NCBI GenBank assembly: GCA_016839055.1
Contig: JAEKNX010000006.1
Span: 1-64,000 of the forward strand
Direction: 5' to 3'
DNA from: Spirochaetales bacterium
GTDB taxonomy: Bacteria; Spirochaetota; Spirochaetia; UBA9216
Length of the DNA: 64,000 bases
This document shows positions 1 through 64,000 of the stretch, one piece after another (within the stretch, counting starts at the first letter, position 1; each line of letters starts with the position of its first letter). The notes under the pieces were generated by a model, which was not told where the DNA came from, searched no databases, and was given only the letters and a program-made list of their open reading frames with translations. A program made the position numbers and the translations under genes.

Positions 1-126
1 ATACAAGGATGCCATGAATAGGAAGGTATCAAGTTTTTAATTTATCTTACCGGGACAAAGTCGCTTACGATTGACATATCCCTGATAAGTCTTTTCTTTT
101 ATCCCGCTTTTCTATATCTTATCTAT

Positions 127-957
127 ATGAGCATTAGAATTCTTTGCATAGGAGAGGTTGTCGGCAAGGCCGGCGTCTTCTGCATAAAAAAGCTTCTTCC
201 TGAGATAAAGAAAGAAGAGAAAATCGATTTTATAATTGCCAACACCGAAGGCGTCACCGGCGGCTTCGGTATCGGCAAAAACCATTCTGTTTATATGCGA
301 AAACTAGGTATAGACTGTCAGACCCTGGGTGATAAGGGCTACTTCAAGAAGGATATAGTCGACCACATAGTTAAGGCGCCCTACATCCTGCGACCTGCGA
401 ACTATCCGCCCGGAAATCCCGGACGCGGCTGGCGGATCTATGACTGCGGAGACAAACGTATAGGGGTCATCTCCATGCTTGGTCAGTCCGGCTTCAACAG
501 GGTACACCTGAGCAATCCCTTCCTCTACGCACCCGAACTGGCTGCAAAACTCCGGGCAGAGACCGACATTGTAATCCTTGATTATCATGCGGCAACTACC
601 GCGGAAAAATATACGATGTTCCATCTTATGGACGGAAGGGTTTCCGCTGTTATTGGAACTCATACTAAGGCTCAATCGGCTGATGAACAGGTGTTGCCCG
701 GAGGAACGGCTGTAATCTGCGATACAGGCAGAACGGGAAGCCTCGAGTCAGTCGGAGGGCTCGATCCGGAAATTGAAATACAGAAATTCATCACAGCTAT
801 CCCGGAGCGCTCAAGAGATTACTGGAAAAAACTAGAGCTTCAAGGCGTCATCATAGAAATTGGGGATGACGGAAAAGCTGAATCAATAAAACGAGTCCGA
901 AAGGAATGCACGGAGGTTCCTGATGATAGAGAAGGCAACAGTAATAACGATAAATAA
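127..957 (+). CDS. YmdB/TIGR00282-like metallophosphoesterase homologue, altered metal site
   Basis: 276 aa and full length for the TIGR00282/YmdB family, whose characterised members are di-metal phosphodiesterases. Family landmarks are visible: N-terminal IGEVVG, RPANYP at 89-94, DYHAATTAEK around 152-161 and GTHT at 177-180. Several usual metal ligands differ. The first Asp is Glu10, the N of the E-N pair is Gly42 (Glu41 kept), the Asn of the GNH motif is Asp69 followed by Lys70, and the last His is Lys181. His154 and His179 remain. The fold is therefore clear, but nuclease or phosphodiesterase activity is doubtful. The 3' end overlaps the next gene by 35 bases, so the two are probably cotranscribed. 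The upstream 126 bases show no convincing promoter. Confidence 0.85.
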   Translation: MSIRILCIGEVVGKAGVFCIKKLLPEIKKEEKIDFIIANTEGVTGGFGIGKNHSVYMRKLGIDCQTLGDKGYFKKDIVDHIVKAPYILRPANYPPGNPGRGWRIYDCGDKRIGVISMLGQSGFNRVHLSNPFLYAPELAAKLRAETDIVILDYHAATTAEKYTMFHLMDGRVSAVIGTHTKAQSADEQVLPGGTAVICDTGRTGSLESVGGLDPEIEIQKFITAIPERSRDYWKKLELQGVIIEIGDDGKAESIKRVRKECTEVPDDREGNSNNDK

Positions 958-1333
958 TGACATAGTAAGCCTGGCCTGTGGAGACTCAGCCGGTTGCGGC
1001 GAATGTGCTGCACACGGCATCTGCGGGGGAGCCCAGGATCGAAAATTTGACGCCTGGAATGCCAGCAAAATTGACCTCAACACCGGAGACAGGGTTGAGG
1101 TACTGCTTCCTACCGGAAAAACAATAGGCTCGGCATTCATGGTAATGATATTTCCGCTTCTGCTGTTCTTTCTGTTTTTCTATGCGGCGACATTAGTAAT
1201 TGAAAATCCAAGCGAGGGAGTGCAGGTTCTATTCGGTTTAATCGGAATAGCTGTCGGCTTCGGCCTCAACTTTCTGCTGAACCGGAATCCAAAAAAGAAA
1301 AGCATGCCTGAGATTATCAGGAAGCTGGACTAA
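923..1333 (+). CDS. RseC/MucC-family (SoxR-reducing type) membrane protein
   Basis: 136 aa. The N-terminal half carries a cysteine cluster (C19, C25, C28, C34; pattern GCGECAAHGICGG), then a short beta-like segment (GDRVEVLLPTGK), then two hydrophobic helices at about 70-92 and 102-120 and a basic tail. This matches the RseC/MucC family, inner-membrane proteins linked to SoxR reduction and often to Rnf electron-transport genes; no rnf genes are in this window. It overlaps the upstream YmdB-like gene in another frame and its stop overlaps the stop of convergent cheB. The exact role here is unknown; a redox-linked regulatory or assembly function is inferred from the family. Confidence 0.75.
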   Translation: MIEKATVITINNDIVSLACGDSAGCGECAAHGICGGAQDRKFDAWNASKIDLNTGDRVEVLLPTGKTIGSAFMVMIFPLLLFFLFFYAATLVIENPSEGVQVLFGLIGIAVGFGLNFLLNRNPKKKSMPEIIRKLD

Positions 1334-2505
1334 GCCCTCTCCCTGACAATTTCTGAAATCTTCGGGGCTATCTCGGATAGCGGCAGCTGATAATCAATAT
1401 AACCTGCCTCGAAGGCAACTTTCGGCATTCCATAGACAATACTGCTCTCTTCATCCTGCCCGATTGTTACCGCGCCCTTATTATAGAGGGTTCCAAGCTC
1501 CCGGGCCCCGTCTTTACCCATCCCGGTCATGATGACACCCAGAACATTCCCGCCGTATGCACGTGAAGCTGAAGCAAACAGGACATCCGCGGACGGGCGG
1601 TGACCGTTAACCACTTCCGATTCATCAAGTTCGGCAACAACCGCAAGGCGCCTTCTTTCAACCTTCAAATGGGCGCTTCCGGGTGCAATAAGAACCCGGC
1701 CGGGGCTCAGGAGGTCTCCGCTGACAGCTTCTTTCACCGGCAATGGACAAATTCTATCGAGGCTGCGGGCAAATTCTTCGGTAAATCCGGCAGGCATATG
1801 CTGAACAACGAGAACCGGAACCTTAAGATTCGGATCAATATTTTTAAAAACTTCCCTGAGAGCATTCGGGCCTCCGGTTGAGATTCCTATAACGACTATC
1901 TCTATTCGTTTAGTCTCTTCCCTATTTGCCGCCCGGACCGGAAAATTATTATAATTTGCTCGGATAGAGAGGCCTCCCTTTTCTGCTGTATCGAAGGCGG
2001 TGGCCGGGTACGGCCGCAGAACTGCCGCCGGAGTCGGAGCGCTAATGCCTGGCATCCCTGGGGTGGGCTCTATTCCGGATTTATATTTCCTGCCGTAGGC
2101 GATAAGAGTATTTATCATATGCTCGGCTATTTCAGTGAGATCCAAGGTGTTTGTGTCTGAAGGTTTCATGATAAAGTCTACAGCTCCTAGAGAGAGAGCC
2201 TCCATGGTAACCTCTGCGCCCTTCTTCGCAACCGATGAAAGGATTACTACAGGAATATCAATATTTCGTTTTTTGCGTTCTTTGAGAAATTCTATGCCGT
2301 TCATTTCCGGCATCTCCAGATCAAGCACAATGATGTCCGGATTAAGTTTGGGTATTTTTTCCAGTGCAAATTTGCCGTTCATTGCCTTTCCGGCAAGCGT
2401 TAAACCTTCCGCACCCTCGACAATCCGGCCTATCAGGTTTCTCATCAAGGCCGAGTCATCACACACAAGTACAGATATATCGTTAGACTTCAACTTTTCC
2501 TCCAA
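1330..2505 (-). CDS. cheB: Chemotaxis response regulator protein-glutamate methylesterase/deamidase CheB
   Basis: 391 aa, the usual CheB length. Residues 10-125 form a receiver domain with acidic pair Asp16/Asp17, phospho-acceptor Asp62 and conserved Lys114. A linker of about 75 residues, rich in Pro and Ala, leads to the methylesterase domain (200-391) with the catalytic triad Ser209 (GISTGGP), His236 (VQHMPAG) and Asp332 (MTGMGKDG). It removes methyl groups from chemoreceptor glutamates and deamidates glutamines in the cytoplasm, opposing CheR. It lies downstream of cheR on the same strand, but the two are separated by 187 bases that contain a three-hairpin repeat. Confidence 0.96.
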   Translation of the reverse strand: MEEKLKSNDISVLVCDDSALMRNLIGRIVEGAEGLTLAGKAMNGKFALEKIPKLNPDIIVLDLEMPEMNGIEFLKERKKRNIDIPVVILSSVAKKGAEVTMEALSLGAVDFIMKPSDTNTLDLTEIAEHMINTLIAYGRKYKSGIEPTPGMPGISAPTPAAVLRPYPATAFDTAEKGGLSIRANYNNFPVRAANREETKRIEIVVIGISTGGPNALREVFKNIDPNLKVPVLVVQHMPAGFTEEFARSLDRICPLPVKEAVSGDLLSPGRVLIAPGSAHLKVERRRLAVVAELDESEVVNGHRPSADVLFASASRAYGGNVLGVIMTGMGKDGARELGTLYNKGAVTIGQDEESSIVYGMPKVAFEAGYIDYQLPLSEIAPKISEIVRERA

Positions 2506-2518
2506 ACAAATCTTATAG

Positions 2519-2670
2519 ATGAGGCTCTTTTAAAAAAGTGATTATTTCTTCAAGAGCCTTTGAAGTGTTTTTGACAACAATCTTTAAAATCGTAAAACTT
2601 ATATAGTTGTCAAAATCTTCATTAAAATCCAAGGATGGAACTTTAAAAATCGTGGATTTTCAATTCCATG
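2519..2670 (-). repeat. Three-hairpin intergenic repeat, copy 1
   Basis: Intergenic DNA between cheR and cheB holding three consecutive inverted repeats: aggctctt (2522-2529)/aagagcct (2552-2559); tttttgacaac (2568-2578)/gttgtcaaaa (2606-2615), flanked by tgaag/cttca; and tggaa (2636-2640)/ttcca (2664-2668) with inner aaaatc/gatttt. The whole stretch resembles the reverse complement of 50560-50712, with the same order of stems and the shared string agcctttgaagtgttttt. It is not coding. The strand given is arbitrary. Confidence 0.8.
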
Positions 2671-2692
2671 CTTTTAAAGTATCCATAGATTA

Positions 2693-3511
2693 TCAATCTT
2701 TAAACCTTCTATATATACAAGCCCAGTCCGTCTTTAAAAACTCAAATTCTGTTTTCATACCGAAGAGTGATTCCGAATGACCTATGAACAGAAACGAATG
2801 CTTGTTTAATGAACTCCAGAATTTATTGATAACAGCCTGCTGGGCCGTCTCGTCAAAATATATAATGACATTTCTACAGAAAATTATATCAAGATCCTTC
2901 TGGCCGCTGTCAAACTTGAGATTATGGTAGTCAAAGGTTACCAGATTTCTTATCTCATCCTTAACCCGGTAGCCGCCGTCTTTCTTTTCGAAATATCTGC
3001 CAAGATATATCTCGGGAACACCATTCATCCTGTTGTCTGCATAAAAACCTTCCTTTGCAGTCATCAGAGATTGAAGACTCAAGTCGGAAGCGGTTATTTC
3101 AAATTTAATATCAGCCGGTAGTACTTCCTTGAAAACCATGGCAAGAGAATAGGGTTCCTCACCAGTGGAACAGCCTGCACTCCAGAGTCTGATAGTCTTG
3201 TTTCCGGTCTTCCGTTTATATTCGACCAGATCGGGAATGACATGATTCTCGAAGGTCTGGAAGTGAGCTGTATTTCTGAAAAATCTAGTCAGATTGGTCG
3301 TAACCGAATCAAGAAGGACCTTCAGTTCGCCCTCATTTTGCTTGATATATCTATAATATTCCGCGGGAGTCTCAATGTTCATCTTCCTGAGCCGGTCTTT
3401 TAACCTGCTCTCGAGTATGGTTGCATTGGAGTCCGAGAAAAAAATGCCGCTGGCATCATAGATCATTGTCTTAAAATCATTGAAATCTTTATCGTTTAAA
3501 AACCGGGTCAT
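2693..3511 (-). CDS. cheR: Chemotaxis protein-glutamate O-methyltransferase CheR
   Basis: 272 aa, typical for CheR without TPR extension. The N-terminal helical domain (1-75) is followed by the SAM-binding methyltransferase domain with SAGCSTGEEPYSLAM at 111-125, FDYHNLKF, and the FCRNVIIYFD motif near residues 209-218. It methylates chemoreceptor glutamates using SAM, working opposite CheB. A likely sigma-70 promoter lies just upstream, divergent from lptC, with an AGGA-type ribosome site before the ATG. The gap to cheB downstream contains the repeat described separately. Confidence 0.95.
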   Translation of the reverse strand: MTRFLNDKDFNDFKTMIYDASGIFFSDSNATILESRLKDRLRKMNIETPAEYYRYIKQNEGELKVLLDSVTTNLTRFFRNTAHFQTFENHVIPDLVEYKRKTGNKTIRLWSAGCSTGEEPYSLAMVFKEVLPADIKFEITASDLSLQSLMTAKEGFYADNRMNGVPEIYLGRYFEKKDGGYRVKDEIRNLVTFDYHNLKFDSGQKDLDIIFCRNVIIYFDETAQQAVINKFWSSLNKHSFLFIGHSESLFGMKTEFEFLKTDWACIYRRFKD

Positions 3512-3539
3512 AGTTAATCCTATTATCCATATTAATTAA

Positions 3540-3568
3540 AGTTTAGTAAGCTAGTAATGCAAAGTCAA
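3540..3568 (-). promoter_or_regulatory. Putative sigma-70 promoter of cheR
   Basis: On the minus strand, TTGACT (3568 to 3563), a 17-base spacer and TAAACT (3545 to 3540). The start point would fall near 3533, giving a leader of about 22 bases before the cheR ATG. No sigma-28-type flagellar promoter (TAAA/GCCGATAA) was noticed in this gap. Confidence 0.5.
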
Positions 3569-3608
3569 CTTAAAAAAGAATAATGATTATACGAGTGATA
3601 ACTACTAA

Positions 3609-3637
3609 TTGATTTTTTAAACTAATTCCTCGATAAT
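3609..3637 (+). promoter_or_regulatory. Putative promoter of lptC, possibly leaderless
   Basis: TTGATT (3609-3614), 17 bases, GATAAT (3632-3637). Transcription would begin about 7 bases later, at or one base before the lptC ATG at 3645. No Shine-Dalgarno motif precedes that ATG, so a leaderless message is possible. Confidence 0.45.
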
Positions 3638-3644
3638 CAAACAT

Positions 3645-4208
3645 ATGCTGAAAGCCAGACAATTAGCGACACTGCCGGTTTTTCTATTGATGCTGCTCTT
3701 CCTGACCTCCTGCCGGTTCGATTATGATGAATCGATTATTGCCGAAGATTTGTCTGAAGAGATTCCGGATACCATACTCAAAAATTTCGCGCAGGTAATG
3801 GTTAAAGATTCATTACCGGCATTTTATATTGAAGCTGCACAATCCCTTACCTTCGGAAAACGGAAGGAAACACTCTTTAAGGGAGTGCATTTCCAGGAAT
3901 ATGACAAAAAAGGTACCGTTATCACCGACGGACAGGCCGATAATGCGAAAATGTTCAACGATACTGAGAGTGTTGAGCTGTGGGGGAACCTGTTTTTTTA
4001 CTCAAAAAGAGAGGAAGCCTCTCTCGAAGGGGAATATCTCTTCTGGGATAATGAGGCCTCCACCCTCGCAGGGAAATCTGATGATCGTATTCAGATAATC
4101 GAAGACAAAGGGTCCATAATCTCCGGAAAGGGATTTTTTGCGGACAGCAGGACAAAATCAATCAGATTTGATAATCAGGTCTCGGGTACATGGAAAAATG
4201 AAGACTAA
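3645..4208 (+). CDS. lptC: LptC-like lipoprotein of the LPS/glycolipid transport system
   Basis: 187 aa. The N-terminus is a hydrophobic signal ending in a lipobox-like LTSC with Cys23, so the mature protein is probably a lipid-anchored periplasmic protein; enterobacterial LptC instead keeps a transmembrane anchor. The remainder has short repeated beta patterns (AFYIEAAQSLTFG, ADNAKMFNDTESVELWGN, EYLFWDNEASTLAG) typical of the LptC/OstA jellyroll. In characterised systems LptC passes LPS from the LptBFG transporter to LptA. It is followed immediately by lptA (11-base overlap) and lptB, which supports the assignment. LptF, LptG and LptD are not in this window. Confidence 0.8.
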   Translation: MLKARQLATLPVFLLMLLFLTSCRFDYDESIIAEDLSEEIPDTILKNFAQVMVKDSLPAFYIEAAQSLTFGKRKETLFKGVHFQEYDKKGTVITDGQADNAKMFNDTESVELWGNLFFYSKREEASLEGEYLFWDNEASTLAGKSDDRIQIIEDKGSIISGKGFFADSRTKSIRFDNQVSGTWKNED

Positions 4209-4854
4209 ACTGCTTATCCTACTACTCATAAACGCAGTTTTCATGATTCTTCCTCTTGCTTCTCAGGAAACAGAAGAAAAGAAAAATGATGAGTTTTCTT
4301 TTTCCAGCAATAGGACCGAGGCTGTTCTTGCACGGGGAAAAGAGCATACTCTTCTCCAGGGGAACGCCGTCATAATAACCAGTAACAAGGAAATCAGAGC
4401 GGACAGAATAGATATTTACGGGAAAGATTTTGATTATGCAATATGTGAGGGTGATATTACGGTTATCGATTCTGAAAATGATACATCCCTCACCTGCCGC
4501 AATTTAAGATATGACAGAAAGACTGAGATAATCATAGTCGAGGGATACTCCGAGATGGAGGATCGAAAAAACGAACTCATTACAAAGAGCGGCTATATTG
4601 AAGACCGCAGCGAAGAAGAGTTCACCATTCTTCAAATCGGAGTTAGAATACTTAAAATCTCCGACGGAGAGGAAATGTCCTGTCGTTCCGAATACGCGGG
4701 ATATGACCGTAAAGAAAACATTCTCGAACTAACAGGGATGCCACGTGTTTACTGGAAGGGTGATAATTACGCTGCCTCCCGAATTATTATAAATCTTGAT
4801 ACCGACGAAATAAAATTGGAAGGAAATGTCAGCGGATCTATTACATCAGAATAA
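4198..4854 (+). CDS. lptA: LptA/OstA-like periplasmic glycolipid-bridge protein
   Basis: 218 aa from the ATG at 4198. This start is preferred over an upstream in-frame start because it begins directly at a signal peptide ([10 protein letters not shown]) ending near ASQ at 21-23. The mature part repeats the LptA/OstA pattern: [20 protein letters not shown], a [12 protein letters not shown] segment, [14 protein letters not shown], and a closing [16 protein letters not shown]. LptA proteins oligomerise into a periplasmic bridge carrying LPS or related glycolipid to the outer membrane. It overlaps lptC by 11 bases and lptB by 29 bases. Since many spirochaetes lack classical LPS, the cargo may be another glycolipid; this is inference. 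Confidence 0.8.
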
Positions 4855-5584
4855 CAATGAATCGACTCTAAGGGTAGAAGGCCTTAAAAAGGTCTTTGGA
4901 AAGAAGACGGCTGTCCTTGACGTCAGCTTCTCAATGAAGAAAGGTGAGATAGTCGGACTTCTGGGCCCGAATGGAGCCGGCAAGACTACGGTGTTCTATA
5001 TGATTGTCGGGTTTATAAAGGCGACTTCCGGAAGAATTCTTCTTGATGAACATAATATAACCCATTACCCGATGTATAAGCGCGCACGCGCCGGAATCTC
5101 ATACCTGCCGCAGGAGACCTCCGTCTTCCGAAAGCTTACGGTAGAGAAAAACATCTGGGCAATTCTCGAGACAAGGAAAGACATCACAAAAGCCGAAAAG
5201 AAGGAAAGGCTCGAATACCTGATTGATCAGCTCGGAATTGAACATGTCCGAAAGCAAAAAGCCTTTACTCTTTCAGGAGGCGAGAGGAGACGAACCGAGA
5301 TTGCACGGGCACTGGCTATAGAACCGGGCTTCCTGCTCCTTGATGAACCCTTTGCGGGAATTGATCCCATAGCCGTTTATGAAATTAAACGCATAATTGA
5401 AGATTTAGCTAAAATGAATATTGGCATTCTCATTACAGACCACAATGTCAGAGATACCCTCGAGATAACAAAACGCGCGAATATAATAAATCTCGGGGAA
5501 ATTTTGGTTTCAGGCTCCCGTGACGAACTTCTTGCCGATGAAACAGCCAGAAGAATCTACCTCGGTGAAGACTTTCGGATGTAA
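4826..5584 (+). CDS. lptB: LPS/glycolipid export ABC transporter ATP-binding protein LptB
   Basis: 252 aa. Classic ABC ATPase motifs: Walker A GPNGAGKT at 47-54, Q-loop YLPQET around 93-98, signature LSGGE at 149-153, Walker B LLLDEP at 170-175, and the H-loop ITDHNVRDT with His206. [10 protein letters not shown] and the short C-terminal tail are typical of LptB rather than of other ABC families. It would power extraction of LPS or related glycolipids from the inner membrane with LptF and LptG, which are not in this window. The ATG at 4826 lies inside the lptA coding region, showing tight coupling. Confidence 0.93.
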
Positions 5585-5653
5585 GGAATCTAAAGAGATA
5601 TGGCTCGCATGTAGTAGATTGAGAATCTCAACATTTGTATTCTGCGATCTTCC

Positions 5654-5682
5654 TTGACAAATCACGTCCGCTAAACGATATT
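5654..5682 (+). promoter_or_regulatory. Putative sigma-70 promoter of the rpoN operon
   Basis: TTGACA (5654-5659), 17 bases, GATATT (5677-5682), in the 137-base gap after lptB. A start near 5689 gives a leader of about 33 bases, with a strong GGAGGT ribosome site at 5713-5718 before the GTG start of rpoN. This suggests rpoN to holA can be transcribed apart from the lpt genes. Confidence 0.5.
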
Positions 5683-5721
5683 TAAAGAAGGTTTACTACT
5701 TGTTATAACATCGGAGGTCAG

Positions 5722-7110
5722 GTGCAATATCAGAAACCTGTAATTATTCAGGAGCAGAAACTCAAATTAAGTCCTCAGATGTATCAATCGATACAGCTCA
5801 TGGCGCTTCCGATTCAAGAGCTTAATAATAGAATTCAGGAAGAACTTGAAAAAAATCCCGCCCTTGAAATTATATCAGAAAAGCCGACAATTTCACTCGA
5901 AGAAGCAGAATCAGCTGTAAATTCAAAATCGGAAGAAACCGAATACTTCGAAAATTATTCTGATCCGGGTTTTACATCCTCATCGAGCCGTTATGATAAC
6001 GACGCCTCAGATTCAAAACATAAGTTTATCGAGGGAACCCTGAGCAGACCTGAATCCCTTCAGGATAATCTTATGTGGCAGCTGCGAGTTCAGAAACTAT
6101 CGGTAAAAGAACGTGAAATCGGTGAACTTTTAATCCAGAACCTCAACGAAAATGGTTTTCATATTGAAGATCCTCTAAAACTCGTCAATCCGGAAGATGA
6201 ACCGATCCTGACTCATATAAAAGAAATCATTCAAACCTTCGATCCTGCAGGATCCTGTACAGAAAATTATAGAGAATCTCTTCTTGTTCAGATTAGCCTT
6301 GATCCCGACGCTCCCGAGCAGTTGCATGAGCTGATTGACATATATCTTGACCTCCTCGAAAAGAAAAAAATGAGGGAAATCTGCAAGGCTATGAAGATAG
6401 AGGAACCAGAGCTCCAGGATCTCATCGGCTATCTCAGGCATTTCAGTCCCTTTCCAGGCAGGGCATTCTCGACCGAAACCGTAAAATACGTTATTCCGGA
6501 TCTATTGGTTCGATTGAAAGATGGAGAATTTATTATCATTCTGAATGACGAGGAAATCCCGGTTCTCGGCCTCAACTTATTTTTTCAGGAAATTGATAGA
6601 GACAAGAGCGAAGAGGATAAAGATATAAATCAGTTTGTCAAAACTAATCTTGCGGAAGCCAAATGGTTTATCAGAAGTATCAATCAGAGAAATGAAACCC
6701 TCCTGAAAATATCGGGCGCAATCATCGACTTTCAGCGCAATTTTTTCCTCAACGGCCCGAAATATCTGGCGCCTCTCACACTTAAAGACATCGCAGAAAC
6801 AGTATCTGTACATGAAACCACAGTCTCAAGAATATCGAACGCAAAATACATTCAAACAGAATGGGGAATCCTTCCACTCAAATACTTTTTCTCTAATTCT
6901 ATTGGCGGAACCGGGAACGGCGGTTCCCAGTTTTCGAAGGGCAGCGTGAAAGAAATAATGAAGGAAATTATTGAAGAACATGTCGAAGAGAAAAAACTCT
7001 CTGATCAGAAGATTTCCGATTTACTCAAGAAAAAAGGAATCAGTATTGCCAGACGGACTGTAGCAAAATACAGAAAAGAGCTGAAAATTGATTCCTCTTA
7101 TACCAGGTAA
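5722..7110 (+). CDS. rpoN: RNA polymerase sigma-54 factor RpoN
   Basis: 462 aa, normal for sigma-54. The N-terminal Gln/Leu-rich activator-interacting region (LSPQMYQSIQLMALPIQEL) is followed by an acidic linker, the core-binding region, the HTH region (LTLKDIAETVSVHETTVSRI) and the RpoN box ARRTVAKYR at 443-451. The start is GTG, chosen because GGAGGT lies 4 bases upstream and the sequence aligns with the family N-terminus. It directs polymerase to -24/-12 promoters and needs AAA+ activators such as the NtrX-like regulator encoded five genes downstream. A lptB-rpoN-hpf order is also common in proteobacteria. Confidence 0.96.
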   Translation: MQYQKPVIIQEQKLKLSPQMYQSIQLMALPIQELNNRIQEELEKNPALEIISEKPTISLEEAESAVNSKSEETEYFENYSDPGFTSSSSRYDNDASDSKHKFIEGTLSRPESLQDNLMWQLRVQKLSVKEREIGELLIQNLNENGFHIEDPLKLVNPEDEPILTHIKEIIQTFDPAGSCTENYRESLLVQISLDPDAPEQLHELIDIYLDLLEKKKMREICKAMKIEEPELQDLIGYLRHFSPFPGRAFSTETVKYVIPDLLVRLKDGEFIIILNDEEIPVLGLNLFFQEIDRDKSEEDKDINQFVKTNLAEAKWFIRSINQRNETLLKISGAIIDFQRNFFLNGPKYLAPLTLKDIAETVSVHETTVSRISNAKYIQTEWGILPLKYFFSNSIGGTGNGGSQFSKGSVKEIMKEIIEEHVEEKKLSDQKISDLLKKKGISIARRTVAKYRKELKIDSSYTR

Positions 7111-7166
7111 CAGCGGTACTGAAATCTAACAATCAGTACTGTTAATATACTTTTTCGGGGGTATTT

Positions 7167-7457
7167 ATGAACATAGACATTCAAGGTGTACATTATGACA
7201 TCAGCGACAACACCAGGGAACATGTGCAGAAAAAGCTACATAGGCTTGAATATGCTGAAGATCTGATTGTGGATCTTCTGATAACTATGACTCATGATAA
7301 AAACGGTTATGTAATTGAAGTAAATGTAAACTTTAAATGGGGAAAATCCGCTCATATTGAGGTTGAAACCTTTGATCTGTTTAAGGGTATAGACAATCTC
7401 TTCAATAAACTTGATAATAAAATAGCAAAAGAAAAAGAAAAAATACAGGATCATTAA
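7167..7457 (+). CDS. hpf: Short ribosome hibernation promoting factor (HPF/YfiA family)
   Basis: 96 aa, the length of short HPF without the C-terminal dimerisation domain. The fold pattern MNIDIQGVHYDISDNTREHV, an internal basic strand, and a C-terminal helix (DLFKGIDNLFNKLDNKIAK) match the S30AE/sigma-54 modulation family. Such proteins bind the 30S subunit and promote inactive ribosomes in stationary phase. The position directly after rpoN is conserved across many bacteria, which is why the family was first named a sigma-54 modulator. A GGGGGT ribosome site precedes the ATG. The gene ends 3 bases before hprK. Confidence 0.9.
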   Translation: MNIDIQGVHYDISDNTREHVQKKLHRLEYAEDLIVDLLITMTHDKNGYVIEVNVNFKWGKSAHIEVETFDLFKGIDNLFNKLDNKIAKEKEKIQDH

Positions 7458-7460
7458 ACT

Positions 7461-8450
7461 ATGAAAGATATTGTTTTTACAGTGCTGGACCTTCTAGATC
7501 TGGACCTGAAGGAACATAATGAATTAAATCTCAGATGCCTTTGCGGAAGACCGGGGCTGTCCTCTCCCATCCGGGAGCAGGATCTGAACCGCCCCGGCCT
7601 TACACTCTCAGGTTTTTTCGACGGCTTTCAGTATAACCGTATTCAGGTATTCGGGAATGGTGAAACCGCCTATGTTAAAAAAATGATAAAAGAGAATGAG
7701 CTCGGTGGAATAGAAAAATTTTTCAGCTATAAAATTCCCTGCTGCGCGTTTACCAATAATTTGATGCCGGAACAGACTTTTCTTGACATCGCAGAGGAAG
7801 CGGGTGTCCCGGTTCTTATTACCGATCTTTCTTCGAGTGAATTCTCGAGAAGACTGATAAGGGCCCTCAACTCAATTTTTGCCGAAAAACAGGTTGTCCA
7901 CGCAACGCTGGTTGAAGTTTATGGAATCGGCATCCTTATTAAGGGTGCCAGCGGTATAGGCAAGAGTGAGACCGCACTGGAACTGATTGAACGAGGTCAT
8001 CGGCTTATTGCCGATGACGCGGTAGAGCTCAGCTGCGTGAACGGAAATCTTATTATCGGCAGGGGCGTAAATGATATTGCCGGCCATCACATGGAAATCC
8101 GAGGTCTTGGAATAATAAACATCAGCCATCTCTTCGGAGTCGGTTCTATCCGGGACAGCAAACAGGTTCAGCTGGTGGTTGAACTCGAAGAATGGGATTC
8201 AGCAAAAGTCTATGACAGACTCGGCTCGAATACTACAAATGTTGAATATCTAGGAGTCGGAATCCCGGTGGTAACCCTGCCGATAAAACCCGGCAGGAAC
8301 ATACCGATAATTATTGAAACTGCCGCTATGAATGAGCGGCTGAAAAAGCTCGGATATTATTCCGCGAAAGAATTTAATCAGAATGTATTGAAATGGCTGG
8401 AAGGACAGAATGCCAGAGCAGCCTATTACGATAATAATAAACTTCGTTAA
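7461..8450 (+). CDS. hprK: HPr(Ser) kinase/phosphorylase HprK
   Basis: 329 aa, the typical length. The N-terminal regulatory domain (1-130) is followed by the catalytic domain with P-loop GASGIGKS at 162-169, the RLIADDAVEL segment (181-190) and the HprK signature around EIRGLGIINI at 211-220. The family phosphorylates HPr on a seryl residue and reverses this by phosphorolysis. Its substrate is encoded by the next gene, 18 bases downstream. In Firmicutes this system drives CcpA catabolite repression; whether such an output exists here cannot be told from the window. Confidence 0.96.
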   Translation: MKDIVFTVLDLLDLDLKEHNELNLRCLCGRPGLSSPIREQDLNRPGLTLSGFFDGFQYNRIQVFGNGETAYVKKMIKENELGGIEKFFSYKIPCCAFTNNLMPEQTFLDIAEEAGVPVLITDLSSSEFSRRLIRALNSIFAEKQVVHATLVEVYGIGILIKGASGIGKSETALELIERGHRLIADDAVELSCVNGNLIIGRGVNDIAGHHMEIRGLGIINISHLFGVGSIRDSKQVQLVVELEEWDSAKVYDRLGSNTTNVEYLGVGIPVVTLPIKPGRNIPIIIETAAMNERLKKLGYYSAKEFNQNVLKWLEGQNARAAYYDNNKLR

Positions 8451-8468
8451 TTAATATAGAGGGAAGAA

Positions 8469-8735
8469 ATGCAGACACAGGACGTTACTATAAAGAACAG
8501 AGCCGGAATTCACGCTCGCCCTGCGGCACTAATAGTTCAGACCGCGAATGAGTACCAGAGTGAAATCTTTCTGGAAAAAGATAACAACAGTATAAACGCT
8601 AAATCCATAATGGGCATTATCACCCTTGGAGCCGGCTATAATACAATTTTAAAGGTAAAAACCGACGGCAGTGATGAGGAAAATGCGCTTCAGGCTATTG
8701 TAAAGCTTTTTGAAAGCCGTTTTGAGGAGGAGTAG
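8469..8735 (+). CDS. ptsH: Phosphocarrier protein HPr
   Basis: 88 aa. Both regulatory sites are present at the standard numbers: His15 in the motif GIHARPAA (13-20), phosphorylated by enzyme I, and Ser46 in AKSIMGI (44-50), the target of HprK. The protein is cytoplasmic and carries phosphate within the PTS. A GAGGGAAG ribosome site lies just upstream. Enzyme I is not in this window, but an EIIA protein and a SixA-type phosphatase are encoded elsewhere in it. Sharing an operon with rpoN and hpf makes it resemble the PtsO of the nitrogen PTS in position, while Ser46 and HprK make it resemble Firmicute HPr. Confidence 0.96.
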   Translation: MQTQDVTIKNRAGIHARPAALIVQTANEYQSEIFLEKDNNSINAKSIMGIITLGAGYNTILKVKTDGSDEENALQAIVKLFESRFEEE

Positions 8736-8737
8736 GT

Positions 8738-9268
8738 ACGGGAAAGCTTCTCGCTGCCGCATCATTCTTATTATTTGCCCCGCTCCTTCTCTTTGGTGCG
8801 GATATAAATATCCGGATTGACTATGAGATCGAAAATCCGAAACTAATCTTTAAGGTTAACGGAATGACGGTTAAACCGTTCGTAGATTCAATGGAGCAGG
8901 GTTTCAGCACTGAAATCATATACCATTACAGATTAAGAAAAAAATCGAAATTCGGGATCCTCGTTCCTCCATCAGGAAAAACCTATGCGCGCAGAATAAT
9001 ATACATCGGGAAAAAAGACTTTCTAACAGGAGGATATTTCATCCTCCGGGACGGAGAACAGATTTACTATAGGACTCAGCAATCTTTCAGCGAAAATTTT
9101 CTCAGCTGCACGGCAGAGGTTCCGGGAATTTTCTTTGAATCAGAAGATTACATAATTGAAGCAAAAGCTGTTGCTGATTTAATCAAAAGACCGCCGCCGC
9201 TTACCCTTCTGGATCCATTTTACAGATCCGAGAAAACTGAAACTCCGTGGGTCCGAATTGGCAATTAA
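8738..9268 (+). CDS. Exported DUF4390-like protein, apparent ACG start
   Basis: 176 aa if translation starts at ACG 8738. The frame is open back to a TGA at 8723 but has no ATG, GTG or TTG before the ATG at 8864. Residues read from the ACG form a good signal peptide (GKLLAAASFLLFAPLLLFGA) and GAGGAGG lies 7 bases upstream, so the 5' part is very likely translated. The mature part has a strand-rich pattern and a segment (FVDSMEQGFSTEIIYHYRL) resembling DUF4390, a family often encoded just before ntrY in betaproteobacteria. The family match is tentative and the function unknown. It overlaps ntrY by 11 bases. Either a non-standard start or a single-base change from ATG explains the 5' end. Confidence 0.65.
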   Translation, partial: TGKLLAAASFLLFAPLLLFGADINIRIDYEIENPKLIFKVNGMTVKPFVDSMEQGFSTEIIYHYRLRKKSKFGILVPPSGKTYARRIIYIGKKDFLTGGYFILRDGEQIYYRTQQSFSENFLSCTAEVPGIFFESEDYIIEAKAVADLIKRPPPLTLLDPFYRSEKTETPWVRIGN

Positions 9269-11036
9269 TAGCAGGAAATCAGGAACATCCAGGGTAGGGC
9301 TCATCTCTATCATTCTCATCTACATCCTCCTGATAGCATTAATTATCTATCTTACTGGTGAAATCCTTCTTGATCTTCCATCCGGAAGAAACATTTCGAA
9401 CTTTATAATAATCCCGGTGGCCTTCATTCTACCTATAGCCCTGCTTATAAGCGTATTCTACAACGGCTGGAAATTATACATCGAGATAAAAAACGGCAGC
9501 CCGGGCGCGAGGTTGAAGACTCATTTGGTTTTGTTTTTCACACTCATAGTCCTTATGTCTTCCCTTCCCCAGAGCCTTGTATCTCTTAAATTTGTCAATA
9601 CAGCAATCCAGACCTGGTTTTCTCCAGAGATAGGGACAGCAATCGACGGGGGGCTGAATCTCGCGCTGGCATATTATAATGAAAAGATTGAGACTCTTGA
9701 GGCTTTTTCAGAGGGGCCGGTTTTCATAAACATGCTATCTGACATCGAACGCGCTCCGCGGCGGATGTGGACCAATATCAGTAATGCAAATCCGGGTCTC
9801 GATGCCATTCAGATTTTCGATTCCGGAGGACGGCCGGTTTTCTTCGGCGGCGATCCAAAAGCCGAGCTGCAGGAAATGCCGACTCTCGGGGGTGCTACCG
9901 GACTTTTGCCGAGGGAAGACCGCGGAGAAACCAGTTTGCTGCGGTATCTTCAGATACAAAGTATAAACATCAGCAGCTATAATATTATAGTCAGTACTCT
10001 TCTTCCAAAGAATCTTGATGACACAGCTCGCAGCCTGACTGATGCAAGAGAGGTCTTTCTAAACTATCAGAGAAATCAGAAGCAGTTCTCCACCCTGTTA
10101 TATTTTTTCTATGCGTTTTTTACCCTTCCACTAATTTTGATTTCAATTCTCATCTCGTTTCTACTCAGCGATGAGATTATCCGCCCCATTGTCAGCCTTG
10201 AAGCCGCTACCCGTAGAGTTGCGGATGGAGACTATTCATACCGAATTCTTACCCGTTCCGGCGACGAGCTCTCGAACCTGATTAGATCATTCAACAAAAT
10301 GATGGGAGAACTTGACAACTCACGAAAGAAGATCCTTCAAACCGAAAAAATAACAGCATGGCAGGAGATAGCCCGGCAGCTGGCTCACGAACTCCGTAAT
10401 CCGCTGACCCCGATCAAACTGTCCTCTGAACGAATATTGAGGAAATACAGAACCGATCCGGAAAACATCGGAAAGATAATTGAGGCAGCCGTTCCCGGCA
10501 TCATCCAGGAAGTAAACGCCCTTGATAACATGCTCCGCGAATTCCGGGATTTCTCGCAGCTTCCCTCTCCGACACTTCGCAGCGAAAATCTCTCAGCCCT
10601 CCTTGCGGAGACTGTGGAATCATACAGAAACTCCTATCCCGGCATCATCTTTATATTTGAAAAAGACGGGCCTGATATTCAGCTGGAAATAGATCCGGAA
10701 CAGATGAAGCGCGTATTTTCAAATCTAGTAAAAAACGCCTGTGAATCAATCGAGGAAAGAACTGGGAAAATTTCTATTCAAACCGACCTTGTCAGAAAGG
10801 GGAATTCAAGTTACTGTAGAATAAGGATTCAAGACACAGGCACAGGCATAGACATTGAAAACCATGAACAGGTTTTTAATCCTTACTTCACAACAAAGCT
10901 TGAAGGATCCGGACTGGGACTCCCTATTGTCGAACGGATAATATTTGATCATAAGGGTCAAATCTGGTTTGAAACCGATAAAGGGCACGGCACTACCTTT
11001 TTTATAGATCTACCAATGGAGACACTACTTGGCTAA
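9258..11036 (+). CDS. NtrY-like membrane sensor histidine kinase
   Basis: 592 aa starting at TTG. Hydrophobic segments lie near 13-33, 48-68 and 88-108, followed by an extracytoplasmic region (110-280), another membrane segment (278-303), HAMP (about 304-357), HisKA with LAHELRNP and phospho-acceptor His377, and HATPase with Asn493, DTGTG at 526-530 and GSGLGL at 550-555. The architecture is that of NtrY kinases, which act with NtrX in nitrogen or redox signalling. The partner regulator follows with an 8-base overlap. The sensed signal is unknown. The N-terminus is a little uncertain because the start is TTG with a weak ribosome site. Confidence 0.88.
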   Translation: MAINSRKSGTSRVGLISIILIYILLIALIIYLTGEILLDLPSGRNISNFIIIPVAFILPIALLISVFYNGWKLYIEIKNGSPGARLKTHLVLFFTLIVLMSSLPQSLVSLKFVNTAIQTWFSPEIGTAIDGGLNLALAYYNEKIETLEAFSEGPVFINMLSDIERAPRRMWTNISNANPGLDAIQIFDSGGRPVFFGGDPKAELQEMPTLGGATGLLPREDRGETSLLRYLQIQSINISSYNIIVSTLLPKNLDDTARSLTDAREVFLNYQRNQKQFSTLLYFFYAFFTLPLILISILISFLLSDEIIRPIVSLEAATRRVADGDYSYRILTRSGDELSNLIRSFNKMMGELDNSRKKILQTEKITAWQEIARQLAHELRNPLTPIKLSSERILRKYRTDPENIGKIIEAAVPGIIQEVNALDNMLREFRDFSQLPSPTLRSENLSALLAETVESYRNSYPGIIFIFEKDGPDIQLEIDPEQMKRVFSNLVKNACESIEERTGKISIQTDLVRKGNSSYCRIRIQDTGTGIDIENHEQVFNPYFTTKLEGSGLGLPIVERIIFDHKGQIWFETDKGHGTTFFIDLPMETLLG

Positions 11037-12402
11037 CATTCTTGTCATTGATGATGAGCCTGGAATAAGAACAGTATTACGCGATATTTTTGAGGATGAG
11101 AATTATTCGGTTTTTGATGCCGGCGACGGACTTCTCGGCCTTGAAATACTTGCATTGGAGACAATTCATCTAGTTGTCCTAGATGTCTGGCTGCCCGGAA
11201 TGGGCGGAATTGATGTGCTCAAAAAAATTAAACATGATTATCCGGACATCGAAGTAATTATAATATCCGGACATGCAAATATAGACCTCGCTGTAAAGGC
11301 AGTTAAATACGGCGCCTTTGATTTCCTCGAAAAACCTCTCTCTCTGGACAAAATTCTCACTCTTGCCAGAAACGCGATTGCAATGAATACTCTTAAAACG
11401 GAGAACAAGCAGTTAAAATCATCCTTCCTTGCCGAAGACGAGATGATAGGAGAGAGTGAACCGATGCTCAAGATAAGACAGACAATTGAGCAGAGTGCCG
11501 GCTCTGACGCGAAGGTGCTTATAACCGGCGACAACGGTACCGGAAAAGAACTTGTTGCCCGCGAAATTCACCGTAAATCCGCAAGAACATCCCATCCTTT
11601 CATCGAGGTGAACTGCGCGGCCATTCCCGACACCCTGATAGAGAGCGAACTTTTCGGCCATGAAAAAGGTGCATTTACAGGAGCTCTGTCAAACAGAAAG
11701 GGAAAATTTGAGATTGCCGACGGGGGAACCCTCTTTCTGGACGAAGTTGCCGATATGTCGCTGAGCGCACAGGCAAAGGTCCTTCGGGTTATTCAGGAAA
11801 TGCGTTTTGAAAGAGTTGGAAGCGAAACCACCGAGACGGTGGATGTAAGACTCGTCACGGCAACTAACAAGAACATACAAAAAGAAATCGCCGAAGGCCG
11901 TTTCAGGGAAGATCTGTTTTTCAGAATAAATGTAGTTCCTATCCATGTACCGCAGCTCTCGGAACGGAAGGAAGACATCCCGCTGCTCATTAAGCACTTC
12001 ATCAGTCTAATGCGAAAGAGCGAAAATGTTGAGACTATCCGCTTCTCTGATGAGGCGGAAGAAATGTTAATTAATCATGACTGGCCGGGTAATGTTCGAG
12101 AGCTGAAAAACTTCGTAGAACGTGTTACAATTATGTCCGGAGAGAAAATAATTGATTTGGAGACAGCCTCCGGTTTTCTGAACGCAAAAGAAGGCAACAG
12201 GAAGAGCAGCTCGAATCCGCTGATAGCTAAATTCGCCGACATGAAACTTTCAGAAGCCAGAGATGAATTTGAGAAGATGCTTCTACTTCAAAAACTCGAG
12301 GAAAACGAGTATAATATTACCCGAGCGGCCCAGAGTTTAGGGATTTACCCAAGTAATCTGCACGGCAAAATAAAGAAATTTGGAATCGAGATAAAAAAAT
12401 GA
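11029..12402 (+). CDS. NtrX/NtrC-type sigma-54-dependent response regulator
   Basis: 457 aa from a TTG start with GGAG 8 bases upstream. The receiver domain has the acidic pair Asp8/Asp9, phospho-acceptor Asp52 and Lys102. The AAA+ domain has Walker A GDNGTGKE at 167-174, the sigma-54 contact loop GAFTGA at 214-219 and Walker B GGTLFLDE at 232-239. A Fis-type helix-turn-helix ([20 protein letters not shown]) closes the protein. It would be phosphorylated by the upstream NtrY-like kinase and activate sigma-54 promoters; rpoN lies in the same gene run. Target genes are not evident: I noticed no clear -24/-12 promoter in the window. Confidence 0.93.
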
Positions 12403-13007
12403 AGGAACTGACAAAGCGCCAGGAAGAAACATTAGATTTTATCAAGAATTATATTCAGCAGCACAGCTATCCGCCGACAATTCGGGAGTTGGCTTCATCG
12501 TTCAATATATCGGTAAAGGGTGCCTATGATCACATCAAGGCGCTCGAAAAGAAGGGCCGAATAAAATGTGATGGAAACCGCTCCCGGACAATTGAAATTC
12601 TCGACAAGAAGGTTGAGACCGAACCTGAGACTATTCAGATTCCCATCCTGGGAAAGGTGGCTGCCGGAACGCCCTTATTTGCCGAAGAAAATTTCGAAGG
12701 CTCACTAAGCATGCCTGCGGGCAACTTTCGCGCCGGAGTTCATTTTGCTCTGCACGTTTCAGGGGACAGTATGCAGGACATTGGAATTCTGGATGGAGAC
12801 CTCGCAATCTTTACCCAGAAAAATACGGCTGAAAACGGAGATATCGTTGTAGCCATGATTAATGATGAGGCCTATACTCTGAAGCGCTTCTTTAAGGAAA
12901 AAAACAGGATAAAACTAAAGGCTGAAAACCCGGTTTATCCTCCGATATATACCCAGAATGTTAAGGTTCTAGGTAAGCTCAAGTGCATTGTAAGGGACTA
13001 TGACTGA
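12399..13007 (+). CDS. lexA: SOS repressor LexA
   Basis: 202 aa, the normal length. An N-terminal winged helix (TKRQEETLDFI, then YPPTIRELASSF) is followed by the S24 peptidase domain with the Ala89-Gly90 cleavage site (KVAAGTPL), catalytic Ser124 (SGDSMQD) and Lys162 (YTLKRFF). It represses DNA-damage genes until RecA-stimulated self-cleavage. The ATG overlaps the stop of the ntrX-like gene by 4 bases and its own stop overlaps holA by 8 bases, so SOS control is embedded in this run. No LexA box was identified, since the spirochaetal operator sequence is not known to me. Confidence 0.95.
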   Translation: MKELTKRQEETLDFIKNYIQQHSYPPTIRELASSFNISVKGAYDHIKALEKKGRIKCDGNRSRTIEILDKKVETEPETIQIPILGKVAAGTPLFAEENFEGSLSMPAGNFRAGVHFALHVSGDSMQDIGILDGDLAIFTQKNTAENGDIVVAMINDEAYTLKRFFKEKNRIKLKAENPVYPPIYTQNVKVLGKLKCIVRDYD

Positions 13008-13977
13008 TCACATCTGGCTGCTAAACGGCCCCGAGAACGGGGAAAAACTAATATTTCTCAAACAGATAAGGAAGAGACTCTCTGAGCGTTTCGGCGAAGA
13101 ACCCGAAGAACATAGGTTTTATCCGTTCGAGAGCAGTATTTCCGATATCATATCGCTGATAAAGAACGGCTCGCTTTTTTCCATCTGGAAACTCATAATC
13201 ATCGGCCAGGCCGATCTTCTCAAGAAGGTGGATATCGATGAGATTAAAGCCTATATGCAAACGCCGTCGGATGATGCCGTGATTATCCTGACCTCAGATG
13301 AGACCTCACTCAAGAACGGATTGACAAAAATCGTGCCCAAAGAAAATACAAAAATATTCTGGGAAATGTTTGAGGGGCAAAAAAAAGACTGGCTTTCAGG
13401 CTTCTTCCGAAACAGGAAGATAGGGATTGAAGCCGGCGCAATCGAGCTTCTTCTCAACCTTATTGAAAACAATACCGCCGACATGAAAAATGAATGTGAT
13501 AAACTCGCCATTTTCTTCGGAGAAGGCGCTCTAATCAGCAAGGCCGACATCGAAACCTTTTTCTATCACGGAAAAGAAGAGAATGTCTTCTCTCTGTTTA
13601 ATCATATCGCGGCAGCTGATCTTCCCGGCTCGGTTGATGTTCTTCAGAAAATTATGCTCGGGGGTGAAAACAACACAGTCCAGCTTCTCGGCGGACTTTT
13701 GTGGCAGCTTAGAAATCTTCAGGGAATTGCAGACGAACTCGGCAGGGGGGAATCATTTCAATCTGCCTGTTACAAGTCTAATATCCGAAGCAAAAAAGCC
13801 CAGGCGGTCTATTCCGAGGCGCTGAAACATTATAATGAAAAAAACATCAGGGATATTATAAACCTCACCGCTGACTATGATATCAAGCTCAGGACGACAC
13901 GTCAGGATCAGAGAGAACTCACTGCACAGCTATACCTTTATCTATTCATTATTCGGAAGGGCTCTCTGATAATCTGA
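13000..13977 (+). CDS. holA: DNA polymerase III delta subunit (clamp-loader) HolA
   Basis: 325 aa, typical for delta. The sequence shows the HolA pattern: an N-terminal nucleotide-binding-like fold lacking a P-loop (IWLLNGPENGEKLIFLKQI), the LIIIGQADLLKK strand, a middle lid domain (IELLLNLIENNTADMKNECDKLA) and a C-terminal collar (QLLGGLLWQLRNLQGIADEL). Delta opens the beta sliding clamp within the clamp loader. It is the last gene of the run and its end overlaps the convergent EEP-fold gene by 29 bases. Confidence 0.85.
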   Translation: MTDHIWLLNGPENGEKLIFLKQIRKRLSERFGEEPEEHRFYPFESSISDIISLIKNGSLFSIWKLIIIGQADLLKKVDIDEIKAYMQTPSDDAVIILTSDETSLKNGLTKIVPKENTKIFWEMFEGQKKDWLSGFFRNRKIGIEAGAIELLLNLIENNTADMKNECDKLAIFFGEGALISKADIETFFYHGKEENVFSLFNHIAAADLPGSVDVLQKIMLGGENNTVQLLGGLLWQLRNLQGIADELGRGESFQSACYKSNIRSKKAQAVYSEALKHYNEKNIRDIINLTADYDIKLRTTRQDQRELTAQLYLYLFIIRKGSLII

Positions 13978-14971
13978 CTACGGCCCTGAGGCCGAAACGG
14001 TTGGATGGAAATACTCCATAGACCGGCTCATCAAACACTATTTCAACGGCAACCGGAATCAGCTCATTGCCTCTGATAAGAATATAATCAGATCTGTATC
14101 CGGCCTTCGGTCTGGGATCATTCATCTTGTCGATATTCGTGTTCACATAGGGCGCCCAGGTATAACCCTTTCCTCTTCCGTCCTTTTCCCAGACATCAAT
14201 AAATCCGGCAGATTTCAAAATATTCATCTCATCGCTGTCGGGAAGGGCGTTCAGACTACCACAGAGAATGACCGGGGCCCCTCCTGCCGTATTGTTAATG
14301 AAGGATAGAGTCTCCTCAGCCTGTTTCTTTCGCAGCTGCGCCCCGCCTACCGCGTCTCTGATAGATTCAGAATAAACACCGGGCTCTATATCTTCATTTA
14401 TATAGGCGTCGAGAAGCCGTTGAAGACTCTCCCTGTCTGAGAAGACAGACTCGGCCCACTCGACTGAAAAAACATAGATGTCCGTTCCCGCCTGGGTTAT
14501 CTTACTGCAGATTATCTGTGATCCGTTTCTGGAAAAAAGGGTAAATGTGCGGTTTGATATTCCGCCGTTAAGAAGCTTTCTTCCGAAAGGCTCCTGCGCA
14601 AGGCTGTCTTTGGCAAGAATAGCATCTCCAACCTTCAAGTTCAGGGGCAGGCTAACAGGCCCTATCCTGAAACCGCTTTTTGATATCCAGACATCAGATG
14701 TCATTCCAAGCTCTCCGGCCGCTGTTTCGGCGAAGGCGGGCGCCGGATTTATTCCGTTCAGCACAATAATATCAGCATCGAGTTTCTTAAGTCCGGCTGC
14801 CAGTACTTCATGCCTAAACATTCTGACTTCTTCGTTTTCGAACTCCTGGCAGCTTAAAAACCCCTTCCCGCTGATGCCCGGCCAGGCGTTGAGAGTTACA
14901 ATAGTAAGGTCCTGTGCGTACAATGTCACTGAAATTAACAAGGTAGAAATAATTAGCAATATTCTTTTCAT
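13949..14971 (-). CDS. Exported endonuclease/exonuclease/phosphatase-fold protein, degenerate active site
   Basis: 340 aa with a signal peptide (MKRILLIISTLLISVTLYAQ). The EEP fold is recognisable from VTLNAWPG (25-32), DADIIVLN (65-72), PVILCGSLNALPDS (233-246) and YRSDYIL (292-298). Catalytic positions are changed: the Glu of the usual LQE is Gly73, the Asp of GDFN is Ser239, and the terminal SDH triad reads SNRFG at 323-327 with no His. Asn28 and Asp295 remain. The protein is probably exported and may have lost nuclease/phosphatase activity. It lies just downstream of an intrinsic terminator that ends 12 bases before its ATG, with no good ribosome site, so expression may depend on readthrough. 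Confidence 0.75.
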   Translation of the reverse strand: MKRILLIISTLLISVTLYAQDLTIVTLNAWPGISGKGFLSCQEFENEEVRMFRHEVLAAGLKKLDADIIVLNGINPAPAFAETAAGELGMTSDVWISKSGFRIGPVSLPLNLKVGDAILAKDSLAQEPFGRKLLNGGISNRTFTLFSRNGSQIICSKITQAGTDIYVFSVEWAESVFSDRESLQRLLDAYINEDIEPGVYSESIRDAVGGAQLRKKQAEETLSFINNTAGGAPVILCGSLNALPDSDEMNILKSAGFIDVWEKDGRGKGYTWAPYVNTNIDKMNDPRPKAGYRSDYILIRGNELIPVAVEIVFDEPVYGVFPSNRFGLRAVVRLSESPSE

Positions 14972-14982
14972 AATTTATCCAT

Positions 14983-15010
14983 AAAAAAAGCCGGAGTGAT
15001 TACCGGCTTT
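14983..15010 (-). terminator. Intrinsic terminator of the untranslated RNA
   Basis: On the minus strand, aaagccgg, loop taatcact, ccggcttt, followed by an unbroken T run. It ends 12 bases before the ATG of the EEP-fold gene, an unusual position for a plain terminator and typical of an attenuator. Confidence 0.8.
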
Positions 15011-15193
15011 AGAAAATTCACAGGCGGATATTTACAACCGACTTCTGAATTCTCACTGTTTAATAAGGGGTTAACCCCTTTACATGTCTTACAGTCAGTG
15101 GCCGGCTCAGCACCGGCAGTTCTTTTTAGGTGGAGTCAATCTGCTCCTCCTTCACTTCAGTTTAGAAGCCCTATGGGCTTGTTTACCTCATCT
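14983..15193 (-). ncRNA. Putative structured untranslated RNA or regulatory leader, unknown family
   Basis: The 269-base gap between uvrC and the EEP-fold gene is non-coding but shows a near-consensus promoter at one end and an intrinsic terminator at the other, defining a transcript of about 210 nt on the minus strand. It contains several strong local hairpins: aagccc/gggctt, ggag/ctcc, gccgg/ccggc and the palindrome aaggggttaacccctt. The 5' and 3' ends do not obviously pair, so 6S RNA is unlikely; tmRNA, RNase P and SRP signatures were not found. It is either a free small RNA or a leader attenuating the next gene. The agccgg sequence occurs both in the internal hairpin and in the terminator 5' arm, allowing alternative pairing. 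Confidence 0.55.
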
Positions 15194-15199
15194 ACCTTA

Positions 15200-15228
15200 A
15201 ATTTAGTACAATTAATACGGTTTGTCAA
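15200..15228 (-). promoter_or_regulatory. Strong sigma-70 promoter of the untranslated RNA
   Basis: Minus strand TTGACA (15228 to 15223), 17-base spacer, TAAATT (15205 to 15200). Perfect -35 and spacing, good -10. It lies only 13 bases after the uvrC stop, so the RNA is probably transcribed on its own. Confidence 0.65.
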
Positions 15229-15240
15229 ATTTTAAATATA

Positions 15241-17028
15241 TTATTTTAAAGTCCTTATTTTAGTTACCAGAGCCTCGGCAGCCTCAGGTGAAATTCCCGC
15301 GGCGGTGCGCAACTCTTCAGGAGTACAGCTTCCTATGGTCTCGAGTGATCCATAGGTTTCAAGGAGCTTCCTGCTTCGAGACGGCCCTATCCCGGCAATG
15401 CCCTCAAGGAGGGAGAAACGGCTGTCTTTCTCCCTGAGCTTCTGATTGAGCCCGGTAGCAAACCGGTGGGTCTCATCACGCACATACTGGAGAACCCTGA
15501 GAGCGGGATCTCCGGCAGGGAGGTTTACTACCCCGGGCCGGCCGTGTAGATAAATCTCTTCATTCTGCTTGGCAAGTCCCGCAACGGGGATGTCGTCCAG
15601 CCCGAGGGCGGAGAGTACTCCCTTCGCGGCGCTCACCTGTCCGGCTCCGCCGTCAATAAGGATTAGATCCGGCATCTGCTGGTCCTCATTAAGCAGTCTT
15701 GTGTAACGCCTCGACACGGCCTCCCGGACGGCCGCGAAGTCGTCAATTCTGCCGTTAAGGGTTTTTATATGAAAATGCCGGTAATTATTACGGTCTGGAA
15801 CGCCGTTCCTGAACGAGACAAGGGAGGCGGTCGGATACTTGCCCGAAAGCTGTGAAATGTCGAAACCCTCAATCCTCTTGGGCAGAGACGCGAGGCCGAG
15901 AACCTCCTTAAGCTTTATGATACCCTCTTCATTTCCGACCTTGCGCTTCCTCTTGATAATATCCTGATAGGCATTTTCTGCAGCCATTCTAAGAACCGAC
16001 TTGTTCTGCCCTTTTTCAGGAAAGAAAAATTCTATTTCAGCCTTCTTCTCTTTTATAAAAAAACTTTTAAGAAGAACTGTATCAAGCGGAACAGGCAGGT
16101 AGATCTCAGAGGGTAAACCTTCGTGATCTGAATAATATTGAACAATAAACTGCTCGAGGGCTTCTTCATCGGTAGAAAGGAATTTAGTCCGGTAGAGATC
16201 ACGGCCTGTCAGCCGGCCGCCCCTCATCTGAAAGACGGCAAAGGAGTACATGTCCTCATATGACGAGAAAGCTATATAATCACGCGTCTTCTCGTTGTAA
16301 TCGATAATCCGCTGATTAAACTCATTTATGAGCCCTTCGGCAGCTATCATCGAATCACGGAATCCGGCCGCATGCTCAAACTCAAGAGAAGCCGAGGCGT
16401 CCTGCATCTTCCCTTTGAGCCAGGTAAGCAGTCCGTCATTATCGCCGGAGAGCAGCTCTTCAACCTGCTTTATTATTTTACCGTATTCTTCGGCACATAT
16501 CTTCCCGGCACATGGCGCCGAACACCGGCCGATATGATAATACAGACAGGGAGCAGCCCTCTTTTTGAGGGGTCCGCGGCATTTTCGAAGCGGAAACATC
16601 TTCTCTATCGTTTCCATGTAGATATTAAGGAGTCCGGCGGATGGAAAGGGTCCGAAATATTTTGAACCGTCCTGAATTATCCTCCTCGTCATAAACACAC
16701 GGGGGAATTCTTCCTTACTTATCCTGACAACGGGATAAGTCTTGCCGTCTTTCAACCTGATGTTATAGCGGGGATTCCATTTTTTTATGAGGATATTCTC
16801 AAGCAGAAGGGCTTCATACTCGGACTCGGTTATGATTGTATCGATATCTTCAATTTTACTCACTAAGACCTGGGTTTTCGGATCCCTATTCTTCAGAAAG
16901 TACGAACTGACCCTCTTTCTAAGGTTAATTGCCTTTCCGACATAGATGATACTGCCGCCCTTGTCCTTCATAAGGTAGACTCCTGATGATTCTGGGAGCT
17001 GCGAAGCAGATATTTTGAGCTTATTCAT
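15241..17028 (-). CDS. uvrC: UvrABC system protein C
   Basis: 595 aa, full length. The N-terminal GIY-YIG nuclease (SGVYLMKDKGG, YVGKAINLRKRVSSYF) is followed by the UVR motif region (EELLSGDNDGLLTWLKGKM), the RNase H-like UvrC nuclease domain with FDISQLSGKYPTAS and LILIDGGAGQ, and C-terminal helix-hairpin-helix repeats (LEGIAGIGPSRSRKLLETYG). With UvrA and UvrB it makes the dual incisions of nucleotide excision repair. Cysteines in a CLYYHIGRCSAPC segment are also typical of the family. The gene is monocistronic by appearance: a divergent gene lies 61 bases upstream and an independent promoter starts right after its stop. Confidence 0.96.
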   Translation of the reverse strand: MNKLKISASQLPESSGVYLMKDKGGSIIYVGKAINLRKRVSSYFLKNRDPKTQVLVSKIEDIDTIITESEYEALLLENILIKKWNPRYNIRLKDGKTYPVVRISKEEFPRVFMTRRIIQDGSKYFGPFPSAGLLNIYMETIEKMFPLRKCRGPLKKRAAPCLYYHIGRCSAPCAGKICAEEYGKIIKQVEELLSGDNDGLLTWLKGKMQDASASLEFEHAAGFRDSMIAAEGLINEFNQRIIDYNEKTRDYIAFSSYEDMYSFAVFQMRGGRLTGRDLYRTKFLSTDEEALEQFIVQYYSDHEGLPSEIYLPVPLDTVLLKSFFIKEKKAEIEFFFPEKGQNKSVLRMAAENAYQDIIKRKRKVGNEEGIIKLKEVLGLASLPKRIEGFDISQLSGKYPTASLVSFRNGVPDRNNYRHFHIKTLNGRIDDFAAVREAVSRRYTRLLNEDQQMPDLILIDGGAGQVSAAKGVLSALGLDDIPVAGLAKQNEEIYLHGRPGVVNLPAGDPALRVLQYVRDETHRFATGLNQKLREKDSRFSLLEGIAGIGPSRSRKLLETYGSLETIGSCTPEELRTAAGISPEAAEALVTKIRTLK

Positions 17029-17089
17029 ATATTTATAATAATACTTAATAATGAAAATGAAAATTCATTCCGATTATTAATAAGATACT

Positions 17090-18592
17090 ATGTTTAAACC
17101 TATATTTACCCGAGTACTAACAATCTCACTGATTCTATTGTCGGCAGCATCCGTTTTCTCCGAGGAGCTCTCTCTCGGCCGGACCGATAGCTGGTCATCT
17201 ATCGCTGTATTAGAAAATACCATGATTCTTAAAAAAGACGGCGGCCGTGCCCGAATTGTTCTGTCTGATAATGAATATCTGACAAGCAGCAGCACTGAAA
17301 TGCTTCTTCACTTTAATAACGACCTATTGGACAGCAGCGGAAATTATACTCTCAGAAGAAATACCGGCGTCACAATTTCCGCCGCCGATAAAAAAATGGG
17401 CGGCGGAGCAGCTGTATTTTTCGGTGACGGTGAGATTCTGGAACTAATTCCGGATGAGAACGCATCATTCGCGGCCGGAGGAAGTCTTTCTGATTTTACT
17501 ATCGAATTCTGGCTTAATCCCGCCAGACTCTCAGAAGGAGAAACAATTCTCAGATGGCAGGCAGCCGTCGATTCTCCGAATGATCTTCTTCAACAGGAAA
17601 TCCTCTGTGCCGTCTCAGGAAGAAACCTGTTCTGGCAGTTCAGTAATTTTTTCCTCACACCAGAGCTTGACAGGACAAAATTCATACTGACATCCGGAAG
17701 ATCTCTGATTCCGAAGCGCTGGCATCATCATATGCTGCGCTATGAGCGCAAGACCGGCCTCCTTGAATATATTATAGACGGAATACCGGAAGCCATGACC
17801 TACATAAGCCGTGACGGCAGAGAATCGGCTGAGATCTTTTCCCCTGTGCTCGGCACCGCCAAACCATCATCTTTCATGATCGGCCAGGGATTTATCGGTT
17901 ATCTAGACGAATTACGTATTTCAAACTCAGTCATAACCGAACCCGTACTCAATCAATACAGAATGAACAGCGGAATTGCATCAACAGAGATTATTGACCT
18001 GGATTATTTCGATTCAAGGCTGCTTGATATCAACAGCAGGGAAGAGCTGCCCGGTGAAACCAGGATTAATTACTTCTACCGAATCTCAAACAATTATTTC
18101 AATCCTCAGGCACAGGCCCCATCCTGGAAGCAAATCCTTCCCGGAGAGAAACTGCCGCCGGGAATCAAAGGACGGTATCTGCAGATAATGGCGGAACTGT
18201 TTCCAGACGGTACAGGTAAAAATACTCCTGGTCTAATAGGATTAAACATCAGCTTCAATAAAAACCTGCCGCCCCTGCCGCCTAGCTTCATTACCGGGGC
18301 CGCGGGGAACGAATCGGCCGTCATCAGATGGAAACCGGTAAACGATTCCGACATTGGCGGTTACAGGGTTTATTACGGAGACTCCCCTGGATTTTACTTC
18401 GGGACCGGTTCTTCGAACGGAAGCTCGCCTCTTGACGCGGGAAAAACCGACAACTTAAAGATACAGGGCCTGGAGAATGGAAAACTTTATTATTTTGCTG
18501 TAAGCTCATATGATGATGCGGAGATCCCTCAGGAAAGTATATTTTCAACGGAAATAAGTGTCAGACCATCAGCGATTTCCAGGAATAATTAA
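17090..18592 (+). CDS. Exported LamG-like/FN3 protein of unknown function
   Basis: 500 aa with an N-terminal signal (LTISLILLSAASVFS). Residues about 70-285 form a concanavalin/LamG-type beta-sandwich (LLHFNNDLLDSSGNYTL, FTIEFWLNPARL, GYLDELRISNSVI), a fold used for glycan or protein binding. A C-terminal fibronectin type III domain (about 395-490) shows AAGNESAVIRWKPV, GGYRVYYG and LENGKLYYFAVSSYD. It is probably periplasmic or surface-exposed. The stop codon overlaps the ATG of the following TPR gene, so the two are coupled, which hints at a shared envelope role. No enzymatic motif is visible. Confidence 0.75.
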   Translation: MFKPIFTRVLTISLILLSAASVFSEELSLGRTDSWSSIAVLENTMILKKDGGRARIVLSDNEYLTSSSTEMLLHFNNDLLDSSGNYTLRRNTGVTISAADKKMGGGAAVFFGDGEILELIPDENASFAAGGSLSDFTIEFWLNPARLSEGETILRWQAAVDSPNDLLQQEILCAVSGRNLFWQFSNFFLTPELDRTKFILTSGRSLIPKRWHHHMLRYERKTGLLEYIIDGIPEAMTYISRDGRESAEIFSPVLGTAKPSSFMIGQGFIGYLDELRISNSVITEPVLNQYRMNSGIASTEIIDLDYFDSRLLDINSREELPGETRINYFYRISNNYFNPQAQAPSWKQILPGEKLPPGIKGRYLQIMAELFPDGTGKNTPGLIGLNISFNKNLPPLPPSFITGAAGNESAVIRWKPVNDSDIGGYRVYYGDSPGFYFGTGSSNGSSPLDAGKTDNLKIQGLENGKLYYFAVSSYDDAEIPQESIFSTEISVRPSAISRNN

Positions 18593-20997
18593 TGATAGAT
18601 GACTTATTCAATAGAGCAAGATATGCGTTTCTTACTGGAGATTTGTCCCAGGCAGAAGAACTCTGCCTTAGACATGTTGAAAATCAGCCTGAAGATACTG
18701 TCGGACGGCTGCTGCTCGGCAGTATATATATTAAAGAAGCAAAACTTCAAAGCGCTCAGCAAGTTTTTGAGGCTTTGACCCAAGACGAACCGGAGAATCC
18801 TGAAGCATGGATTAACGCGGCTCTGGTATACAGCAAGAGGGGTCAGCTCAAAACTGCACTCAGAGCCGCCCAGAAGGCATACCGGCTGTCAGGCAGCCGG
18901 GGCGACATCATATTCAATATCGGGAATATCCACAAACAGCTTGGAGAATTAAAAAAGGCTGAACAGATTTACCGGCTTTCCATCGAAAAACAGGCGGATT
19001 TTATTCCGTCTTACAACAACCTCGCCCTCCTGCTCTCCGATTCCGGCAGGGCGGATGAGGCAGAAAATATCATTAAGCAGGGGCTCAGGATTGATGAGAA
19101 CCACCCCGTTCTTCATTTCAATCTTGCAGGTTTATACAGATCCGGAGGCAAAACGGAGCTGGCAGTAGAGGAATTTAAAGCCGCCCTGAAGCTCAAACCC
19201 GGATGGGAAGAATGTCTTCTTGCCATCGGAGATCTGAAAAAAGATCAAAATCCTAAGGAAGCATCCAGGATGTATGAACGGGTACTGGATCTATCTCCGG
19301 CATCGGCTGAAGCGTCCTGCAGACTGGGAGAGATTGAGCTCACCAATGGAAATACTGAGGGAGCAGAAATTATTTTCAGTAAAATTCTCACTGCCTTTCC
19401 GGACTTTACGCCTGCCGCGGTCAATCTTGCGGCGGTATACTATTCACGGAAAAACCTGCCGAAAGCCGAAAACCTGCTCCGTAAACATCTCGCCGAAAAC
19501 AGCGAAAACCATAATCTCAGAATTCTTCTTAGTAATATTCTCCTTGATTTGGGAAAATATAATGAGGCATTCACAAATATCCGCTTCGTCCTAGATCGTA
19601 ATCAGAATGAAAGTCGTGCATGGTTCGCGATGGCCAGACAATTCAGCCTTAGCGGGAAAAAAAATAAGGCCATTAATACTTACAGAAAGGGCTTAAATAT
19701 TTCTCCTGATTCACACGAGGATCGAATGCAGTTTGCCCTGCTGCTGAAAAATCAAAACAAGATAAGCTCCGCAATAATCGAATGTGAGTACATCCACAAA
19801 CAGAAACCGGAAGAATTTGCTCCGGCTCTGCTTTTAGCGAAACTCTATATAGAAAAACAACAGTTCTCCAGGGCAGCCTCGCTGCTTGAATCCATCTGCA
19901 TCTCCCATCCTGACGACATCAAGCTTCTGCTGCTTTATGCCGAAACGGCAAAAAAAGCCGGAGACTCCGGGAGAGCCCTGCAGGCTGCGGAAAAACTAGC
20001 TGCAGCCAGGAATGAAGATGATGAGGATTTTGATATATCTGCACTTAACCGTAATCTTGAGATATACGACGAAATGGCCGTCGAATATGCCCGTGAATAC
20101 GGTAGCAGCTGGAACCGCAATCTTAAAATTCTGGCCAAATCCTTTGAGCCGGAAAGTAAAAAGATTGAAGAAGGAAGCTTTCTTTTTGACGGACTGCAGG
20201 ATATTGCCGGCGAGTATGTTCCCATCATTGATGTAGGCGGTATAGATCCTGTCATAATGTTTGATGAGGAAGAAGATGAGCTGATAATTACCGATGAGGA
20301 TGAGTTCATTATTCCTCCTGAAGAGGATGAGGATGAACCCTTAAAGGAAGAAATAGAAAAGCATGAAGAAGTAACAACAACCGGCGGACCGGGACCGGGG
20401 CCGACTGCTCCGATAGCATCTCCGACAACTCCTCCGGCGGCAGCTCCTCCGGCGCCATCTGCGCCCATCAATTTCGGCGGTCCCCTCACGATTAGACTTG
20501 AGACGCCTCCGATTATCATTAAACAACAACAGCTGCCTCCGGAACCTGAACCCGGCGAACCGGAGCCTGAACCAGCGGCAGATGTAGAAGAAGCCCCTGA
20601 TGAGGAGATCGAAGAGGTCTACCTGCCGGAACCGGAGAACGATGGCGCAGAGGATAATATTTTCAGTTATCTTGATAAATTGACTTCTTTTCTACCCTCA
20701 GACAAAAAAAATGAATATAATAATAGTGAAGCCAGATTAAAACTTGCGGCATTAAAATCCAGGATCAGCGGTGACCCCGGACTTATCTCCCGCATTCAAC
20801 AGAACCAGCTAAAAAGGGAATCCGTGCCTGTCAATCTTACAACTGACAGAATTGGAAAAACCCTTGGGTTCATGAACAGTCTGACCGAATTATTGCCGGA
20901 TGCCGGAATGGCGGCATCCCTCGGTGCCAGATTGAAAAATATTCTAAGCAGACTTGATGAATCAGGAAAGGAAAAAGTGGATGAAGAAAAACATTGA
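18592..20997 (+). CDS. Large tetratricopeptide-repeat protein with Pro/Glu-rich tail
   Basis: 801 aa. Residues 1 to about 480 are a continuous array of TPR units (for example AWINAALVYSKRGQLKTALR, YNNLALLLSDSGRADEAENI, LHFNLAGLYRSGGKTELAVE). Then come a highly acidic stretch (about 550-590, DEEEDELIITDEDE), a Gly/Pro/Ala-rich linker (about 600-690) and a C-terminal helical segment. No signal peptide is seen, so it is probably cytoplasmic. TPR arrays are protein-binding scaffolds. Translation is coupled to the upstream LamG gene and overlaps the HDOD gene by 17 bases. The low-complexity tail suggests a flexible tether; the partner is unknown. Confidence 0.8.
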   Translation: MIDDLFNRARYAFLTGDLSQAEELCLRHVENQPEDTVGRLLLGSIYIKEAKLQSAQQVFEALTQDEPENPEAWINAALVYSKRGQLKTALRAAQKAYRLSGSRGDIIFNIGNIHKQLGELKKAEQIYRLSIEKQADFIPSYNNLALLLSDSGRADEAENIIKQGLRIDENHPVLHFNLAGLYRSGGKTELAVEEFKAALKLKPGWEECLLAIGDLKKDQNPKEASRMYERVLDLSPASAEASCRLGEIELTNGNTEGAEIIFSKILTAFPDFTPAAVNLAAVYYSRKNLPKAENLLRKHLAENSENHNLRILLSNILLDLGKYNEAFTNIRFVLDRNQNESRAWFAMARQFSLSGKKNKAINTYRKGLNISPDSHEDRMQFALLLKNQNKISSAIIECEYIHKQKPEEFAPALLLAKLYIEKQQFSRAASLLESICISHPDDIKLLLLYAETAKKAGDSGRALQAAEKLAAARNEDDEDFDISALNRNLEIYDEMAVEYAREYGSSWNRNLKILAKSFEPESKKIEEGSFLFDGLQDIAGEYVPIIDVGGIDPVIMFDEEEDELIITDEDEFIIPPEEDEDEPLKEEIEKHEEVTTTGGPGPGPTAPIASPTTPPAAAPPAPSAPINFGGPLTIRLETPPIIIKQQQLPPEPEPGEPEPEPAADVEEAPDEEIEEVYLPEPENDGAEDNIFSYLDKLTSFLPSDKKNEYNNSEARLKLAALKSRISGDPGLISRIQQNQLKRESVPVNLTTDRIGKTLGFMNSLTELLPDAGMAASLGARLKNILSRLDESGKEKVDEEKH

Positions 20998-21832
20998 CAG
21001 ATTCATCGATAAAATGCCCAGCCTACCCACAACAGTTACCAGGGTTTTGGAAATTTGTGATGATAAAACAACCTCACCTGCCGATCTGAATAAGGTCATC
21101 AGCATGGATCCCGTCCTGATGGGAAGGGTAATGCAGCTGATTAACTCGGCATATTACGGCAGGCCGAACAAGATAACCTCCCTCGTCAGGGCCATCATTC
21201 TGCTGGGACTGAACACGGTTAAAAACCTTGCCCTCAGTACTGCCGTCCTGGGAAGCCTGTCCGGAAATGAATCAAATGATGTACTGAACATGGACGGTTT
21301 CTGGGAACATTCATTATGCGCGGCTGTAATCTCCAGGATGATTGCCGCCAAAATAAAAATCGATCCGAAATATTTCGAGGAATTCTTCATTGCAGGACTG
21401 CTTCACGACATTGGGAAAATCCCCTTTACCAGCTGCCTGCCGCAGGAATATCTGGCCGCGATAGCCACATCCGATCGAAACCGGGAAAGCCTGAACAAAA
21501 CAGAGATGAAGCTCTTCTGCTTTGATCATCAGGAAATCGGCGGAGATGTTGCCGCTCACTGGAAGATAGAGGGCGGAATCAGGGATGCGATAGTACACCA
21601 CCACCTCACTTCAGAGTATTCCGGAAAGCATCGTAAGCTTGTCTTAGCCGTCGCAGCAGCGGATTATATGTCTCTCTATCTCGAACGCGGTTTCGCCGGA
21701 AACAGATATCCGGAGGAACCTTCGGACGAGAATTACCGGGAGCTGGGGATTAGCTTCAATGAGATAGAAGGATTCAGCGAACAAATCAGAAACGAAATAG
21801 AGAAAGCAAGGGTATTTTTAAAACATTCCTGA
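20981..21832 (+). CDS. HDOD-domain signalling protein
   Basis: 283 aa from the ATG at 20981, chosen over upstream in-frame starts because a purine-rich AGGAAAGG stretch precedes it and the protein then begins close to the domain (IDKMPSLPTTVTRVLEI). The HDOD core is clear: VISMDPVLMGRVMQLINSA, ITSLVRAIILLGLNTVKNLA, and an intact HD-like motif GLLHDIGKIPF with FDHQEIGGDVAAHW and AIVHHH further on. HDOD proteins act in chemotaxis, cell cycle and c-di-GMP-related signalling. The His/Asp pairs seen here (LLHDIGK, VHHH) resemble HD phosphohydrolases more than many HDOD proteins, so catalytic activity is possible. It is the third gene of a likely four-gene operon. Confidence 0.85.
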   Translation: MKKNIDRFIDKMPSLPTTVTRVLEICDDKTTSPADLNKVISMDPVLMGRVMQLINSAYYGRPNKITSLVRAIILLGLNTVKNLALSTAVLGSLSGNESNDVLNMDGFWEHSLCAAVISRMIAAKIKIDPKYFEEFFIAGLLHDIGKIPFTSCLPQEYLAAIATSDRNRESLNKTEMKLFCFDHQEIGGDVAAHWKIEGGIRDAIVHHHLTSEYSGKHRKLVLAVAAADYMSLYLERGFAGNRYPEEPSDENYRELGISFNEIEGFSEQIRNEIEKARVFLKHS

Positions 21833-21842
21833 AGGGGATTAA

Positions 21843-22757
21843 ATGATGAAAGTGAAATTCTGGGGAGTCAGAGGCTCCACACCCTGCCCGGGACCAGATA
21901 CCGTTAGAACAGGCGGGAATACCTCCTGCATCGAACTCAGATACGGAAATGAGAACGAGCTGATAATAATCGACGCCGGTTCAGGCATCAGGCTTCTCGG
22001 TAATCACCTCCTTAAAACCGGCACATGTCCGAAGAAAATCAGAATTTTCCTCACCCATACTCATTCTGATCACATCATGGGCCTGCCCTATTTTACCCCC
22101 ATCTACATACCAGGCTATAAAATAGACATTTACGGGCCGGTAACCTACGAAGAGGAAGGCCTTGAGAAAATTATTTCCGATCAGTTCTCTTACCGCTACT
22201 TTCCGGTTAAACATTCTGAACTGAGCGCTGACATATCCTATCATAATCTTCAGCAAACAAAGCTTGAATTAGAGGGTCTGTCGGTTTCGACCCATTACCT
22301 TAATCACCCTATTCTAACTCTTGGATACCGCTTCGAGTCGAACGGCAGAATTGTTACGACAGTTTATGATACCGAGCCCTTTTCTAATCTCTTTCCTGAA
22401 GATCCTGAAGACCCGGACTACGATGAATTTACCGCGCACGAGGGTAGGCTGGCAGCCGAAGAGGCGAATGAGGAAATCAGCGGGTTTCTTGCCGGCTCGG
22501 ACATCCTCATCCATGACAGCCAGTATACCCAGGAGGAGCTGACCCGGAGTTTCCGCGGCTGGGGACACTCATCCTTCGAAGGGACGGTTAAAACTGCCGG
22601 CGAACAGGGCGTAAAGAAACTGTTCTTCTTTCACCATGCTATGGACCGCTCGGATAACGAACTCGAGGCTCTGCTTGATAAACATAAAAAAACCGCTGAA
22701 CAATACAGCGGCCTCGAAGTAGATATTGCCAGAGAAGGATATACGGAAGAAATCTGA
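21843..22757 (+). CDS. Metallo-beta-lactamase-fold hydrolase
   Basis: 304 aa. The start MKVKFWGVRGSTPCPG is the hallmark of a subgroup of MBL-fold hydrolases found next to signalling genes in spirochaetes and deltaproteobacteria. Metal ligands are present: HTHSDH at 72-77, a later His in HYLNHP, Asp in LIHDSQY and His in FFHHAMD. A GGGG-containing ribosome site precedes two adjacent ATGs; either could be used. The substrate is unknown; related proteins have been discussed as phosphodiesterases, but that is inference here. It follows the HDOD gene by 10 bases and ends 7 bases before the convergent sixA-like gene. Confidence 0.83.
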   Translation: MMKVKFWGVRGSTPCPGPDTVRTGGNTSCIELRYGNENELIIIDAGSGIRLLGNHLLKTGTCPKKIRIFLTHTHSDHIMGLPYFTPIYIPGYKIDIYGPVTYEEEGLEKIISDQFSYRYFPVKHSELSADISYHNLQQTKLELEGLSVSTHYLNHPILTLGYRFESNGRIVTTVYDTEPFSNLFPEDPEDPDYDEFTAHEGRLAAEEANEEISGFLAGSDILIHDSQYTQEELTRSFRGWGHSSFEGTVKTAGEQGVKKLFFFHHAMDRSDNELEALLDKHKKTAEQYSGLEVDIAREGYTEEI

Positions 22758-22764
22758 GGCGATT

Positions 22765-23253
22765 TTAGGGAAGGAAGTCTATCAGCTCTCCGCAGCCCGG
22801 ACAGATATCATCCCAACCTCCGGCATTAATTTCAATTCGAACCGCAGCCCCGGTCGGCATCATGATGCCTCCTCTTCCGCAGAGATCCTGGGCAAAAAAA
22901 CTAATCCCGTTATTATGAGAAAAAAGAAAAACATCGGTGTAGACAGAATCTATCTGCCTCATCACCTCATAGATCTCTTCGACCGACGGCAGATACAGCT
23001 GCTTGAACTGTAGTATTTCCCCGGCGGGAAAGCTCGGGTCAATGGTTTCGGAAAAAACCTCGGCGGTCTGAAAGGCCCTAAGCGCCGAACTCGATATTAC
23101 AAGGTCAGGATAATATCCCTTCGAGGCGATAAGTTCGGTATTCTCTATTGTTTTGGAGATGCCTTTCTTTTTAAGAGGCCTGTCAAAATCACTTTCCTGC
23201 CCTGTTGATACGGCTGAAGCATGTCTGAAAAGGGTCAGATAGCGGAGACTCAA
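22765..23253 (-). CDS. SixA-type phosphohistidine phosphatase
   Basis: 162 aa. Histidine-phosphatase superfamily with RHA (Arg10-His11-Ala12; SixA usually has RHG or RHA), SSSALRAFQTAEVF in the middle and a second catalytic His in FLFSHNNG. The short size matches SixA rather than phosphoglycerate mutases. In E. coli SixA removes phosphate from histidines of PTS proteins such as NPr. HPr and an EIIA protein are encoded in this window, so a PTS-linked role is possible but inferred. It overlaps the upstream GNAT gene by 4 bases and is last in the hisA-led run. Confidence 0.85.
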   Translation of the reverse strand: MSLRYLTLFRHASAVSTGQESDFDRPLKKKGISKTIENTELIASKGYYPDLVISSSALRAFQTAEVFSETIDPSFPAGEILQFKQLYLPSVEEIYEVMRQIDSVYTDVFLFSHNNGISFFAQDLCGRGGIMMPTGAAVRIEINAGGWDDICPGCGELIDFLP

Positions 23254-23702
23254 AGCAGCTCCAGCCTCATTTCCTTTTCATTACCGTGAAACTCTCCAGT
23301 GTCGACAAAACCGAGTGCTTTAAAAAACCATGATGAGTTGCCTTTTTTAGGAACATAACTAAGGTATATTTCTCTGCAGTCCGGAAGGTCTTTTAAGAAG
23401 TCGATAATCATCTCCATCGCCGCTTTTCCATATCCATTTCCCTGAAAATCCTTATCGATCATGAATCTCCAGATTTCATAATGAGGTTTATCCGGATCGA
23501 GATAGAGAAGAACAAAGCCGACAGGAATTCCGTCGGCGTATATAGCCCTCATCCAGGAGTATCTTGAAAAATGAGCCTGGGCAATTGACTTTGCATTATT
23601 TGTTAATAAATTCTGCTGTAATGCGGCAACTTCCAAAGACAAAATATCCGACAGACTGTCTTCGGTAATCTCCTGAAGACTGATTTTAACTTTCTTAGCC
23701 AT
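23250..23702 (-). CDS. GNAT N-acetyltransferase, diamine/polyamine acetyltransferase-like
   Basis: 150 aa. The GNAT acetyl-CoA motif is clear (DKDFQGNGYGKAAM, about 88-101), preceded by YEIWRFMI and followed by the YLSYVPKKGNSSWFFKALGF segment. The overall layout resembles BltD/diamine acetyltransferase-like proteins, which acetylate spermidine or related amines; the substrate here is not proven. AGGAGGG lies just upstream of the ATG. The gene sits between the methionine fusion gene (1-base gap) and sixA (4-base overlap). Confidence 0.8.
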   Translation of the reverse strand: MAKKVKISLQEITEDSLSDILSLEVAALQQNLLTNNAKSIAQAHFSRYSWMRAIYADGIPVGFVLLYLDPDKPHYEIWRFMIDKDFQGNGYGKAAMEMIIDFLKDLPDCREIYLSYVPKKGNSSWFFKALGFVDTGEFHGNEKEMRLELL

Positions 23703-23703
23703 A

Positions 23704-25590
23704 TTATCCCTCCTGAGATGTTATTACATCAATCGCTGTCCGCACATTACCAAAAGGCGGACTGACCTGTACACCTGCTGCAACCGGTCTAAGCTCATCC
23801 ACAATCTCACGGGCAATGCTGATGCCTTCCAGCCTTGCCTCCTCCTTTGTTTCATGGCGCTCCATCCGCTTCATAATCCGCTCGGGTATTGTAATACCTG
23901 GAACTTCATTATTCAGAAAAAGCGCGTTTCGGTATGAAGCAAGCGGCCATACACCTATTATAACAGGCACTTTTGTATCTTTAACAGCATTAATAAAATT
24001 AATTAAGGCCTCGATATCAAAAACAGGCTGTGTTATAAAAAAATCAGCGCCGGCTTCCGCCTTCCTGTAGGCACGCTCAATCTCAACATCGAGAGTGACT
24101 GCCGCCGGATTGACTCCGGCGCCCATGACGAAAGAGGTGGGGTCTCCGATTGCGTTCCCGCCGAGGTCGATTCCGGTATTGAGCCTTCGGCCAAGCTCGA
24201 GCAGTCCAATGGCGTCGACATCGAAGACTCCGGTGACATCAGGATAATTACCAACTTTCGGAGGATCTCCGGTTATCATCATCATATTTCGAAGCCCGAC
24301 GGCCTCACAACCGAGAAGATCCGCCTGCATCGCTATGAGATTCTTATCCCGGCAGCAGTAATGAACTATTGGCTCAATTCCCGTTGCCCTCATAATTTCG
24401 AGGGCAGTAATTATTGTAGAAATCCTGGACGACGCGCGCGGTCCATCCGGAAGGTTCACAGTTGTAATCTCCGGCAGAACAAGCTTTCCGGCCTTCTCGA
24501 TTATCTTGGAAAGATCAGTTCCCATCGGCGGAATGAGCTCAATTGTAGTAATCCAGCGGCCTTCAGCGAGGGCCTTTCCGAGTCCTGAACGTTCGGCTAG
24601 GGGAGTCTGTTCATGGAGCTTTACCTCTTTATCAATCTTGCTGAATACAACAGCCTTCCGCCCGGTGGCCAGGTTCAGGACGGCCTTCCCCATCTTGCTG
24701 ATATGTTCGGGAGTGGTTCCACAGCAGCCGCCGATAGCAGCCGCTCCAGCATCAAGAAACTTAAGCGCATATTCGGAGAAATAATCCGGATCAGCTAGAT
24801 AAATCTGGCGTCCATCCACATCCTTAGGAAAGCCGGCATTCGGCATCACGACGAAGGGTTTCTTCACATGTGTCCTTACCGCCAGAAGAAGCTCAAGCAT
24901 ATCAGCCGGACCTACTCCGCAGTTTGTTCCTATAACATCAATATCATCACATAGATCGAGACTGACCGCTCTCTCTACCGCTTCCTTCAAATATCTATCC
25001 CGATAATCTTCGAGGGCTCCGCCTGAGGTCTGATCGGCCAGCGGCCCCATGCTGAAATGGGCCTGCACGGGTATTCCCGCGGCTTCCTTCCTCGCAACAG
25101 AGGCAGCAAGAAGAAGTTCGGGCACGCTCCGAAATGTTTCAAGCAGGATCAGGTCGACGCCCGCTTCGGCGAGAGCCCTGATCTGCGGGGCAAAGGCCGC
25201 CCTAGCCTCAGCCTCGGTGAGTTTCCCGACAGGCTCTATCAGCTTTCCAAGCGGTCCGACAGAGCCGGCAATTAAAACATCATCAGCCTCAGTCCTCTTG
25301 ATTGCCTCACGGGCAAGCTCAACTGCTGTAATATTTAATTCAGCGGTCCGCTCGGCGATATTATAACCGGCTAGTTTTAAAGGATTAGCTCCGAAACTAT
25401 TGGTTGTAAGAACCTGCGCTCCAGCGTTAATGTTCTCAATATGAATATCAATTACGGTCTCGGGCATTGAGACATTTACTTCCTCAAAACATCTATTGAG
25501 AAAAACACCTTTCTCATATAAGGCCGTCCCCATTGCTCCGTCGAAGAGAACCATTGCCTTGCTCAGTCTATCAAGATATTTGCTTTTCAT
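23704..25590 (-). CDS. Bifunctional homocysteine S-methyltransferase/methylenetetrahydrofolate reductase
   Basis: 628 aa. The N-terminal homocysteine methyltransferase barrel (about 1-300) has the zinc-binding cysteines Cys224 (GTNCGVGP) and Cys289/Cys290 (GGCCGTTPEH). The C-terminal half (about 335-615) is a MetF-like FAD barrel (TIELIPPMGTD, MMITGDPP, DFFITQPVFD). This fusion, like B. subtilis YitJ, makes 5-methyl-THF and may use S-methylmethionine or another methyl donor for homocysteine methylation. There is no cobalamin-binding domain. Together with metK at the window end it points to local methionine/SAM metabolism. It is preceded by hisE with a 31-base gap. Confidence 0.93.
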   Translation of the reverse strand: MKSKYLDRLSKAMVLFDGAMGTALYEKGVFLNRCFEEVNVSMPETVIDIHIENINAGAQVLTTNSFGANPLKLAGYNIAERTAELNITAVELAREAIKRTEADDVLIAGSVGPLGKLIEPVGKLTEAEARAAFAPQIRALAEAGVDLILLETFRSVPELLLAASVARKEAAGIPVQAHFSMGPLADQTSGGALEDYRDRYLKEAVERAVSLDLCDDIDVIGTNCGVGPADMLELLLAVRTHVKKPFVVMPNAGFPKDVDGRQIYLADPDYFSEYALKFLDAGAAAIGGCCGTTPEHISKMGKAVLNLATGRKAVVFSKIDKEVKLHEQTPLAERSGLGKALAEGRWITTIELIPPMGTDLSKIIEKAGKLVLPEITTVNLPDGPRASSRISTIITALEIMRATGIEPIVHYCCRDKNLIAMQADLLGCEAVGLRNMMMITGDPPKVGNYPDVTGVFDVDAIGLLELGRRLNTGIDLGGNAIGDPTSFVMGAGVNPAAVTLDVEIERAYRKAEAGADFFITQPVFDIEALINFINAVKDTKVPVIIGVWPLASYRNALFLNNEVPGITIPERIMKRMERHETKEEARLEGISIAREIVDELRPVAAGVQVSPPFGNVRTAIDVITSQEG

Positions 25591-25621
25591 TCCTTCACCT
25601 TTCCTTTTTATTCAGCTGCTG

Positions 25622-26173
25622 TTATTCCCTGTTCCTCAGTTCTTCGAAAATTTCCCGGGGCTCGATTCCCGAGGCTGAAAGAAGAACCAGCAAGTGATAT
25701 ATCAAATCCGTGGCCTCATAGATTGTTTCCTCACGCGTTTCAGCCAGTAGAAGCTCTATCGCTTCCTCACCGGTTTTTTTCTTTATCTTCGATAATCCTG
25801 AGTTAAACAGATGGGTAGTATAAGAACCTTCCGGAAGCTCCTTTCGGCGCTTTTCGATGACCCTAAAGAGGCTCTCGATCACTGCCGAGCCAGCCTCGGC
25901 AGGTATCTGCCTGCCATCAGGAACTGCTTCAGTTCGGCTCTTGTCCGAATCCACAGTGTCTGTGATATGGGCCTCGTACCAGCCTTCTTTTTCACTGAAA
26001 CCAATAATATTATAATGCGCGCTTAGCGGAAGCAGTCTTCCGGTTTCAGGATTGACTGCCCAGATAGAATTATTCTCAATGCTCTTCCGGTAACCCTTCG
26101 GATTCGTCTGAACCGTCTCGGCTATGCGTCCGCCCTCGGTTATTATAATAAAAGGTTTGATTTTTCCGTCCAT
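25622..26173 (-). CDS. hisE: Phosphoribosyl-ATP pyrophosphatase (HisE) with degenerate HisI-like N-terminal half
   Basis: 183 aa from the ATG at 26173, one base after the hisA stop; longer in-frame starts lie inside hisA and are less likely. Residues from about 95 to the end are a good HisE: SYTTHLFNSGLSKIKKKTGE, then EEAIELLLAE and EATDLIYHLLVLLSASG. The first 90 residues occupy the place of HisI (phosphoribosyl-AMP cyclohydrolase) in HisIE fusions, with weak similarity (NPKGYRKSIENNSIWAVNPE), but contain no Cys and none of the DxDxD/Cys zinc ligands. HisE hydrolyses PR-ATP to PR-AMP in histidine synthesis. HisI activity must be encoded elsewhere or be absent. Confidence 0.8.
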   Translation of the reverse strand: MDGKIKPFIIITEGGRIAETVQTNPKGYRKSIENNSIWAVNPETGRLLPLSAHYNIIGFSEKEGWYEAHITDTVDSDKSRTEAVPDGRQIPAEAGSAVIESLFRVIEKRRKELPEGSYTTHLFNSGLSKIKKKTGEEAIELLLAETREETIYEATDLIYHLLVLLSASGIEPREIFEELRNRE

Positions 26174-26174
26174 T

Positions 26175-26924
26175 CTACCAATCCATCCTGATGTTTTCTT
26201 CATTCTGAAATTCGGCAATAACTGATTTAAGATCCATCCTGCCCTCATATATAGCCTTGCCTGTTATGATCCCGGAGATACCACTACCGGGCGTCTGAGA
26301 ACACACCGCCTCGATATCTTCAGCGCAGCTGATGCCGCCGGACAGGATTACCGGAATTCCCGATTCGCGGGCTATTCTCAGGGTGTTTTCAAGATCCGGA
26401 CCGCTCAGGGTTCCGTCTTTGGCAATATTCGTATAAACAATACTGATTATCCCCATAGCCGCAGAAGCCTTTGCCAGCTCGGAGTCGCTGAGTCCGGAGC
26501 CTTTCTCCCAGCCGGAGACCTTTACATCTCCATTCAGGGCATCAATCCCTGCTATAAATTTACTCCCGAATCTTGCAATCCAGGTGGCCACCTTCTCCGG
26601 CTCCCTGGCCAGAACCGTTCCTGCTATCATTCGGTCGATTCCACAGTCGACAAGTTCCTGGACATCATCAGTAGTTCTGATTCCGCCGCCGGTCTCGATT
26701 ACCGCTGAAACTGAACGTCTTATCTTCATTATCACGTCCCGGTTGTTGCCGTCTCCTCTTGCCGCGTCGAGATCGACTATATGAATCCGCGCGGCTCCAG
26801 CAGCCTCGAAGGCCTTTGCGGTTTCCACCGGATCCTCGTTATATATCTTCGAAGTGCTGTAATCACCCTTGAACAGTCTTACACATTTACCGTCTATCAA
26901 ATCAATTGCGGGAATAATAATCAT
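26175..26924 (-). CDS. hisA: Phosphoribosylformimino-AICAR ribotide isomerase HisA
   Basis: 249 aa. The TIM-barrel HisA pattern is complete: PAIDLIDGKCVRLFKGDYS at the N-terminus with the catalytic Asp in AIDLIDG, ARIHIVDLDAARG, IETGGGIRTTDDV, FIAGIDALNGDV with the second catalytic Asp, YTNIAKDGTLSGPDLE and VILSGGI. It isomerises ProFAR to PRFAR, step four of histidine synthesis. It starts a five-gene minus-strand run that goes on through hisE, the methionine fusion gene, GNAT and sixA. The 396-base divergent gap upstream holds an inverted-repeat element. Confidence 0.94.
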   Translation of the reverse strand: MIIIPAIDLIDGKCVRLFKGDYSTSKIYNEDPVETAKAFEAAGAARIHIVDLDAARGDGNNRDVIMKIRRSVSAVIETGGGIRTTDDVQELVDCGIDRMIAGTVLAREPEKVATWIARFGSKFIAGIDALNGDVKVSGWEKGSGLSDSELAKASAAMGIISIVYTNIAKDGTLSGPDLENTLRIARESGIPVILSGGISCAEDIEAVCSQTPGSGISGIITGKAIYEGRMDLKSVIAEFQNEENIRMDW

Positions 26925-26980
26925 ACTCCAAGATTAAACTATTACGGCCGGGCTTGCAATATAAGCACTCCTCAATAGCA

Positions 26981-27122
26981 GTTCTGAATTTGGCTGCAAT
27001 TCCCCCAAATGTCAGCCCTTGCTGACCCCGGCACCATCAGAAAAAGGTTCGGAAGACCTCAATTTTTCCTGACGGCACCGGGGCCCCCAGCGGCGGCATA
27101 CAAAGGCAGCCAAATTCAGAAC
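26981..27122. repeat. MITE-like element with 17-bp perfect terminal inverted repeats
   Basis: Within the 396-base gap between hisA and the DUF89 gene. The arms gttctgaatttggctgc (26981-26997) and gcagccaaattcagaac (27106-27122) are perfect inverted repeats bounding 142 bases. Inside are nested stems: gtcagc/gctgac (27011-27016/27021-27026) and ccccgg/ccgggg (27026-27031/27078-27083) with an A-rich/T-rich pair (aaaaa/ttttt) further in. The interior is more GC-rich than its flanks and has no ORF. The form fits a small non-autonomous element or a long cruciform. No target-site duplication was recognised. Confidence 0.6.
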
Positions 27123-27126
27123 CACT

Positions 27127-27148
27127 TAATTCCCGAAAGCGGGAATTA
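27127..27148. repeat. Perfect 9-bp hairpin next to the MITE-like element
   Basis: taattcccg (27127-27135), loop aaag, cgggaatta (27140-27148). No T run follows on either strand, so it is not a standard terminator. It lies 5 bases outside the larger inverted repeat and could belong to the same element. The rest of this gap (27149-27282) shows only a further ttcaatat/atattgaa pair. Confidence 0.55.
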
Positions 27149-27282
27149 GAACTTTTCAACACGCGACAAAGAGGAATGATTTAGAGATTTAGATATTTTA
27201 AGATTATTCAGGGGCTTCCGGAGGTCAAAATTAAAATTTCTGCTCCTTCAATATGGCGCCGGCGTATCGGGAATGGCTGATA

Positions 27283-27311
27283 TTGAAATAAATTAAAAGT
27301 TAAGTTAACAT
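27283..27311 (+). promoter_or_regulatory. Putative promoter of the DUF89 gene, near-leaderless
   Basis: TTGAAA (27283-27288), 17 bases, TAACAT (27306-27311). Transcription would start near 27318, only a few bases before the ATG at 27321, and no Shine-Dalgarno motif precedes that ATG. Confidence 0.35.
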
Positions 27312-27320
27312 ACTTAAATT

Positions 27321-28250
27321 ATGAACGCCAAACCAGATTGTACAATATGTCTCATGAAACAGTATCTGCAGATCTGCAGATTGTCCGGGCTCGAAGAATC
27401 CGAGCTGAATGCCGCCTTTTCCGACCTTATTAAAAGGCTGCCCGAAGTTTCATTTTCGATGACGCCGCCTGAAATGGCCGCCTTTATAACCGGAATGATA
27501 AAAAAAGCTTCCGGGGTGTCAGATCCATATAAGACAATAAAAAAGAACAGCAATGAAGCCGCCCTCAAGCTTTACCCCGAACTTAAGCTCCGGGTTGAAC
27601 GGTCCGGCCATCCTTTCGCCGAGGCGCTTTGTCTGGCCATTGCCGGCAACCTGATAGACTTCGGGGCAAAAGCCTCCCTCAACCTGAATGAAGCTCTTGA
27701 AGAAATTCTGTCACAGCCGCTTCTCCACAAACTCGAAGAAGGCCTGGGCCTTGAGGATGCTCTATTTCAGCTCGATACCTTCTATAACGAGCTGAAGAAA
27801 GCCGAATCGGTACTCTATCTTGGAGACAATGCCGGAGAAATTGTCTTTGACAGAATTTTCATAGAAACTCTCATCAGGGAATTTCCAGATAAGAAGATTA
27901 CCTTCGCAGTACGCGGCGGACCCGCGCTTAATGACGCCCTCCTCGAGGACGCGGAGGATGTAGGCATCAGCGAAATTGTTGAGACTGTCAGCTCCGGCTG
28001 CGCTGCCGCGGGAACGGTTCTGTCCAAATGTTCCGAAGATTTTTTAAAACGGCTCGGTGCTGCGGATATCATAATTGCTAAAGGACAGGGCAATTATGAA
28101 TCTCTTTCCGGAAGCCCGTATGAGAACGCGTGGTTTCTATTCAGAATTAAATGTCAGGTTGTGGCCGAAAGCGCCGGCGGACCCGAGGGGAAGCTGGTTC
28201 TAAAAAAGAACGAAGCGTCAATACTTGACCCAATCGGCCGGCATGTCTAA
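27321..28250 (+). CDS. DUF89 (ARMT1-like) family metal-dependent phosphatase
   Basis: 309 aa. Motifs of the prokaryotic DUF89 group are visible: an N-terminal Cys pair (DCTICLMKQ), AIAGNLIDFG around 110-119, LYLGDNAGEIVFDR with the key Asp and Asn, FAVRGGPALNDA, and IIAKGQGNYE. DUF89 proteins are metal-dependent damage-control phosphatases acting on phosphorylated metabolites; the substrate here is not predictable. The family assignment is firm, the physiological role open. The gene stands 30 bases before lysA and may be cotranscribed with it. Confidence 0.85.
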   Translation: MNAKPDCTICLMKQYLQICRLSGLEESELNAAFSDLIKRLPEVSFSMTPPEMAAFITGMIKKASGVSDPYKTIKKNSNEAALKLYPELKLRVERSGHPFAEALCLAIAGNLIDFGAKASLNLNEALEEILSQPLLHKLEEGLGLEDALFQLDTFYNELKKAESVLYLGDNAGEIVFDRIFIETLIREFPDKKITFAVRGGPALNDALLEDAEDVGISEIVETVSSGCAAAGTVLSKCSEDFLKRLGAADIIIAKGQGNYESLSGSPYENAWFLFRIKCQVVAESAGGPEGKLVLKKNEASILDPIGRHV

Positions 28251-28280
28251 CATTGAAATGAACTAAAACAGGAGAAACAG

Positions 28281-29540
28281 ATGAGCGAAAAAACCCTGCC
28301 CTTCACACAGGAGCAGCTTAATGAGATTGTAAAAAAATATCCGACACCCTTTCATATATACGATGAAAAGGCCATCAGGGCTAACGCGAGAGCTTTTTAT
28401 AAGGCTTTTGACTGGGCCCCGGGCGGTTTTACCAACTTTTATGCCGTAAAAGCCTGCCCCAACCCGTATATTCTTCAGATCCTCAAAGAGGAAGGCATGG
28501 GAGCGGACTGTTCCTCCCTCCCTGAACTAATGCTTTCAGAAGCTGTCGGCCTGAAGGGACAGCAGATATTCTTCTCTTCCAACGATACACCTGCTGAAGA
28601 GTTTGTCGCGGCAAGAAAAATGGACGTGATTATCAACTTAGATGACATCAGCCACATCGACTACCTCGAAAAGACAGCCGGAATTCCAGACGGAATCTGC
28701 TTCAGATACAATCCGGGCCCGCTGAAAAAAGGAAACGTGATAATCGGAAAACCAGAAGACGCAAAATACGGGTTCACGAAAAAGCAGCTATTCGACGGTT
28801 ACAAGAGGATGAAGGAAAAGGGCGTCAAGCATTTTGGACTTCATACGATGGTTGCATCTAATGAGCTTAACTGGGAATATTTTGTGGAAACAGCCGAGCT
28901 TCTGCTGGATCTTGTCGTTGAACTCTCCGGAACGCTCGGAATCAAATTCGACTTCATCAATCTCGGCGGGGGAATAGGAATTCCCTACAAACCGGAGGAA
29001 GAGGCTGTTGATCTAAACAAGATCTCAGGCGGCATTAAGGCGCTGTATAAAAAAAAGATCGAGGATGCAGGGCTGAGTCCGCTTCGTATAATAACCGAGT
29101 CAGGCAGAATGGTAACCGGCCCTTTCGGATACCTTGTCTCAACAGTCATTCACCGAAAACAGACCTATAAAACCTTTATTGGTCTTGATTCCTCCATGGC
29201 CGACCTTATGAGACCCGCCCTCTACGGTGCCTATCATCATATAACGGTAGTCGGTAAGGAAAACGCACCTATGGCAGGACCTGTCGATGTTACCGGTTCA
29301 TTATGCGAGAACAACGACAAATTCGCTGTCGACAGAGAACTTCCCGTGCTTGAAACAGGAGATCTGATAGTAATGCATGATACCGGTGCTCACGGCTACG
29401 CGATGGGATTCAACTATAACGGAAAATTGCGGAGTGCGGAACTTCTGTTGAAAGAGGACGGCAGCGTGGTAGAGATAAGAAGGGCCGAAACTGAGGCTGA
29501 CTATTTCGCGACCCTCGATTATCCGGGACTTAAAAAATAG
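28281..29540 (+). CDS. lysA: Diaminopimelate decarboxylase (group IV PLP decarboxylase)
   Basis: 419 aa. A fold-III PLP enzyme with the cofactor lysine in YAVKAC (Lys57), the glycine loop INLGGGIGIPY, the ITESGRMV segment and GSLCENNDKF carrying the active-site Cys of the other subunit. Length and motifs fit LysA, the last step of lysine synthesis from meso-diaminopimelate. Ornithine or carboxynorspermidine decarboxylases share the fold, but CENNDKFA-type and ESGR motifs favour LysA. An AGGAG ribosome site precedes the ATG, and a hairpin terminator follows the stop. Confidence 0.85.
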   Translation: MSEKTLPFTQEQLNEIVKKYPTPFHIYDEKAIRANARAFYKAFDWAPGGFTNFYAVKACPNPYILQILKEEGMGADCSSLPELMLSEAVGLKGQQIFFSSNDTPAEEFVAARKMDVIINLDDISHIDYLEKTAGIPDGICFRYNPGPLKKGNVIIGKPEDAKYGFTKKQLFDGYKRMKEKGVKHFGLHTMVASNELNWEYFVETAELLLDLVVELSGTLGIKFDFINLGGGIGIPYKPEEEAVDLNKISGGIKALYKKKIEDAGLSPLRIITESGRMVTGPFGYLVSTVIHRKQTYKTFIGLDSSMADLMRPALYGAYHHITVVGKENAPMAGPVDVTGSLCENNDKFAVDRELPVLETGDLIVMHDTGAHGYAMGFNYNGKLRSAELLLKEDGSVVEIRRAETEADYFATLDYPGLKK

Positions 29541-29553
29541 TTCAGTAGTGATA

Positions 29554-29597
29554 GAAAGCAGCCGTCTTGCGGCGGCTTTCTTATCGCTGTTTTTTTA
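29554..29597 (+). terminator. Terminator after lysA
   Basis: gaaagc-a-gccg, loop tcttg, cggc-g-gctttc, followed by T-rich sequence including a run of seven T. It ends lysA transcription on the plus strand. Confidence 0.65.
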
Positions 29598-29602
29598 TCA
29601 GA

Positions 29603-29629
29603 GCAAAAAAAAAGCCCCTAAAGGGCGCT
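29603..29629 (-). terminator. Terminator after the EIIA gene
   Basis: On the minus strand, agc-g-ccc, loop ttta, ggggct, then a run of T. It lies directly after the stop of the minus-strand EIIA gene and is convergent with the lysA terminator. Confidence 0.65.
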
Positions 29630-29632
29630 GAT

Positions 29633-30100
29633 CTAACAGTAGGCTTCCAGCTTCTCAAGCGCCTGTCGAAACTCGAGCTCAATTTCCTTTTCATCAGTCA
29701 TAGTCACTATCCGATCCCGGAATTCCGTGTTCCGGATCATCCTGCTGATAGCAGATATTAGTTTAAGATATTCGACATGCCCGTCGGGCGGATTAGCAAC
29801 CATGAAAAGCAGATAAACGGGATTACCGTCGAGTGCTTCATAGTCAATTCCACTTTTTGAGATTCCGAGAGCTACATACAGGCTGTCGACTGTGTCAGTC
29901 TTCCCGTGCGCAAAAGCTACGCCATGTCCAAGACCGGTAGAAAGTTTTTTCTCCCTGGCCACAACTGCTTGCTCAAAAAGTGATATATCCTTTATTTTTC
30001 GAAAAACAGATGCCTTGGTTAGCAGTTCATGAATCGCCGCAAACTTCTCGCGGCTTTTCAGATTGCAGACAACCGATCCGTCAACAAACATCTGTATCAC
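29633..30100 (-). CDS. PTS EIIA protein, fructose/nitrogen (PtsN-like) type
   Basis: 155 aa, the length of a stand-alone EIIA of the fructose/mannitol/Ntr family. The phosphorylatable His is His65 in GVAFAHGKT, preceded by GLGHG. SLYVALGISKSGIDYEA and the NPVYLLFMVANPPDGHVEYLK segment complete the fold. It lacks fused EIIB or EIIC domains, as in regulatory EIIA-Ntr. It could receive phosphate from the HPr encoded earlier in the window, but enzyme I is not seen. It is a single gene with its own terminator. Confidence 0.88.
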   Translation of the reverse strand: MIQMFVDGSVVCNLKSREKFAAIHELLTKASVFRKIKDISLFEQAVVAREKKLSTGLGHGVAFAHGKTDTVDSLYVALGISKSGIDYEALDGNPVYLLFMVANPPDGHVEYLKLISAISRMIRNTEFRDRIVTMTDEKEIELEFRQALEKLEAYC

Positions 30101-30250
30101 ATTCTTACCATCTTTTAAGCTTAATTAAAATTCCTTTATTAATCCAGACATATGCGCAGAATTTATCTGATTATACCCGAATTAGCTCATGAGTGAATTA
30201 ATCCCAGCATTGAAAACATAACTAATTTATTATAAGATTATAGGATAATT

Positions 30251-33244
30251 ATGAGAACAGAAATATTTTTCAAAGACCCCGGACTTGACGGAAGAGCTCA
30301 TCGCCTCACGGAAAGTCTAAGACTGTCTGTTTCCGCCTCTATAGAATCTATTTCTATTGCGGATATATATATAACTGATTTTCCGGATATCGGAAAAGCT
30401 GAGGCTAGAGGGATTTTCTCCGATCCGGTCGCGCAGGACATCCTCATCGATGAAGGCGCAGCGGAACTGAAGCAAAACAGCGGTTGGAGTTATCTCATAG
30501 AGATATCCTATAAAACCGGTGTCACCAATCCTACCGCCATAACGGCCCGAACGGCGATCGAATCCGCCTGCGGCAGACTATTGCCGCGAGAGACAATTGT
30601 TCAGACCGCCTTGCAGCTGATAATCCGCTCCAAGGAATTGTCTTTGCACGAGATGAAGAAGCTTAAAAAGCATCTTTACAACCCTCTCATCGAGCAGGCC
30701 GTCATCATCTCGGAGGCGGAATGGAAGGAAGGAAGACGTTTTCCGGCTATCTACCCGTCAAAGATTGCCGAGAGCAACATTGATATTGAATCTTTCGACA
30801 TCTCCGCGATGACCGATGCGCAGCTTCTGGAATTCTCCAGAACCAGGCTTCTGGCCCTCACCCTCGAGGAAATGAAGGCGCTTAAAAACTACTTCAGCCG
30901 GGACGATATAATTAAAAATCGCAAAAAAGCCGGCCTGGGCGCGAATGCCACCGATGTTGAAGTTGAGATGATAGCCCAGACCTGGTCGGAACACTGTAAA
31001 CACAAGATTCTCAACGCCAATGTAGAATACATTAACCATGAAACCGGCGAGACTGAGAACATCAAGTCGCTTTTCAAGGAATATATTAAAGACACGACTG
31101 AGGACATTTCTACGAGAAAGGATTACCTGCGGTCGGTCTTCTACGACAATTCAGGGGTTATTGTCTTTGATGATGAAAATTTAATCTGCTTCAAGGTTGA
31201 AACCCATAACTCCCCCTCGGCACTCGACCCTTACGGCGGAGCAATCACCGGAATAGTCGGCGTGAACCGGGACATCCTCGGAACGGGCAAGGGCGCCCGG
31301 CCAATATTCAATACCAATTATCTCTGCTTCGGAGACGTAAACGCTCCCGAAGAAGATATTCCCGAGGGGCTGCTTCACCCCCGGCAGATTATGGAAGGCG
31401 TTCACCGCGGCATTGTTGACGGCGGAAACCAGTCAGGAATACCAGTTGTCGGCGGAGGATTTCTCTTCGACGACAGTTATACCGGAAAACCCCTGGTTTT
31501 CTGCGGTACAGGCGGTATTCTCCCTGCCGAAATAGGTGGTGAAGGCGCCTGGATTAATCACGTAAATCCGGGACACAAGACAGTAATGCTCGGCGGCCGA
31601 ATCGGAAAAGACGGCATTCACGGCGCAACATTTTCCTCCCTCGCCCTTGATGAAGAGTCTCCGACTTCGGCGGTTCAGATAGGCGACCCTATTACCCAGA
31701 AGAAGATGAGCGACTTCCTCATCGAAGCAAGGGATCTATTGCTCTATCAGGGAATCACCGACAACGGCGCCGGCGGGCTCTCATCATCCCTCGGCGAGAT
31801 GGCCGAGTACAGCAATGGAATAAGAATAGATCTCGATAAATGTCCGCTGAAGTATGAGGGCCTTGCACCCTGGGAAATTCTCATCTCTGAGAGTCAGGAA
31901 CGGATGAGTCTCTCTATTGCGGATGAAACCCTCGATGAATTCCTTGCCCTCGCCGAAAGACGCGGGGTTGAAGCCACCGTCATCGGCGAGTTCACCGACG
32001 ACGGGGTTATTGACCTCCGGTATGACGGCAAACCCGCGGGACTTCTTGACCTGGAGTTTCTCCATGACGGTCTTCCAGTAATGACTCTTAAGGCTGAATG
32101 GAAGGCCCCGAGGGGCAGAGAGCAGGTTTCCCTTCCGGAGGCCCTCGGTTCCAACAGTGAGATTCTCTTGGCACTTCTATCCGAGCCGAATATAGCCTCC
32201 AAAGAAGTACTCATAAGACAATTCGACCACGAAGTTCTCGCCCAGTCTGTAATGAAACCCTTCATCGGCGCCGAAAATGACGCGCCTTCAGACGGAGCAG
32301 TCCTGCGGCCTGTTAAGACAACAAAACGGGGAGTCACCGTAACCCATGGGGTTTGCCCCCGTTTCGGTGATGCCGATACCTATGATATGGCCGCCTGCGG
32401 GGTTGATGAAGCCTATCGTTCCCATATAGCAGTCGGCGGAGATCCTGAGCTTACCTCGGCCCTCGACAACTTCTGCTGGCCCGACCCGGTAGAGAGCCCG
32501 GTTAACCCCGACGGCAGATACCGGATGGCCCAGCTTGTACGGGCCTGCAAGGGGCTGAAAGACACCTGTATAGCCTACGGGATGCCGCTCATCTCCGGTA
32601 AAGACTCGATGAAAAATGAATCGAATATCGGCGGGAAAAAAATTCCGGTTCGGCCGACCCTGCTAATTTCGCAGATGGGAATAATTGAAGACGTTACCAT
32701 GGCCGTAGGCTCCGACTTCAAGGAAGCCGGAGATCTTATCTATGTCCTCGGAGAGACCAGGGGCGAGCTCGGCGGAAGCATTTTCGAAAAAATCTCCGGC
32801 GGCGGCAAGGATGACTTTCATCTCGGCCGCTGTCCGTCGGTTAACACCACTGAGGCACTCGAGCTGTACCGAAAACTGCACCTCTGCATGAAGGCCGGAA
32901 TAGTCGAGTCATGTCATGACCTGTCAGAAGGCGGTCTTGCCGTCGCTGCCGCGGAATCGGCTCTCGGAGGCAGACTCGGTGCGGCAATTATACTCGATCG
33001 ACTGCCGTCTGATTCTGACAACTACGAAACCGCAAGGATCCTGTTTTCAGAGACGCCGTCGAGATTCATCGTGACAATCACGCCCGGGAACAAAGAGAAA
33101 TTCGAGGATCTTATGGAGGGAACAAAGACAGCGGAAGCCGGTCTGGTTACCCCTGAAAAAACCCTTGAGATCCGCCGCCGCGGAGAATTATGCCTGGAAA
33201 GCCGTATTGATGATATTGCGGCTGCCTGGAAGAGCTTTAAATAG
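30251..33244 (+). CDS. purL: Phosphoribosylformylglycinamidine synthase, large-type synthetase subunit without glutaminase
   Basis: 997 aa. The N-terminal part (1 to about 190) resembles the PurS-like and linker domains of large PurL, and the FGAM synthase core follows (EMIAQTWSEHCKHKILNA, FKVETHNSPSALDPYGGA, TDNGAGGLSSSLGEMA, then LISGKDSMKNE and ESCHDLSEGGLAVAAAE). The usual large PurL of 1200-1300 aa carries a C-terminal glutaminase. Here the frame stops after the synthase core, and the glutaminase is the next gene, purQ, with a 21-base gap. The enzyme makes FGAM from FGAR, ATP and glutamine in purine synthesis. AGGA precedes the ATG. Confidence 0.93.
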   Translation: MRTEIFFKDPGLDGRAHRLTESLRLSVSASIESISIADIYITDFPDIGKAEARGIFSDPVAQDILIDEGAAELKQNSGWSYLIEISYKTGVTNPTAITARTAIESACGRLLPRETIVQTALQLIIRSKELSLHEMKKLKKHLYNPLIEQAVIISEAEWKEGRRFPAIYPSKIAESNIDIESFDISAMTDAQLLEFSRTRLLALTLEEMKALKNYFSRDDIIKNRKKAGLGANATDVEVEMIAQTWSEHCKHKILNANVEYINHETGETENIKSLFKEYIKDTTEDISTRKDYLRSVFYDNSGVIVFDDENLICFKVETHNSPSALDPYGGAITGIVGVNRDILGTGKGARPIFNTNYLCFGDVNAPEEDIPEGLLHPRQIMEGVHRGIVDGGNQSGIPVVGGGFLFDDSYTGKPLVFCGTGGILPAEIGGEGAWINHVNPGHKTVMLGGRIGKDGIHGATFSSLALDEESPTSAVQIGDPITQKKMSDFLIEARDLLLYQGITDNGAGGLSSSLGEMAEYSNGIRIDLDKCPLKYEGLAPWEILISESQERMSLSIADETLDEFLALAERRGVEATVIGEFTDDGVIDLRYDGKPAGLLDLEFLHDGLPVMTLKAEWKAPRGREQVSLPEALGSNSEILLALLSEPNIASKEVLIRQFDHEVLAQSVMKPFIGAENDAPSDGAVLRPVKTTKRGVTVTHGVCPRFGDADTYDMAACGVDEAYRSHIAVGGDPELTSALDNFCWPDPVESPVNPDGRYRMAQLVRACKGLKDTCIAYGMPLISGKDSMKNESNIGGKKIPVRPTLLISQMGIIEDVTMAVGSDFKEAGDLIYVLGETRGELGGSIFEKISGGGKDDFHLGRCPSVNTTEALELYRKLHLCMKAGIVESCHDLSEGGLAVAAAESALGGRLGAAIILDRLPSDSDNYETARILFSETPSRFIVTITPGNKEKFEDLMEGTKTAEAGLVTPEKTLEIRRRGELCLESRIDDIAAAWKSFK

Positions 33245-33265
33245 ACGGCCCGGAAAGGAGAAAAC

Positions 33266-34012
33266 ATGACAGTAAAAACCTGCATTATTACAGGCTTTGG
33301 AATAAATTCAGACAGGGATCTTGCCGGTGCTTTTGAGACCGCCGGCTCGGAAACACAGCTCATACATATCAATGATCTCATAAGCAGCCCCGAGAGATTG
33401 AATGATTTTCAGATTCTCGGCTTTCCCGGAGGCTTCTCCTTCGGGGATCATCTCGGTTCCGGCCTTGTCTTCGCAAACTTGTTCAAAAAGAACCTGAAGA
33501 TGAGCCTTGAAAAATTCATCGCAGACGGTAAACTCATAATAGGCATCTGCAACGGATTTCAAGTACTGGTCAAGATGGGCGTTCTGCCGAATCTCTCCGG
33601 CAGCTGGACTCCCGAGGTGACCCTGGTTCACAATGAATGCGGAACCTTCATCGACGACTGGGTCAAACTCGAGAAAAAAAAAGGCTCAGCCTGTGTCTGG
33701 CTTGAAGGCATCGATGAGATCGAACTGCCGATTAGACATGGTGAAGGAAGATTCATCGCGGCCGGAGACGGTATTATGGAAACGATCAAACGAGAAAATC
33801 TCGACGTTCTAAAATACTCAGGCTGGAACCCGAACGGATCGGCCGAAAACATTGCCGGAATAACCGATAAAACCGGCCGTATTCTCGGTCTGATGCCCCA
33901 TCCGGAAGCCTTCGTGGAAGCGGAAAATCACCCGCTCTGGTCAAGAAAAAAAATTGATCACGGCTTCGGTCTTGATATAATTAAAAACGGCGTCGATTAT
34001 TTCAAGAAATAA
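33266..34012 (+). CDS. purQ: FGAM synthase glutaminase subunit PurQ
   Basis: 248 aa. Class I glutamine amidotransferase: GFPGGFSFGDHLG, then GICNGFQVLVKMGVL with the nucleophile Cys, and GLMPHPEAFVE with the catalytic His and Glu. It supplies ammonia to the PurL encoded just upstream. AAGGAG precedes the ATG. Its sequence matches the glutaminase that is a C-terminal domain in large PurL proteins, so the pair looks like a split of that fused enzyme or an ancestral unfused form. The stop lies 15 bases before the start of the flavodiiron gene. Confidence 0.93.
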   Translation: MTVKTCIITGFGINSDRDLAGAFETAGSETQLIHINDLISSPERLNDFQILGFPGGFSFGDHLGSGLVFANLFKKNLKMSLEKFIADGKLIIGICNGFQVLVKMGVLPNLSGSWTPEVTLVHNECGTFIDDWVKLEKKKGSACVWLEGIDEIELPIRHGEGRFIAAGDGIMETIKRENLDVLKYSGWNPNGSAENIAGITDKTGRILGLMPHPEAFVEAENHPLWSRKKIDHGFGLDIIKNGVDYFKK

Positions 34013-34027
34013 AAAATGGAGAATAAT

Positions 34028-35245
34028 ATGAGTGCAGTTGAATTAGCCTCCGGTGTTTACCGAATTGCGGCAAATATTGGAAACAAGGATCTTTTTGAGG
34101 GAATCTGGCCTATTCCAGACGGCGTATCAATAAACTCCTACCTCGTAAAGGGTGAGAAGACGGCTCTGATCGATCTAGTTAAAGACTGGGACGACGCGCT
34201 TTCCCAGATTAATGAGCAGCTTTCATCGGTCGGAGCGGAATTTAAGGACATAGACTACCTTATTCTGAACCACATGGAACCGGATCATACTGGCTGGCTG
34301 GCCGAACTTAAAAAGCAGAACCCGAATCTTGAAATTCTATGCTCAAAAAAAGCGGTTCCCCTTGTTAAGGCCTTCTATAAAATTGAAGACGGTGTAACTT
34401 CTGTAGGCTCGGGCGACAGTCTCGACCTCGGCGGCGGAAAGGTCCTCCTGTTCGAGGATACCCCGAACATCCACTGGCCGGAGACAATGGTTACATTTGA
34501 GAAGTCCACCGGAATTCTGTTTTCATGCGACGCCTTCGGCTCGTTCGGACAGGTAAAAGACCGCGTTTTCGATGATGAGCTTACAATGGAAGACCGTGAG
34601 TTTTATGAGCGTGAAACTCTCAGATACTATGCAAACATAGTATCGACCTTCTCAAGCTTTGTTCTTAAAGCCATAGAGAAACTCGGCGGCCTCGACATAC
34701 GGATGATTGCCCCCTCTCATGGAATAATCTGGAGAAAAAACCCCTCAGAAGTTATTGAACAATACCGCAGACTTGCTTCCTACCATAATGGGCCCGCTGA
34801 AAAAGAGATTACCCTGATCTGGTCAAGTATGTACGGCAATACCGAGAAACTTGTCAGACCATTAATCGAGGCTGTGGAATCTGAGGGCGTTAAAATAAAT
34901 GTTCACCGCGTTCCCCAGGAACACATATCCTTCGTTCTCGCCGATGCATGGAAATCAGCCGGCCTGATTTTCGGAATGCCTACCTATGAATACAGGATGT
35001 TCCCGCCGATGGCTCACGTTCTTGATATCTTCGACCGCAGTCATGTGAAATTCAGAAAAATATTCCGCTTCGGATCCTTCGGATGGTCCGGCGGTGCTCA
35101 AAAACAGTTCCACGAGATGACGGAGGCCCTGAAATGGGAATGCATAGAACCCGTCGAATGGCAGGGCGCGGCCGATGAGCAGATAATTCAGAAGGCTGTA
35201 GAACAGGCAAGAGAACTTGCGCGCCAGATAAAAAACATGGAATAA
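34028..35245 (+). CDS. Flavodiiron protein (A-type flavoprotein, FprA-like)
   Basis: 405 aa from the ATG at 34028, preferred over an ATG 12 bases upstream because GGAG lies 6 bases before it. The N-terminal metallo-beta-lactamase-like di-iron domain has HMEPDHTGW with His82, Glu84, Asp86 and His87. The C-terminal flavodoxin domain (from about 258) starts with IWSSMYGNTEKL for FMN binding. There is no C-terminal rubredoxin or reductase extension. Such enzymes reduce oxygen to water and/or NO to N2O in the cytoplasm of anaerobes. It follows purQ closely and is ended by a strong terminator. Confidence 0.94.
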   Translation: MSAVELASGVYRIAANIGNKDLFEGIWPIPDGVSINSYLVKGEKTALIDLVKDWDDALSQINEQLSSVGAEFKDIDYLILNHMEPDHTGWLAELKKQNPNLEILCSKKAVPLVKAFYKIEDGVTSVGSGDSLDLGGGKVLLFEDTPNIHWPETMVTFEKSTGILFSCDAFGSFGQVKDRVFDDELTMEDREFYERETLRYYANIVSTFSSFVLKAIEKLGGLDIRMIAPSHGIIWRKNPSEVIEQYRRLASYHNGPAEKEITLIWSSMYGNTEKLVRPLIEAVESEGVKINVHRVPQEHISFVLADAWKSAGLIFGMPTYEYRMFPPMAHVLDIFDRSHVKFRKIFRFGSFGWSGGAQKQFHEMTEALKWECIEPVEWQGAADEQIIQKAVEQARELARQIKNME

Positions 35246-35260
35246 TATCCGCTTAAATAA

Positions 35261-35294
35261 AAAAAGCTGTCCAGTTGCGGACAGCTTTTTTTTT
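35261..35294. terminator. Strong bidirectional terminator
   Basis: agctgtcc (35265-35272), loop agttgc, ggacagct (35279-35286), with A run on the left and T run on the right. It can end the flavodiiron gene (plus) and the small orphan gene (minus). Confidence 0.85.
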
Positions 35295-35327
35295 GTTTGC
35301 CCAGCGAAGCCGGCAAACCCGGCGCGG

Positions 35328-35648
35328 TTATTTAGATGCTAGAAACAGTCTGTTGTCCTTTTCATCAAGCATCAGAATTGTCTTGGAGGGTCTTCCAATC
35401 TTATCCCAGAGTTTCTGTCCCATTTCAACGGTATCATTACCGCATTCATTCAGCAGAAGAACTTCTGCATCACAGAAAGGTTCGGCACAGCCGCTGGAAA
35501 AATCCTCAATGCGAGTATTAATGAAAATCTTCGTCACATATTTAAGCTGCACAAACCCTAGATCGAAACCGGTATTCGGGTGAATAACAAGCTTATTCAC
35601 CGGAAAAGTTGTATCATGCAGAATTTTTAAAACGCCTGTACGTTTCAT
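35328..35648 (-). CDS. Small protein of unknown function
   Basis: 106 aa, not recognised. It is supported as a real gene by AGGAGG 7 bases before the ATG, by filling the space between the flavodiiron terminator and pepD, and by a balanced composition without low complexity. It is soluble by appearance, with alternating strand and helix segments (NKLVIHPNTGFDLGFV, KYVTKIFINTRI, AEVLLLNECG, KTILMLDEKDNRLF). Three Cys are present (55, 59, 69). It lies 19 bases downstream of pepD on the same strand and may share its message. Confidence 0.6.
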   Translation of the reverse strand: MKRTGVLKILHDTTFPVNKLVIHPNTGFDLGFVQLKYVTKIFINTRIEDFSSGCAEPFCDAEVLLLNECGNDTVEMGQKLWDKIGRPSKTILMLDEKDNRLFLASK

Positions 35649-35667
35649 CTTGGCCTCCTGAAAGTTC

Positions 35668-37116
35668 TTATATTATTGTAAGTATACCAATGAGAAATTT
35701 CCAGATCTTTTCTACCGAATCAATCCTCATTTTCTCGCCCGGAGTATGTACATCCGCAAGTTCGGGACCAATGGAGATCATATCCATCGAGTCGAACTTC
35801 TTTCCTATTACTCCGCATTCAAGACCTGCGTGAATTGCCTTAATTTTGGCATCTTCACCGAAGATCTTCCTGTAAACATCTTCTGCCTTCTTCCGTATTT
35901 CAGAATCCGGATTTGGATCCCAACCCGGATATTCGTGTCTGAACACAACCCGTCCTCCGGCAGCCTCGACGGCGCACGCGGCCCTGTCGGCAATATCATT
36001 ACACTCTGTATCAACCGATGATCGGTTGCAGTTTTGCACAAAAAATTCTCCGCTCTCGAGAAGCTCTATTCTTGCGAGATTTGTAGAAGTTTCGACGAGA
36101 TTTTCAATAACGGGACTCATCTTCACCACCCCATGAGGAAGTGAATAGACCAGATTAACTATTCTTTCCTGTGAGGATAGAGTGTAAACCTTAGAGGGGT
36201 AATCAGTCTTCTCTGCTGAAAAACTGAGATTCTCCTCATTGTATCGGAATTCGCTCTTTATCATCTTCTCATATTCGGCGGCAAAGACAGCAAAGGAATC
36301 CGCCTCTGCTTCCTTTACAAGAACATCGGCGAAAAACTCCCTCGCAATGGCATTATGTTTTCCGCCTCCTTCGACCGAAGAAAGCCTCAGATCGAACTGC
36401 TTGGCGGCCGTATATAGAAAGCGGCTTCCGAGAGTATTTGCATTTCCGAGACCAAGATGTATCTCTCCACCCGAATGTCCGCCCTTGAGACCTTTGAGCT
36501 CGAGTTTGAACGCCCTGTATCCAGCCGGGCTTTTTTCGAGCTCAACGGGGATGTAACCATCAGTATTCTTGCCTCCGGCGCATCCGACATAGATAACCCC
36601 GTCTTCCTCCGAATCAAGATTAATCAGAATTCGAGATTTTACAATAGTCGGATCAAGTTCAAGCGCCCCGGTTAGACCAGTCTCCTCATCTACAGTAAGC
36701 AAAACCTCAACGGGTCCAAGCGCTTCTTCGGCTTCGAGGACAGCAAGACCGGCGGCAACAGCAACACCATTATCGGCACCAAGAGTCGTTCCGTCGGCCT
36801 TAAGCCAGCCGTCTTCATTAAGAAGGGCAATAGGATCCCTTGCGAAATCATGCTGCTTGTCCCGGTTTTTCTCACAGACCATGTCCATATGCCCCTGAAG
36901 AACTACCGACGGGCTGCCAACTTTACCTGCCGACGGAGCCCGCCTGATTAAAACATTTCCAATTTTATCGATTATATATTCGAGCCCCTGCTTTTCGGCA
37001 AAGTCGACGGCATACCGCCTGACGCCTTCCTCGTTTCCGGATTCCCTTGGAATCCGGGTTAAATTATAAAAATGTCTCCAGAAGGCTTCCGGTTTAAGTC
37101 CCTTTACAATTTCCAT
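35668..37116 (-). CDS. pepD: Aminoacyl-histidine dipeptidase (M20 family, PepD)
   Basis: 482 aa, the standard PepD length. M20 metallopeptidase motifs: VVLQGHMDMVCEK (His ligand and Asp), LGADNGVAVAAGL, LLTVDEETGLTGA (catalytic Glu-Glu), LINLDSEEDGVIYVGCAGG and the C-terminal IHAGLECGVIGKK with the last zinc His/Glu context. It cleaves Xaa-His dipeptides such as carnosine in the cytoplasm. An AAAGGAG site precedes the ATG. It lies 23 bases downstream of gpmI, same strand. Confidence 0.93.
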   Translation of the reverse strand: MEIVKGLKPEAFWRHFYNLTRIPRESGNEEGVRRYAVDFAEKQGLEYIIDKIGNVLIRRAPSAGKVGSPSVVLQGHMDMVCEKNRDKQHDFARDPIALLNEDGWLKADGTTLGADNGVAVAAGLAVLEAEEALGPVEVLLTVDEETGLTGALELDPTIVKSRILINLDSEEDGVIYVGCAGGKNTDGYIPVELEKSPAGYRAFKLELKGLKGGHSGGEIHLGLGNANTLGSRFLYTAAKQFDLRLSSVEGGGKHNAIAREFFADVLVKEAEADSFAVFAAEYEKMIKSEFRYNEENLSFSAEKTDYPSKVYTLSSQERIVNLVYSLPHGVVKMSPVIENLVETSTNLARIELLESGEFFVQNCNRSSVDTECNDIADRAACAVEAAGGRVVFRHEYPGWDPNPDSEIRKKAEDVYRKIFGEDAKIKAIHAGLECGVIGKKFDSMDMISIGPELADVHTPGEKMRIDSVEKIWKFLIGILTII

Positions 37117-37139
37117 CTATATCTCCTTTCCATCCATAC

Positions 37140-38792
37140 TTAATAATCGAGAACGGAAGGATCATAATCTTCCGGTGCTTCAAATCCGAGAAATTCGAGG
37201 GTTGTGGCCGCAAGCGAACTGATGCCGAGACCTTCCTTGAGTTCAGCCTTGTACTCACCCCTTCCTTCAGGATCAAAGATGATACAAGGAACCGGGTTCA
37301 GTGAATGTGCGGTCTTTGCTTTCGGACTGCCGTCGGGATGACTTTTTACCGCGCCATCCTTTTTTTCATGCTCATACATGTCGTCCGAGTTTCCATGGTC
37401 CGCCGATATAATCATGACTCCGCCTGCTTCTTCAACAGCCTTCTTGAGCCGGCCAATACAAAGGTCCATGCCTTCAATTGAGCAGACAACCGCCTGAAAA
37501 ACACCGGTGTGGCCGACCATGTCTCCGTTTGGAAAATTCAACCGGATAAAGTCATACTCGCCGCCCTTTATCACATCAAGAACCCTGTCGGTAATATCGG
37601 CACACTTCATCCACGGACGCTGTTCAAAGGGAACAACATCCGAGAGAATCTCTTCAAATGTTTCGAGCTCATCATCAAATTTTCCGAGTTTATTTCCATT
37701 AAAAAAGTATGTTACATGTCCAAATTTTTGAGTTTCACTTATCGCAAAAGATTTCACCCCGCTGGAAGCAAGAAATTCGCCCATGGTGCGGTCAATTGCG
37801 GGAGGAGTTACGAGGTACTGTTTCGGAATATGCAGATCACCGTCATATTGCATCATTCCGGCGTATTCAACTTTAGGATTTCTCTTGCGGTCGAATTCGG
37901 TAAAATCGTCTCCGTCTTCAAACGCCCTGGTCAGCTCAAGTGCCCGGTCGCCGCGAAAGTTGAAAAGAATAACCGAATCTCCGTCCTCGATTGTTCCGAC
38001 AGGTTTGTCGTCCTCGGCGATAACGAAGGCGGGAAGATCCTGATCGATAGCCCCGGTTTCGGCTCGCAGGGTCTCTATGGCCTCATGGGGGGAACTAAAG
38101 GTTCTGCCTTCTCCCAGGATATGAGTTTCCCATCCACGCCTTACCATGTCCCAGTTAGCGCCGTAACGGTCCATCGTTATTGCCATTCGTCCGCCGCCGC
38201 TTGCAATTCTCGCGGAGAATCCGTCGGAACTGAGGTCCTTGCAGAAGGTCTCGAAAGGATCGAAATAATCAAGCGCCGAGGTCTCGCCGACATCTCGGCC
38301 GTCCAGAAGTGCATGCACCCTGACATTTTTCACCCCGTCCTCTTTAGCCTTTATTACCATAGCCTTAAGATGATCGAGATGAGAATGAACGTTTCCATCC
38401 GAAAGCAGTCCTATAAAATGCAGGGTCGAATCAGCGGATTTACAGTTTGTAGTCAATTTAGTCCAGGTTTCGCCGGAAAACATGTTTCCACTTCTGATTG
38501 ATTCGGAAACAAGCTTTGAACCCTGGTCAAAGACTCTTCCACAGCCGATAGCATTGTGACCGACCTCAGAGTTTCCCATATCATCATCAGAGGGCAGTCC
38601 TACCGCCTTACCGTGCGCTTTAAGCTTAACTGTCGGACAGTCAGCCTGAAGCTTGTCAAGATTTGCTGTTAAAGCGGCCTTGAAGGCGTCTCCCTGTTCA
38701 TATTTTCCATAACCGACACCGTCCATTATTACAAGCAGGACCGGTCCCCGTCTTTTTTTCATTTTAGAATTCTTTTTCAAGGGTTCAATCAT
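37140..38792 (-). CDS. gpmI: 2,3-bisphosphoglycerate-independent phosphoglycerate mutase
   Basis: 550 aa. Alkaline-phosphatase-superfamily iPGM: VLLVIMDGVGYG (metal Asp), MGNSEVGHNAIG with phospho-Ser75, VHALLDGRDVG, GGGRMAITMDRY, FNFRGDRALELT, LNFPNGDMVGHTG and ISADHGNSDDM. It interconverts 3- and 2-phosphoglycerate in glycolysis with two Mn ions. The protein matches the longer plant/bacterial type. AGGAGA precedes the ATG. A 330-aa open frame on the opposite strand is a codon-usage shadow. Confidence 0.95.
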   Translation of the reverse strand: MIEPLKKNSKMKKRRGPVLLVIMDGVGYGKYEQGDAFKAALTANLDKLQADCPTVKLKAHGKAVGLPSDDDMGNSEVGHNAIGCGRVFDQGSKLVSESIRSGNMFSGETWTKLTTNCKSADSTLHFIGLLSDGNVHSHLDHLKAMVIKAKEDGVKNVRVHALLDGRDVGETSALDYFDPFETFCKDLSSDGFSARIASGGGRMAITMDRYGANWDMVRRGWETHILGEGRTFSSPHEAIETLRAETGAIDQDLPAFVIAEDDKPVGTIEDGDSVILFNFRGDRALELTRAFEDGDDFTEFDRKRNPKVEYAGMMQYDGDLHIPKQYLVTPPAIDRTMGEFLASSGVKSFAISETQKFGHVTYFFNGNKLGKFDDELETFEEILSDVVPFEQRPWMKCADITDRVLDVIKGGEYDFIRLNFPNGDMVGHTGVFQAVVCSIEGMDLCIGRLKKAVEEAGGVMIISADHGNSDDMYEHEKKDGAVKSHPDGSPKAKTAHSLNPVPCIIFDPEGRGEYKAELKEGLGISSLAATTLEFLGFEAPEDYDPSVLDY

Positions 38793-38860
38793 TATTGTCT
38801 CCTGTTATTTCAGTCCGGACAGTATACTACAGCATTTATTACTTTGAAAAGCCGGATCAG

Positions 38861-39790
38861 CTAATCAAGGCTGTCCTCGGTAAGGCCGTAACGCTCACTG
38901 CCTTCGAAATTTCCGCCCGGTTCAATATGGATAATAATATCATAAATATTTTCTATATTCTCACAAATAATCTGCTCCGCCTGCATCGCAAGCTCATGGC
39001 CTTCATTCACACTAATCCTGCCGTCTACTTCAATATCAAGATCTATCACATACATCGTATTAATCTTTCTGATTCTGACTCTGTGAGGATTTGTTATGCC
39101 ATCCACGTCTTTCAGCAGCCTGAAAACATTCCGGTATAGTTCGGGGTCTCCCGAACCTTCCATCAGCTCATCATTCGACTCCATGAAAATCTCAAAGCCG
39201 TTTTTGATAATCCAAACAGAGACACCTAGCGCCATTATTAAATCGATCACCGGATATCCGCTCAGCGCGGTGACCAGCAGTCCCACGAGAACAGATGACG
39301 AGAGGATAATATCGGCCCTCATGTTCTTTGCGTCTGCAATGACCATCTGGCTGTTTACCTCTTTTCCAATCTTCATCTTGTATATAAAAAGGACAAACTT
39401 TGCCGCTATTGAAATTATCGAGATATAGATCACAAACTCCGCCGGCAGCATCCGCTCTTCTCTCTTTATCAGTGACAGCAGGGAGGACAAAAGAAGCTGA
39501 GATCCCGCAAATATGATGATAAATGAAAGAACTTTTGCAGCTATTGTTTCCGCCCGGCCATGACCGTAGGGATGCTCCCGGTCCGGGGGTTTGTCGGCAA
39601 TATCGGAGGCAAAGAGAGTGATGAAGGAAGAGAGGATGTCGGTTGCCGTATCAATTCCGGCGCCAACGAGGGCTGCGCTTCTGCCGACAGTTCCAAACGA
39701 TATCTGGAGAACGGCAAGAAGACCATTTCCGGCAATTCCCGCATAGGAAGCCTTCTTGATCTTCCTGGTCCGTTTTCCGGCATCCATCAT
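38861..39790 (-). CDS. Cation diffusion facilitator (CDF) family metal efflux transporter
   Basis: 309 aa. Six hydrophobic helices in about 1-210 with the CDF metal site residues (GAGIDTATDILSSF, DKPPDREHPYGHGRAETIAA, VIADAKNMRADII) and a C-terminal cytoplasmic domain with GITNPHRVRIRKI and IYDIIIHIEP. The HPYGHGRAE motif is typical of FieF/MamM-like members exporting Zn, Fe, Mn or Cd. Specificity cannot be settled here. The ATG overlaps the end of the YkgJ-like gene, so translation is coupled. Confidence 0.9.
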   Translation of the reverse strand: MMDAGKRTRKIKKASYAGIAGNGLLAVLQISFGTVGRSAALVGAGIDTATDILSSFITLFASDIADKPPDREHPYGHGRAETIAAKVLSFIIIFAGSQLLLSSLLSLIKREERMLPAEFVIYISIISIAAKFVLFIYKMKIGKEVNSQMVIADAKNMRADIILSSSVLVGLLVTALSGYPVIDLIMALGVSVWIIKNGFEIFMESNDELMEGSGDPELYRNVFRLLKDVDGITNPHRVRIRKINTMYVIDLDIEVDGRISVNEGHELAMQAEQIICENIENIYDIIIHIEPGGNFEGSERYGLTEDSLD

Positions 39791-40275
39791 TTCTTCAGCT
39801 CTTCCTTAATCCGCTCTAGAATCCGGTAGACTCCTGGACAGATGAGCGAATTTTTCAAAGTTTTATATAGTTTTTTTTGAATATTGGGTATATCGGTATA
39901 AGGATATTCACTACAGGCACGCGGCCGAACCTCATATATTGAGCAGACGTTCCCCTCTTTAAGAAAAGGACAGGGCATAGACTGAAAGACAAACTCGTTA
40001 TCATCATCTACTTTTAGATAGGCCTGCCTTACTTTCCCCGAGCGCATATTAATAAAATTCCCGATGCGGTCTATATCACGATTATTTATCTTGGGACCTG
40101 TGTTTTTACAACAGTTACCGCATTCCATGCAGTCAATTTCACTGAAGACCTCTTCATGAATTCTAAAAAAAAGTTCATCGAGTTCTCTGCGCTTAATCCG
40201 GCCGAGTTTTTCCATCAGGTATTTATTTTCTTTATATTTATTCTTGGCTTTCTGTAAATCCGCGGCGATATTCAA
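39787..40275 (-). CDS. YkgJ-family (UPF0153-like) cysteine cluster protein
   Basis: 162 aa. The cysteine pattern CMECGNCCKNTGP, then MPCPFLKEGNVCSIYEVRP and RACSEYPY, is that of the putative zinc- or iron-chelating YkgJ domain. Function is unproven in the family. The ORF start is a TTG 2 bases after the deoD stop with ATGGAG upstream; a later ATG (MEKLGRIKRREL) is possible. It is flanked by deoD and a CDF metal transporter, with overlap to the latter. Confidence 0.78.
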   Translation of the reverse strand: MNIAADLQKAKNKYKENKYLMEKLGRIKRRELDELFFRIHEEVFSEIDCMECGNCCKNTGPKINNRDIDRIGNFINMRSGKVRQAYLKVDDDNEFVFQSMPCPFLKEGNVCSIYEVRPRACSEYPYTDIPNIQKKLYKTLKNSLICPGVYRILERIKEELKK

Positions 40276-40277
40276 GC

Positions 40278-40988
40278 TTACTCCATCTCGACCGCAGTCT
40301 CGAGTCCGAGGAGGATCATATCATCGAATGACCTTTCCCTGTCTTCTGGAGAAAGCAGAGTTTCATTAACAATGCTGTCGCTTACAGTACATATGGCAAG
40401 AGCCTTAACGCCCATCTTCGCAGCAAGCGTATAGAGGGTTGAGGCTTCCATCTCAATAGCCAGAACACCGAAGCGGGCCCATAGCTTCCAGATCTCCGGA
40501 TCATCATCATAAAAAGTATCGGAAGACAGGATATTTCCCGCTTTCATGCTTAGCTTCATCTCTTTAGCCTTCGCCGCGGCAGTAAGAAAAAGTTCAGAAT
40601 CGGCACAGGGAGAATAATCCATTCCCTTGAAAATGCCCTTATTCATTCCGCCGTTCGTTGAAGCCGACATTGCAAGAATGATGTCTCTAAGCTCAATCTC
40701 CGGCTGAACTGCACCGCAGGAACCTATTCTCATGATTGTCTTTACATCATAAAAAGCCATCAGCTCATATGCATAAATTCCCATTGACGGCTGGCCCATG
40801 CCTGAACCTTGAATGGAAATTCTCTTTCCCTTATAAGTCCCGGTGTACCCGTACATTCCTCTTATTTCATTATAGCAGATCGAATTATCAAGAAATTTCT
40901 CAGCGGCATACTTTGCTCTCAGTGGATCACCGGGCATCAGTACAGTATCGGCTATAGCACCTTTCTCGGCCGCGATATGTAAACTCAT
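40278..40988 (-). CDS. deoD: Purine nucleoside phosphorylase, DeoD type
   Basis: 236 aa, the DeoD hexameric PNP length. Motifs: MPGDPLRAKYAAEKFL (phosphate/nucleoside binding), GSGMGQPSMGIYAYEL, MRIGSCGAVQPEI, and AIEMEASTLYTLAA with the ribose-contacting Glu, then TVSDSIVNE with the base-protonating Asp. It cleaves purine (deoxy)ribonucleosides with phosphate for salvage. GGAGG precedes the ATG. It leads the deoD-ykgJ-CDF run; the divergence from feoB is 72 bases without a clear terminator. Confidence 0.95.
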   Translation of the reverse strand: MSLHIAAEKGAIADTVLMPGDPLRAKYAAEKFLDNSICYNEIRGMYGYTGTYKGKRISIQGSGMGQPSMGIYAYELMAFYDVKTIMRIGSCGAVQPEIELRDIILAMSASTNGGMNKGIFKGMDYSPCADSELFLTAAAKAKEMKLSMKAGNILSSDTFYDDDPEIWKLWARFGVLAIEMEASTLYTLAAKMGVKALAICTVSDSIVNETLLSPEDRERSFDDMILLGLETAVEME

Positions 40989-41060
40989 ATTTTACCTCCA
41001 GATTTGTAAAGGTTGATTGTACAGTATTTTATTGAAAAAAAACAGACTAAATTCAGCCGG

Positions 41061-43193
41061 TCAGCGGCGGCTGCGCGCGAACACGTGGCCTGTAATTTTA
41101 AACGCTGAGATGACAACAGCAGTTAAACCGAGCGCCATCCCGATGTAGAGAGGGTTACGTCCTTCTGCTATCTGGTAGAAAAGAGTCGAGACTATCCAGG
41201 CAACCAGGGTCAGGTAGAGGGCCTGAACGAGGCCGAACTTCACATTGACTTCCCTTATCGAGGCAGCGATAGCCGCTAGACAGGGCATGTAAAGAAGAAC
41301 AAACAGAAGATAGGAATACGCTGCGGCTGGAGTAAAGTGCGCTCTTAAGGCGTGTAACCCTGAACCGGAAGCCTTTCCGCCGTCAATCTGACTGTAAACA
41401 GCGCTCAGGGTGCCTATTATTGATTCCTTGGCAAATATACCGGTAAACAGTCCTACCGTCGCCGGCCAGTTGTCCGCAGCAATACCGATGGGGATGAAAA
41501 CCGGGGTTAGAATCCTTCCGAGTGCAGCAAGAATCGAATCAGTCCCGTTTTCGGGGTTAAACTTGCCGTCCATACTTATAGAGGAAAAAATTGAAAGAAT
41601 AAAAACCGCGATAATTATTACCTGGCCCGCCCTCTTAATAAAATCTTTCACCCTGGCCCATGTATGAAGCAGAATATGCTTTGCACGGGGAACATGGTAA
41701 CGGGGGAGCTCCATTATCAGATGCGATGGTTCACCATGATAGAGTGTTTTCTTTACAAGCAGCCCTGAGAGTACTGCAACGAGAATTCCTGTCATATAAA
41801 GAGAAAAGACAACCAGGCCCGTCCGGGATGGAAAGAATGCGGCCGCGAACAGGGCGTAAACCGGCAGCCTCGCCCCACAGGACATCATAGGAACCATAAA
41901 TATAGTCATCATTCTATCCCGTCTGTTATCCAGGGTTCGGGTCGCGAGGATGGCGGGAACAGTGCAGCCGAAGCCCACAATCATAGGAACAAAGGCCTTG
42001 CCCGGCAGTCCCAGTTTCCCCATGAATCTATCCATCACGAACGCCGCCCTGGCCATATAGCCTGAGTCCTCAAGCAGAGATAGCATTAAAAACATGAAAA
42101 ATACAAACGGTATAAATGAGACAACCATCTGTATACCCGCGCCAATACCATCGGCGGCAAAAAAGGTAAGCCAGCCTGGCGCGTTAACGGACGAAAGAAG
42201 CGCCCTGAAGCCGTCCACGAAGACTATTCCAGCCAGATTGTCAAACAAGTCGACAAAAATATTGCCAACCTCAATAGTCACGAAAAAAACAAGCATCATA
42301 ACAGCGAAAAAAACCGGAATTCCGAGAATAGTGTTCATGGCGAAGGCATCTATCCTGTCGCTGACAGGTTTTACCTTCTTAACTCTATGGGTGACTTCCC
42401 GGTATATTCCGTTGACCGCTCCGTAAACATAGTCTGCTATGATCATGTCCGGGGTTTCGGCTAGAATATTCTTTATTACATCGAGCTCGGAAGTCAGATC
42501 TTCACTCCGAATCAGACCTCCGCCGATAATCTCTTCGGTTATCCATGGATCCTCTTCTATCAGCCTGAGTGCCATCCATCTGGGATTTATTCCCAGTTCC
42601 GAGGCTTTTCCTTCTATTCTGGTTATCAGGCTGGCTACAAGATCTTCAATCTCATTCGGATATTTCAGACCGGCACCCGGAATTATTTTTTTCTCGGTAT
42701 ATTCCTCAAGAAAATCCTTGAAGACGCCAATATCTTTCTGATTTACCGCGCTTATTCCAATAACCGGCGCCTTCAGATGCGCCGACAGATGGTCCATGTC
42801 TATCCTGACACCACTACCCTCGGCAAGATCCATCATATTAAGGACAATAACCAGGGGGACCTTCATTTCAATAAGTTGAGCGGTAAGATATAAATTACGG
42901 GCGAGGTTTGAAGAATCAATAATATTAACGACGAGATCAGCCTTTCCGCTGAGAACATAGTCTCTTGAGACTCTCTCATCTTCAGAATTAGGGGTGAGTG
43001 AATATATACCGGGTAAATCTACAAGATTAAATTTCTTATTATTATGAGTAAAGCGGCCTTCAATCTTCTCTACCGTGACACCGGGCCAATTGCCTATCTG
43101 CTGTCTTGCGCCGGTGAGCGCGTTAAAAAGAGTGCTTTTTCCGCAGTTCGGATTTCCGGCAAAAGCAATGATGTAATCATTTTTTTCTGACAT
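41061..43193 (-). CDS. feoB: Ferrous iron transporter FeoB
   Basis: 710 aa. An N-terminal G domain with GNPNCGKS (13-20), the DLPGIYS switch and NMMD (guanine specificity) is followed by a helical GDI domain and a multi-helix membrane region with two gate repeats (SFIPFVFFMFLMLSLLEDSGYMARAAF and related). GCTVPAILATRT is a typical FeoB pore segment. It imports Fe2+ under anoxic conditions. It overlaps feoA by 17 bases. Confidence 0.95.
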   Translation of the reverse strand: MSEKNDYIIAFAGNPNCGKSTLFNALTGARQQIGNWPGVTVEKIEGRFTHNNKKFNLVDLPGIYSLTPNSEDERVSRDYVLSGKADLVVNIIDSSNLARNLYLTAQLIEMKVPLVIVLNMMDLAEGSGVRIDMDHLSAHLKAPVIGISAVNQKDIGVFKDFLEEYTEKKIIPGAGLKYPNEIEDLVASLITRIEGKASELGINPRWMALRLIEEDPWITEEIIGGGLIRSEDLTSELDVIKNILAETPDMIIADYVYGAVNGIYREVTHRVKKVKPVSDRIDAFAMNTILGIPVFFAVMMLVFFVTIEVGNIFVDLFDNLAGIVFVDGFRALLSSVNAPGWLTFFAADGIGAGIQMVVSFIPFVFFMFLMLSLLEDSGYMARAAFVMDRFMGKLGLPGKAFVPMIVGFGCTVPAILATRTLDNRRDRMMTIFMVPMMSCGARLPVYALFAAAFFPSRTGLVVFSLYMTGILVAVLSGLLVKKTLYHGEPSHLIMELPRYHVPRAKHILLHTWARVKDFIKRAGQVIIIAVFILSIFSSISMDGKFNPENGTDSILAALGRILTPVFIPIGIAADNWPATVGLFTGIFAKESIIGTLSAVYSQIDGGKASGSGLHALRAHFTPAAAYSYLLFVLLYMPCLAAIAASIREVNVKFGLVQALYLTLVAWIVSTLFYQIAEGRNPLYIGMALGLTAVVISAFKITGHVFARSRR

Positions 43194-43398
43194 TGATTCG
43201 TTTCGTCATTCCTGCCCCGAGCATTATCTGCGCTCCCTGAACAATAAGAACCATCGGACCGAGACGGTTTGCACGAACCACATGTATTTCGGTTCCGGGT
43301 ATCATCCCGAAATTTACAAGCTTTTGCCGAAGATGTCTACCACCGAGTATAGTTTCAACAATTGCAGTGTTTCCGGGTTTCAGTTCAGACAGACTCAT
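43177..43398 (-). CDS. feoA: Ferrous iron transport protein FeoA
   Basis: 73 aa from the ATG at 43398. A possible ATG 12 bases upstream lies within the purine-rich GATGGAGGAAACC that better serves as the ribosome site for the later start. The SH3-like FeoA pattern is clear: LSELKPGNTAIVETI, LRQKLVNFGMIPG and HVVRANRLGPMVLIVQGA. FeoA assists FeoB in the cytoplasm. It is first in the feoAB operon. Confidence 0.9.
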   Translation of the reverse strand: MSLSELKPGNTAIVETILGGRHLRQKLVNFGMIPGTEIHVVRANRLGPMVLIVQGAQIMLGAGMTKRINVRKK

Positions 43399-43485
43399 GG
43401 TTTCCTCCATCCAGATACATTCAGCCGGCTTCAGGTAATTCCGGCTCTCCTTAAATTATGCATTAAAAAAATAGTATATAACTAG

Positions 43486-43514
43486 AAATTAACAGCAGAA
43501 TGCTTATTAGTCAA
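43486..43514 (-). promoter_or_regulatory. Putative promoter of feoAB
   Basis: Minus strand TTGACT (43514 to 43509), 17 bases, TAATTT (43491 to 43486). An alternative -10, TATACT, lies at 43478-43473. No convincing Fur box was recognised in the 204-base divergent gap. A TATCAA/TTGATA inverted repeat (43556-43561/43569-43574) is closer to the divergent permease gene. Confidence 0.4.
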
Positions 43515-43602
43515 CCCTAACTTTAGTGATTCTGCAGTACTTATTTAGTAAAACATATCAACTTTATATTGATAAAGAGGCAGGAGCCTGTTAGAGTTTC
43601 TC

Positions 43603-44916
43603 ATGGTCGAAATACTATTAAACACTCCGGTTCTTGTTAAGATTATTATTTCACTACTAGTGATAATCCTGGCAAACAAGCTGCTCTCCAACCAGGTTTT
43701 CTCGGTTCTTGCCGGAACCATTGTTCTCGCACTATGGGCAGGTCATAATCTTGATACAGCTTATACAATTGCCGCTGCGCGTTTTACCAGCATTGATAAT
43801 ATATTTCTGCTGATTGTAATAGTTGTAATAATTTCATTATCGTCACAGATGAGAGAATCGGGAATAATGGATGACCTCGTCACAAACCTGACCCGCAGGT
43901 TCTCCAGAACTACCTCGATGGCTCTTCTTCCGGCGGTAATTGGACTTCTTCCTATGCCGGGCGGCGCGATGTTTTCTGCACCCCTGGTAGACCGCTGTGA
44001 TCCTGAAACAGAAATCAACCCTCTCCTCAAAAGCCGTATAAACTACTGGTTCAGGCACATTTGGGAGTACTGGTGGCCGCTCTACCCCGGAGTATTGCTG
44101 GCAATCGATATTTCAGGCCTTCAGGTATCCCAGTTTATGATTTTTCTCTTTCCGCTGACGATCTTTTCGGTTGCCGGCGCCTGGTTTTTTCTACTCAGAA
44201 AAACTGAATTTTCACTGAAAGAAACTGATCACTTTAAAGACGCCGGCGCTGTAATCGGACCGCCGGTGCCGGGCTTCATATTTCTGATCTCCCCAATTCT
44301 TCTAATCATCATTATTTACGCGGTACTAAATACAATATTTCCGGCGCTATCAGCATTTTCAAAGTATCTTCCGATAATGATAGGAATAATCTCCTCAGTT
44401 ATCTATCTTCAGGTAATCAGACCGCTTGGGCCGGCAGTCTGGAAAAAAATATTATTCTCCAGAAAACTTATTTCTCTGGTGCTCCTTGTTGCGATAATCC
44501 GGATATACGGCGCCTATGTCGAGGGCAGGCTGCCTGACGGGACTCTTCTTATGGAATCACTGCGGGCGGAACTCTCCGCTGCCGGCATTTCGCCCTATAT
44601 TCTCATCATGCTGTTACCCTTCTTTTGCGGTATCTCAACCGGAATCGCAATCGGAACCGTCGGTGCGGCATTTCCGATTGTTATGAGTCTTATAGGCCCT
44701 GAACCGGGATTTCCACTGCTCGTTTCAACAACAGCCCTGGCATATTCATTCGGACATGTCGGCCAGCTTCTGTCGCCGGTCCATGTCTGCCTGCTGGTCT
44801 CGAATGAATACTTCAATGTCGGCCTCGGAAAAAGCATTGCCGGGCTGATTAAACCCTCACTGATAGTACTGGCCTCCGGCTTCCTTCTCTCAAGGCTGTA
44901 CCTGTTCATTCTTTAA
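43603..44916 (+). CDS. DUF401 (TIGR00529) family membrane protein, probable transporter
   Basis: 437 aa and very hydrophobic, with about ten to twelve helices. MPGGAMFSAPLV, IWEYWWPLYPGVLLA, GISTGIAIGTVGAAFPI and HVGQLLSPVHVCLLVS are hallmark segments of the DUF401 family, related to GntP/ion-transporter-like permeases. Substrate unknown. The ATG has no close ribosome site: the AGGAG at 43582 is about 15 bases away. A TATCAA/TTGATA repeat upstream might be an operator. Confidence 0.8.
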   Translation: MVEILLNTPVLVKIIISLLVIILANKLLSNQVFSVLAGTIVLALWAGHNLDTAYTIAAARFTSIDNIFLLIVIVVIISLSSQMRESGIMDDLVTNLTRRFSRTTSMALLPAVIGLLPMPGGAMFSAPLVDRCDPETEINPLLKSRINYWFRHIWEYWWPLYPGVLLAIDISGLQVSQFMIFLFPLTIFSVAGAWFFLLRKTEFSLKETDHFKDAGAVIGPPVPGFIFLISPILLIIIIYAVLNTIFPALSAFSKYLPIMIGIISSVIYLQVIRPLGPAVWKKILFSRKLISLVLLVAIIRIYGAYVEGRLPDGTLLMESLRAELSAAGISPYILIMLLPFFCGISTGIAIGTVGAAFPIVMSLIGPEPGFPLLVSTTALAYSFGHVGQLLSPVHVCLLVSNEYFNVGLGKSIAGLIKPSLIVLASGFLLSRLYLFIL

Positions 44917-44921
44917 AACCC

Positions 44922-44950
44922 TTGAATTTTCTACTCATAACTGATAATCC
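44922..44950 (+). promoter_or_regulatory. Putative promoter of the M15 peptidase gene, possibly leaderless
   Basis: TTGAAT (44922-44927), 17 bases, TAATCC (44945-44950). Transcription would begin at about the ATG (44957), and no Shine-Dalgarno motif is present. Confidence 0.35.
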
Positions 44951-44956
44951 ATTATT

Positions 44957-45988
44957 ATGAGAGCAAAAACAATTTTACTTAATTTATTATTTACGGCATT
45001 TATTCTAACATCATGTTCGGCCGTTACGCCGGACGGATTAGAGTTCACAGGCGGGCAGAGGATTATAAGTCCGGGAAGAACCGCCGAGCTTATAATAGTA
45101 CCTCATTACCCCGAAGATTCATCCGGCACTGACAGCCAAAGAGCCACGAAGACTTCGGCCCCCAGTTTTTCCGGTGAGCCCCAGCTGTCCTCGGACAACC
45201 CGGATATAAAAATACTATCGGTTAAAACTGAAACCATCAGCCCGGCAATATCATGTACCATAGTTGTCAGCGCCTCGGAATCTATGCTATCGGGCGAATC
45301 CGCGCGAATTACAATTTCATGGGGCGGATTCAGTTCAGAATCGCTTATAAAAATTAAAAAGCAGCCTTCGCTTTATATTGATGAGTCCGGCGTCATTACC
45401 GACGCAGAAGCAACTGACGCGCTTATAAATAAGAACCGAGAGCTTCCTTCCGACTACATTCCTTCTGATCTTGTAAGAGTTAAGGTTCCGACCATCTTGA
45501 TATTCGAAGAAGTAAACCACCTGAGGAAACCCGCATCTGCAGCTCTTAGCAGCATGTTCCGCGCAGCCGAGGAAGAAGAAGGTTTTATTCTCACCGCCCG
45601 CTCCGGCTACAGGTCATATAGTACCCAGGTGATGCTGTTTGATGCAAACGTAAGCACGCATGGAATGGAATATGCCGCGAAATTCAGCGCCAAGCCCGGT
45701 ACTAGCGAGCATCAGAGCGGCCTTGCTATGGATATTACCGCGGAAATTATGAATTATCAGCTCGAACAGAGCTTCGGAAAGACTCCCGAAGGGCGTTGGA
45801 CTGCCCAAAACGCCCACCGCTTCGGATTTATTATCCGCTACCCCGAAGGCAGCGAGGAAATAACCGGCTACGCCTATGAACCATGGCATCTTCGATATAT
45901 AGGTGAAAAACTTGCCGCGGAGATTTATCACGGCGGCCTGACTCTAGAGGAATATTACTCCGGGCAGAATCTCCGGAGTCATACATAA
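44957..45988 (+). CDS. Lipoprotein D-alanyl-D-alanine carboxypeptidase, M15B (VanY-like)
   Basis: 343 aa. The N-terminal signal ends in the lipobox LTSC (Cys20), so it is lipid-anchored in the envelope. An Ig-like or linker region (about 30-150) precedes the M15B peptidase domain with SGYRSYSTQ, SEHQSGLAMDI (zinc His and Asp) and EPWHLRYIG (catalytic Glu and zinc His). It trims D-Ala from peptidoglycan stem peptides. The position among envelope lipoproteins fits a cell-wall role. Confidence 0.92.
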   Translation: MRAKTILLNLLFTAFILTSCSAVTPDGLEFTGGQRIISPGRTAELIIVPHYPEDSSGTDSQRATKTSAPSFSGEPQLSSDNPDIKILSVKTETISPAISCTIVVSASESMLSGESARITISWGGFSSESLIKIKKQPSLYIDESGVITDAEATDALINKNRELPSDYIPSDLVRVKVPTILIFEEVNHLRKPASAALSSMFRAAEEEEGFILTARSGYRSYSTQVMLFDANVSTHGMEYAAKFSAKPGTSEHQSGLAMDITAEIMNYQLEQSFGKTPEGRWTAQNAHRFGFIIRYPEGSEEITGYAYEPWHLRYIGEKLAAEIYHGGLTLEEYYSGQNLRSHT

Positions 45989-45992
45989 ATTG

Positions 45993-46023
45993 TTGGTCTT
46001 TTTATATTCAGTCGATGTATAAT
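45993..46023 (+). promoter_or_regulatory. Putative promoter of the propeller lipoprotein gene
   Basis: A perfect -10 TATAAT (46018-46023) with a poor -35 TTGGTC at 19-base spacing. A start near 46030 leaves a short leader containing the GGAG site at 46043-46046. Confidence 0.4.
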
Positions 46024-46053
46024 TAACTGTAATAAAACCGACAGGAGATTTGT

Positions 46054-48753
46054 ATGAAAAAAGTTTTATACCTACTCACAATTTTTCCTTTCCTATTCGG
46101 CTGTGCTACGAACAAAGCGACCTTGAGTGATACCTATAACTTTGCGATCAGGAATAACGAAACAATAATAATTGATAAAGCCCGGGACCTTCAAACCGGC
46201 CTTTTCAAATTCAGCAGAGACGGAAATTCTGTTTTCTTCATGGAAAGCCACTTGATGGAACAAAACATGATGATGCTCAGCAGCAACTATAGAGTAGATT
46301 CCCTCATCCGGTGCAATCTCAAGACAGGTGAACTCATTAATGTTATCTCGGCCGAGAAACTCACCGCCACACGTCTGGGAAAATTCAGCATCTCAGACAC
46401 AGGAAAGTACCTGGCCTGCACCGCCTTCGATGACAAAACCTTCAAGGGACTGTATATCATCGACGTTACAGGCGGTCAGACGATGAAAGTTGACGGCGGC
46501 GCTGCACCACCAGAGTCTTTTTTCTTCTCACCGGACGAGAAATCTCTAATAGTACCTCTAAAAAACAACAGCCTTATCAAATGGAACATTCAGGATGGGA
46601 TGGCCGTTTCCAGCCTCAGCCTAAATAAAAAGTTCGGCCTCATCAAGCTTTCACCGGATAAATCGCTCTTCGCTGCTATTCTCGATGACAACAGAGGGAT
46701 GATCATCGATAGCAATGACTTCGATAAACGGACAGATATCGCAAAGCAAAGTGAGTTAATCACAAGCTTGGATCCTAAATCACTGGCAATCTCAATCGAT
46801 AACGAAACCATCGCATTTACAGGAAAGCAAAAAGACTCACTAACGACTAACATCTATATGCGCGGCCTCTACAGCGGAGATTTTAAAGCCGCTGCTGAAA
46901 CAAACAAGAAGGACAGCAAACTCTATTTTTCATACAACGGAAATTATCTGGTCCTCGTTGGCGCAGACGGCAAATGGGAAATAATTAACACCGTTTCCGG
47001 TAAAAGCTACAATCACCAGGACCGTATATCTGGAATTATTTTCTCTCGGGACAGCAATTATGTTCTGACTCTAGACAGAAACGGAAATACTGTCAGGAGA
47101 ATTGATCTCGACAGACCCGAGCAAAATTACGGTAAACTGCAACTTGATCAGAAGATTATCAATGCCGGCTTCATCAACAACAACAGGGGATTCCTTGCGA
47201 TAACCGAAAAGAGTCTGATCTTCTATGATCCGGCTACAGATAGTATAACAAACGAGATCTCTCATCAAAACAAACAGTATGCGCTGTCCGAGGACAGCGG
47301 GACCCTCTGTTATGCCGATAAAAACGGATTTGCCCTGATGAACCTTCTTTTTAATATCAAAATTGCCGACTACATAGTCCTCAATCAGGATGACTATATC
47401 CTTAAACCCGCCGGGAAAGGATATATAATTTCAGAAAGATTTGCTGGCTCAATGTCCGAGGAGGATCAGAACCTCTTTCTTATCGGCGAGATTGTAGATT
47501 TAACGAAACCAGTCCTTCCTCCCGTCATCTCCATAATGGACATAGCCCTGACCAAACCCTTTATTAAAGAAGGGGAGGCCCTGGAGCTTCTCATTACTGT
47601 AATCAATTCAGGACCGGGTGAATCAGGCAACCTCAGAATGGCCGTCGAGTCTGATTCGAGGATAAAGATCTCAGGCGATACCTGGTTTCCTGTTGTGCAG
47701 GCAATGGGTGGCACGCAGAGCATAAGGATAGCAGTCGAACCCGATGAAGCAAACAATACAGGGAAAACCTCGCTCTCTATTCGGTTATTTGAAGAGGATT
47801 TCGGAATAGAAGTCCAGGGGAAGCAGCTTGATTTCAGAATTCTCGCAGCACCCCGGCCTGATATAATCCTTGCAAAACACAGTGCGGAAGAATACAGTTC
47901 CGCGAACAATAACAGGATAATTGATCTGAACGAGATTATCGATGTCGCCTTCTATCTCCAGAACATCGGCCGCGCCGATGCCGACATCTCAAACTATAAG
48001 ATTGAATGCGACCAGCAGGGAGTCAAATTTCTGGGCTACGTCGACTCCTCAAAAGAAATAGCAGACAAACCAACGCTCTCTCTCCTTAAATCAGGTGAAT
48101 GGATTATGATCAAGCAGCGCTATTTTATTAACAGCTACTTCAAAGACAATAATCTTAACTTCAGCCTGTACCTCGATGATAATAACAATAACAGCCTGCT
48201 GTCTGAGCGACTGTCGCTTCCTGTTAATAAGAAACTCGCCGAACAGGGAATGATCAGGACCGTCGATGCCGCACCGGCAATGGAAGCGACCACAGTTTCC
48301 ATTAGGAATATCGATGAGCCAGAAACAGCCGCCGCAGGCCCGGACCCGGCCGGAGCAGAAGGTCCCTATCTGACAGTCTTTGATTTCAGCTCGAATGAAG
48401 AGACGGACGGCGAAGTCCGCTATATAACAAGCCTCGTCACCGAAACCGTGAGCAAGAGTCAGCTATTCAGGCTGATAGACAGTGAAGAACGTGATCGGAT
48501 ATTCAAAGAGCTTAACTTTTCATTATCAGCAGTGAGCATCGAGGAAAATACGCTGGAAATAGGGAAGATGGTGCCCGCAAACTATATGATACTCGGAACC
48601 CTCGATAAGATGGAGAGCAGTTATCTTGTTACGATGAAGCTGATTAAGACAGAAACCGGGGAGCTTATCAGCTCCCGCCAGAGTATTATCCGGAGATTTG
48701 AGGAAATACCTAATGTAGTTCCCCAAATCACCCTGGAATTAATTAACTATTAA
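46054..48753 (+). CDS. Large lipoprotein: beta-propeller, CARDB-like and CsgG/FlgO-like domains
   Basis: 899 aa. Signal peptide with lipobox LFGC (Cys17). Residues about 40-470 have WD40/propeller-like repeats (FKFSRDGNSVFFMES, FFFSPDEKSLIVPL, LIKLSPDKSLFAAIL). About 495-720 contain two beta-sandwich segments like CARDB adhesion modules (LELLITVINSGPGESGNLRM; VAFYLQNIGRADADIS). The C-terminus (about 770-899) resembles the CsgG/LpoB/FlgO fold (LTVFDFSSNEETDGEVRYI, ESSYLVTMKLIKTETGELIS). It is likely a periplasmic or outer-membrane protein. Domain calls are by pattern only. Its stop overlaps the convergent lipoprotein gene. Confidence 0.72.
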   Translation: MKKVLYLLTIFPFLFGCATNKATLSDTYNFAIRNNETIIIDKARDLQTGLFKFSRDGNSVFFMESHLMEQNMMMLSSNYRVDSLIRCNLKTGELINVISAEKLTATRLGKFSISDTGKYLACTAFDDKTFKGLYIIDVTGGQTMKVDGGAAPPESFFFSPDEKSLIVPLKNNSLIKWNIQDGMAVSSLSLNKKFGLIKLSPDKSLFAAILDDNRGMIIDSNDFDKRTDIAKQSELITSLDPKSLAISIDNETIAFTGKQKDSLTTNIYMRGLYSGDFKAAAETNKKDSKLYFSYNGNYLVLVGADGKWEIINTVSGKSYNHQDRISGIIFSRDSNYVLTLDRNGNTVRRIDLDRPEQNYGKLQLDQKIINAGFINNNRGFLAITEKSLIFYDPATDSITNEISHQNKQYALSEDSGTLCYADKNGFALMNLLFNIKIADYIVLNQDDYILKPAGKGYIISERFAGSMSEEDQNLFLIGEIVDLTKPVLPPVISIMDIALTKPFIKEGEALELLITVINSGPGESGNLRMAVESDSRIKISGDTWFPVVQAMGGTQSIRIAVEPDEANNTGKTSLSIRLFEEDFGIEVQGKQLDFRILAAPRPDIILAKHSAEEYSSANNNRIIDLNEIIDVAFYLQNIGRADADISNYKIECDQQGVKFLGYVDSSKEIADKPTLSLLKSGEWIMIKQRYFINSYFKDNNLNFSLYLDDNNNNSLLSERLSLPVNKKLAEQGMIRTVDAAPAMEATTVSIRNIDEPETAAAGPDPAGAEGPYLTVFDFSSNEETDGEVRYITSLVTETVSKSQLFRLIDSEERDRIFKELNFSLSAVSIEENTLEIGKMVPANYMILGTLDKMESSYLVTMKLIKTETGELISSRQSIIRRFEEIPNVVPQITLELINY

Positions 48754-49967
48754 AGACCTGCCAATAGTACTCCGATGAGTATCGCACCGAGGCCGATGCC
48801 TCCGGCGATACCTATGGTTGCCCAGAGGTCTTCGTTAGACATCTCGGCGTCTCCGCCTGATACTGAGAGTGAGAGAGAGTCAGACTCTTCTCCACCACCG
48901 AAGAAACCGGCATCAGCCTGTCCATCGCCTTCATTAACTTTTTCATTCTTGACAAAGACCTGCTGAGCACTGGTGCCTCTCTGGAGGGGCAACTGCTGAT
49001 CATAATAGGAATAATGATAATTCCTGAGAAGTTTTTCATATGCAGTCATTCTTCTGAAGTAATCGCCGTCGGATTCTTCATCGCCCTGCCAGAATTCGAT
49101 TTCATCATTATTGATGTTCTCAACAATTTTTGCTCCGCGAATTTCACCAGTCTTAGCATCTATGACCCTTACAAATAACCTGGTATTAGCTTCTCTTGAG
49201 TATTTATGTCGCCATAGTTTCTTTGTCTCATCAGAAAGGGTTGATGACTTTTCACTCTGCTCCACCTCTTTCTGCTCAATATCGATCAGAATTCCGCATT
49301 CGAGGACTCTATATGATACAAGAACATCGGCGGTCAGGAGCTGGACATCTGCAACAGCGTTGTTCCTTTTCTCAAAAAATGATGCATCAAGACTCTTATA
49401 GAACGAGAGTATCTCAGCGTAAACTGCCGGGTCGATTGTATCGAGAGAGGTCAGGGTTTCGTTTCCGTTAACGACCAGTCCGTTATTAGCTACAGTTAGA
49501 ACCTCTGAAAAATCAAGATAGTTCAGTCCATTCTTATCCATCTCATAGATCAATCTGAGAATCGGATCAACAGGAAGGTTTCTCTCAGCGAAGGCCGTGT
49601 ATACATTTCCGCGCTCCCTATCAAGCTGAAAAAGGATTTCATCTTCCCTCTCGAGGACTGCGTAGCCGAGTTCTGTCACGTTGTAGATCAGGTTATCTTC
49701 AATCAGCGGAACGAGGCCCGTCTCATCGTTGTAAACCTTCTCCATCGCGGCGACGATTACTTTCTCCCCGCTTTTAATATTGCCGGTAATCAGATTCTTT
49801 ATAGGAATTTCCCTGATGGTTTTCTCGATTAGAATAGCGTGTGAATCGTTGAAAGTTGGGCGATCCTGATCCTGTTTAACCTCAACTGATGCGGTGGGGG
49901 TAAGACATCCTGTCAACGCGACGAGCATGATCAGGATGCCGCCTAAAATTACTTTTCTTTTAACCAC
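48750..49967 (-). CDS. Lipoprotein with C-terminal glycine-rich transmembrane helix, unknown function
   Basis: 405 aa from a GTG start with AAGGAG upstream. The lipobox LTGC (Cys21) follows a hydrophobic signal. The N-terminal half has a CsgG/LpoB-like feel (KSGEKVIVAAMEKVYNDETG, IYNVTELGYAVLERED, VSYRVLECGILIDIE and NTRLFVRVIDAKTGEI), typical of envelope proteins that assess partner state. The last about 24 residues are a Gly-rich hydrophobic helix (IGIAGGIGLGAILIGVLLAG) ending in GL, so the protein may be anchored at both ends. It lies 15 bases after the small barrel gene. Not recognised as a named family. Confidence 0.68.
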   Translation of the reverse strand: MVKRKVILGGILIMLVALTGCLTPTASVEVKQDQDRPTFNDSHAILIEKTIREIPIKNLITGNIKSGEKVIVAAMEKVYNDETGLVPLIEDNLIYNVTELGYAVLEREDEILFQLDRERGNVYTAFAERNLPVDPILRLIYEMDKNGLNYLDFSEVLTVANNGLVVNGNETLTSLDTIDPAVYAEILSFYKSLDASFFEKRNNAVADVQLLTADVLVSYRVLECGILIDIEQKEVEQSEKSSTLSDETKKLWRHKYSREANTRLFVRVIDAKTGEIRGAKIVENINNDEIEFWQGDEESDGDYFRRMTAYEKLLRNYHYSYYDQQLPLQRGTSAQQVFVKNEKVNEGDGQADAGFFGGGEESDSLSLSVSGGDAEMSNEDLWATIGIAGGIGLGAILIGVLLAGL

Positions 49968-49982
49968 TTTTGTTCTCCTTAA

Positions 49983-50525
49983 CTATATATTATATGCTCC
50001 TATTCCCAGAGCTGGTGAATAGAAATGAAACCCGAAGTAGAGATACATCCAGTCACTTGTCATTCCGAGGTCGATATAATACCGTGGCAATTTCGCTTCA
50101 ATGAAAAAGGCCGCCGTATCGGTCACAAACAGATCCAGACCGCCAAGGGCTCTCACGGACATGCTGCCGTCGTTATTATTGAAATCATCAAAAATTGTGT
50201 AATCGAAAGTGCCGCCTATATACGGGACTATATAACCCAGCGGAATATAATAGGTCGCTCCCATTCCAATCGCGAGGGCATTGCTATAGCCGCGAAGGTG
50301 CGCCTCCACGCCAATGTCCATCAACAAATTGGTCACTACGAAGGTTCCCATTTCAGGATTTAAATAAATATCCATGTCTGAATCCGGATCATCAAGATTA
50401 ATACTGAGCGACCCGCTTCCTCCTAAATAAAGGCGGCCGGCATAAAAGTTTGTTTGCGGGCTTGAAAAAACCATCATCGGAAGAACAAAAATTAATAGTA
50501 TTAATATGATTAAAATTCTTCTCAT
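49983..50525 (-). CDS. Small predicted outer-membrane beta-barrel protein
   Basis: 180 aa with a signal peptide (ILIILILLIFVLPMMVFS). The mature part alternates aromatic and polar residues in amphipathic strands (FYAGRLYLGGSGSLSINLD, AIGMGATYYIPLGYIVPYIGGTF, YLYFGFHFYSPALGIGAY), as in eight-stranded barrels of the OmpX/OmpW size. It ends in YNI rather than aromatic-Phe. AAGGAG precedes the ATG. It precedes the double-anchored lipoprotein gene by 15 bases, suggesting a shared operon and function. A copy of the three-hairpin repeat lies just upstream. Confidence 0.68.
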   Translation of the reverse strand: MRRILIILILLIFVLPMMVFSSPQTNFYAGRLYLGGSGSLSINLDDPDSDMDIYLNPEMGTFVVTNLLMDIGVEAHLRGYSNALAIGMGATYYIPLGYIVPYIGGTFDYTIFDDFNNNDGSMSVRALGGLDLFVTDTAAFFIEAKLPRYYIDLGMTSDWMYLYFGFHFYSPALGIGAYNI

Positions 50526-50559
50526 TTAATTACTCCTTTAAAATTAACTTTATTATTGA

Positions 50560-50712
50560 AGGGAATTTCAAAAATCAGGGATTTTTGAAATTCCTACTTT
50601 AGATTTAAATGAAGTTTTTTGACAACTTGTTATGCTATATAGTTTAACTTCTTGTTGTCAAAAACACTTCAAAGGCTCTGTAAAAAATAGCCGATTTTTG
50701 AAAGAGCCTCAT
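50560..50712 (+). repeat. Three-hairpin intergenic repeat, copy 2
   Basis: Inverted relative to copy 1. Stems: ggaatttcaaaaat (50562-50575)/atttttgaaattcc (50581-50594), a perfect 14-bp hairpin; ttttttgacaac (50615-50626)/gttgtcaaaaa (50654-50664) flanked by gaag/cttc; and aggctct (50673-50679)/agagcct (50703-50709). It fills most of the 251-base gap between the permease and the small barrel gene. The remainder of the gap (50713-50776) is AT-rich with nothing recognised. Confidence 0.8.
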
Positions 50713-50776
50713 TGTATTATATTATAGAACAATTGAATGTCAAGTTCTTTTTAAATCATCAAATATCAGTTTTCTA

Positions 50777-53053
50777 TCAGTCTTCAATCAGATCCATTAT
50801 CCCATGACTCTTAATAAAAAGAACCGGTGGAAGGTCTTTGTAACTCTTTATCTCCCTGTCGAAGAAAAGCTGATTAATCCTGAAAACATCACTTAGTCGG
50901 CTCTCATAATTACCCGGCAGGCCGAGCATTATAAGAGACGCGCCTGAAGAAGCCTCGGTCAGAATTTCATGGAATCCGCTGTCCGACCAGGGCAGAATGA
51001 GAATATCTCCTTCCATTCTTGAGAGCTTCAGGAGTCTCGATATCTCTTTTTCCGCCTCCGCCTCAAGCTGATCTTTTCCAAGCCGTCTTATTATCCTAAT
51101 CTTGTAAGGAGAGAGCTTCCGATCCCGCAAATAGCGGTTTATGATGAAAGCAAGCAGAACCATGAGGTTTCCGTTCCGCTCTCCCCTCCACCAGATATCC
51201 AGCCTCATGCTGCCCTCAAAGAGCCTGCCCGACTTATAAAGCAGCAGATTCTGCTTGTTCTCCAGAACCGCCTTTATTATCTTTACATTATTAATTCTGC
51301 TATTATAAGCAAGCAGAACCGTGTTATTGCTTATGCCGGTCACATTGCTGCCCTGCAGAAGGGTAATTATTGACTCGGTCATATTTGATGATTTCACATA
51401 GGAAACAGGAACCTTCGATACAAAATCAAATTCGGAATCTATCGCTTCACCCTTAGGTTCGCCGACAAGAAGGTTACAACTGACAAGACCCTGAAATGAC
51501 GCTATCTGCTCGGCAATTTTTACGACCTCGGCACATTCGTTTCTATTCTCCGGAAAGGCTATAGTCGTCAGAACCGGACGCCAGTTTCGTGTTCCCTGGA
51601 CAATTCTATCTAGCCGCGCGAGTGCCCTGGTTATGTTGGAGAACACAAATCCCCACCAGACCCCTTCAAGGCGACCGTTCGATTTATATTTCAGAATCAG
51701 CCTGAACATTAAATACTGACTGATAAAAATCACCATCCCTGCCTTCCAGTTAAACAGACAGATAGCGGTGATACAGGCAGCAAACCCATAGAGGGAAATA
51801 AGCCAGTGACTCTTGAAGGTTGGCCGAAATGTCGGGTTTTTGCTGATTCGCTCCAGGAAGGCGGCGCCGTTAACCCAGCCATAGACTACAAGAAACAGGA
51901 TTCCGACAACCATGGAGGCCAGATTCAGGCTCCCCATCCAGATAACAATAAGGCCGATGAAGAAAGACAGAATTACCGCATACCGCGGCTCGGTTCCGTC
52001 CTTGCTGAAATCTTTTTTAAGGAACAATAAGCGTTTCGGAAGAATTCCGTCGGCCGCCAAAAACTGCAGGGTTCGCGGCCCGGTCATAAAAACGCTCAGA
52101 GCGGACGAACAGGTAGCAAACAGGACGCCGGCCAAAATCATGATACCGGGAATTGACGCAGGGAAGGGCCGTCCGAGACCGAAAAGCTCGGTAAGGATGA
52201 CTCCAACCGGATTTCCATCCCGGTATCCGGTCAGAATGAGGTCTTTATTTATACCGGCAAAGACAAAGGCCGCAAGGATGTAGAATAGAAAAGTCATAAG
52301 AATCGCGCTGAATGTTCCCCGTACGATGCTGCGCCTTGGATCTTTAAGATCGCCGCTCATTCCAATTCCGCTGCTGATACCGGTGACGGCGGGGAAAAAC
52401 TGGGTAAATGTCAGGAAGAAGACAGGAAGACTTATAAGTCTGTTTCCCTTAAGATTAAAGGGGCCGCCGAAAACGTCGCTGCCCTGATAACTGATTGGGA
52501 AAAGGGGAGCTGCGAAGATCATAAAGACACTGAGCAAAAGAACGAAGAGGATCAGAATCTGAAGCTTCAGCGTAAAGTCGGCTCCAATCATAACAATAAT
52601 GAAAAATACAGCCATGAAAAAAGTGGCGATAATCTGTTTCTGTACGAGGATGGCATCAAGCCCGGTTTCGGCGAAGACCGGAATAATTCCTGACAGCCAG
52701 GGAGAAAGCAGGGCGTGGAGAGGTTCGGCAAAACCGATGCAGTAAAACCCGATTGACGCCGCCTGGGCCAAATACAGCATTATACCAATTGATCCGCCCA
52801 TTGCACTGCCCAGCGACTGTTTGGAAAGCGCGTAAAGCCCTCCGCCCTCAATCCTGTTTAGATTAGTAGCGCAGTCCGACAGCGAACAGGTTGTGGTAAT
52901 AGTCACCGAATGAGCAAGAAGGACGATACCGAGCATCATAATCAGTCCCACGTCCGCCGTCAGAAGCGGCATCAGCAGGAATAAGACCGTACCGAGGATG
53001 GCCTCGGTCGACGGAACGAAAACTCCTTTAAAAGTACCGAACTTATTCTTCAT
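50777..53053 (-). CDS. Large APC-superfamily permease (cation-chloride-cotransporter-like)
   Basis: 758 aa. Twelve predicted helices in residues 1 to about 450 (GVFVPSTEAILGTVLFLLMP, RIEGGGLYALSKQSLGSAMGG, ITGISSGIGMSGDLKDPRRS). The latter resembles the SLC12/cation-chloride-cotransporter hallmark (TGI..G.N.SGDLK.P..). The C-terminal 300 residues form a soluble region with repeated Rossmann/USP-like patterns, as in CCC C-terminal domains. The substrate may be cation-chloride or amino acid. It lies 5 bases after avtA on the same strand. Confidence 0.8.
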   Translation of the reverse strand: MKNKFGTFKGVFVPSTEAILGTVLFLLMPLLTADVGLIMMLGIVLLAHSVTITTTCSLSDCATNLNRIEGGGLYALSKQSLGSAMGGSIGIMLYLAQAASIGFYCIGFAEPLHALLSPWLSGIIPVFAETGLDAILVQKQIIATFFMAVFFIIVMIGADFTLKLQILILFVLLLSVFMIFAAPLFPISYQGSDVFGGPFNLKGNRLISLPVFFLTFTQFFPAVTGISSGIGMSGDLKDPRRSIVRGTFSAILMTFLFYILAAFVFAGINKDLILTGYRDGNPVGVILTELFGLGRPFPASIPGIMILAGVLFATCSSALSVFMTGPRTLQFLAADGILPKRLLFLKKDFSKDGTEPRYAVILSFFIGLIVIWMGSLNLASMVVGILFLVVYGWVNGAAFLERISKNPTFRPTFKSHWLISLYGFAACITAICLFNWKAGMVIFISQYLMFRLILKYKSNGRLEGVWWGFVFSNITRALARLDRIVQGTRNWRPVLTTIAFPENRNECAEVVKIAEQIASFQGLVSCNLLVGEPKGEAIDSEFDFVSKVPVSYVKSSNMTESIITLLQGSNVTGISNNTVLLAYNSRINNVKIIKAVLENKQNLLLYKSGRLFEGSMRLDIWWRGERNGNLMVLLAFIINRYLRDRKLSPYKIRIIRRLGKDQLEAEAEKEISRLLKLSRMEGDILILPWSDSGFHEILTEASSGASLIMLGLPGNYESRLSDVFRINQLFFDREIKSYKDLPPVLFIKSHGIMDLIED

Positions 53054-53058
53054 ATTTT

Positions 53059-54321
53059 TTAGCGATCCTTTTTAACTTCTTCAGCGATAATATCCAGGCC
53101 GCGTTTTACCTCGTCCCAGTTCCGGGAATAATTAATCCTTATACACTGACGTCGGTGTTCCCAGTCATCGTCTTCACCGGGAAGACCAAAAAAGAAATAC
53201 TCGCCCGGAACAATGATGACTCCGCGCGTCTTCAGACGGTTATAAAGCTCGAGTGTACCCATCTTAAGGCTCTTGAACCAGATCCACAGAAAGATTGCTC
53301 CCTCGCTCTTATGAACCGAGTACTCTAAACTTCCGCCGAAGCTCTCATTTATATATTTGATAGTTCTTTCTGATTTTTCTTTATAGAAGGGCATGACAAT
53401 GTTCCGGCTCATCTCAATTAGCCTTCGATCGGTAAGCATCGGCAGGACTATCTCCTGTCCGATTCCCGACGGTGCAAGACTTGCAATCGCGCTCATCGCC
53501 GAGAGTGATTTAATCATCTTTTCACTGGCAACGATGATTCCCGTCCGTGTCGACGGCAGTCCGATCTTCGAGAGACTCATACTTAGGACGATGTTCTCAT
53601 TCCATAGCGGTTTTACATCTTCAAAGATGATTCCCGGAAAGGGCAGACCATAGGCGTTGTCGAGGATCAGCGGAATATCACGTTCCACAGCTATATCACT
53701 TAAACGCCCGACTTCATCATCGGTGAGGACGTTTCCAGTAGGGTTCGTAGGCCGGGACGCGACTATCGCATTTACTCCGTCCATATTAATCCGGTCAAAA
53801 TCAACCTGATATTTAAATTCATTCGGTCCGAGCTGATTAATCTCGGGCCTGCAGGAGACGAAGGAGTCCGGATCAACTGTCTGGTCGGCGTAGCCGATGT
53901 ATTCGGGCATCAGCGGAAGCAGAATCTTCCCGATCTCGCCGGCCTTACCGCCAGGAAGCTCGCCGGAGAGCATGTTGAAAAGCAAAAAGCAGGAAGTCTG
54001 GCTGCCGTTTATAACCGCGATGTTTTTTCCTGTAACCGCCCAGCCGTATTCGTTGTGCAGCATCTCGGCGAGATTGTCGAAAAATGCCAGTTTTCCTATC
54101 GAAGTATCATAGAGCCCGAGCATCCGTTCATATTCATCATCATTTTGAAGAATTTCACGAATCCTGCTCCGCCAAATCTCATTAATCTCCGGTATCAGCG
54201 CGGGGTTACCGCCTCCAAGCATACAGGTGCCCTCTACTCCGGCATACTTGCCCAGATCATCAACAAGATCCTTGATACCGGAATCCGACAGGAATCTCTC
54301 TCCGAATTTAGAAAATTTCAT
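53059..54321 (-). CDS. avtA: Valine-pyruvate aminotransferase AvtA-like PLP enzyme
   Basis: 420 aa from the ATG at 54321, preferred to one two codons upstream because GGAGG lies 8 bases before it. The N-terminus KFSKFGERFLSDSGIKDLVD is characteristic of AvtA. PLP-binding segments: SRPTNPTGNVLTDDE, ILDNAYGLPFPG (Asp and Tyr) and SMSLSKIGLPSTRTG with the Schiff-base Lys; the substrate Arg is near RQCIRINYS. AvtA interconverts valine/alanine and their keto acids. The gene is followed by the permease, 5 bases on, so the two may act together on an amino acid. Confidence 0.88.
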   Translation of the reverse strand: MKFSKFGERFLSDSGIKDLVDDLGKYAGVEGTCMLGGGNPALIPEINEIWRSRIREILQNDDEYERMLGLYDTSIGKLAFFDNLAEMLHNEYGWAVTGKNIAVINGSQTSCFLLFNMLSGELPGGKAGEIGKILLPLMPEYIGYADQTVDPDSFVSCRPEINQLGPNEFKYQVDFDRINMDGVNAIVASRPTNPTGNVLTDDEVGRLSDIAVERDIPLILDNAYGLPFPGIIFEDVKPLWNENIVLSMSLSKIGLPSTRTGIIVASEKMIKSLSAMSAIASLAPSGIGQEIVLPMLTDRRLIEMSRNIVMPFYKEKSERTIKYINESFGGSLEYSVHKSEGAIFLWIWFKSLKMGTLELYNRLKTRGVIIVPGEYFFFGLPGEDDDWEHRRQCIRINYSRNWDEVKRGLDIIAEEVKKDR

Positions 54322-54377
54322 TATCATGCCTCCAAACCGGCCTAAAAAGTAGTCTTTACTTATGCCGGATGATATTA

Positions 54378-55088
54378 TTATTCTTCTATAACAGAATTTC
54401 GTAAAATACCGATTTTTTCAATCTCTATTTCAACAATATCGCCATTTTCAAGAGCGCCGACCCCGCTCGGGGTGCCGGTACTAATAAGATCACCCTCTTT
54501 TAGGGTAAACCAGGACGAGAGTACCTCGACAATTCTTGCAATGGAGAAGATCATCATCGCGGTGTTTGACTTCTGTACTGTCCTTCCGTTCAGCCTGCAC
54601 TCTATTTCCAGGTTCTGCGGATCACCGATATCTTCCGTCCTGACAAAGACAGGTCCCACAGGGCAGAATGTATCGAATGATTTCCCCCTGAACCAGCCGC
54701 TGCGATCTCCGGTTTGGATATTTCGCTGGCTGACATCATTCAGGCAGGTAAATCCGGCTACACAGCTCATAGCATCAGCGGCGGAGACGTTACGGCAGTC
54801 CTTCTTGATAAAAAACGCAAGCTCAGCCTCATAATCGGTCCGCAGCGGTGCGTCAAAATTATAATCACGAAGGAATGACGGAATAACTATTTCCTGCCCA
54901 TGGCTTATAAGGGCTGAGGGTGCCTTCGGAAATATTACCGGTTCCGTAGGCTGCTCCGGCTTGAAACCGCCGGCAAGCACGGATACGCTCTCCTTGATGT
55001 GATCATTATAATTGAGTCCGAGCGCAATTATCTTGGACGGATTAACACGATATTCTTCATCTGTTCCTGATATGGGAAGTTTAAACAC
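54378..55088 (-). CDS. Fumarylacetoacetate hydrolase (FAH) family protein
   Basis: 236 aa from a GTG start with AAAGGAG upstream. FAH-fold motifs: IALGLNYNDHIKES, then EAELAFFIKKDCRN (metal Glu), GFTCLNDVSQRNIQ, RGKSFDTFCPVGPVFV and GDLISTGTPSGVGAL. The family covers metal-dependent C-C hydrolases, decarboxylases and isomerases acting on 2-oxo acids. The substrate is unknown. It precedes avtA on the same strand with a 56-base gap. Confidence 0.88.
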   Translation of the reverse strand: MFKLPISGTDEEYRVNPSKIIALGLNYNDHIKESVSVLAGGFKPEQPTEPVIFPKAPSALISHGQEIVIPSFLRDYNFDAPLRTDYEAELAFFIKKDCRNVSAADAMSCVAGFTCLNDVSQRNIQTGDRSGWFRGKSFDTFCPVGPVFVRTEDIGDPQNLEIECRLNGRTVQKSNTAMMIFSIARIVEVLSSWFTLKEGDLISTGTPSGVGALENGDIVEIEIEKIGILRNSVIEE

Positions 55089-55118
55089 AACATTCTCCTT
55101 TAGACTATTTTACATTAT

Positions 55119-56489
55119 TCAAGTAAGATCATGTACCCATTTTCCGGAAATCACCCTCGCGGCGGTAAAAACGGACTTTACAACCTCCTCAAGGCTGACA
55201 AAGAGGTATACAAGATAAACCGGCAGCCCGAGGTATAGTCCGGTAAAAAAGGCGAGGGTAACCCCAACCCCCCAGACACCGAAAATCTCCACTAGGGCCG
55301 CATAGAGGGTATCACCGCCGCCCCTGAAAATACCGACGATTGTGTGAATATTAAATGATTTAAAAGGGAGGAATAAAGAGAAAATTATTATTATCTTCGC
55401 GGCCTCACCTTTTAGTCCGTCAGAAACATTAAATCCGGACGGCAGAATCCCGCTGAGTGCTAGGGTAATGATTCCTATTATGACGCCCTCGGCTATCGCC
55501 AGCTTCACAATCTTCCTGCCGTTCCGTTCCGCGGTCTTATAATCACCCTCGCCTATCTTCTTCCCGGTCAGGATGGCGGCACCGGTTGCCGAACCAATTA
55601 AGGCCACAAACATGAGGTTCATTACCGCCTCGGCGATGTTTACCGCCGCGAGCGAGGAGGTGCCCATCCGACCGTAGACAATCTTGAATACCGTCATCCC
55701 GAGGGCCCAGAAAATTTCATTGATGATGACCGGCGATGCTGTTATCAGAAACTTTTTAATGAAAGCCCTGGTAAATCGGGTCATTTCGCGGAGGCTTCCG
55801 GCCGCGGGGTTATTCTTATTCGTATAAACAAGAAGCAGCATTACAATGCATTCAACAAGCCTCGATACGGCCGTAGCAAGGGCAACTCCCTTTACTCCCC
55901 AGGCAGGAAAGCCAGCCTTGCCGAAGATAAACAGATAATTAAGAATAGTATTAAGCCCGAGAGAAACTAGTGAAACATACAGCGGCAGCCTGGCTCTTTC
56001 AAGACTCCGCTGAACCTGCGCCATCGTGATGGTAACCGCCGTAAACAGGTAACTCACCGCAACAACTTTTAGATAATCGGCTCCAAGGGCAATTACGTCA
56101 GCGTCGGTAGAGAAAATTCCCACAATTTTCTCCGGGATGAGAAGCGACAGGGCCCCGAAGGGGAGCGAAGCCGCCAGACCGAGAATGATGCTCAGACCGG
56201 TGGTCTCACGGATCTTTTCAATATTCTTCCTGCCCCAGAACTGTGAGATAAAAACTCCGCAGCTGCTGCCTATTCCAAAAAGAAGCAAGGTGTAGAGAAA
56301 GAAGAGCTGATTGCCTATGCCTACGGCGGCTATCTCGACCTCGCCTAGCTGCCCTATCATGAAGGTATCTACAAAAGAGAGTGATGATATTACAAGATTA
56401 TGCAGGGCCACCGGCGCCGCAATTTTAAAAAGACCAGAATAAACCGGATCTCTGAACTGATTTATTAAATTTCTATAGGGTTGTTTCAT
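55119..56489 (-). CDS. MATE family efflux transporter
   Basis: 456 aa with twelve hydrophobic helices. The family pattern is clear: GLFKIAAPVALHNLVISSLSFVDTFMIGQLGEVEIAAVGI at the N-terminus (split over several helices), YLKVVAVSYLF, and the second half repeat ITASPVIINEIFWALGMTVF. MATE pumps export cationic drugs or metabolites using Na or H gradients. Specificity is unknown. It lies 37 bases downstream of the EIIA remnant. Confidence 0.92.
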   Translation of the reverse strand: MKQPYRNLINQFRDPVYSGLFKIAAPVALHNLVISSLSFVDTFMIGQLGEVEIAAVGIGNQLFFLYTLLLFGIGSSCGVFISQFWGRKNIEKIRETTGLSIILGLAASLPFGALSLLIPEKIVGIFSTDADVIALGADYLKVVAVSYLFTAVTITMAQVQRSLERARLPLYVSLVSLGLNTILNYLFIFGKAGFPAWGVKGVALATAVSRLVECIVMLLLVYTNKNNPAAGSLREMTRFTRAFIKKFLITASPVIINEIFWALGMTVFKIVYGRMGTSSLAAVNIAEAVMNLMFVALIGSATGAAILTGKKIGEGDYKTAERNGRKIVKLAIAEGVIIGIITLALSGILPSGFNVSDGLKGEAAKIIIIFSLFLPFKSFNIHTIVGIFRGGGDTLYAALVEIFGVWGVGVTLAFFTGLYLGLPVYLVYLFVSLEEVVKSVFTAARVISGKWVHDLT

Positions 56490-56526
56490 TTTTAAGTTAC
56501 TATACCTCAGGTTTTATAAGCGCTCT

Positions 56527-56745
56527 TCAGATATCTCCCTTTCGCGCCCGTTCGGCAAGCAGAATCAGATTCCGCAGATCATCCTCCGACTTAACCTTCA
56601 TCCAGTTTGCAAGAAAATCGGGAGTTTGTTCGTCTTTTGAGCCGGCCAGCGCAAACACCAGGTTTACAGGAGTCGCAGCCCCGCAGAACTTTACACTATT
56701 TTGGGATCTTACGACAACTATCTCAAACTGCTTTTCGCCTGCCAT
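56527..56745 (-). pseudogene. Remnant of an EIIA-type C-terminal domain
   Basis: 72 aa. The readable part resembles the C-terminal end of EIIA-like domains fused to cation antiporters and APC permeases: VVVRSQNSVKF, PVNLVFALAGSKDE, then DFLANWMKVKSEDDLRN and LILLAERARKG. The helix normally between AGSKDE and the DF-x-W segment (about 15 residues) is missing, and the His-bearing N-terminal half is absent. No ribosome site precedes the ATG. It is best read as a decayed fragment; a functional mini-domain is less likely. Confidence 0.55.
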
Positions 56746-56787
56746 AACAATATGAAGTATAGCAAGTCCGTGAAGACTCTAGTGACA

Positions 56788-58623
56788 TCATTTCACGAGG
56801 GTGTTCTTTCCGCGGCCTATCAAGTCTGTACGGCCGGCCTTCGTAAGCGCCTTAATCACCATCTTTCTGTTTTCAGGCTTATGAAAGTGGAGAAGCGCCC
56901 GCTGCATGGCCTTATCCTCCGGCTCTCGGGCCGAGTACACCTCTTTTCCCGTGAACGGATCTATTCCGGTATAGTAGATGCAGGTGGAGAGAGTTGACGG
57001 AGTAGGATAGAAATCCTGAACCTGATCAGGAATGAATCCTTGTTTTTTCAGATAGAGAGCAAGTTCGATTGCCTCCTCGAGTCCGGAACCCGGATGTCCT
57101 GATATTAAATACGGAATCATGTATTGTTTTTTATCAAGTTTCCTGTTTTCACTTTTGAATGCCTCTTCAAACCTTCGGTAAACCCGGTTATCAGGCTTTC
57201 TCATCAAATTAAGAACCTTTTTCGATACATGCTCCGGCGCAGTCTTCAGCTGACCGCTTACATGATGGGCACATAATTCAGAGAGAAACTCCCCTCCGCC
57301 GCTCCCGCAGCCTTTTTCAACTGCCGCCATGAGGTAATCAAACCTTATTCCTGATCTGATGAAGACTCGTTTTACACCTTCTATCCCGCGAAGCTCCCGC
57401 AGAAGCTCAAGATACCCTCTATGGTCAAGGTCAAGGTTGGGACAAGGCTCGGGAAATAGGCAGTCGCGGTGCTCGCAGCTCCCGGCGGTTTTCTGCTTCC
57501 TGCATGCCGCATGAAAGAAATTCGCCGTAGGACCGCCGACATCATGGATAATTCCCTTGAAAGCCGGGTTTTCAAGAAACAGCCGCGCCTCCCCGACAAC
57601 CGAAGCCTGGCTGCGCGGCTGAATTATTCTGCCCTGATGAAAGGTAAGAGAGCAAAAGCTGCAGCTTCCGAAACACCCCCTGTTCACTGTCAGGCTGAAC
57701 TCAACTTCCTTGAGTGCCGGAACCCCGCCGTCCTTCTCATAGACAGGGTGAACCTGTCTTAAATAAGGAAACTCATAGCTTCGATCAAGCTGTGCTTCGG
57801 TTAGCGGCAACGCCGGCGGATTCTGAACCACCCACTGATTATCGGTTTTTTCAACGAGGACGACGGCACTGAAAGGGTTCGTGTTTTTATACCTGCTTAG
57901 GAAGCTGACGGCAAATTGTTTCTTGTCGCCTAGTATTTCATTGTATGACGGAAGATCCAGCCGCCCCGGAATGTCCCCAGGTTCCTTCTCTCCTGTTCTG
58001 TAAACTGTGCCTCTGATGTTTTTGAGTTCTTTTATATCTTTTCCACCGGCAAGGGCGGCGGCAATTTCGATTATCGGAGACTCTCCCATCCCGTATACAA
58101 GCAGATCAGCCTTGGAATCAATCAAGACCGATCGCCTGAGCTTATTGCTCCAGTAATCATAATGACTGAGCCGCCTGAGAGAGGCCTCTACGCCGCCCAG
58201 GATAACCGTAACACCTTTATAAGCCTGTCTGGCGGCCGCTGTATAAGGAATCAGCGCCCGGTCCGGCCTGAGCCCCATCTGGCCCCCGGGTGAATAGGAA
58301 TCTGTCCGACGCCGTTTTTTTGTAGTTGAGTAATGGTTGACCATCGAATCAATGTTTCCCGATGTTATCAGGAACGCAAGCTCGGGCCTGCCGAGGGTCT
58401 GGAAGGCATCCGGATTTTTCCAATCCGGCTGAGCAATTATCCCGACACGGTATCCCTCTGCCTCCAGAAGCCTCGCGATGAGGGCCGTACCGAAGGACGG
58501 GTGATCTACGTAGGCGTCTCCCGAGACAATAATGAAGTCACAGGCTGCCCATCCGCGGCTTTTTAGATCTTTTTTGCTGATGGGAATAAATTTTTTTTCA
58601 GTACCCTTTTGGTTGATTGACAT
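56788..58623 (-). CDS. YgiQ family radical SAM protein
   Basis: 611 aa, the family length. It begins with a B12-binding-like N-terminal part (AACDFIIVSGDAYVDHPSFG), then the radical SAM core with NRGCFGSCSFCSLTF (CxxxCxxC cluster), HDVGGPTANFF, and a run of extra cysteines (HRDCLFPEPCPNL), followed by APEHVSKKVLNLMRKP and YFIP-type segments (IPDQVQDFYPTPSTLS). YgiQ proteins are of unknown reaction. It is the first gene of a minus-strand set that continues to MATE. Confidence 0.94.
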   Translation of the reverse strand: MSINQKGTEKKFIPISKKDLKSRGWAACDFIIVSGDAYVDHPSFGTALIARLLEAEGYRVGIIAQPDWKNPDAFQTLGRPELAFLITSGNIDSMVNHYSTTKKRRRTDSYSPGGQMGLRPDRALIPYTAAARQAYKGVTVILGGVEASLRRLSHYDYWSNKLRRSVLIDSKADLLVYGMGESPIIEIAAALAGGKDIKELKNIRGTVYRTGEKEPGDIPGRLDLPSYNEILGDKKQFAVSFLSRYKNTNPFSAVVLVEKTDNQWVVQNPPALPLTEAQLDRSYEFPYLRQVHPVYEKDGGVPALKEVEFSLTVNRGCFGSCSFCSLTFHQGRIIQPRSQASVVGEARLFLENPAFKGIIHDVGGPTANFFHAACRKQKTAGSCEHRDCLFPEPCPNLDLDHRGYLELLRELRGIEGVKRVFIRSGIRFDYLMAAVEKGCGSGGGEFLSELCAHHVSGQLKTAPEHVSKKVLNLMRKPDNRVYRRFEEAFKSENRKLDKKQYMIPYLISGHPGSGLEEAIELALYLKKQGFIPDQVQDFYPTPSTLSTCIYYTGIDPFTGKEVYSAREPEDKAMQRALLHFHKPENRKMVIKALTKAGRTDLIGRGKNTLVK

Positions 58624-58686
58624 AAAAACTATTTTTTCATAGAATTATAGAAATTTCTATATCTATTCTCTTTTTTCTTAATTGAC

Positions 58687-58715
58687 TTGAGGTATCTTTA
58701 TTATTACCTTATAAT
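58687..58715 (+). promoter_or_regulatory. Putative promoter of the glycoside-hydrolase-like gene
   Basis: TTGAGG (58687-58692), 17 bases, TATAAT (58710-58715). A start near 58722 leaves a 70-base leader with GAGG 8 bases before the TTG start codon. Confidence 0.5.
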
Positions 58716-58791
58716 GAAATATATTATCAAATCTGTACTTAAATCATGTTATAAGAATTTATAATAACTACACTAAAATGAGGTTTTAATA

Positions 58792-60216
58792 TTGGTAAAG
58801 AAAGGTTTTCCCGCTGTTCATTTTTACGATCAAGACTTCGTAGACCTTTATGAAAAAACGTGGGCCTGGCTTCAGGACTCCTGGAAAAGTGGAAACTCAA
58901 AAAACGGTTTTCCAAAAACATATTTCAATTATCCCGAAAGCACGACGGTAAGTCAGTTTGAATCGATATTGTCAACGTTCTTCCTGGTATACAGCAACAG
59001 CCAGTTTCCGGCATGCCCCTCACTCGATCTTTTTTATTCAAAACAGGAAGAAGATGGCGCCATAAGAGGCATTTATAACGAATCCGACGGAAAACCTGTT
59101 CTCGAAGGTGACAATCCGGAGGGAGTACATCCGCCGCTGTTTTCTTGGGCCGAATACAATCTGTATCACAAAGAAGGCAATAAGAAAAGACTCAAGGAGA
59201 TAGTAATCCATCTTGAGAAATATTATCACTGGGTCGAGGCCACCTTCAAACAGGCAAACGGACTATACAAGGTTCCGCTTTCCGCGACGATGATGGAAAC
59301 TTCCCCACGGAAAGACGCATACTATACCGTAGACTTCAACTCACAGCAGGCAGTAAATGCCCTCTATATGTCGGAACTTGGGGACATTCTCAATGATAAG
59401 GAAATGAGTTTCAAATACAAGAGAAAATATTTTTCACTCAAAACCAGAATATCATCGCTGATGTGGAATCACGAGGACGGCATTTACTACGATATTGACA
59501 AGGACGAAAAACAGGTAAAGGTCAAAACTATTGCGTCATTCTGGACCCTTCTAGCCGAAATTCCCAATGAGGAAAGGGCCTGTTTGCTAATCGATCACCT
59601 CACTAATCCTGAGTCCTTCGGAACCGATAATCCTTTTCCATCACTTGCCGCCTCTGAACCGGATTTTTCCGAAGACGGAGAGGGCTGCCGTGGTTCAGTA
59701 TATTCTCCGTTCACCTTCATGGTTGTGAAGGGGCTCGAAAAATACGCCAGGTATGAACTTGCACGGGAATGTTCCATAAGACATCTTTATTTCATGCTCG
59801 ACACCCTTCATCCGGAAGGTAGTGAAGCAGGAAATATCTATGAAGCATATAAGCCTAATTCGGACGGACCTGCCAAGAGTTCTTCTAATGACAGCTTTCC
59901 GAGACCTGTTTTTCTTGCCTACACCTCGATTGCGACAGTAACCCTGGTTATTGAAAACATTCTCGGTCTGTATATAAGTCTCCCAAGAAAAACCGTCGAC
60001 TGGATAATGCCGACGCTCGAGATCATGGGAATTGAGAATCTTTCGCTGAAACGAAACCTCATTACCATCCTCAGCAACAAAAGCGGCAGGGGCTGGGAAA
60101 TAAGACTCGAATCCGAGAAACTTTATTATTTCACGATAAATATTTTAGATGAGCATAAAAAGAAAACGCTTCCGATACCATCGGGTAAGTGTTCAATGCT
60201 AATAGATAAACTATAA
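58792..60216 (+). CDS. GH63/GH37-like (MGH1-type) six-hairpin glycoside hydrolase
   Basis: 474 aa from a TTG start with GAGG at 58780-58783. An (alpha/alpha)6-barrel pattern resembling GH63/trehalase proteins: LFYSKQEEDGAIRGIY, HPPLFSWAEYNLY, HLEKYYHWVEATF and NGLY, VDFNSQQAVNALYMSELG, LMWNHEDGIYYDID, and a late NIYEAYKP segment with the probable catalytic Glu. No signal peptide, so it is likely cytoplasmic and may act on trehalose, glucosylglycerate or a similar compatible solute. The exact substrate is unproven. It ends in a C-terminal beta domain and a terminator. Confidence 0.75.
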   Translation: MVKKGFPAVHFYDQDFVDLYEKTWAWLQDSWKSGNSKNGFPKTYFNYPESTTVSQFESILSTFFLVYSNSQFPACPSLDLFYSKQEEDGAIRGIYNESDGKPVLEGDNPEGVHPPLFSWAEYNLYHKEGNKKRLKEIVIHLEKYYHWVEATFKQANGLYKVPLSATMMETSPRKDAYYTVDFNSQQAVNALYMSELGDILNDKEMSFKYKRKYFSLKTRISSLMWNHEDGIYYDIDKDEKQVKVKTIASFWTLLAEIPNEERACLLIDHLTNPESFGTDNPFPSLAASEPDFSEDGEGCRGSVYSPFTFMVVKGLEKYARYELARECSIRHLYFMLDTLHPEGSEAGNIYEAYKPNSDGPAKSSSNDSFPRPVFLAYTSIATVTLVIENILGLYISLPRKTVDWIMPTLEIMGIENLSLKRNLITILSNKSGRGWEIRLESEKLYYFTINILDEHKKKTLPIPSGKCSMLIDKL

Positions 60217-60217
60217 C

Positions 60218-60248
60218 AAGGCGGCGGACATTTGGTCCGCCTTTTTTT
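60218..60248 (+). terminator. Terminator after the glycoside-hydrolase-like gene
   Basis: ggcggac (60223-60229), loop atttg, gtccgcc (60235-60241), then seven T. A 7-bp stem directly after the stop. Confidence 0.85.
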
Positions 60249-60264
60249 AATGGAGTAGAACTAT

Positions 60265-61092
60265 ATGAGTTGTTTAGGAACGATAATCGGCGGAACCATA
60301 GGATTATTTTTAGGCGGCCCGCTGGGAGCAATTGCCGGGGCGGCATTCGGAAGTTTTATTTCAGGAGCAGGCGCCAGATTCACCGAAAAAGTAGACGGCG
60401 GGGAGCAGGACCGCTACTCCGCCTGGTACGGCAACCGGATGAATCGCAGTCAACATAATCAGATGACATTCTTCGTAGGCGCGTTTTCCATGCTGGCCAA
60501 ACTCGCGGCGATTGACGGTAAAGTCTCTGAAAAAGAACGCCGGAAGGTCGAAGAATTCATGGATAACGACCTAAGCCTTGATGCCGCGACCAAAGCCAGC
60601 GGCTTCAAAATCTTCGACACCGCGGTAAATGCCTCCGAAACATTCTACCAGTTCGCAAACCAGTTCTACCGGGAATTCCGGTATCAGAGCCAGCTTCTTG
60701 AACTAATGATAGATATAATGCTCAGAGTAGCTCTTGAGGATGGCGGCATAAGCAGCGAGGAAGAAACGCTGATAATGGACGCGGTACACATATTCAGGCT
60801 CGACGACGGGCTCTACGGACGTCTGAAGGCAAAATATACAGGCGGCTACTCCGGCTACACAGGCCCGGCCTACGGAAGCGCCTCAGCCGGTGCAGCGTAT
60901 TCGGTTCTCGGCTGTAAATCAACAGATAGTGACGACACCTTGAAGAGAGCTTACCGCAAACTCGTTTCTGAGTATCATCCTGATAAAATATCATCAAAAG
61001 GCCTACCTGAAGAATTCCAGAAGGTTGCGAAGGCGAAGTTCATCGAAATTCAGAACGCATGGGACAAGATTAAAGCCGCGCGGGGATTGTAG
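60265..61092 (+). CDS. djlA: DjlA-like TerB/J-domain co-chaperone
   Basis: 275 aa. A Gly-rich N-terminal hydrophobic segment (IIGGTIGLFLGGPLGAIAGA) may anchor it in the membrane. Residues about 68-190 are a TerB-like helical domain (FFVGAFSMLAKLAAIDGKVS, VALEDGGISSEEETLI). The C-terminal J domain (about 210-275) has the HPD motif in SEYHPDKIS. DjlA proteins stimulate DnaK ATPase at the membrane. The gene stands alone between two terminators. Confidence 0.88.
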   Translation: MSCLGTIIGGTIGLFLGGPLGAIAGAAFGSFISGAGARFTEKVDGGEQDRYSAWYGNRMNRSQHNQMTFFVGAFSMLAKLAAIDGKVSEKERRKVEEFMDNDLSLDAATKASGFKIFDTAVNASETFYQFANQFYREFRYQSQLLELMIDIMLRVALEDGGISSEEETLIMDAVHIFRLDDGLYGRLKAKYTGGYSGYTGPAYGSASAGAAYSVLGCKSTDSDDTLKRAYRKLVSEYHPDKISSKGLPEEFQKVAKAKFIEIQNAWDKIKAARGL

Positions 61093-61127
61093 GGTTTATT
61101 TAAAATCAATAAAAATTAAAATAGAAT

Positions 61128-61155
61128 GGGTGTCCTTAGAGGATGCCTTTTTTTT
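61128..61155 (+). terminator. Terminator after the TerB/J-domain gene
   Basis: ggtgtcc (61129-61135), loop, ggatgcc (61141-61147) with two G-T pairs, then eight T. Between here and the next terminator (about 190 bases) no gene or motif is recognised. Confidence 0.75.
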
Positions 61156-61338
61156 GCGCTTTCTCTTTTCCTGCAGCCTTGGTTTAATAGCGGACGCTTG
61201 GACCAGGTAGAGATGCAACTGAATACCAAAGCCATAACCAATATCCCCCATCTGTAATAATCACTACCGCGTGACACCGGATATCATCAGCGGCTTAAGA
61301 CTCTTAAGATTTGTTGGCCGCCCTGCCGGGCGCACAAA

Positions 61339-61368
61339 CAAAAAGGGCTGTCCGAGGACAGCCCTAAT
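61339..61368 (-). terminator. Terminator after the outer-membrane barrel gene
   Basis: gggctgtcc (61345-61353) and ggacagccc (61356-61364) form a strong stem; on the minus strand it is followed by a T-rich tail. It lies about 25 bases after the barrel gene stop. Confidence 0.85.
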
Positions 61369-61389
61369 CAAATCAATTATAAAATCGAA

Positions 61390-62472
61390 TTAGAAATCAA
61401 GGTCAGCATAGACATAGAGTCCGCTGCCGGTGATTGAACCGTCGGCACCCCAGATTGATGTTGAAGTATTAGCGTCAGCTGCTACAACATAACCGGCACC
61501 AAGTCCGAAAGCGCCGAACATGTATTTTCCACCAATGTCAACTGACTGGAAAATACCAGGAGTTGAAGCATCAAGGTCAGCAATTACATAGATGTCAGCA
61601 TTCTCAACAATTGATGTGCTTACTTCTACGTTAATGTCTTTGAACATGTTTGCACCAGCTCCGCCAACACCAACTGCAACGTGGAAAGCGTCGATATCTG
61701 CTGCAACACCTGAGCTCCAGCCCATGTTTACAGTAGTTGTTGCAAGGCTCATTACAAAAGATAAAGGAATTGTAAGTGCTGCAGGTCCAACTTCGAAACT
61801 ATATCCACCATCAAGCCAGATACTTCCAGAACCAATAGCTGTGAAAGCTGCATGGTAACCAACTAAGAAGTTAAGACCATCGATAGGAGCACCGGAAACT
61901 GCAACAGTCATTGCTGTTCCCATTACATCCTGCCAGTATTTCAGGCTGTAGCCTGCAACACCGAGGTTAAAAGCAACTGAAAGATCAGTTTTAGGACCTG
62001 TTGTCCAGAGATAACCTCCGGCAAGGCCTGAACCGTAAAATTCTTCTCCGCTTCTTGATACGTAGTTCCAATTACAGTAGTAAGCATCAAAAAGACCAGC
62101 TGTGAGGCTGAGAGAAACAACGTCAATACCGAGAGCTCCGGTGATGTTTGATGTTACTCTGAAGTCGTCAAGGGCGATATTCTTAGCAGGTAAGAACTCT
62201 TTGAATTCGTTTACATCAGTAGTAGCAGGATCATCTGCAACTTCAGCCTGGCCAGTCCAGTCAGCGCCTTCAGAGTCAAGCTCGATTGAAACAGTTGTAA
62301 ATTCGTCAACTGTAGCTTTCAGGTTAATTTCTGCTCTAGGTGTTGCTGATACGGGTGCAACACCGATACCAGTAGCTCCGAACTTGAATTCACCGCTCAG
62401 ACCGACTTCTGCGAAAGCTCCAGCCATTCCGATGACCAGCAACAGTGTTAGGACAAGTGCTATTTTCTTCAT
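61390..62472 (-). CDS. Abundant outer-membrane beta-barrel (porin-like) protein
   Basis: 360 aa from the ATG at 62472. This start is chosen over longer readings because GGAGG lies upstream and a signal peptide follows (MKKIALVLTLLLVIGMAGAF, cleaved near AFA). The mature protein is Gly/Ala/Asp-rich with amphipathic strands and ends in YADLDF, a C-terminal Phe typical of outer-membrane barrels. Codons are strikingly biased and the promoter is a perfect consensus, pointing to very high expression. It resembles spirochaetal major outer-membrane proteins in style, but I cannot name the family. Confidence 0.75.
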   Translation of the reverse strand: MKKIALVLTLLLVIGMAGAFAEVGLSGEFKFGATGIGVAPVSATPRAEINLKATVDEFTTVSIELDSEGADWTGQAEVADDPATTDVNEFKEFLPAKNIALDDFRVTSNITGALGIDVVSLSLTAGLFDAYYCNWNYVSRSGEEFYGSGLAGGYLWTTGPKTDLSVAFNLGVAGYSLKYWQDVMGTAMTVAVSGAPIDGLNFLVGYHAAFTAIGSGSIWLDGGYSFEVGPAALTIPLSFVMSLATTTVNMGWSSGVAADIDAFHVAVGVGGAGANMFKDINVEVSTSIVENADIYVIADLDASTPGIFQSVDIGGKYMFGAFGLGAGYVVAADANTSTSIWGADGSITGSGLYVYADLDF

Positions 62473-62547
62473 ATTATTCACTTCCTCCATGAATTTGGGA
62501 TCAAACCAACGGTTTGTTAACATCCCGTTTAATATAATTTTGAGGTA

Positions 62548-62576
62548 ATTATAACAACCTCATTTTTAGCTGTCAA
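62548..62576 (-). promoter_or_regulatory. Perfect consensus sigma-70 promoter of the barrel gene
   Basis: Minus strand TTGACA (62576 to 62571), exactly 17 bases, TATAAT (62553 to 62548). A start near 62541 leaves a leader of about 69 bases with GAGGAAGTG before the ATG. Confidence 0.85.
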
Positions 62577-62784
62577 GAAAATATAAGTTTTAATTGAAAT
62601 TGATTCGAAGCTCCTTTTTTTAAATAATGGGCTGATTTTCGAACAAGAGCTAAAATCATGAATATTTAAATCTCCAAGCCGTATCAAATTCATGTATTTA
62701 AATGGTCGGCAGTTAGAACCTTCTCCATAAGTGGTATTCTAACCCTCTTTCCCTCTTTTATCAAGAAAAACAAAATCGAAAATA

Positions 62785-62816
62785 ATGTTTATAAATAGTG
62801 CCCTATTTATAAACAT
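62785..62816. repeat. Perfect 14-bp AT-rich inverted repeat
   Basis: atgtttataaatag (62785-62798), loop tgcc, ctatttataaacat (62803-62816). It lies in the 501-base gap between metK and the barrel gene, about 200 bases upstream of the barrel promoter. It may be an operator or an element of the metK 3' region; no T run follows closely. Confidence 0.6.
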
Positions 62817-62821
62817 TTCAT

Positions 62822-62957
62822 AAAAAAATACCGCGGACGGACGGATTACGCAATAGACGATCAATATAAAAACAAAGCGCGTTTTTTTAAGTAATCCGCC
62901 CCTTATTTTACCGGCAGTCCGCTTTGTCACCTCATTTTCTCATCATCCTCCGCGGTA
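62822..62957 (-). ncRNA. Structured metK 3' region with crossing repeats and terminator tail
   Basis: Downstream of the metK stop on the minus strand. Outer arms taccgcgg (62829-62836)/ccgcggta (62950-62957) enclose two interleaved pairs: cggattac (62842-62849)/gtaatccg (62891-62898) and caaagcg (62873-62879)/cgctttg (62920-62926). The order makes them cross, compatible with a pseudoknot. On the minus strand the last arm is followed by a T run, as in an intrinsic terminator. It could be the metK terminator or a separate small RNA. A 63-codon open frame here is not believed. Confidence 0.45.
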
Positions 62958-62973
62958 CTTTTTATAAACTATC

Positions 62974-64000
62974 TCAGCCGACTTCCTTCTGAAGTTCTGC
63001 TGCCTTGTCGATCTTCTCCCAGGAGAAAATATCCCGTCCGAAATGGCCGTAAGCCGCCGTTTCCTGATAAATAGGCTTTTTAAGATCCAGAGTCCTTATA
63101 ATTCCGGCGGGACTTAAGTCAAAAACCTTTTTTACCGCAGCTTCAATTTTTTCCTCGGGCGCCGTTCCGGTTCCGAAGGTGTCGACCATCACCGAAACCG
63201 GGTAGGGAACCCCGATTGCATAGGCAAGTTCAACCTCACAGCGCAGGCAGAGGCCTGCAGCCACGATGTTCTTCGCCACATAACGGGCCATGTAGGCAGC
63301 CGAGCGGTCAACCTTGGAAGGATCCTTTCCGCTGAAGGCGCCTCCTCCGTGCCGTCCCATTCCACCATAGGTATCAACTATTATCTTACGCCCTGTGAGT
63401 CCTGAGTCTCCGTGGGGTCCGCCTATTACAAAGCGTCCTGTAGGATTTATCAGGTATTTTGTGTCATCATCGAGAAGCCCGCTTAGGTCGAGAACCGGCT
63501 TTACAATCTTAGCTATTATCTGAGCTTTAAGATCCTCATAGGAGATGTCCTCATCATGCTGGTGGCTCACAACAACCGTATCGATCCTCTTGGGCGTGTG
63601 GCCCTCATACTCAATTGTAACCTGGCTCTTCGAGTCGGGCCGCAGCCAAGAGAGCTTTCCACTCTTTCTTATCTCTGCAGCCTTCAGGAGAATCTGATGA
63701 CTCAGCATGATGGGCGCGGGCATGAGCTCGGGGGTTTCCATGCAGGCAAAGCCGAACATCATTCCCTGATCTCCTGCTCCCTGCTCCTTGAAAAGACCCG
63801 CGCCGTCGGTGACGCCCTGGGAAATGTCGGGCGACTGGCTGTGGATTGTGTTGAGAACCGCCATCGACTCGCAGTCGAGGCCGTATTCGGGTTTTACGTA
63901 TCCAATTTTCTTCGCAACACCGCGGGCAATTTCCTGCACGTCTACATAGGTGTTTGTTGTGATTTCCCCGCCGACTAGCACCATACCGGTCGTTGTGAAA
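62974..64000 (-). CDS. metK: S-adenosylmethionine synthetase MetK (5' end beyond window)
   Basis: At least 342 codons are visible; the gene enters from beyond 64000, where the frame continues upstream as [13 protein letters not shown], the usual family context. About 40-45 N-terminal residues (including the HPDK motif) are outside. Visible motifs: [10 protein letters not shown] (methionine/ATP), SHQHDEDIS region, [20 protein letters not shown] and [19 protein letters not shown] (P-loop-like). The enzyme makes SAM from methionine and ATP. It is followed by the structured 3' region and the barrel gene. Confidence 0.96.

Follow-up and report, generated by a model that had tools for sequence, protein, structure and literature searches.

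The gap between uvrC (15241-17028, with Pfam UvrC domains) and a gene for an exported Exo_endo_phos (EEP) protein (13949-14971) in a Spirochaetales bacterium raises the question of what kind of RNA is made there and what it might do. Within the window, i.e., the whole stretch of 64,000 nucleotides that was analysed, an RNA gene lies in this gap on the minus strand, from 15228 to about 14984, with a predicted transcript of ~210 nt. An earlier note, made from the window sequence, had described it as an untranslated candidate for a new small RNA or riboswitch. The first half of that description has held, since the locus belongs to a conserved, structured RNA family without an Rfam match, whereas the riboswitch half has not, because the downstream genes vary.

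All features of the gene are on the minus strand. The sigma-70-type promoter recognized in the earlier note, TTGACA-17-TAAATT, was borne out at 15228-15200, with hexamers that recur in relatives, and transcription is expected to start near 15194. The 5' hairpin A (AAGCCCATAGGGCTT; 15166-15180), which is predicted by folding and is not universal among homologues, precedes the Shine-Dalgarno sequence AAGGAGGAG (15152-15144). The transcript had been said to have no coding potential, which proved wrong: directly downstream of this strong Shine-Dalgarno sequence is an in-frame mini-ORF of 10 codons, TTG ACT CCA CCT AAA AAG AAC TGC CGG TGC TGA (M-T-P-P-K-K-N-C-R-C-stop; 15139-15107), which is conserved class-wide. 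Its Pro-Pro codons, CCA CCT, occupy 15128-15133. Exactly 10 nt past Pro-Pro begins hairpin C (GCCGGU-GCUGA-GCCGGC; 15101-15117), the loop of which contains the mini-ORF stop codon. Farther downstream are hairpin D (AAGGGGUUAACCCCUU; 15065-15080), a variable element placed by fold and alignment, the 3' domain of conserved GUGAG and long hairpin E (15012-15056), placed by alignment, and the intrinsic terminator AAAGCCGG-UAAUCACU-CCGGCUUU-U tract (14983-15010), which had also been proposed before and was confirmed over 15010-14987. The stable hairpins noted earlier are real as well, as the 213-nt transcript folds at -65.7 kcal/mol (z = -3.0), and 1 of 200 shuffles was equally good. The window genome (G000, 5.0 Mb) carries one copy of the RNA, and the terminator sequence GCCGGTAATCANNCCGGC occurs in it a single time.

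Two checks suggested in the earlier note, an Rfam scan and a comparison with related genomes, were both informative. The Rfam scan of the window gave no match to the RNA at gathering score and below it only chance-level matches, and scans of 36 homologous loci (E<=1) gave no family convincingly covering the RNA; the family is absent from Rfam 15. A contig (L098), binned as spirochaete and carrying a member of the family, also contains a Flavo-1 RNA match at L098:256-336 (47.1 bits against a cut-off of 42), above the gathering score. A BLAST search recovered the RNA from four sister species and traces of it from other families, and covariance models extended it across the class. Model R1, built from eight sequences (alignment A2), matched in 45 of 297 class genomes (E<=0.01), and model R2, built from 27 sequences (alignment A4), matched in 72 of 395 (E<=1e-4), in both cases usually with one copy per genome. 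A few of the 72 are false, e.g., the second match of genome G004 (L138) and probably that of G005. By these models, the RNA is present in at least 16 families of class Spirochaetia. The phylum-wide scan gave no convincing member outside Spirochaetia; the weak R2 matches L078, L082, L083, and L089 outside the class were dismissed as lacking the features, as were L084-L088, L090, and L138. A DNA pattern, AGGAGG..NTGACNCCNCC..GCCGG, had 29 matches over 84,980 species, of which four are strongly model-supported, all titled Spirochaetota or Spirochaeta, and the others look like chance. The open-licence literature on spirochaete RNAs and Pro-Pro leaders yielded no account of such an RNA. Comparison of the loci gives good support to membership in a conserved, spirochaete-specific family.

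The order of elements in this family is promoter, Shine-Dalgarno sequence, start codon, zero to four codons, Pro-Pro, about 10 nt, and hairpin C, then a variable region with hairpin D, then GUGAG and hairpin E, and finally the terminator. Upstream of most members is a TTGACA/T, 17 nt, TANNNT promoter, and the leader before the Shine-Dalgarno sequence ranges from about 5 to 73 nt. By its predicted promoter and terminator, the RNA is an independent transcription unit. Across A4, reduced to its 26 distinct rows, the proportion of paired cells is 86%, compared with 31-51% when the partners are slid. Both positions vary in 22 of 32 pairs, and 0 of 500 shuffles reached the observed covariation; the fitting of A4 to the model works in favour of the structure, and the covariation figures are to be read with this caveat. 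The covarying stem of hairpin C is paired in 99.4% of cells and the terminator in 100%. From the same rows, RNAalifold recovered the Shine-Dalgarno hairpin, hairpin C, and the terminator, and not hairpins D or E, the alignment of which is loose across families. The 3' domain was aligned separately, and the information that remained was insufficient for a model of its own. In places, the sequence of hairpin C is fully varied with pairing kept, as in L017 (GCCAAU/AUUGGU), and its distance from Pro-Pro is 10 nt in 31 of the 43 curated members, 9 nt in nine, and 11 nt in two, the lone exception having an extended stem. The aligned homologues show hairpins C and E and the terminator to be conserved across the family. 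In the variable region, L128, L131, L132, L135, and L136 (families f26 and f6) have another conserved stretch in common, around GGCGCCUAU(A/C)GA, which takes the form GACGCCUAUAGA in L136.

A Shine-Dalgarno sequence, start codon, Pro-Pro, and stop are found in every long member, and the start, in-frame Pro-Pro, and stop are present in 43/43 curated members (25 genera), with peptides such as MTPPEKDRRC, MTPPKREGRR, MPPYVYGRLYRQQN, MTTPPKGKGR, MKSQPPKSVSRC, and MENPPERKAPGRAV. The distance from Shine-Dalgarno to Pro-Pro takes ten values between 8 and 20 nt, covering all three residues modulo 3; despite this variation, the start codon is in frame with Pro-Pro in 25/25 genera, and an out-of-frame ATG or GTG occurs in only three of them. 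The window sequence carries one T more here than the sisters do, so that ATG has become ATTG and the in-frame start is TTG. Third-position differences dominate in many close pairs (L013/L014 [0,0,2]; L031/L034 [0,0,3]), and other pairs differ elsewhere. There is some circularity in how the ORF was ascertained, since the sequences used to build the models contain Shine-Dalgarno and CCNCC; the reading frame is no part of the covariance models. Among the 24 loci outside the R2 building set (L114-L137), part of which come from genera already seen and which also include families f6 and f29 and several new genera, 23 have an in-frame Pro-Pro, with TTG starts in L127, L129, and L132. The single exception, L137 (G124), has a mini-ORF reading M-L-K-L-P-G-V-S-R-L, with Leu-Pro-Gly in place of Pro-Pro. 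Beyond Pro-Pro, the peptide is not conserved, its length varies from 6 to 33 aa, and one Arg codon is dictated by hairpin C. Translation of the mini-ORF is therefore well supported by comparison, through frame and codon patterns, and the same comparison shows selection acting on the reading frame and on Pro-Pro.

The choice of proline codons is restricted in a particular way. The first is CCA in 18 genera and CCG in seven, and never CCC or CCU. In neighbouring ORFs, CCC and CCU together make up ~60% of proline codons and CCA ~9%; with this local usage, CCR would be expected in about 10 of the 25 genera in which it is seen (P about 10^-10.5). In addition, where the second proline codon ends in C or U, the next base is never C. 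CCC/U-C is a slippery sequence that is selected against, and the use of CCA raises pausing (PMC8129111). The observed codon choice is what would be expected if CCC/U-C slippage is avoided and CCA serves to raise pausing.

Pro-Pro bond formation is a slow, EF-P-dependent step in translation, and the nearly ubiquitous Pro-Pro mini-ORF suggests an RNA on which ribosomes deliberately pause. The best explanation, to which we assign a probability of about 0.4, is a stand-alone structured RNA whose mini-ORF would pause the newly started ribosome and so gate how stable or active the 3' domain is; both the Pro-Pro pause and its output are inferred. A ribosome would initiate on the mini-ORF and then pause while forming the Pro-Pro bond. 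Once the second proline occupies the P site, hairpin C would start ~7 nt downstream of the codon in the A site; it would then lie at the mRNA entry and could make the pause stronger. A ribosome held up in this way could hold the Shine-Dalgarno sequence, hairpin C, or both, and its occupancy would set whether the 3' domain, comprising hairpin E and the terminator, is stable or acts on targets in trans. Such an RNA would report the state of translation (EF-P activity, prolyl-tRNA supply, or initiation) without a downstream gene. In E. coli, it is established that polyproline pauses alter termination and are relieved by EF-P (PMC5021804). The short forms L092-L094, L096, and L104-L106 (families f26, f30, f32, and f37) have no mini-ORF module and keep the promoter type, a small hairpin, a GUGAG-type hairpin E, and the terminator. 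Since the 3' domain persists alone in them, it may be the effector; that it has a candidate trans action on putative targets is a guess. The short forms, which may be a separate family with the same tail, also show that the mini-ORF can be dispensable, which counts against the pause. Further points against the pause are that a single Pro-Pro can pause weakly without a strengthening context and that L137 has Leu-Pro-Gly. The formulation in which an orphan leader RNA would sense the EF-P or prolyl-tRNA state through a Pro-Pro-paused ribosome after initiation, and would signal in trans via its 3' hairpin/terminator domain, is tentative and somewhat doubtful.

The same features could be read without a pause. 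If the RNA were a trans-acting sRNA, translation might only protect or mature it, and CCNCC might be kept for pairing with the Shine-Dalgarno sequence. An AGGNGG/CCNCCU hairpin does form in most members, and retention of the 3' domain in the short forms agrees with this reading; in several genera, however, this hairpin is missing or folds no more stably than shuffled sequence (parts of families f25, f26, f40, and f14 give z near 0), while Pro-Pro is still there. Pairing would also favour CCU and tolerate CCC as the first codon, which is not what the exclusive use of CCA and CCG reflects, and it would not explain a frame maintained through changes in spacing. Pairing with Shine-Dalgarno as the sole cause of CCNCC was rejected on codon choice and the weakness of the hairpin, and the trans-sRNA reading as a whole is rather unlikely. 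A short mRNA for a functional micropeptide of about 10 aa, with hairpins serving only mRNA stability and termination, would account for the ideal Shine-Dalgarno sequence, the in-frame start, and the signs of third-position variation. It is improbable nonetheless, because nothing in the peptide is conserved besides Pro-Pro and the Arg codon imposed by hairpin C, its length is so variable, hairpin C overlaps the end of the ORF at a fixed spacing, and hairpin E is conserved past the stop. A CsrA sponge was dropped, as few GGA motifs were seen by eye.

An effect in cis on the EEP gene, by attenuator or riboswitch action through terminator readthrough, is suggested by the window itself, where some 12-16 nt separate the end of the terminator from the EEP ATG and no promoter is visible between them. 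The earlier note had pointed to an arm shared by an internal hairpin and the terminator, and GCCGG is indeed common to hairpin C and the terminator; the alternative fold built on it is not a conserved feature, since the two stems diverge independently in L017, L026, L030, L037, L076, L097, and L103. No conserved pairing disrupting the terminator was found, the hairpin C/terminator alternative being the single one tested, nor was there constant linkage to a regulated downstream gene across lineages. Only the genus of the window and one additional genome (G007) have EEP as the neighbour; in other lineages, the RNA is followed by gyrB, by another gene, or often by a convergent gene, with varying strand. 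The sister genomes L013, L014, L015, and L017 carry a separate TATAAT box for EEP past the RNA terminator, and the TATAAT stretch of these promoters is missing from the window at 14971-14987, where a mere 16 nt lie between the end of the model match and the ATG. In this one genome, EEP may consequently depend on readthrough, which may be a local accident rather than the role of the family. As a general explanation, the cis reading was rejected on the varying neighbours and the sister -10 boxes, and it is very unlikely. The upstream neighbour is uvrC throughout the genus of the window and in part of families f2, f23, and f25, with different neighbours elsewhere; in L033, the RNA lies directly beside a tandem array of four tRNA genes that score identically (L033:1085-1444). 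A diverged housekeeping RNA such as 6S or tmRNA would share the single copy, the length of ~200 nt, and the own promoter and terminator, but the window genome has a separate 6S (G000:C33, 63 bits, over the cut-off) and a separate tmRNA (G000:C15, 166 bits). The RNA locus has no RF00013 (6S) match, no long imperfect hairpin with the central bubble of 6S, and no tRNA-like ends, tag ORF, or RF00023 match, its ends are unpaired, unlike those of 6S, and no Rfam family convincingly covers the homologous loci, so that this origin is extremely improbable.

The stand-alone RNA with a putative Pro-Pro pause resembles several known systems in part. In Salmonella, mgtL is a stalling leader ORF with proline codons. 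Other stalling leader ORFs or uORFs are mgtQ of Salmonella and uORFC-6-1 upstream of hflX (PMC8092293, PMC8632094). All three share with the spirochaete RNA a very short ORF that has a ribosome-binding site to itself and that overlaps RNA structure or is closely followed by it, and mgtL and mgtQ also share the proline codons; unlike them, the spirochaete unit ends in its own terminator and has no constant downstream gene. In the dual-function sRNAs SgrS/SgrT, RNAIII/hld, and SR1/SR1P, the small ORFs encode functional proteins. The spirochaete RNA is likewise a stand-alone transcript with a terminator and a small ORF, its own promoter and terminator being evident from sequence and translation being indicated by the comparative frame and codon patterns; in contrast to those sRNAs, conservation is confined to Pro-Pro, and the purpose of reading the frame may be a pause. 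The first codon CCA/CCG and the avoidance of CCC/U-C are shared with Pro-Pro/EF-P pause sites (PMC8129111), which are known from protein genes and engineered leaders, whereas here they would belong to a stand-alone RNA family.

The finding adds a class-wide RNA family to a phylum with poorly known small RNAs and points to selection on Pro-Pro and codon choice in a transcript without a conserved protein or a fixed regulated neighbour. The pause hypothesis is directly testable in cultivated spirochaetes carrying the RNA. If the pause is true, ribosome stalling would be the input of a trans-acting RNA and not of a downstream gene.
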